DNA of 64,000 nucleotides from Triglochin maritima (Eukaryota > Streptophyta > Magnoliopsida > Alismatales > Juncaginaceae): NCBI GenBank assembly GCA_963682175.1, contig OY821786.1, positions 33,721,501 to 33,785,500 of the forward strand. Direction: 5' to 3'. Within the stretch, counting starts at the first letter, position 1, and each line of letters opens with the position of its first letter. The notes beneath the pieces are model-generated. The model did no database searches. It saw nothing but the letters and a program-made list of their open reading frames with translations, and was not told the DNA's origin. Shown here piece after piece: positions 1 through 64,000 of this stretch. The translations under genes were made by a program, and so were the position numbers.

Positions 1-245
1 AAAATTAGTTTTAATCTTTTTTCTTTTTTTAAAAAATATGTTTTTTTTTAGATTTTTTTTCAAGATCAAACTCGAAATGATGTGGAAGAGAGATATGAAT
101 TGTGGTGGATTGTAGTTAAGAGGTGAATAGTGTAGGAAAAAGAAGAAAGTAGGTTAGAGAGAGAGAAAACTGTTGTAGAAGAGAGAAAACTAATTTGAAA
201 GATAGAGAGGAGAGATAAAACTCATAATCAGGTCGTCCGGGTCAT
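1..245 (+). repeat. AT-rich non-autonomous element, partial copy
   Basis: This stretch resembles the reverse complement of 6445-6735. Both run from a T-rich block through GTGG-rich and purine-rich (GAGAGAGA) tracts to a terminal GGTCGTCCGG motif near 230-240. The left end lies outside the window. It has no coding potential. I infer a MITE-like element from two dispersed copies in opposite orientation; the family is not recognised. Confidence 0.5.
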
Positions 246-3200
246 GGTTACGGATAATCTAACTATTCCCTTCCTAAACCCCTGTAGCTGTGCCTTCTCA
301 AAACAAAGCCCACAATCACATTTTGAAATTTTACAAATAATATGTAAGATAACTCCAACATGTTTGTGGCCCATGACTCAGTTTCCACTGTGCCAACAGA
401 GGTATAAAACTTTCATTACCTTACTACAAACAAACATAGCCTTACTCTTTATAATACTACAAAAAAATCTAAAAGAGAGGTTAATGAACTTCTTGTTCAA
501 AAGACATTTAGATTTCATCATGCAGTGGCGTGGATGTATGAAACATATTAACAATGTGCCCTGAAATGCTTGGTATAACTAGCAGAAAAAAATATGCTGG
601 ATAGACTAAACAGCATACAAGAATATGCACGATAGAGTGATCATATAACTGAGCAAAAAAAATGAACCCAAGGGCATGATCGGCAAGCCCTCTATTCGTC
701 GGTACTGAAAAAAAGCACTAGTTGCATCACACAGAAAGGTTTGTATCATACAGTTTCACTTGATGTAGCAACTACTGTTTCACTAAAAAAGATACCATCT
801 TCCTATTTGAATTATGGGGAGGTTTCAAAACAAGGAAAAAGTAAAATCTGGGTATCTCTAGATATCTGTAAATACTACCTCTTCGAAAGTAAATTTGTCC
901 ACGAACCCTGAACTACAAAGACATGACCAGGAATGGAGAGAACATTTGAAACATCTAAACTACTACTAACAGAGTTTTAGAATAAAAAAAGGATTAGGTC
1001 CAATACAACAGTCTTTGGACCTAAGACCCTTCAACCTTTGGTTCTCGATCCACGTACAGCTCCAAACCGAGGCACAGCCCTGCCCATATGCAATTATTGT
1101 GGAAGATTTCTGGTAATGCTTATTTCGTACAGCTTGTTTATAATGACTTTTAAGATCTGTGGTTCTTGAATTGGAATGATGTACAACAATGATCACGGAT
1201 TTGATCTCTCATGATTCCTGTTTTACAGTTTTTTGTCTCATAGGATTGGTGGCTTGTTGTAATTTTGAACTTTTAAGAACAAAAAAAAATTAAGTAAAAT
1301 TTGTAGTATATTATGCCACATAAATGGTACGATGTTGAGAAGCGGGCAAGTACTCATATAAGCAGTTTAACGAAAAACCTCCAGACATGATTCACACTAA
1401 AGGTCATATTCAAACATTTTTCACTGAAAATAGAAAATCAGCCCTTGCAGCATAGACATCTAAAGATAAGAAAAACATTTTGCTCTTAGTTGCTATCGGT
1501 GTTATTGCAAAATATCCATATAAAATCAAGAAAAAATGGGACAAAAGCAAGATCTGAGCTGTAAATGTTGTAAAAAAGAAAGTGTTTTTGTCCAAGAATA
1601 TTATCACTAGTTATAGGTTTATTTTTATTAGGTTGATTGCGTACATTCTTCTGAATGGTTTCTGCAATTAACCATGGGATAACAAACTCTACCAACTTAT
1701 TACTGTTGCTTGGTTCTCCCACTTCACTCTATTTCAAACTTGCAGGGACACTTATAGTGGTCAAAATCTGAGTTTTGTTTTTGCAAACCGAAAGAGAGGT
1801 CGGGCCTCCAGATTGCATTAACTAATTAGAGAAATGCTGCATATGCATAAAACATGGAAAACATACAAGTGAAGGGAATGCTTCACTCTATGAACTTCTG
1901 ATCCTTATAATGGAGTTTCATAATATAAGGTGGTCATCTACCGGCGTACCAAACCTTGAAGAATACAAAACGTCAATACAAACTTGTCTATCTTGTTAAG
2001 GAAAAAAGGGAAATACACAAAGCAGGGCTCTAAGGAACACCTACCATATATCCACGTGAAACTTTCATTACTAACCCTTTAGAAGGGCAAAAGAGGTTGA
2101 AGATAACTCTAAATATATAGGCAATATCCTCGCATATGTGACAGATTAGAATAACTTTTCTAGATCTTTCGATCTTTACCACAATGAAGTCTAAACTTTT
2201 GTTCATTGCCTTGATAAATACCTATCACCTTTCAAAGCAAATTTATCAGCCACCACCGATGCAAAGTGATAAGTTTTGCAATGACAAAGCATTATCATGT
2301 CAACAATCAAGAAATTCAACAAAGATATACTACAAAACAACCCAGTGTGTTATGACTTAATGATTAATTCAAAGAAATAAGCATAACAATTAAAAGGCTT
2401 CACACAAACTGAAAATATAATTACAGTTTTAAGTAGTTAGTTAAGAATATTGAATTGTTTAATGTTTCACAACTCACCAGTAATTAGTGATTATTCTTGG
2501 TAGCTCAGTAGAGATGAATCTACTTAGGAAAGTATTGTCAGTGCATTTACATTGAAAATAAAATTCTTCTGTGGAGACACTGCAGTTTTCAAACTGTGCA
2601 ATCTACACACTTAATTTCCTATCTACAATGAGTTTCGGAACCAATGTTCAGACTTTAGTACAGTGCTAGTGCCAAAAAAAACTCACCAAACACACACAAA
2701 CATCACATGCAAACTGAACCAAATCCACTATAACAACACATCCAAATCAACCAAATCAAACAAGAACAGAACACCAAAACAATCCAACAAGCCTACACCA
2801 AGAAATACATATACAAACCGAATCTACCATTCACCCTCCAAAAAAACTGCATCAATCGTCCAATACCATCACAAACCGGATCAAACTGTAAACTGAAGAC
2901 AAACTATGCCTCTAAAATTCATATTAAAAACAACCCTGGAATTTCACACTTGAAACAGACAGATTCACAAAATGCCAGATTCTAACAGAACTGATTCCAC
3001 AGAATAAACCCAACCAAAAGCCAAAATATCCAAAGTCATCATGAACACAATTATACCTCGAGAATTCACATTTTAAACAACCTTAGTGTTTCACACTTCA
3101 AACAGAGAAAATGGTAAAAGGATAAACCCACCATATCAGCACCGAAACCACAAATTAACTGAAGCAATCCAACCACAAATCAAATTGGACCCTAAGTCAA

Positions 3201-3454
3201 CATCATTATCCAAAAAGGCAAAAGGCAATCATCCCTCAACAATTCATAAATAAACATCCACAGAATTTCACGCTTCAAACAGACTAAGATCTAAAAGGGC
3301 AGAATCAACCCCAAAGCACAAATTTATGGAACCAGAACCCTAAATAACCAAAGCACAAATTTATGGAACCAAACCCCCACCTAAAAAACCACAACCAAAA
3401 ATCTAAAAAACAAAACAAGAAGGGCTTGTGTGGATAGCCTCAAATACCATGGTT

Positions 3455-3607
3455 TTTTAGGGAAACTGCAATATTAAAAAAAATGTAGTTTTCAATCCTA
3501 CAAGAGTGTTTGGATCACCCACCCTGAGTAATACATTATAATACGTTTTAGGGAAACTGCAATATTAAAAAAAATGTAGTTTTCAATCCTACAAGAGTGT
3601 TTGGATC
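3455..3607 (+). repeat. 62-bp direct duplication, 91-bp spacing
   Basis: Positions 3455-3516 and 3546-3607 carry the same sequence, beginning TTTTAGGGAAACTGC and ending GTGTTTGGATC. The GTGTTTGGAT ending is shared with the adjacent MITE-like cluster, so this is probably part of the same debris. Confidence 0.75.
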
Positions 3608-3738
3608 CTACAAGTCTGCATTTTTTGCTGAAAATGCATTTTTTTTAAAATTTGTCTCGAATATGTTGTCTCTTATTTTCTTTTTGTTTCTCACGAAACT
3701 TTTGATTTACGAATAATACGTTTTTAGCCAAACACATT

Positions 3739-4742
3739 GGGTGTGTTTGGATGACAAAAATCCGATCAAATTTCTCAAAAAAAAATGATTTTTTGAAGTG
3801 ATATATTTTTGCCCCTGTTAGAACCAATATTTAAAGACTTTCCTGCTTGGAAGAAGATTTAAGAAGGAAAAAACAGACTTTTCTCATGAAAAGTAAAAAA
3901 AAACGTGATAGACAAGTTTTCGACTCGTCCAAGTTTGGGGACAAGAAACCAATTTTTCACTTTAGGTAACATCATGTCTTTTAAGCTGGAAAAACTCTTA
4001 GGGTGTGTTTGGATACCAATAAATTGGGTCAAACTTATCCAATAAACTCGTCATTCACTCTCCTCCATCCAAACACTCTAAATGTTATGTTTGGATGTCC
4101 AAACTCATACATGCTTTAACCCATAAACTGGAAAAGCTCCAGTAGTTTTTCCAGTTAATTACTCTAGATACATTTTTACCCTCATAGTTGTCATTATTTA
4201 CAACTCTTTTATATTTGGAATAAGATTTGAGAAGGGTAAACAGTCTTTTCCTATAAAAGTAAAAAAACAGGATGCGAAGACAAGTTTTTTGCCATTGTTT
4301 TTAAACTTCGGACAAGAAACCAGATTTTTTGCTTTATGTCACATCATGTTTTTATAAAAAACAAAGAGTTTATTTGTCATAGAAACTAAGAAATTTTTAG
4401 CTTAATAGAGATGATTTGATATAAAGTGAAAAACTTGTTTCTTGTCCCCAAGAACAAAGACAATAGCAAAAAATGTAGCTCATACCCAGTTTTTTGACAT
4501 TTTATGGGAAGGGTCAGTTTTACCCTCACATTTTCTTCCAAGTAGAAAAGTAACGTAAATATTCATCTCCAACAAGGGCAAAAATGTATCACTTCAGAAA
4601 AGTTGGAGAAACTCATTTTTTGAGCTTCTGAGTTTTTTTTAGAAAACTCTCATCCTTGTGGGGAGTGTTTGGATACACGAGAAAGAAAAGTCAATTTTTG
4701 TTAGAAATTTGATCAGTTTTTGGTCATCCAAACCCACCCTTA
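3739..4742. mobile_element. nested fold-back MITE cluster
   Basis: The left end reads GGGTGTGTTTGGATGAC and the reverse complement of the right end reads AGGGTGGGTTTGGATGACC. Similarity continues inward as a long imperfect inverted repeat: GAAGTGATAYATTTTTGCCC and GGGGACAAGAAAC occur in both arms. A further copy in the left-arm orientation lies at about 4010-4370, with internal GTGTTTGGAT ends near 4011 and 4084. This looks like members of one MITE family inserted into each other. No coding sequence; target duplications not resolved. Confidence 0.6.
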
Positions 4743-5216
4743 GTTTCTAGGACATTCAAACACACGTGGTATGGTTATGTATTTTCAAAACACATTATTT
4801 GAATTGATGCCAAGTTGAAAAATGCATTTTTTTAAAATAAATATTTGGAACCTTTAGTTGGCCCTAAGCAACCCTAGACTTTCTCAAGCAAGCATAAGAA
4901 CTCATACCACACACTACCTTACTTAATTCTTCCAAAAACAAAGCCCAGCCAAAACTCCTAGAATCAAACTTCAAAAGGAAAACATGTTATACCTCGAGAC
5001 TTCACATCCCAAACAACACTGGAATTTCACACATTATAAAAAGGACAAAACCAAAGCCATTGAAACCCCTAAAAATCTAATCCTTAACCCCAAAAACCCT
5101 AAAATTCGATCGTTTAACTCAACTCAAACCCTAAATCCATTGTTCAACCCCCCAAAAAACCCAACAAAACCACCCAAAACTCAACACCACAATCCCAAAC
5201 AAAAAAAAACTAAACC

Positions 5217-5267
5217 CTCCCCCCCCCTCCCCCCCCCCCCCCCCCCCCCCCCCACACACACACACAT
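5217..5267 (+). repeat. poly-C run followed by (CA)n
   Basis: A cytosine tract of about 35 bases with a single T break is followed by a short CA repeat. It lies in the presumed second SRP9 intron. The homopolymer length is a likely sequencing or assembly weak point. Confidence 0.9.
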
Positions 5268-5420
5268 AAAAACCCAATTTTCAACCCAAAACCCAACATT
5301 ACAATCCCAACTAAATAAACCCTCAAAATCCAATCCTCAATCCCATAAAACCCAATCAAACCCTAAAGTTTAATCGTTAAACCCAACCCAAAACCCTAAA
5401 AATCCAATATTCAACAATAC

Positions 5421-5644
5421 CTCTTTATTGTCGGTGACCTTGAGCACGAGCTTCCCATCGCAGTGTCTATACTTGGTCACATACCGGCACTTCAAATCCA
5501 CCAAACCTCACGTATCAGAAACCAACAGAGACTAATCCAAAAGAAAAAGTTCGGATTAGGGTTAGGGTTTACCGAGTGGGGGTCGGCCCGGAAGAGCTGC
5601 ACCGATCTGTCGACGAACTCATCCCACGACTCCACGTACACCAT
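5421..5644 (-). CDS. SRP9: SRP9, exons 1-2 only (partial)
   Basis: 5' part of the 9-kDa subunit of the signal recognition particle, which with SRP14 binds the Alu domain of SRP RNA and slows elongation at the ribosome. Exon 1 is 5573-5644 (24 codons), starting MVYVESWDEFVDRSVQLFRA. Exon 2 is 5421-5489 (23 codons), reading CRYVTKYRHCDGKL and ending LKVTDNKE. Both introns are phase 0; the first has GT at 5571-5572 and AG at 5490-5491, and exon 2 is followed by GT at 5419-5420. These residues match the start of plant SRP9 closely. The family is about 100 residues, so roughly half is missing; I could not find it down to position 1. Either the next exon lies left of the window or the gene is broken. 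Identification is confident, completeness is not. Confidence 0.85.
5556..5570 (-). promoter_or_regulatory. double telobox at start of SRP9 intron 1
   Basis: The minus strand reads AAACCCTAACCCTAA just after the intron 1 donor. Teloboxes (AAACCCTA) near the 5' ends of plant translation-related genes are known to support expression in dividing cells. Presence is certain; function here is inferred from position. Confidence 0.5.
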
Positions 5645-5708
5645 CGTCGTCGAGATCTCGATGACGAAACGAAACGAAACGAAACTCTCTTTGGCTTCGG
5701 ATGGACGG

Positions 5709-5716
5709 TTTATATA
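5709..5716 (-). promoter_or_regulatory. probable SRP9 TATA box
   Basis: TATATAAA on the minus strand, about 65 bases upstream of the SRP9 ATG, a spacing that fits a short 5' leader. The surroundings are AT-rich, so chance occurrence is possible. Confidence 0.5.
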
Positions 5717-6444
5717 TTATTATATTAGACAAGCTCGTTTGGGTTGGGTTGCAAACGGAACCATTTTATATGTTTCTGTTTAGGATTATTAATTCCAGTT
5801 CGAAATTGAAATTCAATTCAAATTTGACCGGATCGAGTCGGTTTAACTTGGGAACAAAATAGTTAAGTGAAAAATTAAAAAATTATTTAACTCGAACTCA
5901 CAATACTAGCTCGACTAGATAACTCGATTCGAGTTTTTTATTGTTAAATTTATATTTGTTTTTTAATATTTAGTAATAATATATAATAGTATGCAAGACT
6001 CGAAATTTAAACTCGACTCGATTCGTTTACCCTAATGTTTGTGTTAGGAAAAGTGTACTCGACTAATGATTAATTGTTGATGTAAAATGACGACGTTGTT
6101 ATCTATTTTCTTGCGTGGCAATGGAAAATTTCTAATTGTGGACAACAAATGGATATTAGTTTCATATTTTTAGCACTGTTATTTTATATTTGTTACCATG
6201 TTTAAATTGTTTTGATATTTAGTTATATTCTAGAAGTGAAAATGCCTTTAATTCGGACAACTTTTTATTTTTACTCTTGCCTTGTATGCAGGAAAAGTTA
6301 TTTGTGCAAGAGATTATGGGATTACAGGCTTGTGTTCTAACATTTGTACAAGGAACATTGCAAAGAAAACCTCTAAAGTCATGCCGGGTTTGCCATAATT
6401 AAGGGTGAATTAAGGAACATTCCAACCCATGATAACATTGGTCA
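5717..6444. other. intergenic, CTCGA-rich transposon-like remnant
   Basis: Around 5820-6030 there are repeated ACTCGA/CTCGACTCG words typical of ends of old hAT-like elements in plants, but no complete ends could be paired. The rest is AT-rich and shows nothing recognisable. Confidence 0.35.
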
Positions 6445-6735
6445 CAGTGATCCGGACGACCTGATCATGAGCGTTCTCTTTTAATTTTCTTTCTTTTTCA
6501 CATCTGTGTTTCTCTCTTCCTAATTCACTTTCTTTTCTTTACTATACTGTTCATATTTTAACCACAACCCACCACAACCTATCTTTCTTCTCCACGTCAT
6601 TTGGAAAAAATTAAAAAAATCTAAAAAATCAAAACAATTATAAAACGTATTTTCAAAAAAAATTAAAAAAAGATTCAAACAAAAAATTAAAAAAATCAAA
6701 ACGAAAAAATCAGACGACCAGGTCGTCTCCCCTGT
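6445..6735 (-). mobile_element. AT-rich MITE-like element, second copy
   Basis: Homologous in reverse orientation to 1-245. The ends share GACGACCTGRTC in inverted orientation (about 6453 and 6725). It is non-coding, with an A/T-rich half and a CT-rich half. Exact ends and target duplication are unresolved. Confidence 0.5.
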
Positions 6736-7923
6736 TAATACCATAAATAACCATGCCCGGACTACCCCACCCGCCCTGCTCTCTCTGTCACGTTAGCTTC
6801 TCTCTCTGACAAGTCAGCTCACCTTATCCACCCAAAAAATCCCCTTAACCACACCTAGGCTACCCTCATTCACCCTACATTTTCTAAACTCAACGTCATT
6901 TTGAGATCAATCATGGGTAAAAAATCATAAAAAATCTACAAAATCAAAACAAATAAAAAACATATTTTCAGAAAAAAACAAATCTAGAAAAATAATTTAA
7001 AACGAATTTAAATTGAATTTATAAATATTTTCAACAAATACAAAAAAAAACCAAAAACAAAAATTTCAGACCAGCAGGGGACATGTGCCCCCCACCCAAT
7101 AGGATGCCTGTGCGTAAATTCAAGAGCTCCGGTGCCCGAATGGACACCCGGGTGGGTGCCTCGGCACCCGTTAACACAGCCCTAAGGGTCGTGGGGCACG
7201 ACCCGTTAATGTTGCTCTCTCTCTCACTCACTAGTTTCAACCAATCTTATCACCTCCGACGAATACTACATTTTTGCATAAACATTATCATTTCAATTGT
7301 AAAAACATTGTGTCTAATACTCTATACTACCTTAATACATCCATAACCTCAACCTAATAATATTGTACGAAGAAAACAATATTGTCCAGTTGGTTGACAT
7401 CTAATTAAAAAATAGAAATCAAAGTTGAAACCCAACAATCACCAATTGCATATAATGTTATGCTAGATTAGAATGTACAAAAAAAAGTACGTAGATATAT
7501 TTTTTCGGCACAAAATTGTCCAACTGGTTCTTGGAATCTTGCATGGTCAACGAAATTACCACAAAGCATCAACAATTTCCTAACTAAAGCAACGATCAAA
7601 TTAAAAATTAAGCACAAGAACACACGTACACATTCTAAAGACATGCAATTAATATATTCCCCTCCTGACGTAGGCATACATGTATTGTATATATTGGATT
7701 GTGATTTTTTGTTTGTTTTTGTCTTGATTGATTCTGTATCTGCATGCATGCACTTAATTAAGAAACCAAATCAACACATGACAAACTAATTTATCCAGTA
7801 GTGTTAATATATATACCAAAGTTACTTTAATTTTGTTCGTACAAAACACAAGGTTACACTCTCGATCTTAGCATGCCTCCAACGGTCGGAGAGCAGGAGC
7901 TTGGAGGTGGCTATATATGGCGC
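6736..7923. other. intergenic, 3' side of LRX gene
   Basis: 6780-7080 resembles the AT-rich element next to it in composition. 7085-7200 is a GC-rich patch with inverted GGTGCC/GGCACC words, probably an old element end. 7200-7900 holds nothing recognisable apart from the presumed 3' untranslated region of the minus-strand LRX gene. Confidence 0.35.
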
Positions 7924-10011
7924 TTAGTAGCCCTTGTAGATTGGTGGTGGTGGTGACGAGTAGTCAAATCCTGTGATGGGTGGGAGGACGAAGACCGGTG
8001 GTGGTGATTGCACTGGCGAGGGTGGTGGAGGTGACAACATGGGCTTTGATGGTGGTGGTGGAGAATGGACTGGAGGAGGTGGTGGAGAATGGACTGGAGG
8101 AGGCGGTGAGTGGACAGGTGGTGGTGGAGGTGATTGCACGGGTGGGGGTGGTGGAGAATGGACTGGAGGAGGTGGTGGAGAATGGACTGGAGGAGGCGGT
8201 GAGTGGACAGGTGGTGGTGGAGGTGATTGCACGGGTGGGCGTGGTGGATAGTGGACTGGAGGTGGTGGCGGCGGCGAGTAGACAGGTGGAGGTGGAGAAT
8301 GGGTTGGAGGTGGTGGTGGTGGCGGAGAGGTCACTGGAGGAGGTGGTGAATAGATTAATGGAGGTGGTGGTGAGTGGACCGGAGGTGGTGGTGAGAGGAC
8401 CGGTGGTGGTGGTGGTGACTGGACAGGAGGTGGTGGTGGTGGCGGAGAGGTCACTGGAGGAGGTGGTGAATAGATTAATGGAGGTGGTGGTGACTGGACC
8501 GGAGGTGGTGGTGAGAGGACCGGTGGTGGTGGTGGTGACTGGACCGGAGGTGGTGGTGGTGGCGGAGAGGTCACTGGAGGAGGTGGTGAATAGATTAATG
8601 GAGGTGGTGGTGACTGGACCGGAGGTGGTGGTGGTGGCGGAGAGGTTACTGGAGGAGGTGGAGACCGTGCCGGATAAATAGGACTTGACCCACTTTGTGG
8701 TGGTGGTGGCGGAGGAGGAGGAGGAGACTTCACAGGAGTCAATGGACTCGACCCACTTTGTGGTGGAGATCTCACCGGAGTTACTGGGCTCGACCCACTT
8801 TTTGGCGAAGATTTTCCACACTTTGATTTCCCACAGTCAACATGTTTGTTGACCACCGGAGCACACTCCTTAGAACTCTTTTGTTTTGGCCTTCCTAGAA
8901 TGCAATTACTAACATCTTCGAGGATCAGGTGAGACGATCTCGGTTTTCGGCAAGCTGATCCTTCATCACCCTTGATGTAGTTGAACGAGAAGTTGAAATT
9001 GGCCAACCTCGGCAGCTCACACACCTCAGCTGGAATAAATCCAGTGAGCTTGTTATTCGACACGTCAATCTCCTCTACCGATTTCAACCCCTGGAGTGTC
9101 TTTGGCAGCTCCCCAACAAGCGAATTAGAGCTCACATCCACCACATTGGCATTCGAAAGCGAGCCAATTTCAATTGGTAGACAACCTGAGATGTTATTAT
9201 TCAAAACGACCAACTCCGCCAAAGTGTCACCCATGTTCCCAATGCTCGAGGGAATGCACCCGCTCAACTTGTTGTTGGCGAGCACCAATACAGAGACGGT
9301 TGAGTTCCCCATAGTCTCAGGTATTGAACCGACAAACCGATTGTCATTTAGGAAGAGAGCGTCGAGGTTTTTTTCGAATATTTCTGATGGAATCGGACCC
9401 TCAAATTCATTGTAACGAATATCAAGATATCGTAGGACTGGCATTCCAATAACTGGACCTGGAAATGGCCCTACAAAGCGGTTGTTACTAACATCAAGCT
9501 CGTGGAGGAGTGTTAGCCTTGACATGGTTTTGGGAATGATCCCACAAAATCTATTGGAGTTAATGTGGAAGAGAGCGATGTCGGTGAGTAGGCCGAGTTC
9601 CGCTGGGAGGTACCCAGCGATATCAGCCCCATTAAGATCAACGCCTGCTACAACATCCAATGATGGCTCATCGAGCGCCTTAGCGCAGAAAACGCCATTG
9701 TAGGAGCAAACGTCAGGGCCAACCCAGTTGCTAGTGAAGTTGGAGGGATCAGAGAAGATGGCGCGCTTCAATGCTTGTAAGGCAATGTAGGCGTGTCGAA
9801 GTCGTTGGCTTTTGAATTTAACCTTGATTTGAATGTCGAACTCGAAGTCGTCTGGTAGCTCACGTAATGTGAGAAGTTGGCGACGAGCGATGGAGGCAGC
9901 GTCCACGTCTGTCGCCAAAGTTAGGGTGGATGAAATGACGACAAACAAAAGAAGTGTTTTCATGAGGAGAAGAAGGGTCGGGCGGGCACCTGAGAACTTG
10001 GGCCACGCCAT
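7924..10011 (-). CDS. leucine-rich repeat extensin (LRX-like)
   Basis: Single-exon, 695-residue cell-wall protein. LRX proteins bind RALF peptides and pectin through their LRRs and are anchored in the wall by the extensin tail. A hydrophobic signal peptide (MKTLLLFVVISS) starts at Met17, so translation from Met17 is as likely as from Met1. The LRR cap follows (ALKRAIFSDPSNFTSNW, then DVCSYNGVFC), then about ten LRRs (roughly residues 110-360), then a Cys hinge (residues around GRPKQKSSKEC and HVDCGKSKC). From about residue 400 to the end come SPPPP repeats with interspersed Tyr (IYSPPPP, VYSPPPP), the Hyp-glycosylation and cross-linking type. It ends in PPPPIYKGY. No break is seen. Pollen and vegetative LRX types cannot be separated from sequence alone. 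Confidence 0.93.
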   Translation of the reverse strand: MAWPKFSGARPTLLLLMKTLLLFVVISSTLTLATDVDAASIARRQLLTLRELPDDFEFDIQIKVKFKSQRLRHAYIALQALKRAIFSDPSNFTSNWVGPDVCSYNGVFCAKALDEPSLDVVAGVDLNGADIAGYLPAELGLLTDIALFHINSNRFCGIIPKTMSRLTLLHELDVSNNRFVGPFPGPVIGMPVLRYLDIRYNEFEGPIPSEIFEKNLDALFLNDNRFVGSIPETMGNSTVSVLVLANNKLSGCIPSSIGNMGDTLAELVVLNNNISGCLPIEIGSLSNANVVDVSSNSLVGELPKTLQGLKSVEEIDVSNNKLTGFIPAEVCELPRLANFNFSFNYIKGDEGSACRKPRSSHLILEDVSNCILGRPKQKSSKECAPVVNKHVDCGKSKCGKSSPKSGSSPVTPVRSPPQSGSSPLTPVKSPPPPPPPPPQSGSSPIYPARSPPPPVTSPPPPPPPVQSPPPPLIYSPPPPVTSPPPPPPPVQSPPPPPVLSPPPPVQSPPPPLIYSPPPPVTSPPPPPPPVQSPPPPPVLSPPPPVHSPPPPLIYSPPPPVTSPPPPPPPTHSPPPPVYSPPPPPPVHYPPRPPVQSPPPPPVHSPPPPVHSPPPPPVHSPPPPPVQSPPPPPVHSPPPPVHSPPPPPVHSPPPPSKPMLSPPPPSPVQSPPPVFVLPPITGFDYSSPPPPIYKGY
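8105..8660 (-). repeat. in-frame tandem duplications in the extensin tail
   Basis: A 120-bp unit (40 codons) is repeated about three times between 8311 and 8660: the GGCGGAGAGGTCACTGGAGG word recurs at 8321, 8441 and 8561, with a partial fourth near 8633. A separate 99-bp unit (33 codons) occurs twice, near 8105 and 8204. Both lengths are multiples of three and keep the SPPPP register. Confidence 0.85.
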
Positions 10012-11439
10012 GCCGTGGACAGGCCCAAGGTGGTGGTGACGGTGGGAGGAGAAGATGTTGATTTTTAGAGGGGGAGGGATTCGTGATTGGTGGATTGGGA
10101 CAATGGATTGAACACCTCTTGTTTTTAGAGAGGTAATCGTTATTTTAGTTGGGATTTTGGATGGTAATTATGTTAGGTGTTGGAAATTTTAAGTTGTGCT
10201 ATGTTTGGAGAGGTTTGACTTAGTCAAAGGTGAAATTTTTAGTTTTTCGGTTGTTGTAAAAATAGAAATATTTTGGAAGAGAATAAGAGATTTTGGTGGA
10301 CTGGATTCTCGATGGTGGGATTTAGGAAGAGGTTAAATTTAGGGGAGGGAGATGTTTCGGTGTTCAAGGATGAGTTGTAGAAGTTGTTTACACAATGACG
10401 TGTAATTTTGTTGATTGAGGAAAAGATCGTCCGTTTTTTAAGTTACGAACCAATTATTATGTTGATAAATTTGTTTCTATTTTTTGTATAAGTTTTGGTG
10501 CACATTTTATGATGAAAGAGCAAAAGCATACCTTTAAAACCTAAAAGGCCGAAATAAATCTTCAACTAGACAACAAAAATATAATAATAAATAATTTTTC
10601 CCTAATAGCCCTATTTAAGGTTACATGTGAATAGATAACCAGGCATACGTTTAATTGCTACACTATTAAATTTTCTCACGAAGCTGACCTCATTTAGCCC
10701 TATTTAAGGTTGCAACCGCAAATGACCAAAAAATTATAACTATCATCATAATTCATAAGACTAAATCTTCTAATTTTATCCAAATCCCCACCACCTCGTC
10801 TCGGACTGCAAGGACAAGTGCATGTGGAAAAAAAAAATCTCCTCTTTCTACCTACAAAAGGTCACGAAAAGCAACATTTTCCAACTTTCCTGTGTTCTCC
10901 AAAAATTCAAAGCACATATTAGATCCAGAACAAATCAAGCGTCTGATGAAATTGGAAAATTTCCAAAAGAAAAAAAAACCATCACTAAATTTTGATGGCT
11001 TCCAATCCATCATCTAATTATTGGTATATTTTTAGAGTTTTAGATATCCTAATCCAATCTCATTCAACCAAGTAATAAATACAAGTACCATACTAACGTC
11101 TGTCATTCCATTTCCTTTTCGCATTCCTTGAATTTTACCAATATTACCTGATCATGGACATTTCACAACCGGAACCTTAACTTGATACATGAAGCATCAA
11201 AGAAAGATAGCCCGAGATAATATACATTTTAAATTAATGAAATAAATGGTTATGGAGTAAACAGAAAAATATTTACATCTAAGAAGCTCATCTGGTTACG
11301 CTGTTTTCAAAATGTCGAATCACCCTATCTGAGGGCATCGCACACAGCTTTTCATTAGTTCCCTTCCAGAACATCACTGGCATTCACCCATACTTCACAA
11401 TTCTGATCAAGGGGTAAGGCTGAAAGCCAAACTTATAGC
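10012..11439. other. LRX promoter and CRM-gene 3' flank
   Basis: About 1.4 kb between two minus-strand genes. It should contain the LRX promoter (near 10012-10500) and the CRM gene's 3' untranslated region (near 11200-11439). An ACTCATTTAGCCCTATTTAAGG-like phrase occurs twice in related form (about 10600 and 10690). Nothing else is recognisable. Confidence 0.4.
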
Positions 11440-14400
11440 TCATTCCCCAATCGATTGCAAGTCTGATACAGGCGACACTGGAGATGGTGAATTTCTTTCC
11501 GACGAGAACTCATGATTGTACCAGTTTAATACTGAATGAAGACTACCACCTGAGTTTTGTTCATCTTCTTCATCATCGCTGTTGTCATCACCATTTTCGT
11601 AGGTTTCAAGGTAGGCCTCATCATCATCATCGTCATTGTCATCCTAAAGCATTGTTAATTTAGTATCAGCAATACACTCACAGGTAAGCGATCAAAAATA
11701 GTACTTAAATAGCAACTGTATCATGATAGCTTAGGTGCAAGAGCACCATTTAGTAATTAAAATCTGGTAGTAAGATAGTTAATGTCAGTAGTGCCTTCAC
11801 AGGTAAGACTTAAGGGTACCTCTGCATCTTCATCTACCGACAAATACGACGAATCTAGTTTAGCATACAACTCCTCATCACCATGTTCTTTAACGGTTTC
11901 CATTTGATCCTGCACAACAAATAACAATGCTAAGATGTAAAGATCAATACGACGAGGATAGTAACTTTTCTATGCATAAAAAAGACAATAAAAGTGGCCA
12001 ATCTATGTTAATTTAATTTCCATCGTAAAGCTAAAACTGAAAGAGGATGATAAATGGAACTCTTACAAGTTCTGATCTCAGCTGCTCCACTCTTTTGTGC
12101 ATATTAGAGATGTGTTGGTTAAGAGCCTGTTTCCAGATATTAGAATTAAAAAATGATGAGAAAGTTAACATATAACAGGGATTATTACTCCATCGGTAAA
12201 TCAAAGCAAGGCACAATGGATCGATGTATATTTTCTCTATTCTATAATTATTGATCAATATTCAACTAGTTTATATCAGAATATGATTGTAGAATTTTCA
12301 TAATTCAAGGTCAGAAGACTAGCATATCTGCTGTTTGGGATTCTGATTGATCTAATCATGAGATAAAAGCCTGAAACATACCTCCCGCCGTTGGAGCTCA
12401 ATAGATCGTGCTAAAGCTTTTCTTTTTGTCAATAAATTTTTAGGCCTGAGGGTAGAGGGACGCTGATAATCTCTTCCACGATACACAATCACAGCAAACC
12501 CTTTGGAAACTTTGTCCACAGAAACCAGAATCCCACCACTCTCTGCTTCTAGTGACAATGCAACACCCTTGACCTGTGCAAAATTCTTGGCCTTCACAAG
12601 GATCTTAACCAACTCTCTATATTTCCAGTGCAAGTGCATGTTTTCCACAGTCCCATCGAAAACCCCACGCCTCCCTGTATGTAGTTCTAGCACATCAGAG
12701 AAGCATAGCCAAGAAATTGACAAAATGATGTACTGTAAGTGTTTTGAAGGCCAAATTTGAGGATCCTATATAGATCCTTCACAGCAATAACCCCCATTTG
12801 ACATGATGAAGTTAAACCATATCATTAAATCAATTTCAAAGAGGAAGAAAAGTAGCAAACCAATCAACAAATTGCTGTGAAGCATAACCAAAAACCATCA
12901 TAATATTAATATCTGAGTAAACAGAAAAAGAAGGATTTGTATTTTCCTTTAGTATATCATGTTAAGGAAGATAAGAGAAACCAATGTTTGTGCATACCAA
13001 GCAGTAAGAAGGCCTTCATCTTCAAACCAAGCTTACGGAACATGTAACGTTCTTCATCACTGAGACTTTCTGGATCTGGCTTTTGTTCTGCAGGCTTCAA
13101 GAATTCCTCTACTTTACCCAAAGCCTTTTCAGCTTTTGCCAATCTTTTATCTGCCTGATAAATAGATATAGTTAAGGTTAATACCATCATCGCCTTCTAG
13201 CACTAAAATCTTGATAACTTCGAGAAAGGCCAGAAAAAAAAATCACACTAACGACAACACTAGGTCATTGCTTCTATTTGCAGGATATCAATTAGAGCAG
13301 CACCCAACTCGAGAACTGGAAGGGAGACCAATGCTTTTGCGAGTCATAATGTGAAACCATTAACTGGTTTTAAGGAGTAAGCATTGAGCCATTGATAACA
13401 TCAAACATCATGGTTTTCTTCTTAACATGCAATCTTTTATTCCAAAACAGAAAATCAACGGCTTCAAAGACATGCTTACTATTAGCACGTACAGAGTCTT
13501 TGCCTGAAATACCTTTCAACATGCTAGATGGTAGATAACAAAATAATTTCTAAGTTCCATTACTTTGTCGACAATAACAATAAATAATAATATTATTATT
13601 ATTTTAAGCCTAGCCTACCCCAACTAGTTTGGGATTAAAGGCTTTGTTGTTGTATTATTTTAAGCCTAATGCTGATGCAAATTTATTTATCATCTCATCT
13701 GAGTGAGGTTATACAACAACGAGCATGAGAACCTCAAGCAAACTAACATTAGTTGATGTGGCACACACTCATTGCAGCAGACAGAAAAGCTTAATATGAC
13801 AATTTCCCAAGGGAGAAAAATGGTCAAGGGTCACTTATGTTGCAACTTATGATACCCATATATCTGAGAACATATACAAGTAGAAAATATGCGGCTTGAA
13901 GTTCCAGACCTACACATGGCAAAGTTAATAAGCAAATACTAAAGCATGTTGTATAAATTATTCCTCTGCCCAACCACCCCAGGAAACAGAGGGAAGCGTG
14001 CATCAGAGTTTTAGTATGGTACATTAACACATCTGTCAGTCATAAATTCAACTAATATCATTATAGTAGATGATAAGATATGAAGAGGGACAAATACAGA
14101 AGAACTCGTATCAAATTTTAATAATAATTATTAAGTAATGGATATTGTTTCAAAAAATGATGAAAAAGAGTACTCATCAAGCTCAAGAAACTCACAAGAA
14201 GAAGCTTTCTCTCGAGCTTCCTGACAAGATCAGCATGTCTTGCAACATCAGCTGCTCGTGCCATTTTATCTTTATAATCATGATCCAACTGCTTTCCCCA
14301 TCTAGCATTTGCTTCTTGTGTTTCAGTAAGAGTACCGGTAGTGCTGGACTCCTTAGGAGTCACCATATTAGAGAAAACTGAAAGTGAAGCCTTCACTCTG

Positions 14401-14746
14401 GCTTGCTCCTCTTCATCTTGGAGCTCTCTTGCCAGTCTCTCTCTCTCCAGTAAAGCCTCTGTGAGTTCTGGTGCTAAAAAATCTTTCCCTCTGTAGAAAA
14501 CAATGAAATCCTTGTTTCTACAGAGAAGTGTGCCCCCTGTCAACCTCTGCAGATGGCAGACACGTTTGATGTCAATTGACCATTGACAGAGAAACAGCTG
14601 AGAACTTCTAAACAAGTTTTGATGAAGGCAACTTTGTTCCAGAACCCGAACCCCAATAAAAAATCGATCTAAACTACCTGCACTCTATTACATTAACCAT
14701 TACGACCTAGATCTAATAATTGGAATTTCTGAAAACACATACGAAG

Positions 14747-14817
<71 letters not shown>

Positions 14818-17800
14818 GGCTTGCAGCACCCGAAACAATATTCAAAGCAAAACTCCATACAGAAAACAAATAGCATAAACTATTCAAACTTGTGAGTGTC
14901 GACTTTCATGGAAACATGAATCTTGAACTAAGTTCACAAAGTTCACTTACAAAAACAACCATCCAAGATTTCCTAAACATGAAGAATCCAGAATACGAAA
15001 TGAACATATCAATTAGACTGCAACAACAACAGACCCGGTGGCTGGTATTTAGCCTATTTGTTGTAAGTCAAGCACTGAAGCACTTGTTTTCCTGTTTCTA
15101 TAAACATTATTTCCCTACTTTTTTTGTTACAATTTATACTTAAAAAAATTAAAATGCAACAATTATAGATGCAGGTACAACAAGAGAATGCAGAAAATAG
15201 CAGGGCATGGTATAAAATAAGATGCTCTGGGTCTCTTTGCAGAAAGTACAACATGAACGTACTTTGATTTCTTCCGCCATTCGCTCACTAGTGGTGAGTT
15301 GTACTCCACGCTTGAGAGCAATTTTCGCAATGGAACTTCTTTCCCAAAGTTTAACCATTGCCGCAGCCAGACCTTGGTGTTGCCTACTTCTTCCTTGAAA
15401 TCAGAGGGGGAAAAGAAACATATCAATCATCAACTCAGGCAGCTAAGAGAGAGCGTGCACACAAAACAATATAGTACCCAAGGCAAAATGAGGTGGAAGA
15501 GTCCTAGCAAGCCTTCTCAGAGCCGTCTGATCTTTCATGCCAAGGTGGGGCCTCACTCCATATGGAAGAATTCTGAAAGGTGGTTTGTAATTGGGAATGT
15601 GTGTTGGAAGTAAATCAGCATCAACTGGCAACGGATCACAACCAGCCCAATCAGTAAACCTAGGACCCAGACCATCTAACAGACAGTCCATTTCATGTTC
15701 ATACTTGACCTCCACAGTTGCTTTAGTGTTTTCAATATTCTCGGCATTGGCCGCAACACCTTCAACATCATTTTCATTGTGATATTCTACAGGAGAGCTG
15801 ATTGAGTTATGACTATATCTATCAAGAGAGCCAACTCCAGTAGAATGGCTACTCTGCTTTTTAACTGGTGTAGGCACCTCATAGGTAACACCCCTGTATA
15901 AAGAAATTGAACTCCCTGACCGCCATATCACCAAGCCTCCCGTTTTTCGCTGAAGGCAACAATTACACATTATAATCAGACTTTTAGGTTCTAATTAGGT
16001 AGAAGTTTATGCACAAACACCCAAGATTACATAATCATGTTGTTATGCATACATTCTGAATTATATATTTATATCATGAGGAGGGATCAACTATTCTTGA
16101 ATTATGTTAACGCAAATTTACCTTTGTCAATAACCTAAAATTTAAGCCCTGGATGAAAATTCTAAACCACGGATCTTGATCTATGACTAATACTATTTGT
16201 GTACGTCAAAAATCAATTTTTTTTGGAGTCGTTTTATAAAAGATCAAGAAACCAAAGTTTTTAACGAATGTGATGTGCAATGTTCAGGGATCGCCCAGTA
16301 GTGGGTGATATTTTTTTATATTATTTAATTATTATTTTTGTTTTAATTAAAAAATAGGGAAAAATTAGAAAAATTAGAAAAAATATATATAGAAAAAACC
16401 TTATATGTATGTTTGGCCTTAAAAAACACTTAAATAGAATTAGAAGAGATGAAGGGGCGTTTAAAAAAAGAAAAAACCCGGAGGGCCAAGATTTCATCTC
16501 ACCAAACACAACCCCTATATATAACTCATATCCTCAAACCTTAACCCTAACCCCAAAACAAAAGTGACGGCTACCCTCTCTAATCTCTCCCCCAAACTCT
16601 AATCCAGCCCTCACCCTCTCTAATCTCTCCCCTAAACCCTAACGCAGCCGACAGGAGGAGAAAGGAGGTAAGAAGGGCTGCACCACAACCTTTGCCGACA
16701 GGAGGAGAAAGGAGGAGAAGAAGGGCTGCAACACACGGTCGCCTAGGCAACAGCACAAACCGCACACCCTTGTGTGCGGTGTGCAGGTGGTCGCATAGGC
16801 GACCACCTGAAGGGGCGGTCGCCAATTCGCCTAGGCGACCGCCCACATGAACGTTGGTGATGTGTTCATCTTTGCATCTTTTGATCTCTAATATGAAATG
16901 ACACTCAATTTTTTTTTTTGATTTTTAAACCATATAGATCAACATCTACGGCTTGAATTTTCAATTTTAAGTTATTAACAAAGGTAAATTTGTGTCAATA
17001 GACTTCAGGAGTAGGAGATCCCTCCTCTTATATCATATAATATTTAAAATTACAAATCCTAGTGATTTTGAAGTAAATCATGCTATATCTAAGAGATTGG
17101 TAGTCATTTGTAATTCAACAATAAATAACAAGTAAAATGTAACAGGCAATAGCAATAACAACCGTGACCTCTAACATGTAATCAGCATTCTTTACGTTCC
17201 CAATAAAGTGAAAGATTACTATTTTTTGTCTTTTGAGTTATAATAGACTAAACTAAAAATGACAATTAAACCATGTGCATTCCTTATTTATTGTCTTACA
17301 GCATTTAGCGTTCCTACTCTATATTGAATCAAGGATCAACCAGGAATAGAATTTCTGTCATCACAGGGGTAGATTACTCAATCTGACCACCTTACCCCAC
17401 CCAAGGTGGGAGGCTGGGAGCCTCTTTTGCGGCTTTAGGGTGTTATTAACAATTTAGGCTATTATTATTACTTGATGCTTCTAAATTGGGTCATGTAGCT
17501 TATGTTTCGGAAATGATAGAACGGTCGTGCAACTTGTCACGCAAATAGGGTCATCATTTCACGCATAATTTACACAATCTCACTACAGCAAACCCAGTTG
17601 ACCAAAATATCAGTAAAAGAAGATAGTAATAATATGTAATGATATTACCATGTAAATAAACATCCTAAACACCTACTTCCAATTTCCCCTTAAAACCAGC
17701 AAGCATCCTGTCAAGATGCTAAAACTGTGGTGAACAAGTATTCATGTCAAATAGCATGTAGACCATTATACATTCATGATCATAAGTCACTATTAAAACA

Positions 17801-18695
17801 AACTCATATCGGCAAATGGTTCATTAAAATTCGAAGATACCACTCGAAATTTGGTTCCATCAATGCAATCCAACATCAATCTCAAAAGAGACTCCTACAT
17901 TAAGCATAGTAATGGGGTCAGATGTACGCAACCATAACCCTATCACCTTGTGACAGAGAGGTTGCTTCGGATTAACTCGTGATAGGATGTCTAGACAACT
18001 TTCTACTAATCCACAATATATAAAACTCGATCCGACGCCGAGGGAAAAACAAAAAAACAAAAAGACATGGTTTCGAGAAACACAACCTCCAGAATCTCGT
18101 GCATCCGCTTCATGTTAAGCGCAGGAGGCCCCTCGCACTTCAACCTAACAACCTCCTCCGTCCGCCACTTCTCGTGGATCTTATCGACAACTTCCTTTGT
18201 GACTCCGCCGCCCCCGATCTTAGTCTTGGATTTCAACCGCATCGCCAAATGCCTCAATCTCCTCAGCTCCGTCTCGGGGATGGTCAGCTCGGCCACCGAC
18301 GTCCTCCTCTCCTTCCTTCTCTCCACCGTCCTCTCCTCCTCCCACGGGAACCTCACCTCCCCAATTCCACCCCTTCCGTTCGGCAAGTCTCCGTCCTCGG
18401 AGTAGAAGACGTCCTCCACCGACCCCTTTTCGGGTAAAGACAGGGTCTTTACGGGGTCGGGGTCGTCGACGTAGCCGAATTTCTTGAGCTTCTCGACGAT
18501 CCTGTCCATGGTGCTGAAGGTGTAGTCGTCGTCGTCGGAGGGGGTGTGGGGATTGTAGTCGAGGAGGGATTTGGGGGTTTTGGGGAGGATTGGGGGTTTC
18601 CAGTGGTCGAGGAAGCGGAAGTAGGGACGGGAGAGGGAGAGGAAGGGGAAGGGGTGGGGATGGAGGCGGGAGAGGGAGAAGGAGGTGAACGCCAT
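11440..18695 (-). CDS. CRM-domain chloroplast splicing factor (CFM3-like), 9 exons
   Basis: CRM proteins bind group II introns in plastids and assist their splicing. Exons in gene order: 18087-18695, 15478-15949, 15263-15393, 14196-14546, 12998-13154, 12382-12674, 12067-12126, 11820-11909, 11440-11643. All borders are GT-AG, phases are consistent, and the 2,367-nt product encodes 788 residues. The N-terminus is Ser/Pro/Arg-rich like a transit peptide, followed by [18 protein letters not shown]. Three CRM domains lie at about 135-230 (ends [11 protein letters not shown]...YRG), 340-430 ([20 protein letters not shown]) and 550-650 ([10 protein letters not shown]...YRGRDY). The tail is acidic (runs of Asp/Glu) and ends DLQSIGE. 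Three CRM domains fit CFM2/CFM3; the N-terminal motif favours CFM3. Intron 1 holds a hAT MITE, and a MULE starts within about 100 bp of the ATG. Confidence 0.88.
13598..13668 (+). mobile_element. severely truncated Au SINE with 15-bp TSD
   Basis: 13613-13653 reads GCCTACCCCAACTAGTTTGG and ends GGCTTTGTTGTTGT, the 3' end of the plant Au SINE. It is flanked by a perfect direct repeat ATTATTTTAAGCCTA at 13598-13612 and 13654-13668. Only about 41 bp of the SINE was integrated. It lies in the intron between exons 4 and 5 of the CRM gene. Confidence 0.75.
14750..14815. repeat. (AT)n microsatellite
   Basis: About 33 uninterrupted AT dinucleotides in the intron between exons 3 and 4 of the CRM gene. 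Confidence 0.97.
16278..16856. mobile_element. hAT MITE with 8-bp TSD GTGATGTG
   Basis: 579-bp non-coding element. The left end is CAATGTTCAGGGATCGCCCA; the right end in reverse complement is CAACGTTCATGTGGGCGGTC. Near the right end are CGCCTAGGCG palindromes. Perfect 8-bp direct repeats GTGATGTG flank it at 16270-16277 and 16857-16864, the hAT target-duplication length. It lies in intron 1 of the CRM gene. The larger element at 34095-36907 has the same ends and the same CGCCTAGGCG subterminal words. Confidence 0.85.
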
Positions 18696-19016
18696 GGATG
18701 GGTGGATGGATGGATAGTGGAGATGAGAATGTCAATTGTGGGTTTGGGGATGTTTGAACGTTTCGCGTCACGGACGCTGCTAACCCAGTCAGCAGAATGA
18801 CTGATGTGGGCAATCCAGTCAGCAGACGCGGCTGAGTTCGCTCTCTTCCCAGAAACAATTTGTTTGTTTAGTTTATTCCTCGTTTCGTACAAATTTCGCC
18901 ATCCCTCGCCATCCCTCATTAATGCGTCTCAAATCACTCCATTCTTTCATCATGTTGGCGTTCCTACACTCAACATTCGTCCTCCTATTTCTTCCATTCT
19001 CTTTATTAAATTCATT

Positions 19017-19166
19017 TTTTTCCGGACACACACATCAGTCATTTTCTTTAGTTTCTGGACAAGCACGTAACTTATTCCGGACACAGTTACTATTTATTCC
19101 GGACAGTTGGAATACTTATTCCGGACAGACGGAACACTTATTCCGGACAGACGAACTACTTACTCC
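19017..19166 (+). repeat. 22-bp TCCGG minisatellite, block 1 (5' of transposase)
   Basis: Six or so ATTCCGGACAGAC-type monomers, the last four exactly 22 bp apart, between the element's left end and the transposase start. In this block the plus strand reads CCGGACAGAC, opposite to blocks 2 and 3. Confidence 0.85.
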
Positions 19167-19359
19167 TGATTTTTTGTTGCTGTTGTTTTATTTTCCCGAT
19201 GCGTCCACCATCGCATTTAATGCTTTTCAAATCAGCACGTCCTCCGTCTTCTTTCTTATTGTTTGGCACGTCACGAAGATACAAATATGAGTGTCTAGGT
19301 TATTCCGATCCTACGAACCATTCCTTCTTCTCTCCTTCCTCCATTTTTGTTGTACTGTA

Positions 19360-22073
19360 ATGGCACTCGTAAATGTGTCCTCACAGCCGGCTCATGCCTC
19401 CAACGTCCCTCAAGTGATGATGAATTTTCCTTCCTTCGAAGAAGCCAAAACATTTTACGTTTCATACGCCGATTCCTGTGGTTTTGGTGTGAAGATAAGG
19501 CAATCTCATTACGGTCATGGTGTTGTAATACGGGCCACTCTTACTTGCTCAAAGGAAGGTAATGCTCCCGGAAACCAAGGTGAAGGTAGATCGAAACATA
19601 GGTTATCCGGTAGGGTCGAATGCACTGCTCGGATTAGGGTCTCCGGTAATCCATCCAGAGGCTACGTAATTAACTACGTAGATCTCGAACATAATCACGC
19701 CATGCTGTCGGAAGACCAGATGCGCTTCCTCCGACAAAAACGATCCGTCCCGGAGTCCGCCAGAGCACGCATTTCGTGCAATGATGCTGCCGGTATATCT
19801 GCCGCCAAGACCATGCAATCTTTTGTGGTCGAAGCTGGAGGTCACGATAAATTGTCTTTCAACGAGCGGGACCTAAGGTTATTTATTCTCCACTTAACCT
19901 GGTTGAAGTTACGCATTTAGCTTTGTCATAAAAATTATGTTTCGCAGGAATGTTGTGAACGAGGTTAGAAACCTCAAAATGGGACCAGGAGATGCGCAAA
20001 CTATCCAAGATTATTTCATCAGGATGCAGAAGAATGATTCCCGCTTCTTTTACGTAATGGATATGGACGACGAAGGCAGACTACGAAATGTGTTCTGGGT
20101 CGACAGTCGTTCTCGAGCTGCTTACTCTTACTTTGGAGATGCAATATGTTTCGACACAACATACATAACAAACAAGTATGACATGCCTTTTGCCCCATTT
20201 GTGGGGGTAAATCACCACTACCAGTCCGTCCTACTCGGTTGCGCACTCCTCTCTTCCGAGACGACACAAAATTACATTTGGTTGTTCCAAACATGGTTGA
20301 CGTGCATGAACGGTACGTGTTTTATTTTGTCCGGCTTTGTCCATTTTACGTTGTGTGCCTGTCCGGTTACTCCCTTACATCTGTCCGGTTTACGTCTTTT
20401 GCTCGTCCGGTTTATCCTTTACGTCTGTCCGGTTTACGTATTTTGCTCGTCCGGTTTATCCCTTACGTCTGTCCTGTTTACGTCTTTTGCTCGTCCGGTT
20501 TATCCCTTACGTATGTCCGGTTTACGTCTTTTGCTCGTCCGTTTTATCCCTTACGTCTGTCCGGTTTACGTATTTTGCTCGTCCGGTTTATCCCTTACGT
20601 CTGTCCGGTTTACGTTTTTTGCGCGTCCGGTTTATCCCTTACGTATGTCCGGTTTACCCTTGACGCCTGTCCGGTTTACGTCTTTTGCTCGTCCGGTTTA
20701 TCCCTTACGTCTGTCCGGTTTACGTCTTTTGCTCGTCTGGTTTACCATTGACGTCTGTCCGGTTTACGTTATTTCTGTCCGGATTAACATATGTTTTTAT
20801 CTTGATCGCGTTGTGTGCAGATACAAGCCCCCCGGCGATCATAACAGACCAATGTGGCGCCATAGCTTCGGCTGTGAGGACTGTGTTCCCTGAATCGCGG
20901 CACAGATTTTGTATATGGCACATAATGAATAAGGCCCCTGTGAAGCTGCCCAAGAAGTACCGGGAGCATACGTTGTTTGACCTCAACAACTGTGTATTCG
21001 ATTCCAAGACTCCGGCAGAATTCGAGCGGAATTGGCAGGGATTTCTAGATGATTTCGAGTTGCACAACAATAATTGGCTCCGATCCATTTATGCAATTCG
21101 AGAGCACTGGGTACCTGCATTTTCGCGGGATTGTTTTTCCGCCGGAATGGCATCAACCCAGAGAAGTGAGGGTATGAACACCTTCTTCGATAAGTACCTC
21201 ACATCAAGGACGACACTTAAGCAGTTCGTTCAACAATACGAACTCGCACTACGCCACAAGTATGAGAAGGAAGCTCAGTCTGATTTCGATTGTCAGCATA
21301 AGGCTCCGCAATTGATTTCGAAATATCCATTCGAGAGGCAATTGAGCGAGTTGTATACGGTGGGTGTCTTCAAGAAGGTGCAGTTAGAAATTGGGAAGAT
21401 GATGTACTGCGACATCAAGGATGAGTTCAACGAGGACGACACATTGCACTTCAACGTGACCGAACATGTATTGACACATATCCTCTCATTGTCGAAACGG
21501 TTCACAGTGCAAATTATCGATGAGAAGTGGGTATGCGATTGCAGGATGTTTTATCACGTCGGTATCCTATGTTGTCACGTTTATGTTGTTATTGCCCGAA
21601 TACGTCCAAACGCGTTGCTCCCCGAGTCTTACATCGTCCACCGATGGAGGAAGGATATCCGAAGGAGCTATGGAGTCAAGTTTCCTCTTCAAAGCGGCAT
21701 AACGGGGAACGATGCGCTTCGTCGCCACGACGACATAATGGGTCGTGCGCTTTGGATCGCCAAGGCCGCTTTCGACTCAAACGACAGATATCTTCAGGCG
21801 GTAGAGGCACTTGAGTTGCTTAAGGAACGTATGCAACGACCTGATCCTGTGTTCACTGGTACATCCGTTCTCAATCCGGATAAGACAATACGGAAAGGCA
21901 GACCGCCGAGCAAACGACGGATTTCTTTGTCTGAGAAAATAATTAAAAGTAACGTTAAGAAAATCAACAGGAAGAAGGCTCTACCCCCGTTACACCCTGC
22001 AGCACCCAAACCGGGGGATCACGATTTCGATGACTGGGACATGAATTTGCATTACGAGGGAGTTCCTCCTTGA
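19360..22073 (+). CDS. FAR1/MULE-type transposase, open over 3 exons
   Basis: Exons 19360-19877, 19948-20312 and 20821-22073 join in frame to 711 residues. The first ATG is at 19360; upstream in-frame codons give only a GTG. The N-terminal FAR1-type zinc-binding region has Cys (TCSKEG, VECTAR) and LEHNH. The MULE core shows the expected DDE residues: Asp in CFDTTY, Asp in IITDQCGA and Glu in RSEGMN, plus the family's FCIWHI. A SWIM zinc finger follows (CDCRMF...GILCCHVYVV), then a basic tail. The DNA-cutting enzyme of the element should act in the nucleus. Splice 1 is phase 2, splice 2 phase 1; intron 2 is almost wholly 22-bp repeats. No stop or frameshift was found, so it may be functional. 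Confidence 0.87.
20330..20790 (+). repeat. 22-bp TCCGG minisatellite, block 2 (transposase intron 2)
   Basis: From 20340 to 20758, twenty successive monomers start exactly 22 bp apart without a slip. Two versions largely alternate (TCCGGTTTACGTCTTTTG... and TCCGGTTTATCCCTTACG...), giving a 44-bp higher-order unit. The array fills intron 2 from donor to acceptor, leaving only about 20-45 bp at each side. Confidence 0.95.
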
Positions 22074-22264
22074 TTATTGTATTTGTCCTTGGTTGGAATT
22101 ATTCCTATGTAATTTTGTTGGAAGTCATTGTAATTTTGTTGAAAGTCATTGTATGTAATTTTGTTGAAAGTCATTGTATTATTGCATAAGATTCAACCCT
22201 TTCTTTGCTTGATCGTTTGTGAATTAATTTCTCATGGCGACAAATATATTAAGTAATTTTGGTT

Positions 22265-22945
22265 TGTTGTATGTCTGTCCTGATTACGTTATATGTCTGT
22301 CGGTTTATTTTTTATTTAAGTCCGGATTAAGTGACCAGTATGTCCGGAATACGTAATTAGGCCGTCCGGATTACATTGTTTGTCTGTCCGGATTACGTTA
22401 TATGTCCGTCCGGAATAAGTTTTATTTATGTCCTGATTAAGTTACCAGTATGTCCTGTTTATGTTTTATTTATGTCCTGATTAAGTTACCAGTATGTCCG
22501 GAATACGTACTTAGGCTGTCCGGATTACATTGTTTGTCTGTCCGGATTACGTTATATGTCCGTCCGGAATAAGTTGTATTTATGTCCGGATTAAGTTACC
22601 AGTATGTCCGGATTACGTAACATCAATGTCCGGATTACGTTTTATTTATGTCCTGATTAAGTGACCAGTATGTCCGGAATACGTAATTAGGCAGTCCGGA
22701 TTACATTGTTTGTCTCTCCGGATTACGTTATATGTCCGTCCGGAATAAGTTTTATTTATGTCCGGATTAAGTTACCAGTATGTCCTGTTTATGTTTTATT
22801 TATGTCCTGATTAAGTTACCAGTATGTCCGGAATACGTAATTAGGCTGTCCGGATTACATTGTTTGTCTGTCCGGATTACGTTATATGTCCGTCCGGATT
22901 ACGTTATATGTCCGTCCGGATTACGTATCATGTATGTCCGGAAAA
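22265..22945 (+). repeat. 22-bp TCCGG minisatellite, block 3 (between the 3' ends)
   Basis: About 30 monomers, TCCGGATTACG or TCCGGAATAAG followed by variable bases and ending in TG or CG. TCCGG starts at 22321, 22343, 22365, 22387 and 22409 show the same 22-bp phase. It lies between the transposase stop and the end of the converging Ulp1 gene. Confidence 0.93.
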
Positions 22946-23079
22946 AAGAAAATCATTTATATATAAAAAACCAACACCAAATGTCATTGTATTGATAAAT
23001 CATTCAAATAGTCTATGTAATTTTAACATGTATACATGTATAACTTTGGGAAAAAAAATTTGAAACATTTTCAGGGCGT

Positions 23080-26000
23080 TTATTGTTGATCGCACATCCC
23101 AGAGTCTTCGAGTAAGAAATTGGCCAAATCGCCTCTAAAACGGTGAAGAACCTTGCTCTGCTTCGGCTTCGTCGGATCAGCATTCTCCATCAAACGCTTG
23201 ATCCAGTACAAAACGTATGGCCCGCAGTCGTTACTCCCCGCTAGCTGTCGTTGGCTACCCTTCCTGTCAACTCTCAGTGGCCATTCGACCGCCAAAAACC
23301 CTCGCCAGAATCCCGCTATCTTAGACGCGGTGCATTCATGAGTTCCGACTAAACGGTTAGGATTTTCACCTCTTTTAAGCGTGCGGGAGATGCTGTTGTA
23401 CTGAATGAACTCTGATCGAGGTCCGTGGGCAACGAACAGAGTCCAGTGGCCGGACAAACAGCATGGCTGTGCGATGACGACTTCCTCCACATTAAGTCCT
23501 TCAATTTTTGGGAGTAAATAATCTTTCTTTATATCTTCTCCCTGTCCCTCCACAATCATTTCCGATTCGAAGGTTGATAAGCAGACCACCTTTTTTTGCC
23601 CTCCTCTTCTGACGAGTACCTCAATTAGGCCGTCAAGAGTTTCGTTGGTGATTTCTGTGCCTCGCGAAATTATTTCCTTGAGATCACCCGTGCTGATAAT
23701 GCTGAGAACCCCCCTTCAGATAATATCTTTTGCTTCTCGCTCGGGAGCCGTTGCATTCAATAAACGATGTACCTCATCATTGGTCAGCATTCTCAAGGCG
23801 GTCTCATCCACATCTGGCCTCGTGGACGAAACATGGGCGGCCAGTTCATCTTTCGCTGTTTCTTCACTGGCTTCTTCGGGCCCTTTTGTTTTTGTGGTGG
23901 CTTCTTCGGCCTCCTTTATTTCTTCTTGTTTTTCTGCGGCAATCTTCTGTGCCTCATCTTGGCCAGATTTGCTTTGCGCTTCGTCTATGTGTTCTGTGCG
24001 CAAGCGTGGTTTAATGGTCCGTATTTTTTGAGGGTGCAAAAGTGGAAGCGCAACCCCAGCCTTCCTCTTTCTTTCCTCCTGTCTCCTCATAACTTCCTCC
24101 TTCCTTTCTTCCTCCTTCCTCTTCTCTCCCTCTTCCTCCCTCCGCTTTTTTCTCTCTTCCTCCGTCCTCTTCTCTCCCTCTTCCTCCTTCCTCTTGTTCC
24201 TGTCTTCCTCCTCCCTCTTCTTCCTCTCTTCCTCCCTCCGCCTTTTTCTCTCTTCCTCCTTCCTCGTCTTCCTCTCTTCCTCCTCCCTCTTATTCCTCTC
24301 ATCCTCCTCCTCCCTCCTCTTTTTTCTCTCTTCCTCCTTCCTCTTCCTCCTCCCTCTTATTCCTCTCATCCTCCTCCCTCCTCTTCTTCTCATCCTCCTC
24401 CTCCCTTCTCTTCCTCTCTTCCTCCTCCCTCCTCTTCCTCTCTTCCTCCTCCCTCTTATGCTTCTCATCCTCCTCCCTCTTCTTCTTCTCATCCTCCTCC
24501 CTCTTATTCCTCTCATTCTCCTCCCTCTTCTTCTTCTCTTCCTCCTCCCTCTTCTCCCTCTCTTCCTTGTTCCTCTTCTTCCTTTCTTCCTCCTCTCTCT
24601 TCTCCCTCTCTTCCTCCTCTCTCTTCTCCCTCTCCTCCGCCTCCCTCTTACTTCTCTCTTCCTCCTCCCTCTTTTCCCTCTCCTCCGCCTCCCTCTTATT
24701 TCTCTCTTCCTCCTCCCTCTCTTCCCTCTCCTCCGCCTCCCTCTTATTTCTCTCTTCCTCCTCCCTCTTTTCCCTCTCTTCCTCCTCCCCACGGACTCTC
24801 AGCTCACGACACTCTTCTTGAGAGATCCGGAGTTCTTCCTCCAGGTTGTTAATTTTAACGGTCGCCTCCCTAAGTGCTGCTTCGGCTCGCAGCCATTTCG
24901 TCTTCACCTCACTAAGTTCCAACTCTTGTAGCAGTGGGTCACATGGAATGCTGCATTCACTGAGTTGTATCCTTGGTAGAGTGGATGTTGAAGGTGTTTC
25001 CTTCGAGGCGACCGTTGCTTCTGCAGGAGTTGAAGGTGTTTCCTTCGCTGCGGGAGTTGCTGCTGCAGGAGGAAATTGATCCTCTGACAACAGTGAATGC
25101 TCCCGTGCACTGAGTTTTGGGGTGCCCTTCAACTCAAATTGGCCCGAGTATATCCGGGACAAGTTGATGCCTCGATCTTCCCATTTTATAAGGATTTGGC
25201 GTCTGCTAAACATTTCGGTCCAACACTTGAACCGTGGAAATGCTGACCGGGGATCCCCCAATTTGAACTTCTCGCAAAGCCACACCTGAAAACAGGAATG
25301 AGTTAAAAAACAGAAACATAACTTCCCCAGGACAGTCTCATAACGTTAATCAGAAAGACCAAACACTAATTCCGGACAGACACAACTCTTATTCTGGACA
25401 GACACAACTCTTATTCCGGACAGACGCAGACGTATTCCGGACATACAAATTACTTATTCCGGACAGACACAAGACGTATTCCGGACAGACAAGACACTCA
25501 TTCCGGACACATACAGGACTATTCCGGACTGGCAACACACTTATTCCGGACAGGCAACACACTTATTCCGGACAGAGACAACACTCATTCCGGACAACCT
25601 CAAGACACTTATTCCGGACAGAGACAACACTATTGAGGACAGACACAAAACTTATCCCGGACAGACACAAGACTTATTCCGGACAGAGACAACACTATTC
25701 AGGACAGACACAAGACTTATCGCGGACAGACACAAGACGTATTCCGGACAGACAAGACAATCATTCCGGACACATACATGACTATTCCGGACAGGCAACA
25801 CACTTATTCCGGACATAAACCAACACACTTACTCCGGACTGACACAACACTCATTCCGGACAACCACAAGACACTTATTCCGGACAACCTCAAGACACTT
25901 ATTCCGGACAGAGACAACACTATTCAGGACAGACACAAGACGTATTCCGGACAGACACAAGACGTATTCCGGACAGGCAAGACAATCATTCCGGACACAT

Positions 26001-26863
26001 ATAGGACTATTCCGGACAGGCAACACACTTATTCCGGACATAAACCAACACTACTCCGGACTGACACAACACTCATTCCGGACCAAGATGCTTACTTGTA
26101 ATACGGCAACGCAACCAGACACGTAGCCCTGCTTCATAGAGAAGTTCGCTGACGATCTCCTCCTCGAGAGGTCCCGTTGGGCTTCCTCCAGGCCTTCAAC
26201 CAAGAAAGTGTGAACCGCATTTGCCCACGCATATCTCTTGAGGCGCTTGAGGTTCTTAAGGTGTTTCGTGTACCACGCTTTAGTTCGCAGTGATCCATCG
26301 AAGAACAAAAAATGATTGAAAATCATAGAAATAAGGAGTCGGACGTGCTCCTCCTCCTCGCCCATCTTGCTCGTGGCGGTAAGATGACCCAGTAGCTGGG
26401 TGTTGTCGAGGTTAACCCCGTCACGTTTCTCTACGTACATGGCATCCATATCCACTCTCTGCCCATGTACTCTTAGTCCAAGTAGAAGGGCGACGTCTTC
26501 TACCGTAAATGGGACCACCCCAGTGGCTATTCTCAGACCGACTTCATGGGCGTCGAAGTGTTCGACGAACCAACCCAGTATCTCGTTGTCAGTTGTGACG
26601 TGAGGAAAGCTGAGGAAGTGACCGAAAGGCGTCCGTTGGAAGACATTTTTCTCCTCCTCCTTCATCCGGTCGAACTGCTTGTGAAGGGCCGCGAAACCGC
26701 ACTTGGTTTCGCGGAAGTAGTACGTGCTTCCCTTAAACCACACAAAAAATTGTTAGAGGCCAATAATGAACCTTAAAATGAACCAGAAAGAACATGGTTG
26801 ACAAAACACCTGCGCGGCTACAATTTCAGGAGCAATGGAGGTTTCAGGTAGAGAAGGATCCAT
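23080..26863 (-). pseudogene. PMD-like / coiled coil / Ulp1 protease gene of the MULE
   Basis: Exon 1 26810-26863 (MDPSLPETSIAPEIVAAQ), exon 2 26096-26731, exon 3 23080-25285, joined with GT-AG borders in phase 0. Exon 2 resembles the plant mobile domain (VGLRIATGVVPFTVEDVALL then LGLRVHG). Exon 3 starts VWLCEKFKLG, has a leucine-rich coiled coil, then about 200-250 residues of K/R-R-E-E-E repeats, and ends in a C48 (SUMO protease-type) domain with His in SGHWTLFVAHG and Cys in GSNDCGPYVLYW. Two breaks: a frameshift of one base in the GAGGAA-rich repeat near 24340, and an in-frame TGA at 23716-23718, after which the same frame resumes (RGVLSIISTG). Either could be a sequencing error, the first especially. 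In related elements such proteins are thought to serve the transposon; the exact role is unknown. Confidence 0.75.
25365..26092 (-). repeat. 22-bp TCCGG minisatellite, block 4 (intron 2 of PMD-Ulp1 gene)
   Basis: About 33 monomers, plus strand ATTCCGGACAGACACAAGAC and variants, 20-22 bp apart. It fills the intron between exons 2 and 3 of the minus-strand gene. Read in that gene's sense strand it is GTCTGTCCGGAAT, the same sense orientation as block 2 in the transposase intron. Confidence 0.93.
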
Positions 26864-27215
26864 TTTCGCCTTGTCTTGGTTTTCGTTACTGGAATGGAAA
26901 GGTTTTGGAGCAATGAAGGTTTTGGATGAGCGTATGGAAAGGAACTCCGGGTGAAATGGGGAAAGTTACTTGAATGCTGTACCGCCGCTACTGATGTACG
27001 TGAAGTCGAACCGTCTAATCGTGATTTAGGGAAATGAACCGTCGCACGGAAATGAACCGTCGCACCCAACAAATCGTGATTTAGGGAAATGAACCGTCGC
27101 ACCCAACAATTCGTAATTTACATTTCCCCGCGCAGAAGTTTTGGTTGACTGGACGCTGAACTGGCAGCTGACGTGTTATTCCACGTAGGACGCGTCACGG
27201 ACGCTCGCGTCCGTA

Positions 27216-28653
27216 TATAACTACTCTTTTAAGAATTACTCAGACTTGCGATTCCAAATTGTCGACTAATGAGTAGTATAGTTTTTGTTTCTGGTAGGAG
27301 GTTTCTTCCTCGGATTTTTCCTTTCGAAACATGTAGGTGCAGGCCTCACAGACGTGTCAATCATTTTTAAACATTAGGTATTTCATCACTTCTTCTGATG
27401 GTACATTTTTATACTTACGGTTGACTTTTTTTAAACACCATATTTGTCATTTTTACGGGTGTCTGTGACATCCGCGTCCACTAAACATTTTCTTTTCTTT
27501 TGCAGTGCAAACGACAATACGATTTAAACACGATTCCAGCTAAAATATATGTTATGTAAATGATTATTAGGCATTGAAATGGAATAACAACGTAAGTGTA
27601 GTATTGGTGTTGCAACTTGCAAGCGAACATGACTACCTCGCTTTGCGAGTGAGTCGTGGTTTCAAAGAGGGTGACTCGACACTGAGTATTGTTTGTGTAC
27701 ATTTTGAGTCCAATTGGAGTTTGATCCTAAGAATTGAGGGAATAATCCACTCCCTCGAATTAGTTGTGTTGCATCTAGAGGTAGGACTGAGAAAAACCGG
27801 TTCGAATAGAAATTTTGGTCCAAGGTTTTTCTCAAATTGGAGTTCGATCGTAAGAATTGAGGGAATAATCCACTCTCTCGGTCCAAGGTTTTCCACAAAT
27901 TCGGGTTCAGTCGAATCCGGACCGAATATATAAATATATTTTTTATTTAATATTTTTACATTTGGTTAAGATGTATAGCATAAATTGCTTAAATTTCAAC
28001 TGATCTACAAGTTAATATACGTATTAACACCATTTAGTACAATAGCTTACCATAATTTTCATTATTCAAACAAAAAACACACTAAATAAAGTGTTTTTAG
28101 TAAATAAAATTTATTAAAAGTAACTTTGAGTTCGAATCGGTCCCGTCTGGTCTCCGGACCGAACCCGAGCAATTCGATCCGGTCTTCGATCCCTGGGATT
28201 CCCGGATTTGGATTTCGGTCCAGTCTCGCTCGATCCACCTAGACCAATGTTCAGCCCTACCAAGAGATGTAAGTTTTGTCTTCTTTTGTTTGTGCAAGCG
28301 ATACAAAATAGTAGTACGATTTAAACACAATTTGACCTGAGATATTTGTAAATGAATATTCATTGGATTGGAGTAACCGATACAAAATGGTAGTACGATT
28401 TAAACACGGTCTGACTTGAGATAACCTTTTGTAGATGACTAGGCATTGAAGTGGAGTAAGCGATACAAAACGGTAGTATGATTTAAACATGATCCGAATT
28501 GAAATATGTTTTTCTAGATGACTAAGCATTGGTGATTCGAGACTCAACTTTAAAAATCAGACTGAACAAACACCTCAACCCGATTTTACTAGGAACCGAT
28601 ATGTTTTTGGAGGTATAAGGATGGGATTGGATTGGTTCAGTTCAAATTTGAGG
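27216..28653. other. unclassified repeat-rich spacer
   Basis: GAATTGAGGGAATAATCCAC occurs twice (about 27733 and 27856). At 28130-28260 a CCGGACCGAACC/GGATTTCGGTCC-rich stretch ends GACCAATGTTCAGCCCTACC, like an end of an old hAT-type element. Nothing coding is supported. Confidence 0.4.
28293..28535 (+). repeat. three imperfect ~80-bp tandem repeats
   Basis: Each unit carries GTAAGCGATACAAAATGGTA-like sequence followed by GTACGATTTAAACAC and a GATGACTAGGCATTG-like end. Units start near 28297, 28376 and 28458. A fourth, isolated copy lies at about 27505-27580, 800 bp away. Origin unknown. Confidence 0.7.
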
Positions 28654-28658
28654 GTTTA

Positions 28659-30197
28659 TGTTGGCTTTTTGGCCTTAATCCTTGTTTTGATGATTTAATC
28701 AACATAATCTTAATCATAAGTAATGTAGAGTAACACACATATTGCATTGCATATATATTGCATGTGCTAACCTCTACAGGTGATCAAGACTCATGGAAGG
28801 AAGGAAATCAAGTCAAGATTTGTAATAAAGCTATATGAAGATTTGTAATCTTGATTTTATTTTGAGTCTTAGGAACATGTGTAAATTGAGCATACAAGAG
28901 CTAAAAACTTATCACATTCACACTAGGTTCCCTGTAGGAGTCACACACAAAATCTCATATCATTTGGACTCCATTAGATCACCCAAACCTTAGTTGGAAA
29001 TCACTTTAAACCTAAACCCAGTATTCCTGTGTGAACCGGTCGACCGAACCAGTTCTCAGTTCGACCGGTTTATAACAGACTCTCCACAGTGATTTTTTCG
29101 AACTCTACCGGTCGACTGGTTCTATCGTTTCGGTCGACCGATCCCGATTTTTTATATGGTCGTTTTCTTTGTCGTATTCCTATAACAGTCGTATTCGTAT
29201 AAAACAAACTTAACCCCAAAATACATTCGGTAACCGGTCGAACGACGACCTTGTTTCGGTCGACCGGTTGAACACTTATTCTGTCCCTGCTATCGGTCGA
29301 CACACTCTTCGTTCGACCGATCCAACTTTATCTCAACCGAATCCCCTTAACGGTCGACTGCCCCATATTTTGGTTCGACCGTTCACTTAAGTAAAGTTGA
29401 GTTCTAGCCCGTTTGTCGGACCGATTATTTATTTTGTTCGACCGTTCTCTTTGAAATCAAGTTAACGGTCGACCGGTTTATTAGTTTCGGTCGACCGGTT
29501 CTGGACAGATTTGCAGCCCGATTTTCTGCTTTGTGTATCTTACACAAAATCCAACCAAATCTATCCCCAACGGCTAGAATACCTTAGGAGCTTATAAATA
29601 GAGGATCAAGACCTGTTGTTAACATAACTCTCCAACTCTAATTGTCCCAATACATTAGAGAGAAACCTCAATCCTCAAAGCTCCCATTTCTACACTCCAT
29701 AAGCCTAAACTACACACACTTGTTCAATCACTCATCCTACTCAAAGTGTGCTCAATTAGAGAGTGAATCTCACTCAGTTACATTTGTTGTCAAGAGAGCA
29801 AGGGTCTTGGTGAAAGCCCAAGACACAAGTATAGACTTCAGTGAGAGCCCGAAGTAATCCTTCTCGGATTGTGAGAAGAGGATTCCAAGCTCGGCGAGGG
29901 TTGTTCGCGAGTTTAACGGTTGTAAGGCGTTGTCTCCCGGCCCGGAGCGGGGAGCGGATAGTGAAGTCGTAGGCGGAGCTCGCGGAGTCGAGCGGAGCTT
30001 GGAAGAGAGGACTAGGACCCGGGTGGGGTGCCGAACCTCTATAAAATCCCCCGTGTCATTGCGGTTTGCATTATCTTCCTCTACTCACTTGTTTAGTTTT
30101 AATTTCCGCTGCATTTCTTTGATTGTCTAAGCAAGTAGGTAATTAGCATTAAATTGTTAATTAGAGTTTGTGGACTCATAACCCACACAATCCAACA
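28659..30197 (+). mobile_element. solo LTR (Copia-type), TSD GTTTA
   Basis: 1,539 bp, starting TGTTGGCTTTTTGGCC and ending CACACAATCCAACA, with TGTTGG/CCAACA end inversion. Perfect 5-bp direct repeats GTTTA flank it at 28654-28658 and 30198-30202. It has an LTR-like promoter (CTTATAAATAGAGG at about 29591). No internal domain follows, so it is a solo LTR left by recombination. The same LTR family brackets the Copia remnant at 54.5-62 kb on the minus strand. Confidence 0.85.
29030..29515. promoter_or_regulatory. cluster of CGGTCGACCG-like palindromes in the LTR
   Basis: About 14 full or half sites of YGGTCGACCR in 480 bp, upstream of the LTR TATA box. Many are perfect 8-10-bp palindromes, spaced roughly 20-50 bp. 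This looks like a binding-site array or a recombination-shaped repeat; no protein is known to me for it. Confidence 0.6.
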
Positions 30198-30202
30198 GTT
30201 TA

Positions 30203-31109
30203 TTGAGCCAAAATAGAAATAATTTTTGGTGAAAATATTCTAATCAAACCCATGTTGGGGGAATTATCAGCTAGCTTGGTTTGAGACACCACACAAAACT
30301 TATATAAGCAACACATTGAGTGCATGATTCGCACCCCAAGAGGAGGTTGCGGCAAAAAGTGCGGCACAAATATATAGTTGGTGGAGATAATGCAAGGTTG
30401 TGTGTTAAGGTTTACAGAAAGAGTAATAGAGTAGTTAGTTGTTGGATGGGTGAGCGATCGTGAGAAGATGACTTTAACCGATGCAAATTTTCTCTTTATC
30501 AATAAAATCTAAAGTTTGTGTATTTCACATGCTGTGGGTTTTCCCCAAATTGTGAGGATCTTTTGCGTATATATGTCTCCTCTTGTGGTTTTGTTTCTTC
30601 TCGTGTGTTGTCATTGTCGATACTATTACGCTATGAGTGATCGAGGTGGACGTTGAATACCTAACATTACAAAAGTAACTTATTATTGGCGCAAAAGCAA
30701 AGAATCCACCAAGAAAACTAGTTTTCTAACTTATTATATCTCGAAATTAATCAAAGAGATATTCATATAACTTTATTAACAAATATTCATAAAGGCTAGT
30801 ACATCCAAATAAGAAAATGTTTTTCAATTGTAAGCTATGAAGACAAAAAAAGTATATATTTAGAAAATATACACCCAAATATTCATTAAAACTAATCTTG
30901 ACGCCAAAGTGGTATTATACCTAGAAACTCTTCGTAAAACTGTGGGTGAATTTTCTAATTATTTTAAAATAAAAGAAATCAAGCTAACAATCATATAATG
31001 CACGTGCAGAACTGCAAATATGTGCACATGTGGTTAAACAAACGAACATGCGTACGAACATAACCGCTTTTGTACTTCGCCTAACCGTTTGTACTCATTT
31101 TTGTGTACA
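30203..31109. other. spacer, nothing recognised
   Basis: AT-rich sequence between the solo LTR and the LINE tail. I see no coding, RNA or repeat signal. Confidence 0.4.
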
Positions 31110-34094
31110 TTTGTTTTTTGTTTTTTTTTGAGAATTTTCCAATAATGCATTAATAAAATTTTCACCTAAGACGCAAGTTGGGTCGATTCCAACTTTCTTC
31201 CATAATGTTTCCTTCGTGAGAATCTTATTCTCACATAGAAGCCATAGCCAGGTCCGCACTTTTGGTGGGCATATTGTTTTCCATATCAAACGCATTGCTT
31301 TGTATTTCTCACATGTTCCTACGAAGATGTTATATAAGCTCCAGGTTGAGAAGACTCCTTTCTTGGAGGGTACCCATTGTCTCCTATCACGTTCTAATGA
31401 AGATGCAATGGAGATAAGGATAGAGTAAATTCTGCATAGTTGATCTTCCAGTGGTCCATTGAAGTATTTTTTTAAGCCATGACTGACTGAGGGGATCACC
31501 CCTTACGAAAGACGTTATAGTGATCCATGGTTGCTTTGCTGAGTATATCATTTCAAGCAGTTGCTAAAGGTTCTTCTAGCAACCATTTGTCATACCATAG
31601 CATCGTATTCTCCTCATTCTCCACTATCACTTTACTAAAATTACAAAGTAAAAGAATAAGATTAATGAGACCCTTGAGGATCGACGAGCATTTGTTCCTT
31701 TCCTTAGGGAAGATTCCAAGTCGTGAGGTATTATGATGGTATTTGTTGCCTATGATATCTTGACAAAGACTTTTTGACCCTGTCAACTTGTGCCACAATT
31801 CCTTTGCACGAAGGCTGAGACTATGGGCTTCCAAGCCGAGTATCCCTATACCTCCATTCTTTTTGGGCTTACATACTTTACTCCATTTCACTAGGTTTTT
31901 CACCTTTGAAGTTTAGCAAATTGTTCCATAAAAAATTCCACCTTATTTTGTATATTTCTTCAATCACTCCTTTAGGCAGTTGAAGACAACTCATGTTGTA
32001 TGTTGTTGTATGTGTTATGAGTATGATGACATTTATCATCGTACTTCTTCCTGCGATAGATATATTTTTTGTCTTCCAACTGCCCACCTTTTGTTTCATT
32101 TTAGTGAGGATGGGCTCCGACAGCTTGTTCGGTCCCTTCCTGGGTTGAAGAGGAACTCCCAGATACTTGAATGGCATGCGTTCCTCTTGGCAACCTAATA
32201 TACATTGTAGCTCTTTCGTACGGTGTCCGGGGAGGTATATGCCACAAATACTTGATTTTTCGAAGTTTATTTTAAACCCCGATATTGCTTCGAAGATGAC
32301 TAATATCTTTTTCATATTGATGCTATTTTCTTGTTTTGGGCTAAGGAACACAATTGTATCATCTGCAAATTGGAGATTCAAGACTTTGAAGTTTTAGGAC
32401 TCAATTTTTAAGCATTTTACGAGGCCATTTTGCATCCCTAGTCGAACACATGTTGCTCAAATAGTTTGCTACTATGATGAAAAGGTGTGGGGACAAATGG
32501 TCTCCTTGTCTTAGTCTGTTTTGACTATTGAAGTAACATTCTGGTGTTCTGTTGACTAAAATCGAGGCTTTGGATGTTGTGATACATGTTTCTATCTCTT
32601 GACACCATAATAGGGGAAAGCCCAAAGATTTAATATTTCATAATAGGAAGTCTCAAGAAATTTTGTCAAAGACTTTTTCAAAGTCTAGTTTGAGAACTAT
32701 CCCTGGGTTTTTTTCATTATGCGTGTCATGTACCATTTCATGGGCCGATACTAATGTATCTATTATTTGTCGTCCTTTCATAAAAGTTGTCTGAGTAGGG
32801 AGGATAACATATGCAAGTGCTAATGATAGCATATTCGCGAGAGCTTTTGCCCCGATCTTGTAGGTGCTTGTTAAAAGTGACATAGGACTCATGTCCTTAA
32901 CACTTTCAATTGCTTTTTTCTTTGGTATCAATGCAATGAAGCACTGGTTAAACTGTTTAAATTCATGATTCGTCAATTGTCTATTATGAAATTTTTGAAA
33001 AAGTGCATGTATTTGCTTTTGGAGGTTATACCAGAACTTTTGTAAGAACCCCAAGTTAAACCCATCTGGCCCAGGTGATTTTCCCAGTTTAAGGATGAAA
33101 ATTGTGTCTTTAATCTCCTTAGCGGAGAAAGGCTTTATCGTATCTGCCGACTCCTCAATTTTGTTTTCATTATATGAGCCCAATCTATATGTACTTTGAA
33201 TGTACGACCACTATTAAAGATATTTATAAAGTGTCTCACTATTTCTCCTTTTATACATTGCTTTGTGTTGCATATTTGGCCGTTAATGTTGAGTGAGTTT
33301 ATTGTACTTTGCCAATGTCTACCGTTTGCCATGCTATGAATTTTTTGTGTGTTTTGATGCCCTTCCTTCAACCATTGGATTCGGGATCGGTCTCTAATAA
33401 TTTTCTTGTTCGCTGAGTTGCATTGCATAGTCTTTTCTCAAAATGTTCATTGATATCTCTCACCATTACTAAGACCTTCTTGTTGGTCTTTTTATCTAGA
33501 GTTAAGATATCTTTTCCAATTTGCACTAATTACGCTTGCGGAAAATCCAATAGACTACTCTTGAGGTGCACCTTGATGCCTTTTTTTTATCTTCTCTCAA
33601 CACTTTATACAAGATATTCGAGTTATGATGGTTTAGCATTTTTTTGATTATCTCCTTAAGCTTTGGGTTTGTGAGTCATCGGTCTTTAAACTTAAATGTA
33701 TGATTGCCTTCTTGCACATTTTTTGTGTCAAGAACCAATGGCACATGGTCTGATTGTGCAAGAAATACCCGCACAATTTACATAAGGAAAGTTTTCTTCC
33801 CAATCCATCAAAACTATGAACCGATCCAAGTGTGCCCACGTTAGAGAGGATTGCATATCTGTCCATGTGAAGGCCATATTGGATGGTCTTATATCTATGA
33901 GAGCATGTGTTTTTATGAATTCTAAGAATAAATATATTGAGCTTAGGGAGCGAGTGTTTTGACTCATTCGTTCTAACCGATCTCAAGTAAGATTAAAATC
34001 TCCTCTTATGACCCACCCCATTCCTTGTGGGGGCACTTCATTTTCTAGTTTTCTTAGGAACTCTTGCTTTTGGTGGCTTTGACAAGGACCATAC

Positions 34095-36907
34095 CAATGT
34101 GCAGGTAGGAGATCGCCTAGGCGGTAGGCGACCACTCGGTGTCGTGGTCTCCTGTGCGACCACCACCTTTAGCCCAGTTGAGCTGGGCAAAATAGGCGAT
34201 CACCTAGGCGTTAGCCGTTGGAGAGAATTCTCCAACGACTATTTTATTTTATTTTTTATTTTTTTTTAAATTACAGAACTGTCATTACTCCCAAATCCTA
34301 TATACCCCCCAAACATCTTCATTCTTCACACCTCTCTCATTCTCTTCTTCTTCCTCCTTCTATTCTAATCTTCTAATTTCGAAATCATCAAGTTTTCACG
34401 ATTAAGTCTCTGGTCCGATACTTGTTTTGAAGTTGGAAAGTGAAGTCTCTGATCCAGTTCTTCATTCTCCAACCACCAAAATCAAGTGCATTCTTTCTAA
34501 CTTCTTTTTAGAATTAATATTTCATATTAGTCTAATTTTTTTTATTAGTCTTGTCTTAAGATATGGCCTACATCCCGACACCAGTCTACCCATGTATCAC
34601 GAGAGTTACAATGACCTAAGACCTACGTGTACAAATGGCCCATGTTGGAATGCTGCCCATTACATTAGTGTTAATGATAAAAACTACATTGTCTGTGAGT
34701 TATGTGGTAAGGAAACTAGGGGTGGTATAGCCCATCACAAACAACATCTTGCACACACACCCGGTAGCAATGCTAGAGCGTGCAAAAAAGTTCCTGACTT
34801 TGTTAAACAAGAAATAACTACATACATGATTAGAAATAGTAGGACATTACAAAACGAAAATATATGTCTTGATAATTATGTAGACATAGAAAACATAGAA
34901 TTTGATTTGGAAATCAGGTCGGGTTCCGGTTCTGCTCGGACCCCAACCTCCCATCCTCGCTTCGTTCCTACTCGAAAGAGACAAAACAACGTTTGTAGGG
35001 TCCATTTTGCGGACGTGGTTTCCGCCCCCCAATAAACAACTATTGAAAGAACCTTTAAAAAGGAAGATAGGAAAACAATTAATCAAAAATGGGGTAGGTT
35101 TTTCTATAGATGTGGTATATCATTCAACGCTGTAAGGACGCGATATCCGCTACTTCTACTCATGGACCCGGACTTAAACTCATGACTTATCATGAAGTTA
35201 GTGAATCATGCCTTAAACAGGAAATTGACTACACTAGAGGTATCCTAGAGTCATATAGACCAGATTGGGTTACGTACGGTTGCACATTGGTGATAGATGC
35301 CTGGACCGATAGGTCTGGTAGGAATATAATCAATTTTCTAGTAAATTGTCCAACATGTACCAGGTTCCTAAGGTCTGTGGATGCTTCCGGTGACTCTCAC
35401 ACCGTAGACTACTTATATAAGTTGATGGACAAGGTAGTTGGCGAGATTGGCGAAGAACACATTGTCCAAGTGGTGACCAACAACGCTGTCGCGTAAGTAC
35501 ATGCCGGTAGGATGTTGAAGCAAACAAGAAGGAGATTGTTTTGGACTCTTTGTGCAGCGCATTGCATCGATTTCATCTTGGAGGATATTGACAAGTTGTT
35601 TTTGAAGACTACTGCTTTAACTCGTAGGATTGTGCGACACTTCAACAACCATGCCTTGTTGTCGAGGATGTGAACTGCCATTGAAGGGAACTTGCTATGC
35701 CCTGCTGTCACAAGATTTGCCACCGCCTTTCTAACTTTGCAAAGGTTGTTTATGAAGAAAGACAGACTCCGAGCCTTTGTTGTTTCCCCGGAGTACAACA
35801 ATCCTAATGCAAGTTGGATGAAGAACAAGAAAACGAAGCAGATCTCTACTGAAGCTGCCGAGACCATTCTACAAAGTGATTTCTGGACCAACGTTGTGAA
35901 GGAACTAAAGGCCTCACAACCTATGGTTCAAGTTCTTAGACTTGTTGACGATGATGAGAAACCACTGATGGGATATCTACACAACGGAATTGAGAAAGCC
36001 AAAGAACAAATCATGAGGAACTTTAAAGGAAACCCGAGGTTGTACAAGCAAGTCATCGACCTCATCGACACCAGGTGGAGTTCAGGGAAGATGATGTCTT
36101 CACCGCTATACTCAGCTGGTTTCTTACTCAACCCCGGTACCTTCTTCTTTATCCCACCTCAAGATCAAAATGCCACTTTCAATGAGCATATGCCTGGATT
36201 ACATGGGCCGATGCCGAGGAAGCAACTTTAGGACATTCTTCTTCACGGAGATGCTTTCGTCGATCCACGTCCATAGCATCTGACGAGCCATTATTTGGTG
36301 TTGGAATGGATGATGACATCGTTCACATTAGTTTTGGACATCCAGGTGAATCGAGTTCTCAACTACCGATGGACATCGATGAGCAATATGTCCAATCTGA
36401 CGATGAAGAAACTGAAGAAGATGATGTCTACGTCAACAATCCGAATGCGAACCACTCCAACAACTCTAATGGTGGTGCTCATATTGGTGGAGGATTTGAT
36501 ATGGTTCCCAGTTGGACATTAGATCAATGTGTCCAATAGAATTAGTTAGTTGGCTTGTAATTCTAATCTCTCTCTTACCTGCTATTGTATGAACTCTGAG
36601 TTAGTTAACTACCTTTGTAATCATACTACTAAGCAATAAACTGTATACCTAAGTGTTTAGGTGGGTAGAGGGGGTGCCTAGTGAGACCTTGATCGAGGAA
36701 CTATGTGTCTCTTTTAACGCTAAATATGTATGGTATTTTTAGATAATATTTGTGCATTTTTCCTATTTTCCCCATTTTTCCTGATTTTAAACTATTTTAT
36801 CATATTTAAATGATTTAAAAATAAAAAATTGGTCACCCAGAGCTGGGTGACCGTACAATCGCCTAGGCGTCGGGACGTGCCAGTCGCCTAGGCGATCGTG
36901 AACATTG
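34095..36907 (+). mobile_element. hAT element inside the LINE, TSD GACCATAC
   Basis: 2,813 bp. The left end is CAATGTGCAGGTAGGAGATC and the reverse complement of the right end is CAATGTTCACGATCGCCTAG. CGCCTAGGCG palindromes lie close to both ends. Perfect 8-bp direct repeats GACCATAC occur at 34087-34094 and 36908-36915. It encodes a decayed hAT transposase. Same family as the MITE at 16278-16856. Confidence 0.9.
34592..36540 (+). pseudogene. hAT transposase, decayed
   Basis: Starts MYHESYNDLRPTCTN and has a BED-type zinc finger (VCELCGKETRGG...HHKQHLAH). The expected WGRFFYRCGISFNAVR box is at about 35085-35140 in a different frame. The DUF659-like part and Asp-containing LVIDAWTDRSGRN and HIVQVVTNNAVA follow, then CAAHCIDFILEDI. 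Breaks: a stop after SAPQ at 35033, a frameshift near 35140, and in-frame stops at 35494 and 35671. The C-terminal hAT dimerisation region seems deleted near 36231-36300, just before an acidic tail (DDEETEEDD). It cannot act by itself. Confidence 0.8.
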
Positions 36908-37239
36908 GACCATACACCCCTGCTATTTCCAGGAAAAACCATTCGTCTCAAGATCTCTGTTTATTTGGTGACTGATCCTTTGGTGCTCGTGGTTTGCCCA
37001 TCCCATTAGTTGTCCATCTGAGGCACCTAATGTCAGCTGAGCTACCCACTCGTTAATGAACAATCCCCTCATACTCTGAAGGTGACGATCATATATGGTG
37101 GCTAGCTTTGTTTCTTGGATGATTATGACATCGGGTTTAATGGTTCTAATCACACTTCTTACAGCTCAACGTTTTTCTCTACTACCCAAACCCCTTACAT
37201 TCCACAATATTATCTTTATTAAAAAACTAATAAGTGTTC

Positions 37240-39154
37240 AAGATTATTCATCTTGCCCTCCTATGTGAAGTTGATTCATCAAGGCCACAAGTCCTCCAGG
37301 TTCATCTAAATCAATAGCCAAAAGTTGCTGACTCGGTCGCAAAAAAATGAGAAAGTTGTTTGCATGAGCATCTTACACAAGGACAATACCTAGACTCTCA
37401 CAAAATATGGTGAATTCTCTAAAATTTCCCCATTGAAAGAGGTCCATGGGTCGGTCACTTTGACCTAAAGTACTTTGAGTTTCATTACTGTGATTACTCA
37501 CGCCATCTAAGTTGCCATGAGACTCATATGAGCCTTTTGTAATCCTATAATGTATTTGTTCACTACTTACATTACATGAAGCTTCTATTGCATGGCATCT
37601 CGATTGTTGAGCTATATCCAAAACATGCGTATTAAAGAGGTTCTCAGAATGTGGGGGGGGGGGATACCTTGATGGTGAGCCATTTTCACGCCCAAAGTTG
37701 TTACTTCCAGTAGTTGGAAGTTTGCTTTGCTTCTCCAGGGCCTCTTCCCGTGCATTTTCCAAGCCCTCAAGTCTAGGGTATTCCAAGTGAGATTCTTGGG
37801 TGCATATCACGTCTATCGGTACGGCCTGCCACTTTGAAGCGACGATCCACCCTTCTTCTTTGTTGCACCTTCCCAGGTACCTTGATCCTATTTTCTAAAA
37901 CTTAAGTCTTCCTCATCACTCCATTTCTTGCTTGGTGTCAAATTTACCTTGACCAATTCCAGTAAGCTCCCCATATTGGGGTTTCCTCCCTTCTTTGGAG
38001 TTTGGGATGGCAGTAGGTCCCCTAAAACCAAGCTTATTTTTCTAATGCCAGTTGTGTTGCCTTTTGCTCCAACATCTCCTCTTGAGTCTCTCTCATTGGC
38101 TTTTTCCCGATTTTCTCTTTCCCTTTCGTCGAGGCATGTATTACGTGTTCACCAGCTTGGTGATACTGACTCCCTTGACCTTCCTCTTGCATGCTCTTCA
38201 GTAAGGCATTCGAGCCCCTAGATTGTGAGTATGTACCAGCTCCATACTGGTCGACAGAGGTGCTATCACCTTTTGCTCTCCATGTCGCTCGACTTCCTTC
38301 TCAACTAAGCATGTCCTCATTCTAGCTTTCTTGCTTCCTCATAAAAATTCCATTGAATTTTTTCCTCCTTTCCTCGAGACCAGTGAGTTGAAGCTCCCCG
38401 ACCATTGCTTAAAGTTTGGGTTCAGGGGTCCTTTATTGCTTTCTGGGCATTCTTCTGGAGCAAAGGTTATGTCATATAGCTCACTGAATTTAGATGCAAT
38501 GTCATAAAAGAACTCTGGCTCCCAGATACCCGTATTGCTTGGTTTGTGCAAAGAATCCACTCCTCGAGTCCAAATCGCCAATCTATAAGTTGTTCCTCTT
38601 TTAGTAGTCAACATAGTGTCCTTGAGCTGGAGTGTAGTTGCCTCTGAGTGACACGAGAACACAAAGATGTGCACTGAAAGGCTTCAGACGTTCCATCCCG
38701 TGTGTCTCAGACAGTGGAGACGAAGTACAACCTCAATATCTGATTCTATGACTATGTCACATTTGAGCTTAGTCACCACGCACTTCTTCAACTCCTACAG
38801 ATTGGTAATACACCACCAACAACTTAATGGTAGGCATGTATTGCCTCATGTTTGGTTGCTCTGGAGAGCTGTGACCAGAACAATGTGTGTGGCAATGGAA
38901 TTGGGTTCGAGATTGTTTTGATGAGTCTCTTAATGGGCATTCACTAAGTTTGTGTCCTGAAAGTGAACACATGTAACACACCAATTTAGTGTTTGAACCT
39001 TTGGGTTTTCCAGTGCCTTGTCCTTTGTTCCCCCTTTTCTCCCACCTTCTGACGTACTATCATATCTATGTTTAGTGAAACCAAACATTTGTGTTCTATA
39101 AACGACCTTCTGTTTCGAGAAAGGTAGTGGCATAGTCCGTGCTGATGTTGCCAC
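37240..39154 (-). pseudogene. LINE ORF1 region with zinc knuckle
   Basis: Minus-strand fragments upstream of ORF2. A CCHC zinc knuckle (CYMCSLSGHKLSEC) lies at about 38980-38930. Other pieces include WEPEFFYDIASKFSELYDIT and a Ser/Pro-rich linker ending near 37240. Plant L1 ORF1 proteins bind the element RNA through such a knuckle. The frame is broken in several places. Confidence 0.6.
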
Positions 39155-39180
39155 TACCTCTACGTACGACCTAGCTTTAG

Positions 39181-40425
39181 GTTGGCCTAAACAGAAGATT
39201 TACGTATCTATTTGTAAAAGGTTTATCGTTGAAGCCATTTTAAACATTTGGTCTTATCAACCTTCTATTTGATAGCCCTACGAATTGACGTACTATCAAA
39301 ATGACTAAGTACCTATGTAGCTTTTGTGGTTGCCACGTCTGGTATTAGTTTTTTTGAAATGATCAGTTTCCTTAACACCAAGAAAGTAAGATCATGTGGT
39401 CTGCCCAGCAAATGTTTCTGGTGCCCAACAATTCTTTATGTGAACGGAACCCTAAGGTTCGAATCCTTAGAATGGTAATGTGTTCCACCTTGAGCTTCAA
39501 ATTTGAAATATCTTTTTAATCATTCCAAATCTATTTTTAATAGTATATGTAGCTTTTTCTTATAGTTTTTGAGAATGTCTTTTCTTATGATTATGTTTTG
39601 ATATTCCACGTCAGTCTTAAGTTCACCGTTACTAGTGTCGATCAGCCCTTTCTTTGGCCAAGTTATGACTCGTGATTGAGATGGACAAGTCAAGGTTTGT
39701 GTTGGAGGAGTCTTTCTTCTTTTGAGTTTTTAACTCTTCCACGATCATTTTGATCTTTCTGTGCAAGGAATGTGAGATTTGGTACCCTCCCTCGTGATCG
39801 TTTTGACCATTTCACCATTTTGGTGAAAAGCAAGTAGTGTAGCGTTCAGAAGCTCTCCTCGTCGAAGTGACTTGCGTCTGGAGAGACAAGGCTCACCACC
39901 CACATGTGCAGAAAGTAATAGCTCCGTGGCTACCCAAGAGGATGGTCTAGGGGTGTAAGGAGGTTCCAGCGAGGAGGCTTTGACTAAAGGCTAAAACGTT
40001 TATAGTTTTGTGAGAGAGAAAGAGAGAGAGGAATAGTGATCCGTGTTTTAAGAAAAAAATATGTCAATTTGTTAGAGGTTAGTTGATATATACCACCAGT
40101 TGTTCCGCGTATATATCACAACAAACTAAAGTAACTTCTTATCTTATATATATTTAAAATTACTTGTGTTACTTCTCCGTTATAAGAATTGTTTAACAAA
40201 AATGATCTTGAAGCACATCGTATCCAAATAATATTATATATATGAGCCTCGATAGTCCACTATAGAGTTTTAGATTCGAAGCAAAACTACCAAGAAGTTA
40301 GTCTTCTCCAATGGCGAGTAGCAGTTGAAGTAACGCTTAGTCTGATGTAGACGTAGTGATTGTCATTTACTTTGGAGGGATGAAGACTAGTGATTGCATT
40401 TGCAAGGTTGATGACCGCATGACGG
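39181..40425. other. LINE 5' flank, nothing recognised
   Basis: Probably the LINE 5' untranslated region plus old flank. There is a GA-rich tract at about 40010-40032. No reading frame with a known domain. Confidence 0.35.
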
Positions 40426-41998
40426 TGTTGGATTATTAAGTTTGGGTTAGGCTCATGAACAACTTAATTGAGAAAATCCAATATTGAGTTGAAGATGAGA
40501 TTTATTGAGCAATGTGCTCACCTTTATTTTAGTCCCACATTGGAGAACTTGGAAAGTTTAGTCCCATGACCCTTTGTAGGTAGAAAGGGAGGAGTAGATG
40601 ATTGACATCATTTCATGCTTATATTTGTATCTTATATCCATTATCTTTCACCTAAACAATGCTATGTGACGAGTTTTATGTTTGAATTTCAGAAATAAAT
40701 AGGTTTGAAGAGATGAAGCATAAAAGGACCCCAAAGCAGGGAAACAGGACTGAATTGTGAGACATGGGACTAAGATGCAAGGGAGAAGGACCTGAACGTA
40801 AGATCGAAGGACCAAAGAGCAAAACAGAAAATTCCACACCATCATGAGGAGTATTTTGGCAATTCTATTCGGGTCGGAGCTCCAACAAGTGAAGTAGATG
40901 CATCAAAGACCAACAAAGACATCAAGAAAAGCCCAGAATAAAATACAGCGTGATCCGGACCATATAGACCGTCAATTGGCAGTCCAAGACCGCTAATTGG
41001 TGGTCTGTTTTGGCCCAAATCCGTTAAGATTTTGGTGGGTTGCGTATTAGTGTGTATTTAGTCCATTTCTGGTATTTGTTTAGTCCCACATCGGGGGATT
41101 GTCCTGGATTGCCTTTTTCTATGACTATAAATAGAATTCTACACCTTCTATTGTAATCACTTCACATTTTGAGTGGCTATTCTTCCTACTAGAAGTGAGG
41201 CATTGAAGCACACACTAAAGTAGGAGGATGCTACTTGAATGGTGAGTCATTTTAATAAAAGTTTCTTTATTATGTTGTTTGTTTCATGTTGCTTGTTTTA
41301 CTTTGTTTAATTTCATTTCATTAGATTTAGTAGCTTAGTTAATATGCTTTCCTTGCTTAGTTTAATCATTAGTCTAATGTGTAGTGAGTAGTTTCATCCC
41401 CTTTGGGGGGTGGAGTAGATGTTCATACATGCAAATGAGAATGGAATGAATGCTTTATTTACAATGTATTGATAAAACATGAATTAATGCTTGCTTGTTT
41501 AGGATAGAATTTATAACTTGATGAGTTTTGCCAAAATGATTAGACACCTCTCATGCTTGTGTAGGTTCTGAAATAAACAACTTGTATATGTAAATGTTAA
41601 TCAACTAGGTTGGTGAATGGATTGATAGGTTTTGCCGTAACATTTACACACTTCCTATGCATGATAACACCACCTTTATTTGTGCTTAAAGAATGTGTCA
41701 AACACCCACCTCTTTGCATGTGTGCACTCACTTCACCCCTTAGGGGTTTTCTATTTCTGAATTCCAGCACTTATTTAGTTCTTAGTTTAGTTTGGTAGTT
41801 CATCGTTTATTGCTTTCGTTCGCATTTCGTACTTCGTAGTGTAGTGTAGCGTAGAGTAGGATAATCAAACTATCTTCTCCATTTTTCGCCACTTGATTTC
41901 TGATAAACAAGAAGGTGCTCACCTTCCTGTGGACGACTCGTATTTGCCACGTCGTCATCGATGTCGTGCACTTGCGGTTTAATATAAAACGTTCAACA
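40426..41998 (+). mobile_element. Gypsy-type LTR or LTR pair remnant
   Basis: Starts TGTTGGATTATTAAG and ends AAACGTTCAACA. It has a promoter-like GACTATAAATAGAATTC at about 41125. Its 3' part (GGACGACTCGTATTTGCCAC, then GTGCACTTGCGGTTTAA at 41967) matches the LTR end before the primer site at 50164 and the inverted fragment at 60640-61180. AGTCCCACAT words at 40531 and 41080 hint that two elements may be joined here. No target duplication was found, so the outer edges are uncertain. Confidence 0.5.
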
Positions 41999-42820
41999 GT
42001 AGAGAATTCTCTACGCACGCACCGGTCTGGGCTGGGTCGGGCGAGGCGGCAAGGAATTTGGGGGAAATTAGAGGTTTTAGCCTCAAGGTGATACTTATAT
42101 CTTTTTGGTCCTCGAGTTAATTTCTTGTTGCATTTAAGTCCTTGACAGTTACAAATATATATATAAATCACGCTCAGTTTCCCCCATGACACACACGTTT
42201 TTAATCTCCGTGAACTTTTGTCCTCCGAACTCCAACGTCTCCGACAATCGATTCTTGCAAGGTTTTGATATGCTTTCGAGGTTCGTCGACTTCTGTGTGC
42301 GGTCGTTCGACAAAGGAACCATTCTATTCTGGGAGAAAAGCACCAGACCCATCGCACTGGTACGTAGGATCTATATTTTCGCTGAGGCAAGTTGGAATTC
42401 GACGGCTCAGTTGGGAAGGTCTTTTCCTCTGATCACTACTCTTTTGTTGTTTTTGGTTTCCTAAACATGTTCTGGTATGTTGGCTTTGTTTGGATTCTGT
42501 CATATAATTTATCCGACATGCATAACCTACTGTATTACATGATAATATTTGTAATTGTTGCAACTATCTTAGAGAAAATATTTGCCATGTCGACTAACCA
42601 ATTGTTTGCACCAAAAGTGGACATGTCAGGCATGTTAGAAAAATTTTCTGGACAATTTCAAATGTTGCCAGAAATGATGTTATGCAGTTCTTGGCGATGG
42701 AGCAATTGTGTATCATGATTATCGACGTGCAAGTGAAGTAAGTGTTTTTTTGTGTATATGATGAAATGTATTGAATAATTTTATCGTAATTATAATATAA
42801 TATATATTTTACTCTTGTAG

Positions 42821-43620
42821 ACACCTTTATTATGCTAGAAGGTTAGTCGTTCCCGATGATCAAGTATTTGGATTTGTGAGTCCATTTTCTTTTATATACG
42901 GGAATGACGTTAATTTGGGTGAGCTTGGGCTTCTCATGAAAGAACAAGGCAAAAAATATTATTTGCTCCATTATCATGGAAGGTAAATTTGTTAATTCAA
43001 TGTAATTGGAATTTGATTTTGTAATAAACTTCTAATTATATATAAACAAAGCTCATTAGTTGTTTGTCGTTCTATGCCCCGAAACTAATTCGGCATATTG
43101 GTTTGATCATTTGGGGTCGACTAAACCAAGGGAATCCATAAACAAACTTGTAAATCTATAAGTTCGTTTTAATCATCATATTTGTAATTAGTATTATCGA
43201 CTTCGTATTCAATAACTTGTGCTACTTAGGACAATAAGGGTTTACAAAGTGTTAGGTGGAATAAGAAAAACAAAAAATACAGGAGTAACATGGCATGGAA
43301 TGGGAGTAACTACTTTCTCCAATTTTTGTTAATTATGTTAAGTAATGGTACATATTATATTTAGCAAATTTATATCTTTGTAGTACCGCAAGCAGACTGG
43401 TAATACGGAATGTGGTTACTATGTTATGAGATACATGAAGGAAATCATCGAAATCGCACTTCAAAACGTAGCCCTATATGAGGTAATATATATCATTTTC
43501 AGTTGTATAATTATAGTTTCATTATTTAGATATTAATATTTTGTACTTGTATTTTTATAGGTCTTCCAAAAGAATAGTGATCCCTACTCGCAAAAGGAGC
43601 TCAATGATACTCGCGAGTGA
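42821..43620 (+). pseudogene. C48 (Ulp1-like) protease fragment of a CACTA element
   Basis: Several short exons: 42821-42982 (HLYYARRLVVPDDQVFGFVS), about 43060-43158 (LFVVLCPETNSAYWFDHLG), a piece near 43230-43320, 43384-43482 (QTGNTECGYYVMRYMKEIIE, with the catalytic Cys), and 43561-43620 (ends ELNDTRE, stop). This is the C-terminal protease commonly found in En/Spm (CACTA) elements of plants. The upstream part with the HW motif and any transposase are missing or unrecognisable. Confidence 0.7.
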
Positions 43621-43919
43621 TGAGCTTGCTATTTTATTACTAACATGTTAATGAACTAACATGTTGTTATATCATGAACTCTTTCTAATTAAACATGCAA
43701 TGTTATTTAACATATTTCTTTGTATTACCAACATACATTTGTTCTTTAAGATAATCAAATATCTTTGTGAATGGATGTCAAATGTTTGTGTATGTATGCT
43801 TGTGGATGAATGATTGTGTTTGTGTATGCTCATTGGATGAATGTGTATTTGTGGATGAATGTGTTGTGTGGGATGAATACTTGTGGATGAATAATTATGC
43901 AAGAAATTAAGATTGTTCC

Positions 43920-44262
43920 ATTTAGTATTTTTTAATCTGATAAGGGTATAGACATCCGTTATTAGACAAATGTGACGCGTATTCCTTAATTCGAAGGATA
44001 TAGACGTTAGTTGTAACGTACCACTGACATTTAATGTTCAGGACTAGACGTCAGTCGCATTTTACGACCGACGTCTATTTGTTAAGACTAGACATCAGTT
44101 GGGAGCTTATGACCGACATCTATTTGTTAGGAATAGACGTCGACCTTTGAATGACCGACATCTAGGTATATACGACACATAGATGGACATCAGGTGAGGG
44201 AAGTCATATATCCGACATATAGAAGCCGTATATCGACATATATTCCCTTTTCTGCACTAGTG
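43920..44262 (+). mobile_element. CACTA element 3' terminus
   Basis: Ends TTTTCTGCACTAGTG, the reverse complement of CACTAGTGCAGAAAA, as expected for a CACTA end. Inside are repeated sub-terminal words (ACCGACATCTATTTGTTAGG, GACGTC-containing copies) in both strands, typical of the family. The 5' end was not found. The last 160 bp are also part of the tandem unit that follows. Confidence 0.75.
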
Positions 44263-44275
44263 TTGGAAAAAAAGT

Positions 44276-44716
44276 ATGAAAATCTGGTTGACCACTATTA
44301 GTTTGGTTGATCTAATTGAAAAGGCTTTCCTATATTCAGAAATTGAAAATCCCGAAATCAAAGCAGAACAAACGTTGTGGATTGAGAGGGACAAATTGGG
44401 TCAAGGTTGCATTTTGTTGGCTTTATCCAACGTTCTCTTCGATGTATATAGTTCGTCCTCCTCTGCCTCTATTTTTGCTAAGGATTTGTGGGATGACCTT
44501 GACAAAAAGTATAATACTGATGACTTAGGTCATGAAAAGTATAATGTTGGAAAGTTCTTGAAGTTTCAAATATTGGAGAGCAAGTCGGTTACTGAACAAG
44601 CCCACCACTTCATGAATCTAATTCACGGTTTAAAAGAGACGGACATGAAACTTCCCAAGAAGTTTCTGGTGATGTCCATCATCGAGAAGTTCCCTCGGTC
44701 CTGGGAGGAAAATTGA
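44276..44716 (+). pseudogene. Copia gag (UBN2-type) fragment, copy 1
   Basis: 146 residues beginning MKIWLTTISLVDLIEKAFLY, with LWDDLDKKYNTDDLGHEKYN, LKFQILESKSVTEQAHHFMN and a PRSWEEN end. This is the middle of a Copia gag (the UBN2 or DUF4219 region). It lacks both the N-terminus and the zinc knuckle and stops at TGA, so it is a fragment, though the frame is open. A start codon happens to lie at the fusion point with the CACTA end. Confidence 0.8.
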
Positions 44717-45332
44717 CTATGGATGACTGATGCATTGCATACATTGCATCATATGTCTTTCATTTAGATTAACTCTATATCAATAAATGCTACTAAGGTA
44801 TGTGTTTAGTCTTATTTACAGAATACAGGGACCTGAATGCAAATTACCCATATCCTGAGCATAAACACGTGCAAACGACTCATTTCTATCATAAAGACCA
44901 AGTCAAGATTATCGAGATTCAAATGGAAGTTCATCCAAGCATAAAAGCATGCAAAGACCTAATTACAAAAAGGTCAAGGACTTAAGCACAAAAGTAGCCA
45001 GGGACTTAACTGCAAAGCCGAGGACCCAACTGCAAATTACGAGTACCAAAAGATTATTTTGGAGAAGTTCTAAAGAAAAATCAATTTGGATCTCCAAATA
45101 TATGAAGAAATTAACTTGGATCTCCAAAGATATGCAATAATTAATCCGGATGCGCAAATGAGCTTATGACCGACATCTATTTGTTAGGAATAGACGTCGA
45201 CCTTTGAATGACCGACATCTAGGTATATACGACACATAGATGGACATCAGGTGAGGGAAGTCATATATCCGACATATAGAAGCCGTATATCGACATATAT
45301 TCCCTTTTCTGCACTAGTGTTGGAAAAAAAGT

Positions 45333-45773
45333 ATGAAAATCTGGTTGACCACTATTAGTTTGGTTGATCTAATTGAAAAGGCTTTCCTATATTCAGAAAT
45401 TGAAAATCCCGAAATCAAAGCAGAACAAACGTTGTGGATTGAGAGGGACAAATTGGGTCAAGGTTGCATTTTGTTGGCTTTATCCAACGTTCTCTTCGAT
45501 GTATATAGTTCGTCCTCCTCTGCCTCTATTTTTGCTAAGGATTTGTGGGATGACCTTGACAAAAAGTATAATACTGAGGACTTAGGTCATGAAAAGTATA
45601 ATGTTGGAAAGTTCTTGAAGTTTCAAATATTGGAGAGCAAGTCGGTTACTGAACAAGCCCACCACTTCATGAATCTAATTCACGGTTTAAAAGAGACGGA
45701 CATGAAACTTCCCAAGAAGTTTCTGGTGATGTCCATCATCGAGAAGTTCCCTCGGTCCTGGGAGGAAAATTGA
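45333..45773 (+). pseudogene. Copia gag fragment, copy 2
   Basis: Second copy, with Glu in place of Asp (KYNTEDLG). Confidence 0.8.
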
Positions 45774-46389
45774 CTATGGATGACTGATGCATTGCATACA
45801 TTGCATCATATGTCTTTCATTTAGATTAACTCTATATCAATAAATGCTACTAAGGTATGTGTTTAGTCTTATTTACAGAATACAGGGACCTGAATGCAAA
45901 TTACCCATATCCTGAGCATAAACACGTGCAAACGACTCATTTCTATCATAAAGACCAAGTCAAGATTATCGAGATTCAAATGGAAGTTCATCCAAGCATA
46001 AAAGCATGCAAAGACCTAATTACAAAAAGGTCAAGGACTTAAGCACAAAAGTAGCCAGGGACTTAACTGCAAAGCCGAGGACCCAACTGCAAATTACGAG
46101 TACCAAAAGATTATTTTGGAGAAGTTCTAAAGAAAAATCAATTTGGATCTCCAAATATATGAAGAAATTAACTTGGATCTCCAAAGATATGCAATAATTA
46201 ATCCGGATGCGCAAATGAGCTTATGACCGACATCTATTTGTTAGGAATAGACGTCGACCTTTGAATGACCGACATCTAGGTATATACGACACATAGATGG
46301 ACATCAGGTGAGGGAAGTCATATATCCGACATATAGAAGCCGTATATCGACATATATTCCCTTTTCTGCACTAGTGTTGGAAAAAAAGT

Positions 46390-46830
46390 ATGAAAATCTG
46401 GTTGACCACTATTAGTTTGGTTGATCTAATTGAAAAGGCTTTCCTATATTCAGAAATTGAAAATCCCGAAATCAAAGCAGAACAAACGTTGTGGATTGAG
46501 AGGGACAAATTGGGTCAAGGTTGCATTTTGTTGGCTTTATCCAACGTTCTCTTCGATGTATATAGTTCGTCCTCCTCTGCCTCTATTTTTGCTAAGGATT
46601 TGTGGGATGACCTTGACAAAAAGTATAATACTGAGGACTTAGGTCATGAAAAGTATAATGTTGGAAAGTTCTTGAAGTTTCAAATATTGGAGAGCAAGTC
46701 GGTTACTGAACAAGCCCACCACTTCATGAATCTAATTCACGGTTTAAAAGAGACGGACATGAAACTTCCCAAGAAGTTTCTGGTGATGTCCATCATCGAG
46801 AAGTTCCCTCGGTCCTGGGAGGAAAATTGA
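46390..46830 (+). pseudogene. Copia gag fragment, copy 3
   Basis: Third copy; protein identical to copy 2. Confidence 0.8.
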
Positions 46831-47446
46831 CTATGGATGACTGATGCATTGCATACATTGCATCATATGTCTTTCATTTAGATTAACTCTATATCAATAA
46901 ATGCTACTAAGGTATGTGTTTAGTCTTATTTACAGAATACAGGGACCTGAATGCAAATTACCCATATCCTGAGCATAAACACGTGCAAACGACTCATTTC
47001 TATCATAAAGACCAAGTCAAGATTATCGAGATTCAAATGGAAGTTCATCCAAGCATAAAAGCATGCAAAGACCTAATTACAAAAAGGTCAAGGACTTAAG
47101 CACAAAAGTAGCCAGGGACTTAACTGCAAAGCCGAGGACCCAACTGCAAATTACGAGTACCAAAAGATTATTTTGGAGAAGTTCTAAAGAAAAATCAATT
47201 TGGATCTCCAAATATATGAAGAAATTAACTTGGATCTCCAAAGATATGCAATAATTAATCCGGATGCGCAAATGAGCTTATGACCGACATCTATTTGTTA
47301 GGAATAGACGTCGACCTTTGAATGACCGACATCTAGGTATATACGACACATAGATGGACATCAGGTGAGGGAAGTCATATATCCGACATATAGAAGCCGT
47401 ATATCGACATATATTCCCTTTTCTGCACTAGTGTTGGAAAAAAAGT

Positions 47447-47887
47447 ATGAAAATCTGGTTGACCACTATTAGTTTGGTTGATCTAATTGAAAAGGCTTTC
47501 CTATATTCAGAAATTGAAAATCCCGAAATCAAAGCAGAACAAACGTTGTGGATTGAGAGGGACAAATTGGGTCAAGGTTGCATTTTGTTGGCTTTATCCA
47601 ACGTTCTCTTCGATGTATATAGTTCGTCCTCCTCTGCCTCTATTTTTGCTAAGGATTTGTGGGATGACCTTGACAAAAAGTATAATACTGAGGACTTAGG
47701 TCATGAAAAGTATAATGTTGGAAAGTTCTTGAAGTTTCAAATATTGGAGAGCAAGTCGGTTACTGAACAAGCCCACCACTTCATGAATCTAATTCACGGT
47801 TTAAAAGAGACGGACATGAAACTTCCCAAGAAGTTTCTGGTGATGTCCATCATCGAGAAGTTCCCTCGGTCCTGGGAGGAAAATTGA
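47447..47887 (+). pseudogene. Copia gag fragment, copy 4
   Basis: Fourth copy; protein identical to copy 2. Confidence 0.8.
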
Positions 47888-48503
47888 CTATGGATGACTG
47901 ATGCATTGCATACATTGCATCATATGTCTTTCATTTAGATTAACTCTATATCAATAAATGCTACTAAGGTATGTGTTTAGTCTTATTTACAGAATACAGG
48001 GACCTGAATGCAAATTACCCATATCCTGAGCATAAACACGTGCAAACGACTCATTTCTATCATAAAGACCAAGTCAAGATTATCGAGATTCAAATGGAAG
48101 TTCATCCAAGCATAAAAGCATGCAAAGACCTAATTACAAAAAGGTCAAGGACTTAAGCACAAAAGTAGCCAGGGACTTAACTGCAAAGCCGAGGACCCAA
48201 CTGCAAATTACGAGTACCAAAAGATTATTTTGGAGAAGTTCTAAAGAAAAATCAATTTGGATCTCCAAATATATGAAGAAATTAACTTGGATCTCCAAAG
48301 ATATGCAATAATTAATCCGGATGCGCAAATGAGCTTATGACCGACATCTATTTGTTAGGAATAGACGTCGACCTTTGAATGACCGACATCTAGGTATATA
48401 CGACACATAGATGGACATCAGGTGAGGGAAGTCATATATCCGACATATAGAAGCCGTATATCGACATATATTCCCTTTTCTGCACTAGTGTTGGAAAAAA
48501 AGT

Positions 48504-48944
48504 ATGAAAATCTGGTTGACCACTATTAGTTTGGTTGATCTAATTGAAAAGGCTTTCCTATATTCAGAAATTGAAAATCCCGAAATCAAAGCAGAACAAA
48601 CGTTGTGGATTGAGAGGGACAAATTGGGTCAAGGTTGCATTTTGTTGGCTTTATCCAACGTTCTCTTCGATGTATATAGTTCGTCCTCCTCTGCCTCTAT
48701 TTTTGCTAAGGATTTGTGGGATGACCTTGACAAAAAGTATAATACTGAGGACTTAGGTCATGAAAAGTATAATGTTGGAAAGTTCTTGAAGTTTCAAATA
48801 TTGGAGAGCAAGTCGGTTACTGAACAAGCCCACCACTTCATGAATCTAATTCACGGTTTAAAAGAGACGGACATGAAACTTCCCAAGAAGTTTCTGGTGA
48901 TGTCCATCATCGAGAAGTTCCCTCGGTCCTGGGAGGAAAATTGA
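48504..48944 (+). pseudogene. Copia gag fragment, copy 5
   Basis: Fifth copy; protein identical to copy 2. Only after this copy does the LTR-like sequence continue into a full LTR end and primer site. Confidence 0.8.
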
Positions 48945-48956
48945 CTATGGATGACT

Positions 48957-50157
48957 GATGCATTGCATACATTGCATCATATGTCTTTCATTTAGATTAA
49001 CTCTATATCAATAAATGCTACTAAGGTATGTGTTTAGTCTTATTTACAGAATACAGGGACCTGAATGCAAATTACCCATATCCTGAGCATAAACACGTGC
49101 AAACGACTCATTTCTATCATAAAGACCAAGTCAAGATTATCGAGATTCAAATGGAAGTTCATCCAAGCATAAAAGCATGCAAAGACCTAATTACAAAAAG
49201 GTCAAGGACTTAAGCACAAAAGTAGCCAGGGACTTAACTGCAAAGCCGAGGACCCAACTGCAAATTACGAGTACCAAAAGATTATTTTGGAGAAGTTCTA
49301 AAGAAAAATCAATTTGGATCTCCAAATATATGAAGAAATTAACTTGGATCTCCAAAGATATGCAATAATTAATCCGGATGCGCAAATGACAACTAAAACA
49401 TACCATAAAGACACGAGAAAAATTCGGGTCGATTCTGAGCCAAAAAGGTGGCGATTCCGCCGCACCTCATGTAGAAATTGTGGCGATTACGCCGCACAAA
49501 AGTTGATCCGTGTGCTCAAATTTTTACCAATGTTGTATTGACGCGTGTACTTTCCGTTTATATATTGGGATCCCTTGTATCGGCTATAAATAGCCCCGAA
49601 ACGATGTTGTAAAGAGTCTTGGTTTTTGTTCCAAATTTTAGTAATAAAATTCTGTTCTTTTAATTCTTGTTTTAGTTTTCTTTTTTTTAGTTTCTCTAGG
49701 ACCCCTTCTCCTTCCCTCCATCCATGAGTTTCTAACTCTCTCCAAATGGTGGGGTGACGGATTTAGGGTGATGAGAAGAAAAATAAAGTTATTATTTTAA
49801 TTTCGTGTTAGTATATTTTGATTACTTGAGTTTATGTTGAGTCATTTATCATGTAATGCTTTATATAACTAATGTGATTTATTATAAGTTTCAGAATTCT
49901 CTAATCAAAACCCGACATCTAAACCTCCACCCGCTGGACTCCCATTCATAGTTGTTTTCTTTTTAATCTGTTTTTGTTGTTCTTGTTTTAGATAATTAAA
50001 AACCAAAAATCTCAAACCAACCTCATTATTGTTCTCTCTTTCTCTCCTTAATCGAAAACCACAAAAATAACAATATCCCTCCCTCCTTGTGTTCGACCCG
50101 TACTTGTCACCGCTTCATCGCGGTCGTGCACTTGCGGTATAAATAAAATTCTCATCA
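48957..50157 (+). repeat. 5' LTR of the gag-pro element (approximate)
   Basis: Inferred from TGATGCATTGCATAC near the left and CTCATCA just before the primer site. It includes GGCTATAAATAGCC (about 49584, promoter-like), a poly-A-type AATAAA at about 49640, and the box GTGCACTTGCGGTATAAATA at 50127-50145 shared with two other LTR pieces in the window. Its left 430 bp are also in each tandem unit. Confidence 0.5.
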
Positions 50158-50163
50158 TGTTTT

Positions 50164-50181
50164 TGGCGCCGTTGTCGGGGA
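50164..50181 (+). promoter_or_regulatory. primer binding site for tRNA-Asp
   Basis: TGGCGCCGTTGTCGGGGA is complementary to the 3' end of plant tRNA-Asp (…CCCCGGCAACGGCGCCA) with one mismatch, the usual primer site of many plant Gypsy elements. Confidence 0.8.
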
Positions 50182-51566
50182 GGCGACGTAGATTTTGTTT
50201 ATTGTTGTGTTCTCGATTCTATTCTGTTTATCTTGTGCGCGATCTAAGTATTTGGATTTGTGTTTCAGGAGACAACTGAGTGCGCGGGGAAATCTGAACA
50301 CAGCTGGAGCAAGCAGGGTGGCGAAATCGCCGCATAACAAGCACAAGTTGTGGCGGATCCGCCGCACAACAGAGGCTTTTGGGCTTCAAATTTCTCTGGG
50401 GTTAGCGCCATCTCTGGGTGGACGCGTGGGGCTACTGAAATTTTGAGAGCGGGCGGTGAACCCGACTGAGCATTGCATGAGTAACCTTTGTTGCCTCTTT
50501 CCTCGTAATTTCTAGTTTCGGAAAATTTCCTTTTGTAGAACTGCACGTGTTAAGCTTAAATTCCATAATTGACAATAATTCAACTCTGACCTAAAAATTG
50601 GCAAAACTAGAAGAACTTAGTGCATGCATCATATAATATTTTGTTTGCATTATTCTTGCTAAATTCTTGCAAATTAATTCTTGTTGAAGAGTGCTGGAGG
50701 CAAGGTACGTATCACGGTTTTTATTGATTGCATTTAAGCATATAATCTAATTTGCATACAACCTTGCAATTGCCCCCCACTAAAGACCATTGTTTGACTA
50801 TCTTTGCTAGATTTAAGTTAAACTATCTTAAGGGCAACTCCGTAGGAAAAGATACGGTGGGGATTTCATCACCTTTCCGTGGCCCACAAATCACAATCTT
50901 AAAGTGTCACCCAAGCTTTAAGATTAAAATCAATTAGACATTGGCCCCTAAGGACTCAGACTCAATTAAGGAGGAGATTGGTTTGACTTGCTATGACTTG
51001 AAGCTGATCGAATTTAATTTGGTGTCTAGAAAGTGTTTTTGTGTTGACGTAAGTCTTCCAAGCGAAGTGGTTGTCTAATTGGCACCGACTCTGTCGGAAG
51101 TGCCCCTACTAGCTATACACTGCCTAGCCAAGTTGGTTTGATTAGTGAGGGAGGTGAATCAAGCAAATCAATTCGACTCAACCAGTTAGGAGTCGTCTAG
51201 ATTTAAGCGACACTAGGTCTACGATTGTTTGAACCGTGCTTGTTCAGGAAACTTCTGACCAACCCTCTTTTCTATCTTTAGAGTTAAGTTTCCCTTCTCA
51301 TCTGAGTCTTCTTTCTCTTCTCACCTCAATTCTCTAGATTAGGATTCCTTTCTCATCTTTCCCCATTCTATTGTTTGTTTCCATTTTTGAAAAAAATTTA
51401 ATTTTTTTTATCAATTGATTCTTGAATTTGAATTGGGAATTTAAATTTCGAATTTGAATTCAAAAATTGATTCAAACCTGTGCACTCAGATTTGGGTTCG
51501 GGACTTGAGTAATCGACTCTCACGAGTTTATCTAGATTCCAGTCTGGAGCTTAGTCCCACCAATCC

Positions 51567-52320
51567 ACCTGTTGCACCACCTCACCCGGATCCAATGGGT
51601 GAGAATGTTGTGAACCCGCCCATAACTCTGAGGGATCGATACTACCCAACGATGGCTGCTTAGCCATCGTGCATCGTTATGCCCACCATACAGGGTCACG
51701 ACTTCGAACTTAAGGCACAATACATGAGTATGTTGCCTAAGTTCACCTCTAGGGAAGACCAATATCTCTTCCTTAGAGAATTTGAGGAAATCTGCTCTCT
51801 TATGCAATACCAGCATATCTCTGAGGAGGCAGTGCGTCTGAAATTTGTGCCTCTAGCACTGAAGGACGACGCTAAGAAATGGCCATATAGTCTAGCCGAA
51901 AAATCCATTAAAAGTTGGGCTGAGTTTGTTCAAGTATTCCTAAAAAAATATTTCCCCAACCATAAGACTATGAGGATTAGGAATGAAATTGTTGCATTCG
52001 TTCAATCTGAGAGCGAGCCGTTCTATTCCTATCTAGAAAGATTTAAAAGTGTGCTGACCCAATGCCCTCATCACGGAATTCCAAGATGACAACTGTGCCA
52101 AATTATTTATGAGGGATTGACACCCACATCTAGGGTTATGGTAGAATCCGTAAGCCAAGGGAATTTCATGTCAAAAAATGAAAATGATGCCTAGACTTTT
52201 CTTGAAGATTTAGCTGAAAACAGTATGCAATGGGACAATGCTAGAGCACCGCTTAACCCGAGTATTGGATCTAGAATAGCAAGTCAACCCAAACCAGGAG
52301 TCTTAGCTGGGTTGGCGTAA
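51567..52320 (+). pseudogene. Gypsy-type gag, broken
   Basis: One frame with retrotransposon gag features: LKAQYMSMLPKFTSREDQYL, LREFEEICSLM, LKFVPLALKDDAKKWPYSL, then SWAEFVQVFLKKYFP and the continuation IIYEGLTPTSRVMVESVSQG. In-frame stops at 51661, 52087 and about 52192 break it. A Gly/Asn/Gln-rich region follows. Confidence 0.8.
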
Positions 52321-52435
52321 TAATTCCAATTTCTCATCAAGCCAACAAGGTCAACCTCCTAGACAACAACCAAACCCGTATAACCAAAATAATACATCAT
52401 CTGAGTTTAGTAACAATGGAGATTATGACGTTAGG

Positions 52436-53788
52436 TTGACAAGCTTGGAAAATTTGATGAAGACTTTTATACAAACAACCAACCAGTCCTTCCAAAGGCT
52501 AGAGACACAAGTCAGCCAACTCGCACAAATTGTAGGTGCAAGAGAAAAGGGTCAGTTTCCAAGTCAACCTGAGGTGAATCCTAGATCTAATAATCAATAT
52601 CAGCCCTATCAACCACCTCTAGGAAGTAACAACTCGAGACCAGTTCAAATGGTTAATGAGGAAGGACCGTTCCAACAAATAAATGCAGTAGTATCATTAC
52701 GGTCCGGAAGATAAGTTGATAACAAGGTGGTAAATCCTAGAATGTCTAATCAATCTAGCCATCAAGCAACCACATATAACCTAACCATTGAACCTGACGT
52801 CCAATCTGAAACGCCCAACCCACCTACTCAACCTGAACCCATAGCTCAACCTGAGCGAGTCTATGTTCCTAAAGCTCCATTCCCCAATAGACTTAAGAAG
52901 AACTCAAGTGCACAAATGGACAAAATCCTGGAAGTATTTAAGCAAGTTAAGGTGAATATTCCACTCCTGGATATGATTCAACAAATAGTTGCTTATGCTA
53001 AATTCTTAAAAGATATGTGCACTAAAAAGAGAAAAACAAACGTACCAAAGAAGGCTTTCTTAACTGCAAACATAAGCTCTATTCTGTCCAACTCATCTCC
53101 TATAAAATATAAGGACCTTGGGTGTCCCACAATTTCATGTCCAATAGGAGATACTTTTATCAACAAAGCCCTTCTAGACCTTGGTGCTAGTGTTAACCTA
53201 CTCCCGTTCTCTGTCTACGAGCAACTCAACCTTGGTCCACTAAAACCCTCTAAGACAACTCTTCAATTTGCTGACTGCTCTATTAAGAAACCAAGAGGTG
53301 TAGTCGAGGACGTGTTGATCAAGGTGGGTGACTTCATTTACCCAGTGGATTTTGTCGTACTAGATACTGCACATGTTGTAAATCCTAATAGACAAATCCC
53401 TGTAATACTAGGCAGACCCTTTTTAGCCACTTCTGAAGCATTGATAAACTGTCAAAATGGGCTCATGCAATTATCTTTTGGGAACTTAAAAGCTGAATTT
53501 AATATCTTTCATGTTGATAGTGAGCCAGAAATAATATGCAATCAAAGTGATGTTGTGATGAGAGCACGTATCTATAAGATTTCTGAATCAAATAAATCAT
53601 CACAAAATCAAAAAGAAAGTGCGAAAAAGGGGAGTAAGTCATCTACCCAACCACCATCACTCGAACAAACAAGAGAATCAATACATGTGAGAGGTGTGGA
53701 ACCTTTACCTCAGGGCAACATGGGGAACAATTCAACTGGATACATGCACCAACATGGTGACATTCAATCCAGTTCTGATTATGATTGA
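52436..53788 (+). pseudogene. gag C-terminus and aspartic protease of Gypsy (Athila-like)
   Basis: One frame with a stop at 52712 between gag-like MTSLENLMKTFIQTTNQSFQ...VVSLRSGR and the protease part. The protease reads YKDLGCPTISCPIGD, then LLDLGASVNLLPFSVYEQL (Asp of the D-[L/T]-G-A active site), DCSIKKPRGVVEDVLIKVGD and IPVILGRPFLATSEALI. The layout matches Athila-type Gypsy proteases. No reverse transcriptase, RNase H or integrase follows. Confidence 0.85.
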
Positions 53789-53880
53789 CTTTGAACAAAT
53801 TTCATCCCTCCACCGCAGTTCACCCAGGTAATAAGTGCATTTGCTTTATATTTGCATACATTGAGGACAATGCATGATAT

Positions 53881-53893
53881 AGGTGTGGGGGTG
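53881..53893 (+). promoter_or_regulatory. candidate polypurine tract
   Basis: AGGTGTGGGGGTG follows the protease and precedes a T-rich stretch. This would be the plus-strand primer if the element was gag-protease only. No matching 3' LTR was recognised right of it. Confidence 0.45.
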
Positions 53894-54490
53894 TTTATCT
53901 ATATATCTATATATTCTATTAGTTTTGTTCTTTAAAAAAAATTCAATATTGCATGACATAGCTTAAGATTGAACTGCCAAAACCCGTGTACAAATTGCAT
54001 TGAGCTTTTGTTCCATATTATATAGTTCTGCTTGTAGAAATTATGACATAAATCTAAGTTTCAAAGAAATAACTCATTACCCTTTAAGACATGTATGCAC
54101 TTAAATTGGATGAATCAAATCTTTGAAGTGGTTGATAAAAAGCAGAGGTTGAGGAAAATATACCGGGAAGTGTGGACTTCTAATAGCAATTAAGCCTTGA
54201 GGAAAATAAAAGTAAAAATAATAATAAAGGAATCAAGTGAGGAAAGCACATTTTGCAAAATGATTACAAAAACCCAAGCCTTTGAGTCACTGGTCCGTAG
54301 GGGTATCTTGAAACCCGGTAACTTGAGTATGCCAACTCGGGATTATCGACCAAACTCGTTACACGAATGCAAAAATGGTAAAAGTGTCAGAAAAAGCAAA
54401 TGTGTTGAATCACGGGAAAAAAATATACTTTAAGATACTCAAGGCCCAAAGTTAAAAGAATGATCCATGCCATGGTTGATCTGAATGATA
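53894..54490. other. 3' part of gag-pro element, no gene
   Basis: Probably the untranslated 3' part of the Gypsy element, cut off by the Copia LTR. A 78-codon open frame at 54197 has no recognisable domain. Confidence 0.35.
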
Positions 54491-54839
54491 CTTCACCACA
54501 AGAGGAGGCGTGTAAAATAATTTAAGTGATTCTTGAATAAGGAATTGGAATCACACTCTAACTAACACTCTACACTTGAGGACACTTGGATATTGATATG
54601 GAGTTGGATATCCAAGTGGTGAAGTTTAGGCTTGAGTGTTGTGGATTGAGAGCTTGAAGATGGAGTGAATTTGGCTTTGAGTATTGGATAGATAAGAAGT
54701 GTTCAAGATGTCCAAAACAACCAAATGAGGTCATATTTATAAGTCTTCAAGCTCAACTAGCCGTTTGGGAGTTGGTGGGGAAATGTACCAATAGGAATGC
54801 AAGATGTGACTTAAGCTCGGACGGAAATCGTGGCATATT

Positions 54840-55440
54840 CGATCGACCGTTGTTCAAACGGTAGTCCGAAGAATTGGTCTGAATGAAGAACTCGGTTGAC
54901 CGAATGTATCGGATCACCGTTCACCAACCTTCAGTAGCTTTTATCTATTTATCCCTAATTAAGTTCGATTAACTGAAGTCCATTCGGTTCACCGTTCCAA
55001 GGTGGACAGTAAAATTGATTGGGCTATGATCATGTCAAGTTCGGTTGACCATGTATACTTCGGTAGACCGAAGTAGCGTGGGTTTTGCGCTGACATTGAG
55101 TGGGAAGTTGGTTTTTCGTTAACGGTCAAGTGTCACGTGTAAAATAGTCGTTGGGCTCCTAAAGCCAATAAGGAATCGGTTGACCGATAGCCATTTGGTC
55201 GTCCAAACTGGGATAAGTCAATTGGGCTCTAGGGACTTAATTCAAAAGCGACCGTTGGAGCAAAGTCTAAAACCGGTCCAGGGCTGTTCGGTAGACCGAA
55301 GGGTAGTTTGGTCTTCCGTTGGGGCAATTCCAGAGAACACCTAAGTTCTACTGGTGGGAAGTATTCGGGTATCCGATAGGTTTTCGGTGGACCGAAGTAG
55401 ATAAGATTCGGTTGACCGAAATAGGTTCGGTTTACCGATG
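54840..55440. promoter_or_regulatory. CGGTNNACCG palindrome cluster, second copy
   Basis: About 11 sites of the form CGGTTGACCG, CGGTAGACCG, CGGTGGACCG or CGGTTTACCG. The CGGT...ACCG arms stay while the two central bases vary. Same LTR position as the cluster at 29030-29515. Confidence 0.6.
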
Positions 55441-55643
55441 AAATGACGGGACAGAATCCTAGTGCTCAAGTTTACATAAAACCTTATGGACTTAATAAAT
55501 ATAAAGTTACATGTCTTGGTCCAAAACTTTGATTACAAGTCTTGAGTCTTGATGTGTTTGTCCCAAGGCTCATTTCCTTGATTGTCTTGATCAACATATT
55601 AAGATGATTGAAAGTATACAAATATATATATATATATATATAT

Positions 55644-55675
<32 letters not shown>

Positions 55676-55680
55676 TAAGG

Positions 55681-58600
55681 ATAGAATGAGCCCTGGGCTC
55701 AATTTGTTTAAATGAGCCCCTCAAGATCTAACCATTCATCTTAATCTGAATGGTTGTGAGTGTTTTACTTTAAGTGAGGGTAATAAAGTAAATCTGGTGG
55801 TCTTCTCAAACACTTTAATCCACGTTGCCAAAAAGAAACCCAATATTCTTCTTCTATTTTCGTCATCTCTTTCTCCTCATCCTCCAAACCGTAATTGTCA
55901 TTCACTACCACGGATTCTGCAATACATCTTGTTTTTGTTTGGTTAGTTTTTGCAAGTGATTTTGTTTTTGTTCTGTTTTTTGATCTTGATTTTGGTTCTG
56001 AGTGGTTTTAGTTTTCTGCAGCGAATTTCGTTTTTGCTTGGCTTTTTGATGCTGAGATCGTTTTTGTTTTGTTGTTTGCTGGTAATTACGGTTTTGTTTG
56101 GTTTTAGGTTTTGTTGTTGATTTCGATTTTGCTAGGTTTTTGTTGCTTATTTCGTTTTTGTTTGGTTTTTTGCTCGTGATTTCTGTTTTGTTTTTTTAGT
56201 TTTTTGCTGCTGATTCGATTTTACTTGGTTTTTGGCTGCTGATTTTCGTTTTTATTTTGTGGATCTTTAATCTTGTGGTTTATTTGGGATCTATATATAT
56301 ATTTTGGTAGAACATTGGGGTTATATTACGACTTGTGTGTTTGGAATTCATTTCGATTTGTATTTGTTTAATAAAATCGATTAATTGGGTATTGGATGTG
56401 CTTACTTTTGAAAGTGGTTTTTCATTTTGAAAATTTTGATATTAACATATTAAGTAAAATCGAAAATAATTTTAGGTTTGTAACCAGAAAATCGTATTGG
56501 TAGCCGCAATATAAATATGAGTACTGTAATATAATATTGAAAACTGTAATATTGATGTTTCGAACCGTAATATAAAATTGATACCTGTAATATTGACCGT
56601 TTTAGTTGTAACTAGAATATCTCTTTTGTAGTCGTAATATAGTGAAGTAATGTAATATTATTATATCGTTTCCAAAACAATAATATTGTACACCTAATGG
56701 TGCACCATTTGGGATCTTGCAGAGTTACAACTGAAGATACAAATAAATGGCAGGAATGACTTGGAAGGAAGATTAATATTCTTTGGCAAGATATACATGC
56801 AAATAATCTCGTACAGGAATATACATCATTTTTTAAAGTTTTGATATACATACTCTAGTAAAAATAATATGTTTTGTTGAAACATTATATATAATCTTTT
56901 TTTTGTTGAATATTTTTGGTTTTGTACCAAGCAATGGTGAATGAGTACAGGTTATCTAACTTTTTTACTATATCTAATAGCTGTAATAGTACGGTGCTAA
57001 CTGTAATATCAAGGGGTTGTTAGTAATATTATTTTTCAAAACGTAAAATTAAAATAGTATTACATTAACCATATGGAGTATCAAGATGTAATAATAATTT
57101 GCTAGACGTATGACACAATTATTTTAGTCCTTCACAATTAAGAAAATGGATGCCTAATAATGTGTATATTGTAATTTGGTTCTTCATATAATTTTAGGTT
57201 TAGAAACGTTTCAAAAAATGATCTAGAATTACGACATGTGTTATGTAACTTGTGTATGTAACTTGTACAATATATGTATTAGCTGTAATATTACAGAACA
57301 TTCTATATTCTCTTATTTTTTATTAATATGTTAGGTTTTGTTCAACGCAATGGTTAATGAGTACCGACTATGTACCTTGTTTGTCTGTATATTGTAGCCG
57401 TAATTTGATGGTAACAACTGTAATATTGGGATGCTGCTGTAATATAACTTTACAAACCGTAATATTAAAATAGTATTACCTTAACCATACGCATTATCAA
57501 GATGTAATATTAATTTGCGAGATGTAAGATACAATAGTTCTGCCCAATTTAAAATATGGATGTCTAATAATGTGTAAAATGTAATGTGGATCTTAAGATA
57601 ATTTGAGGTTTACAAACATTTTAAAAAGAAGTAATGGAGAAGTACAACATGTGTTATGTAACTTGTATGAATAGAGTATATCTATTAGCTTTAATATTAA
57701 GGAAAATTCTATATACTCTTACTTTGTTGAATATGTTAACTTTTATTCAACGCAACGGTGAATGAGAACATGTTATGTCCCTGTTTGACTGAAACTATTA
57801 ACTGTAATATTATGGTAAGAACTGTAATATCGACAAGCTGCTGTAATATTATTAGTCCAAACGTAATATTAGAAGGGTATTACACTAATCATAAGTAATA
57901 TCAGGATATAATATTAATTTGCTAGACATATGTAAAAATAACTGTAAATATTCATTCATAAATACAGCAGTTGCACGCAATTGTAATGTTGTATAATTCA
58001 AAAAGTTGGTAAAATCCCAACATAAATTTCCTCTAATCTATTCGGAACATGTTCCACGAAGTATCATAGCAACGTATTCAGCACGAATCCGAGCCATATC
58101 ATCTTCTCCAAAATTAAATATATCTTTTCCTTCAGAGAGATATTCTACAAAATTCGAATCAAGAGTAAAAGAAGGATTTAAATACATGAGTCAACTTTTA
58201 AGAAAGAAATCAAATGGCTAAAAAGGAATGATATGCAACCTCATCTAGCTTGATGTAACCAAACGATAGGATCACTTTCATCAATCATTCGCTGCAAAAG
58301 TTTTTCTACTGCAATTCCTTTTTTCCCCAAAGTGCAACCATCCCCATTCTTGAGCCAATTCATTTAGATAAGTATCATTATGAAGAGGTTCGGTCCAAAG
58401 GGGACCCAATACTTCCAAATTTCAATGAATGAGAGACTTAAGGAGAGAACAAAGTAAATATACAAAATAAATATCATCAAATAGTATATGTGCAGAATCC
58501 TTATCACATCTAAATTCAATCTTCACAAAATCTCTCATTTCAAACCTCATCCAAAACTAATCCATAGAATCCAACAAAAGTTGAAAGTCTTCCTTGATGT

Positions 58601-59298
58601 CATGACAGATATTCCAAGAACACTATTCACAACTTCAAGTTTCTGCAAACTTTTTAGAATGCAAAGATATGCTACAAACAACACATCAATCCAACAAAAA
58701 TGACACACAATTAAATCACACTCTACAAGTAGTAGTTGTATATCCTTTTTAAACATGATTAAGCAAATTTATCAACGAAGAACCTTCTTAGGAACAATTT
58801 CGGTGGCACGATATTTGACTGTTGTCACAAACCACAAAATATGTGAACTTTGAATCAGTTGGGATTATCACAACATCATGCAACAGATCATGACAAACGA
58901 CATCCCTCAAGTATCAGAAAGTATGCCAATTCGATTGTCGTCGTCTCCCCTCCTCCTCCGTCGACCTCGTCTACCCTCTCCTCCGTTGCAAAACCTCATG
59001 AACCGACGATGACTCCACCATCACCCACAACCCGCAATGCAGCAGGATTGGGATGGTGTCATCTCCCCCAACGACGACGAAAACGCCGGTGAAGGTGGCA
59101 AGAATGGGTTTAGTTTGAGAGGTGTAGAAACGCAGGATGGGGGAAGAAGATAGGGTGAAATGGCAGTAATTAATATTTCCAATTTTACCCCGTTTGTGAA
59201 TAAAATAAACAGATCTAACACCCACCTTTGGATTTGATTTGGATGGTGGATGTCTAGGGGGCTCACTTAAGATTAATTGAGCCCTGGGCTCATTCTAT
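55681..59298. mobile_element. 3.6-kb TIR DNA transposon inside a Copia LTR
   Basis: The left end reads ATAGAATGAGCCCTGGGCTC and the reverse complement of the right end ATAGAATGAGCCCAGGGCTC, each followed by AATT... and a TGAGCCCC word, giving about 40 bp of inverted repeat. Each end contains its own GAGCCC/GGGCTC hairpin. It sits in an AT-microsatellite, so the target duplication cannot be read. On the minus strand near 58145-58020 is a short frame NFVEYLSEGKDIF...RAEYVAMILRG, resembling the tail of MULE-borne Ulp1 proteins; this is tentative. Confidence 0.7.
56490..57930 (+). repeat. GTAATATT motif array with ~410-bp tandem units
   Basis: Two dozen or more YTGTAATATT / GTAATATTA words. They lie in an imperfect tandem repeat of about 400-415 bp: TTGCTAGACGTATG near 57101, TTGCGAGATGTAAG near 57514, TTGCTAGACATATG near 57910, and CAACGCAATGGTTAATGAG-type words with similar spacing. 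TAGTATTAC occurs twice (about 57053 and 57473). Confidence 0.7.
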
Positions 59299-59578
59299 AA
59301 TTTCTGTATATATATATATATATGCAATGCATGTAATCGTGTTTGCTCACTTTGATTGATTAGGTTGATTGATTAAGATTAGTTTAGTTAATCATAAAAA
59401 TTAATATAGATTAAGGCCAAAAAGCCAACACCAAATACATATCAGGTTTCTTCCTTTCCCTCGTTGACCTTCTAAGTTCTTTTGGTTCTACGTGTACTTC
59501 TTGAACTTCTTTCACAATTTCTTGTGGAATTGGTTCGTGTTCGATTCTCGAACGTACACTAGGTATGGAAGATTGAGT

Positions 59579-60610
59579 TTATCTCACAATTGCTTGCGAG
59601 GGTCCATCACGCACGCTCCCACTAACCAAAAGAGCCTCGGTTGGGCCTTCATGATCTTGAATGTCACCATTCATATCATGATCTTGTAGAATATCTTGAG
59701 TCTCCTCAAGCACAACTCTAATCCCACTACTTTTTATTCTTTCCAGAAATTCATTTTCTAGAAATACGACATCCCTCTTTACAATCACTCGATTAGATGT
59801 TATATGCCAAAAGTAGTATCCTCTTGTCTCACGAGGATAACCTATAAAGAAGCACTTATTCGCTTTTGGTTGAAGTTTAGTCGACATCAATCTCTTGACG
59901 TAGGCCTCACAACCCCAAATCTTGAGAAAATTGAGTTTAGGTGTTTTACCACTCCATAGCTCATAAGGTATTTTCTCTACGGATTTGGATGGAACATTAT
60001 TTAGGGTGTGAGCCGCAGCTTCTAGTGCATAACTCCAAAAGTAAAACGACAATTCAACTTGACTCATCATTGATCGAACCGTGTCGAGTAATGTCATATT
60101 CCTTCTTTCGGATACCCCATTCCACTTGGGTGTACCAGGAGGGCTGAGTTGTGGTACAATACCACACTCCTTTAGGAATGAGTCAAATTCGGTACTTAAG
60201 TACTCACCTCCACGATCCGTTCGTAGAGACTTGATTTTCTTGTTGAGTTGGTTCTCTACTTCATTCTTGAATTCCTTGAACTTGTCGAAGGTTTCACTTT
60301 TGTTTCTCATTATATAAATATAGTCATAACGACTATAGTCATCCGTAAATGTAATGAAGTACATAAAACCGTCTCTTGCACTAGTACTCATCGGACCACA
60401 TACATCGGAATGTATCAAATCCAACAACTCATTCACTCTCGGTCCTTTCTTCTTGAAAGGTCTCTTGGTTATTTTGCCCATTAGGCAAGGTTCGCACGTC
60501 TCCAATGATTTAAAATCAAGTTGACCAAGAAGGTTAGCTTCTTGCGATTTCTTGATGCATTTTTCATTTATGTGACCTAGACGATAGTGCCACAAGAGTG
60601 TATCATTCAC
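59579..60610 (-). pseudogene. Copia pol fragment: integrase
   Basis: 343-residue open stretch. It starts with the GAG-pre-integrase zinc region (LWHYRLGHINEKCIKK...CEPCLMGK), then the integrase core with Asp in DLIHSDVCGPM, Asp in LRTDRGGEYLS and Glu in GVSERRN, and the usual WGCEAYVKR and GYPRETRGYYFW. Reverse transcriptase and RNase H, which normally follow, are gone: only about 150 bp separate its end from the LTR start at 59430. It is open but cannot work alone. Confidence 0.88.
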
Positions 60611-60639
60611 ATGAGTAGTTTTAAGCCTTTTGTTATTGA

Positions 60640-61180
60640 TATTTACGATTTGTTTATTGATTGATCATTTTATTTAAACCGCAAGTGCACGGCCGCGTTG
60701 AAGCGGTGGCAAATACGGGTCGTCCAAAGGGAGGTGTGTCGACGTTTGGTTTGTGCGAAGGCAAGTGGTAAAGAAAGGAGAGAAAAATGGATTACACTAC
60801 ACTACACTAATCTAAACTAGCAAAGCTGAAATGAAATCACCAAACAAACTAAGCTAAACAACTAATGAAGAAGATAAAAACTCAGGAATGAAAACCTCTA
60901 AGGGGTGGAGTGTGTGTGTGTGCACATGAAATAAGTGTGGTGGTGAATGCATACAAGAATCTCAAGTTAGTTAGTGTTTGTTAATGCATAAGAGGTACAT
61001 AATGACAAAACCTATCATTTACAACACTAACTTAGGCGATTAATATGAGCAATGCAAGGTTGTTATTAAGAACATAACAAGCATGGAGTGTACCTAACTA
61101 TGGCAGAAACCATCAAGTAAAGTTCTTATTAATTCAAGCAAGCATACTAATATCTCTCACACACATTTATATCAAGCATT
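60640..61180 (-). mobile_element. Gypsy LTR 3' fragment inserted in the Copia element
   Basis: The minus strand matches the right part of the LTR at 40426-41998: CACCCCTTAGAGGTTTTCAT, GTAGTGTAGTGTA, GGACGACCCGTATTTGCCAC and GTGCACTTGCGGTTTAAATA. It lies between Copia gag and integrase, and the intervening Copia sequence (zinc knuckle, protease) is missing, so insertion came with a deletion. Confidence 0.65.
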
Positions 61181-61189
61181 CATACCACC

Positions 61190-61851
61190 TACATAACATG
61201 TCCACACAAGACTCACCCCTTTCTCACGCACATGATAGTGCATAATGAAGTCATTGTAAGACGGGACTAGAGAGCCAAAAATCAAATCTTCCGCAATGTC
61301 ATCGGGCATCGGGGAAGACATCTTCGACAACTTCTCAAGGTATCCCTGCATCGTGATAAAATGCATGGATACCGATATTCCCTCCGCCATGTGGCACCTT
61401 GTGAGTGCGATGGTGGTCTTATAGCGCTCTTTTCTAGCACTATCAATGAACATATTTGTTAAAGCTTCCATGGACTTCTTGGGTTTTAAATCCAAGTATT
61501 TCGTTGAAGCGAGTCACCCATGGAGGCCAACATTAGACCGTGAACTTGGTTCTCTTGGTCTTCCCACTTGGCTTTTGCCTCTCTCTCGCTATCGGTTGCC
61601 TTCTCATTTAATTTTGGGATTTCACCATCCAAAATATGAGATAGTTTCTCAAACTTCAACACGATGTTGAGCTTGAGTTGCCAGCTTATGAAGTTTGAGT
61701 CATCATTTGTCAAAGAATGTTTTTCAATCATAGATCGCACAATAGGTTGAATATTCGACATTTCTACAAAATAAATTATATGGGATTTAATGTCAATTTT
61801 ATGTTTTAAAAAACAATACCGCAAATAAAATTTTGTCCATAAATGCAGCAA
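61190..61851 (-). pseudogene. Copia gag, frameshifted
   Basis: Reads MSNIQPIVRSMIEKHSLTND, FISWQLKLNIVLKFEKLSHI, then VHGLMLASMGDSLQR, and after a one-base frameshift near 61503 continues as LDLKPKKSMEALTNMF, ARKERYKTTIALTRCHMAEG and MHFITMQGYLEKLSKMSSPM. This is the N-terminal two thirds of a UBN2-type Copia gag. The family is that of the gag in the tandem array, but the sequence is clearly different. Confidence 0.8.
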
Positions 61852-64000
61852 TCCAAGATCCTATCAATTATAATATAAACTAGCTAAGGGCTATCAGATA
61901 TACTATAAAATCAAGGTAAGAAAATATTATCTAATCACAACCATTTCGAAATATCGCAACATTTGCATTTTCAAACTCTTATGACTTGTCATTTTAATTA
62001 AGAGGGACTTTGACCAATCCTTGTAAGAAAAACTCTTTTTCTCAAAACCGAGCTAGGGCTCCGGGTCTTGTTAAGAAAACTTATTTCATTTGATATAAGA
62101 TACGTTTATCCATTGTATTCACAAACAAATATACTCGGTGTCCACTAAGGGTGAATCCCACCTCGTACATCTATTCATGGCACAACAATAGACAACCTTA
62201 TATCTCCCACTATTCCCAAAGATGGAGGAAGCTATCTCCCGCTAAGGGCGAACAGAATATCCCTCGATCGATGGCTGCTAGTGGATGAAATAAGAAAGAA
62301 AAATACTCTTAATTTTTGGTTGGACAATTTAAACATTTATATGTGATTTTAGAATTTAGGTGATCATGCATATTTATCATCTATACACATCCTAACATTA
62401 ATCCATACAATGACATACATGTCAAGCACACAAACATAAATATATCCATTCACACACACATTGATGTGAGTTTATATGTTCCCACGTCCTTGACTTTTGC
62501 GCATTCTCCGCGACTTCCTCTTGCACCATGGATGTTGATATTGCAAAAATATAAACCTGCATATCTCAATTTCGAAAATTGTCTAGTGCAAGTCTTATGT
62601 AAAAACTCTCTCATATGCATACATATACATAGAAAGAGAAATTTGACTTTTACATATACATAAGCCCATGTGATTGAATAATAATAACATACACATTCAT
62701 TCACACATGACTTCATCGGAACATACAAACTCACATATCCATGCATTAAAGAACTCGAGCAACGCATGTACATATACTATAAATTACTCGATTTAGTTTA
62801 TCATGCATCTCTAAATCAAACAATTCTAAAACCATTTGAAATCTATTAAAAATGATTTTATGCATCCATAATTCAGAACACAAAATATTTGAACTGTTGT
62901 TTATCCAATTTCCAAAAATAATTTTTTTAAGGAACGATATACATATGCATTTTTCGTTTTGTCGATTCCTTATAAAATAATCATTTGATTAAAAACGAAA
63001 CTTTTATATATTAGACATAAGTCTAAATTTTAATTCTCTCGGTTGACCGATTAAGCCGATTGACCGAACCCAATTACTCAGGCACTCCAGATAATTTCGG
63101 TCAATCATTTGCTTTATCCGACCCTTGTTCGGTTGACTGTTCCTTAAGACACCTCGGTCGACCAAACCCAAAATGGTTTACCGTTTTGATCCTGATTTTG
63201 CCTTTGTCAAATTTTGGATTTATTTCCAACAAAATTTCCCAATTTTGTGGTGTGATGTATAGGAGGATCTAAGCTAGATTGACAACGATATTAAACACTT
63301 AATATGTCAAACTATAAGCGGTATCTAGCTACACATTATAGTTACCCAATTAACATAGATGTCTTTGTTCCACTCGAAGTAAACAAGATCCATTTAGTGA
63401 TGTAAGTGCACCACTTGTGTCCGTCCATTGCCTCATGATATTAAGAATATATACAAAGTAGAAATGTGTCACCTTTGTAGTATATTCATTTCTTGATCTC
63501 TTTAAGCTAATTATAACTATGTAACTTAACTCAAGTTACAGTGTGCACATTATAATTTTGCTCTATCAAGGGGTGCACTAATATCATCACTCAATTAAGA
63601 GGGCAATGATAATCGTTTGACTAGTTATATTTTCCAACACAAGTCATGTTCAACCAACTATTGCATTTATCACTATAGTCATTGATCGTTTTTTCACAAT
63701 AATCAAATCAAGCACTTCTTGAGTGAAAAGATATAAGTCTCATATCTTAGGATCCAAAACACAGTAAAACATTAATGACACGAAACACAATTCCATAATG
63801 TTTTACTTGTCAGGTCTATTCAATATATAAAAGTAATCTTTTCCTCTTTTATATACTCGTGTCGTCAATTATTTGTAGAGCTACAACAATCGATGACCAA
63901 CACGACAATCTTATCTCGGTGATTAATGTTCCATGTTAATTACCATAATTGTGAATAACTTTTGATTTATGTAAACCATAATCTTTTAGAGAACTTTATG
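61852..64000 (-). other. Copia 5' LTR and leader region, diverged
   Basis: Expected position of the 5' LTR of the minus-strand Copia remnant. Near 61885-61905 a degenerate TATCTGATAGCCC on the minus strand may be the remains of the initiator-tRNA primer site. At 63040-63185 are four or five CGGTTGACCG-like palindromes of the same LTR family. 62.0-62.9 and 63.2-64.0 show nothing else recognisable. Confidence 0.4.

What the first reader, a model, noticed from the sequence alone, without database searches (positions are those of the whole stretch)
19017..26092. 22-bp phased TCCGG arrays fill the non-coding parts of one MULE
Seen: four blocks, about 85-90 monomers together, occupy the 5' flank, transposase intron 2, the gap between the convergent genes, and intron 2 of the PMD-Ulp1 gene, and none of the exons. 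Block 2 keeps exact 22-bp spacing over twenty monomers. 22 bp is close to two helical turns, so TCCGG cores face one side of the DNA. Known: VANDAL-family MULEs carry short-motif tandem repeats in their non-coding regions that recruit an element-encoded VANC protein which removes silencing marks. Inference: this is an analogous but sequence-unrelated self-recognition system, with a binder encoded by the element, perhaps in the PMD-coiled-coil-Ulp1 gene. Each TCCGG core also contains a CpG, so the arrays could be methylation sensors.
Basis: partly seen in the sequence, partly recalled or inferred. Interest (0 to 1): 0.88.

Follow-up and report, generated by a model that had tools for sequence, protein, structure and literature searches.

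The report
Plant jumping gene with landing-pad arrays
A plant jumping gene carries about ninety copies of one short DNA word, spaced 22 letters apart in its non-coding parts, which look like docking sites for a protein of its own that could help it escape silencing by its host.

Summary
Four arrays (92 in-register monomers) fill the 5' flank, transposase intron 2, the gap between the convergent genes, and intron 2 of the second gene; 75 of 88 steps are exactly 22 bp. All share one oriented word, ACKTAWWCCGGACAKAC: 60 matches at up to 2 mismatches lie in the blocks, none elsewhere in 64 kb. The CCGGAC core is as alike between blocks as within (0.91, 0.91); spacers are block-specific (0.39, 0.54). 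Of 8 close relatives, seen only as proteins from unnamed JGI/ENA contigs, 5 have frames entering these introns; 4 can encode at least two spaced cores there, one of them only 64% identical. I read this as a VANC-like self-recognition array; binding and anti-silencing are inferred. It is not VANDAL: FAR1-MULE-SWIM transposase, no VANC domains or motifs, PMD instead. Corrections: cores do not share one helical face over long runs; the common core is CCGGAC; the second gene is broken in this copy. Genome-wide exclusivity is untested: the genome server did not complete.

The parts
18764..18778 (+). left copy of a 15-bp direct repeat CGCGTCACGGACGCT, provisional left end of the element, 69 bp upstream of the likely start codon of a CRM-domain host gene (minus strand)
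   Evidence: longer than a usual MULE target-site duplication, so the end is provisional
19020..19166 (+). Block 1: 6 in-register monomers plus one isolated core, motif in + orientation, 5' flank of the transposase gene
19360..19877 (+). transposase exon 1 (FAR1 DNA-binding domain)
19948..20312 (+). transposase exon 2 (MULE domain, first half)
20313..20820 (-). transposase intron 2, filled by Block 2: 21 in-register monomers, motif on the minus strand, 44-bp higher-order repeat
20821..22073 (+). transposase exon 3 (MULE second half, SWIM); whole CDS open, 711 aa
22266..22942 (-). Block 3: 31 monomers between the convergent genes, motif on the minus strand, 154/176-bp higher-order repeat
23080..23715 (-). 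Ulp1-like (Peptidase_C48) part of the second gene, behind an in-frame TGA at 23716-23718
24301..25285 (-). second gene exon 3: end of PMD, then K/E/R-rich coiled-coil-like repeat; frame ends at 24301
25362..26083 (+). Block 4: 34 monomers in intron 2 (26095-25286) of the second gene, motif on the + strand (antisense to the gene)
26096..26731 (-). second gene exon 2 (plant mobile domain)
26810..26863 (-). second gene exon 1
27191..27205 (+). right copy of the 15-bp direct repeat, provisional right end

Best explanation
The arrays are clustered binding sites through which the MULE's own product recognises the element and keeps it from being silenced, as VANC does for VANDAL. Shown: 92 in-register copies of one oriented word in four non-coding places, with a core conserved between blocks far better than its spacers, and signs of the same arrays at the same intron sites in relatives. 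Inferred: (1) a protein reads (T)AWWCCGGAC; (2) it is element-encoded, most likely the PMD-coiled-coil(-Ulp1) protein from the convergent gene, with the FAR1 transposase as second candidate; (3) high local density of sites gives specificity; (4) binding removes or excludes silencing marks over the element and so allows transcription. Roughly: binding-site array 0.75; element-encoded reader given that 0.8; anti-silencing role given that 0.75.
For:: core diversity 0.08-0.17 against 0.43-0.61 outside the core and its TAWW flank, in a nearly gapless register. CCGGAC identity 0.91 within and between blocks, spacers 0.54 and 0.39, chance 0.27; local amplification explains the spacers but not a shared core; no hit outside the blocks at up to 2 mismatches. 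P0001 (97% identical in exon 3) can encode five TCCGG sites at 22-bp steps in intron 2, in the window's own register (0 of 5000 shuffles); P0124 (64% identical in PMD) can encode two TCCGGAATA sites 42 bp apart in the PMD-gene intron, with a CGGAATAC site between them (steps 20 and 22; 0 of 5000 shuffles, the word chosen after looking). Open transposase frame with FAR1, MULE and SWIM. Literature: VANC21 and VANC6 targets are tandem motifs in non-coding regions of their elements (introns, intergenic and terminal regions for VANC21; PMC5735166, parts 1-3 of 6 read). Ikeda et al. speculate that MULE-captured PMD proteins serve anti-silencing (PMC5418596, passages).
Against: No binding, expression or methylation data. 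The second gene is disrupted in this copy. VANC domains are absent. VANDAL targets diverge fast between related families, whereas this word seems kept in a relative with 64% PMD identity. I saw no report of PMD binding DNA in the passages I read, and the PMD model was useless (pLDDT 38). In P0124 only one of the three sites permits the full GTCCGG. Restriction of the arrays to this family genome-wide is untested.
Confidence: 0.45

Rival explanations
1. The arrays are binding sites of the FAR1-domain transposase itself, acting as internal regulatory or transposition-enhancing sites, in the way recalled for CACTA TnpA at subterminal repeats or MURA at Mu ends.
For: The transposase is the only gene with an uninterrupted frame in this copy and has a FAR1 DNA-binding domain. 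TnpA and MURA are linked to loss of methylation (PMC10398659, discussion read).
Against: Transposase sites are expected at the ends; three of the four blocks are internal, two of them in introns, and the provisional ends carry other repeats (GGAAATGAACCGTCGCAC x3, CCAGTCAGCAGA x2). The FHY3/FAR1 site that I recall (CACGCGC) does not resemble CCGGAC.
Confidence: 0.2
2. Neutral minisatellite growth: a short word in the ancestor was amplified by slippage wherever exons did not forbid it.
For: Higher-order repeats of 44, 154/176 and 65/87 bp show recent local amplification. The element's K/E/R coding repeat is itself a 24-bp tandem array. Monomers were called by their core, which biases towards conserved cores.
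Against: Neutral homogenisation should not keep six core bases equal between oppositely oriented, separately amplified blocks while spacers diverge, nor keep the word in a relative at 64% identity. The register is almost gapless, so the calling bias is small.
Confidence: 0.15
3. Host-factor or RNA-level role: a cluster of host transcription-factor sites, intronic splicing elements, or a source of small RNA from oppositely oriented blocks.
For: Both intronic arrays read GTCCGG on the sense strand of their own gene. Opposite blocks are 70-78% complementary over 76-116 nt in the 25 longest of 198 inverted pairs.
Against: Blocks 1 and 3 are not in introns. The longest exact inverted match between opposite blocks is 17 bp, poor for 21-24-nt small RNA from hairpins.
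Confidence: 0.1

Closest known systems
VANDAL21/VANDAL6 with VANC (Arabidopsis anti-silencing)
   Same: short motif in same-orientation tandem repeats in introns, intergenic and terminal non-coding regions, not in exons; element-specific word; extra gene beside the transposase (PMC5735166, parts 1-3 of 6; PMC10398659, introduction and discussion)
   Different: FAR1 domain in the transposase; no DUF1985/DUF287; PMD plus Ulp1-like second gene; motif unrelated; near-strict 22-bp register; word apparently kept in a diverged relative
Kaonashi-type and other ULP-carrying MULEs, including Jittery-like ones of melon and grapevine
   Same: Ulp1-like domain in reverse orientation downstream of the transposase; Jittery-like MULEs with ULP are already described (PMC2528002, passages; PMC13317346, passages)
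   Different: the passages I saw do not mention PMD, and the words 'tandem repeat' and 'mobile domain' do not occur in PMC2528002; here the Ulp1 part lies behind a stop
PMD-bearing MULEs
   Same: a PMD gene, often antisense, is common in several plant MULE groups (PMC6446971, section 6 read; PMC5418596, passages)
   Different: in that table PMD is listed for groups 42 and 45-50, not in the Jittery row (one ORF, N-terminal FAR1); FAR1 is also listed in groups 1, 35 and an oomycete sub-group of 50

Membership tests
VANDAL/VANC anti-silencing elements | tandem short-motif arrays in non-coding parts of the element | tested here: met
VANDAL/VANC anti-silencing elements | VANC protein with DUF1985 / DUF287 | tested here: not met
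   neither family listed at E up to 1 (up to 10 for the spliced N-terminal 395 aa); PMD found instead
VANDAL/VANC anti-silencing elements | published motifs YAGTATTAY or AGTTGTMC in the element | tested here: not met
   10 and 3 in the window, 0 in the element
VANDAL/VANC anti-silencing elements | transposase without FAR1 domain, as in the VANDAL row of the table in PMC6446971 | tested here: not met
   FAR1, MULE, SWIM
VANDAL/VANC anti-silencing elements | transposase falls in the VANDAL clade of a tree | not tested
   no VANDAL sequences were fetched and no tree was made
VANDAL/VANC anti-silencing elements | encoded protein binds the arrays and removes methylation | not testable with these tools
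   needs DAP-seq/EMSA and bisulfite data
Jittery-like MULE | FAR1 N-terminal, MULE core, SWIM C-terminal | tested here: met
   (E 1.8e-15, 1e-32, 1.1e-4); motifs FDTTY, ITDQ and RSEGMN at residues 241, 302 and 409 (their catalytic role is recalled)
Jittery-like MULE | transposase falls in the Jittery clade of a tree | not tested
   assignment rests on domain order only
Jittery-like MULE | 8-9 bp target-site duplication, with or without terminal inverted repeats | tested here: inconclusive
   a 15-bp, partly palindromic direct repeat (13 of 2000 base shuffles had any direct match of 11 bp or more); no clear terminal inverted repeat
ULP-carrying MULE | Ulp1 (Peptidase_C48) domain gene in the element | tested here: met
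   E 4.2e-4, exactly at the Pfam cut-off; disrupted by an upstream TGA

The most novel reading that the evidence does not exclude
A Jittery-type (FAR1) MULE has, independently of VANDAL, an anti-silencing system in which a PMD-coiled-coil(-Ulp1) protein reads phased CCGGAC arrays. Each core holds CG and CHG methylation sites, so binding could itself depend on methylation.
Probability: 0.3. Interest if true: 0.75.

Novelty: new variant of a known kind. Interest (0 to 1): 0.56.

Why it matters
If true, sequence-specific anti-silencing would not be a peculiarity of VANDALs. It would have arisen in, or been transferred to, another branch of MULEs with a different candidate protein, and would give PMD (whose host members MAIN and MAIL1 act in silencing) a testable molecular role. 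The word and a single monomer are short enough for a direct binding test.

Tried and rejected

Viral and prokaryote collections: the loose pattern CCGGAC x3 gave 90 stretches in viral contigs, 80 of them listed. I did not study them and take them as chance hits of an 18-base pattern. The more specific patterns gave none, nor did the relative's transposase. These collections are not plant genomes, so this is weak evidence.

PMD structure: 5-sequence alignment, pLDDT 38; no fold search was made with it. PDB sequence search: nothing for PMD; one hit at E 1.2, taken as chance, for the Ulp1 part.

Array read-through as a protein query found only P0001.

Rejected: one-face helical phasing over long runs; hairpin small-RNA source as the main role (longest exact inverted match 17 bp); a satellite spread outside the element within this window.

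Literature limit: Sasaki et al. 2022 (EMBO J, anti-silencing systems of Mu-like transposons in eudicots) is not held. From memory its abstract reports gain and loss of DUF1985, DUF287 and Ulp1 in VANC proteins and that motif density and helical periodicity matter. If it treats FAR1-type MULEs too, novelty falls. An unpublished VANC21 crystal structure is mentioned in PMC8756742 (passage); I found no paper on it.

Odds: on re-checking, the confidence in the best explanation was lowered from 0.50 to 0.45, because only one of the three sites in P0124 permits the full core and so that the figure agrees with its stated factors.

Full report
What is there. The element is a two-gene MULE whose provisional left end lies 69 bp upstream of the likely start codon of a CRM-domain gene. 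Gene 1 (+) is an open 711-aa transposase in three exons with GT-AG introns: FAR1 (E 1.8e-15), MULE (1e-32) and SWIM (1.1e-4). Gene 2 (-) has exon 1 26863-26810, exon 2 26731-26096 and exon 3 from 25285. It encodes a plant mobile domain whose match runs across intron 2 (E 4.2e-14) and a K/E/R-rich repeat. Its frame ends at 24301, while another frame continues to an in-frame TGA at 23716-23718, followed by an Ulp1-like stretch exactly at Pfam's cut-off. A splice that avoids the shift cannot be excluded, but the simplest reading is that gene 2 is broken in this copy. The 15-bp direct repeat at 18764 and 27191 marks provisional ends; it is longer than a usual MULE target-site duplication.

The arrays. 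There are 92 in-register monomers in four blocks, with 75 of 88 steps exactly 22 bp. B1 and B4 carry the word on the + strand, B2 and B3 on the - strand, so in both introns the sense strand of the surrounding gene reads GTCCGG. The oriented 17-mer ACKTAWWCCGGACAKAC (up to 2 mismatches) occurs 60 times in the blocks and nowhere else in 64 kb. Exact oriented CCGGAC occurs 73 times in the blocks and, on either strand, 10 times elsewhere in the window. Higher-order repeats differ by block (44 bp in B2, 154/176 in B3, 65/87 in B4), showing separate local amplification, yet the core is as similar between blocks (0.91) as within them, with spacers at 0.39 and 0.54. This contrast is the main argument for a shared reader. 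Monomers were called with up to 4 mismatches over 11 positions around the core (without, with, a spacing condition), so some bias to conserved cores remains; in-register gaps are nearly absent in B1-B3 (one 20-bp step in B2, one 21-bp step in B3), and B4 has 11 of 33 steps of 21, 24 or 25 bp, so few monomers can have been missed. Of the 92, 71 have the exact core. Among the 21 variants CAGGAC is commonest (10); changes of the CpG-deamination kind (CTGG, CCAG, ATGG) are 4.

Phase and methylation. At 10.5 bp per turn the core rotates 34 degrees per monomer; of the helical repeats tried only 11.0 would keep one face. CpG observed/expected is 1.39 in arrays (1.22 with cores masked), 1.11 in transposase exons, 1.07 in other non-coding parts and 0.77 in the second gene's exons, against 0.67 in the rest of the window. 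This fits a young or little-methylated element but does not separate these.

Relatives. Three protein searches (257 hits, 120 listed; 1; 4) gave eight close relatives at 54-97% identity (P0001, P0002, P0003, P0013, P0121-P0124), all from short JGI or ENA contigs without organism name; the best-scoring named plant proteins (P0004-P0007) are FAR1-related at 36-39%. I fetched these eight and three more distant ones (P0045, P0079, P0080), which I did not count. Five of the eight have reading frames that run into an array intron. P0001 permits five TCCGG sites at 22-bp steps, in the register of the window (0 of 5000 shuffles); P0002 the last two, 20 bp apart as in the window; P0121 two at 22 bp. 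P0124 (64% identical) permits two TCCGGAATA sites 42 bp apart with a CGGAATAC site between them (steps 20 and 22; 0 of 5000 shuffles, the word chosen after looking). P0122 ends at the first site, which alone means little, since single GTCCGG-capable spots also occur in exonic parts. P0003, P0013 and P0123 do not reach an intron in frame. No relative was found that reaches the intron and clearly lacks the word. Codons permit the word; the DNA was not seen.

How it most likely works. By anatomy it matches VANC target arrays: same-orientation short motifs at high density in introns, gap and flank, absent from exons (PMC5735166). I infer an element-encoded reader, most likely the gene 2 product, that binds the array and counteracts silencing. 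Host PMD proteins act in silencing, and MULE-captured PMD has been suggested to serve anti-silencing (PMC5418596, passages). The FAR1 transposase is the alternative reader. This copy would then depend on an intact gene 2 elsewhere, acting in trans as a VANC transgene does on other VANDAL copies (inference).

Membership and novelty. VANC domains, VANC motifs and the FAR1-free transposase of the VANDAL row were tested and not met, so I do not file it as a VANDAL; no tree was made. By domain order it is a Jittery-type, ULP- and PMD-carrying MULE. ULP in Jittery-like MULEs is known (PMC2528002, passages), and PMD, often antisense, is known in other MULE groups (PMC6446971, section 6). Searches listed no paper that, from its title, abstract start or the passages I read, describes phased arrays in a FAR1-type MULE; three of these lists were cut (38: 8 of 5,983; 45: 20 of 62; 80: 8 of 129), and the library omits most subscription papers and the key 2022 paper.

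Noticed in passing
window 44042-49326: Five tandem copies of a 1057-bp unit; copies 2-5 are identical to each other and 95.65% identical to copy 1 in the phase compared. The unit contains a stretch that looks like a copia gag remnant (recalled, not searched). Either a very recent amplification or an assembly effect.
   Followed up: partly
window 27030-27102: Three copies of an 18-bp word GGAAATGAACCGTCGCAC near the right end of the element, and CCAGTCAGCAGA twice near the left end (18785, 18815): possible subterminal transposase sites.
   Followed up: partly
window 24107-24789: The K/E/R-rich coding part of gene 2 is itself a 24-bp tandem repeat (28.5 copies), so the element builds tandem repeats in coding sequence too; VANC proteins are also reported to have variable regions with tandem peptide motifs (PMC5735166, part 2).
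   Followed up: no
window 20313-20820: Intron 2 of the transposase is open in one frame through the whole array (ORF 19907-20893), so intron retention would give a protein with an array-coded stretch.
   Followed up: no
window 8050-8661: GGT-rich tandem repeat region with periods of 24, 45, 75, 93 and 120 bp, mostly multiples of three and so perhaps coding.
   Followed up: no
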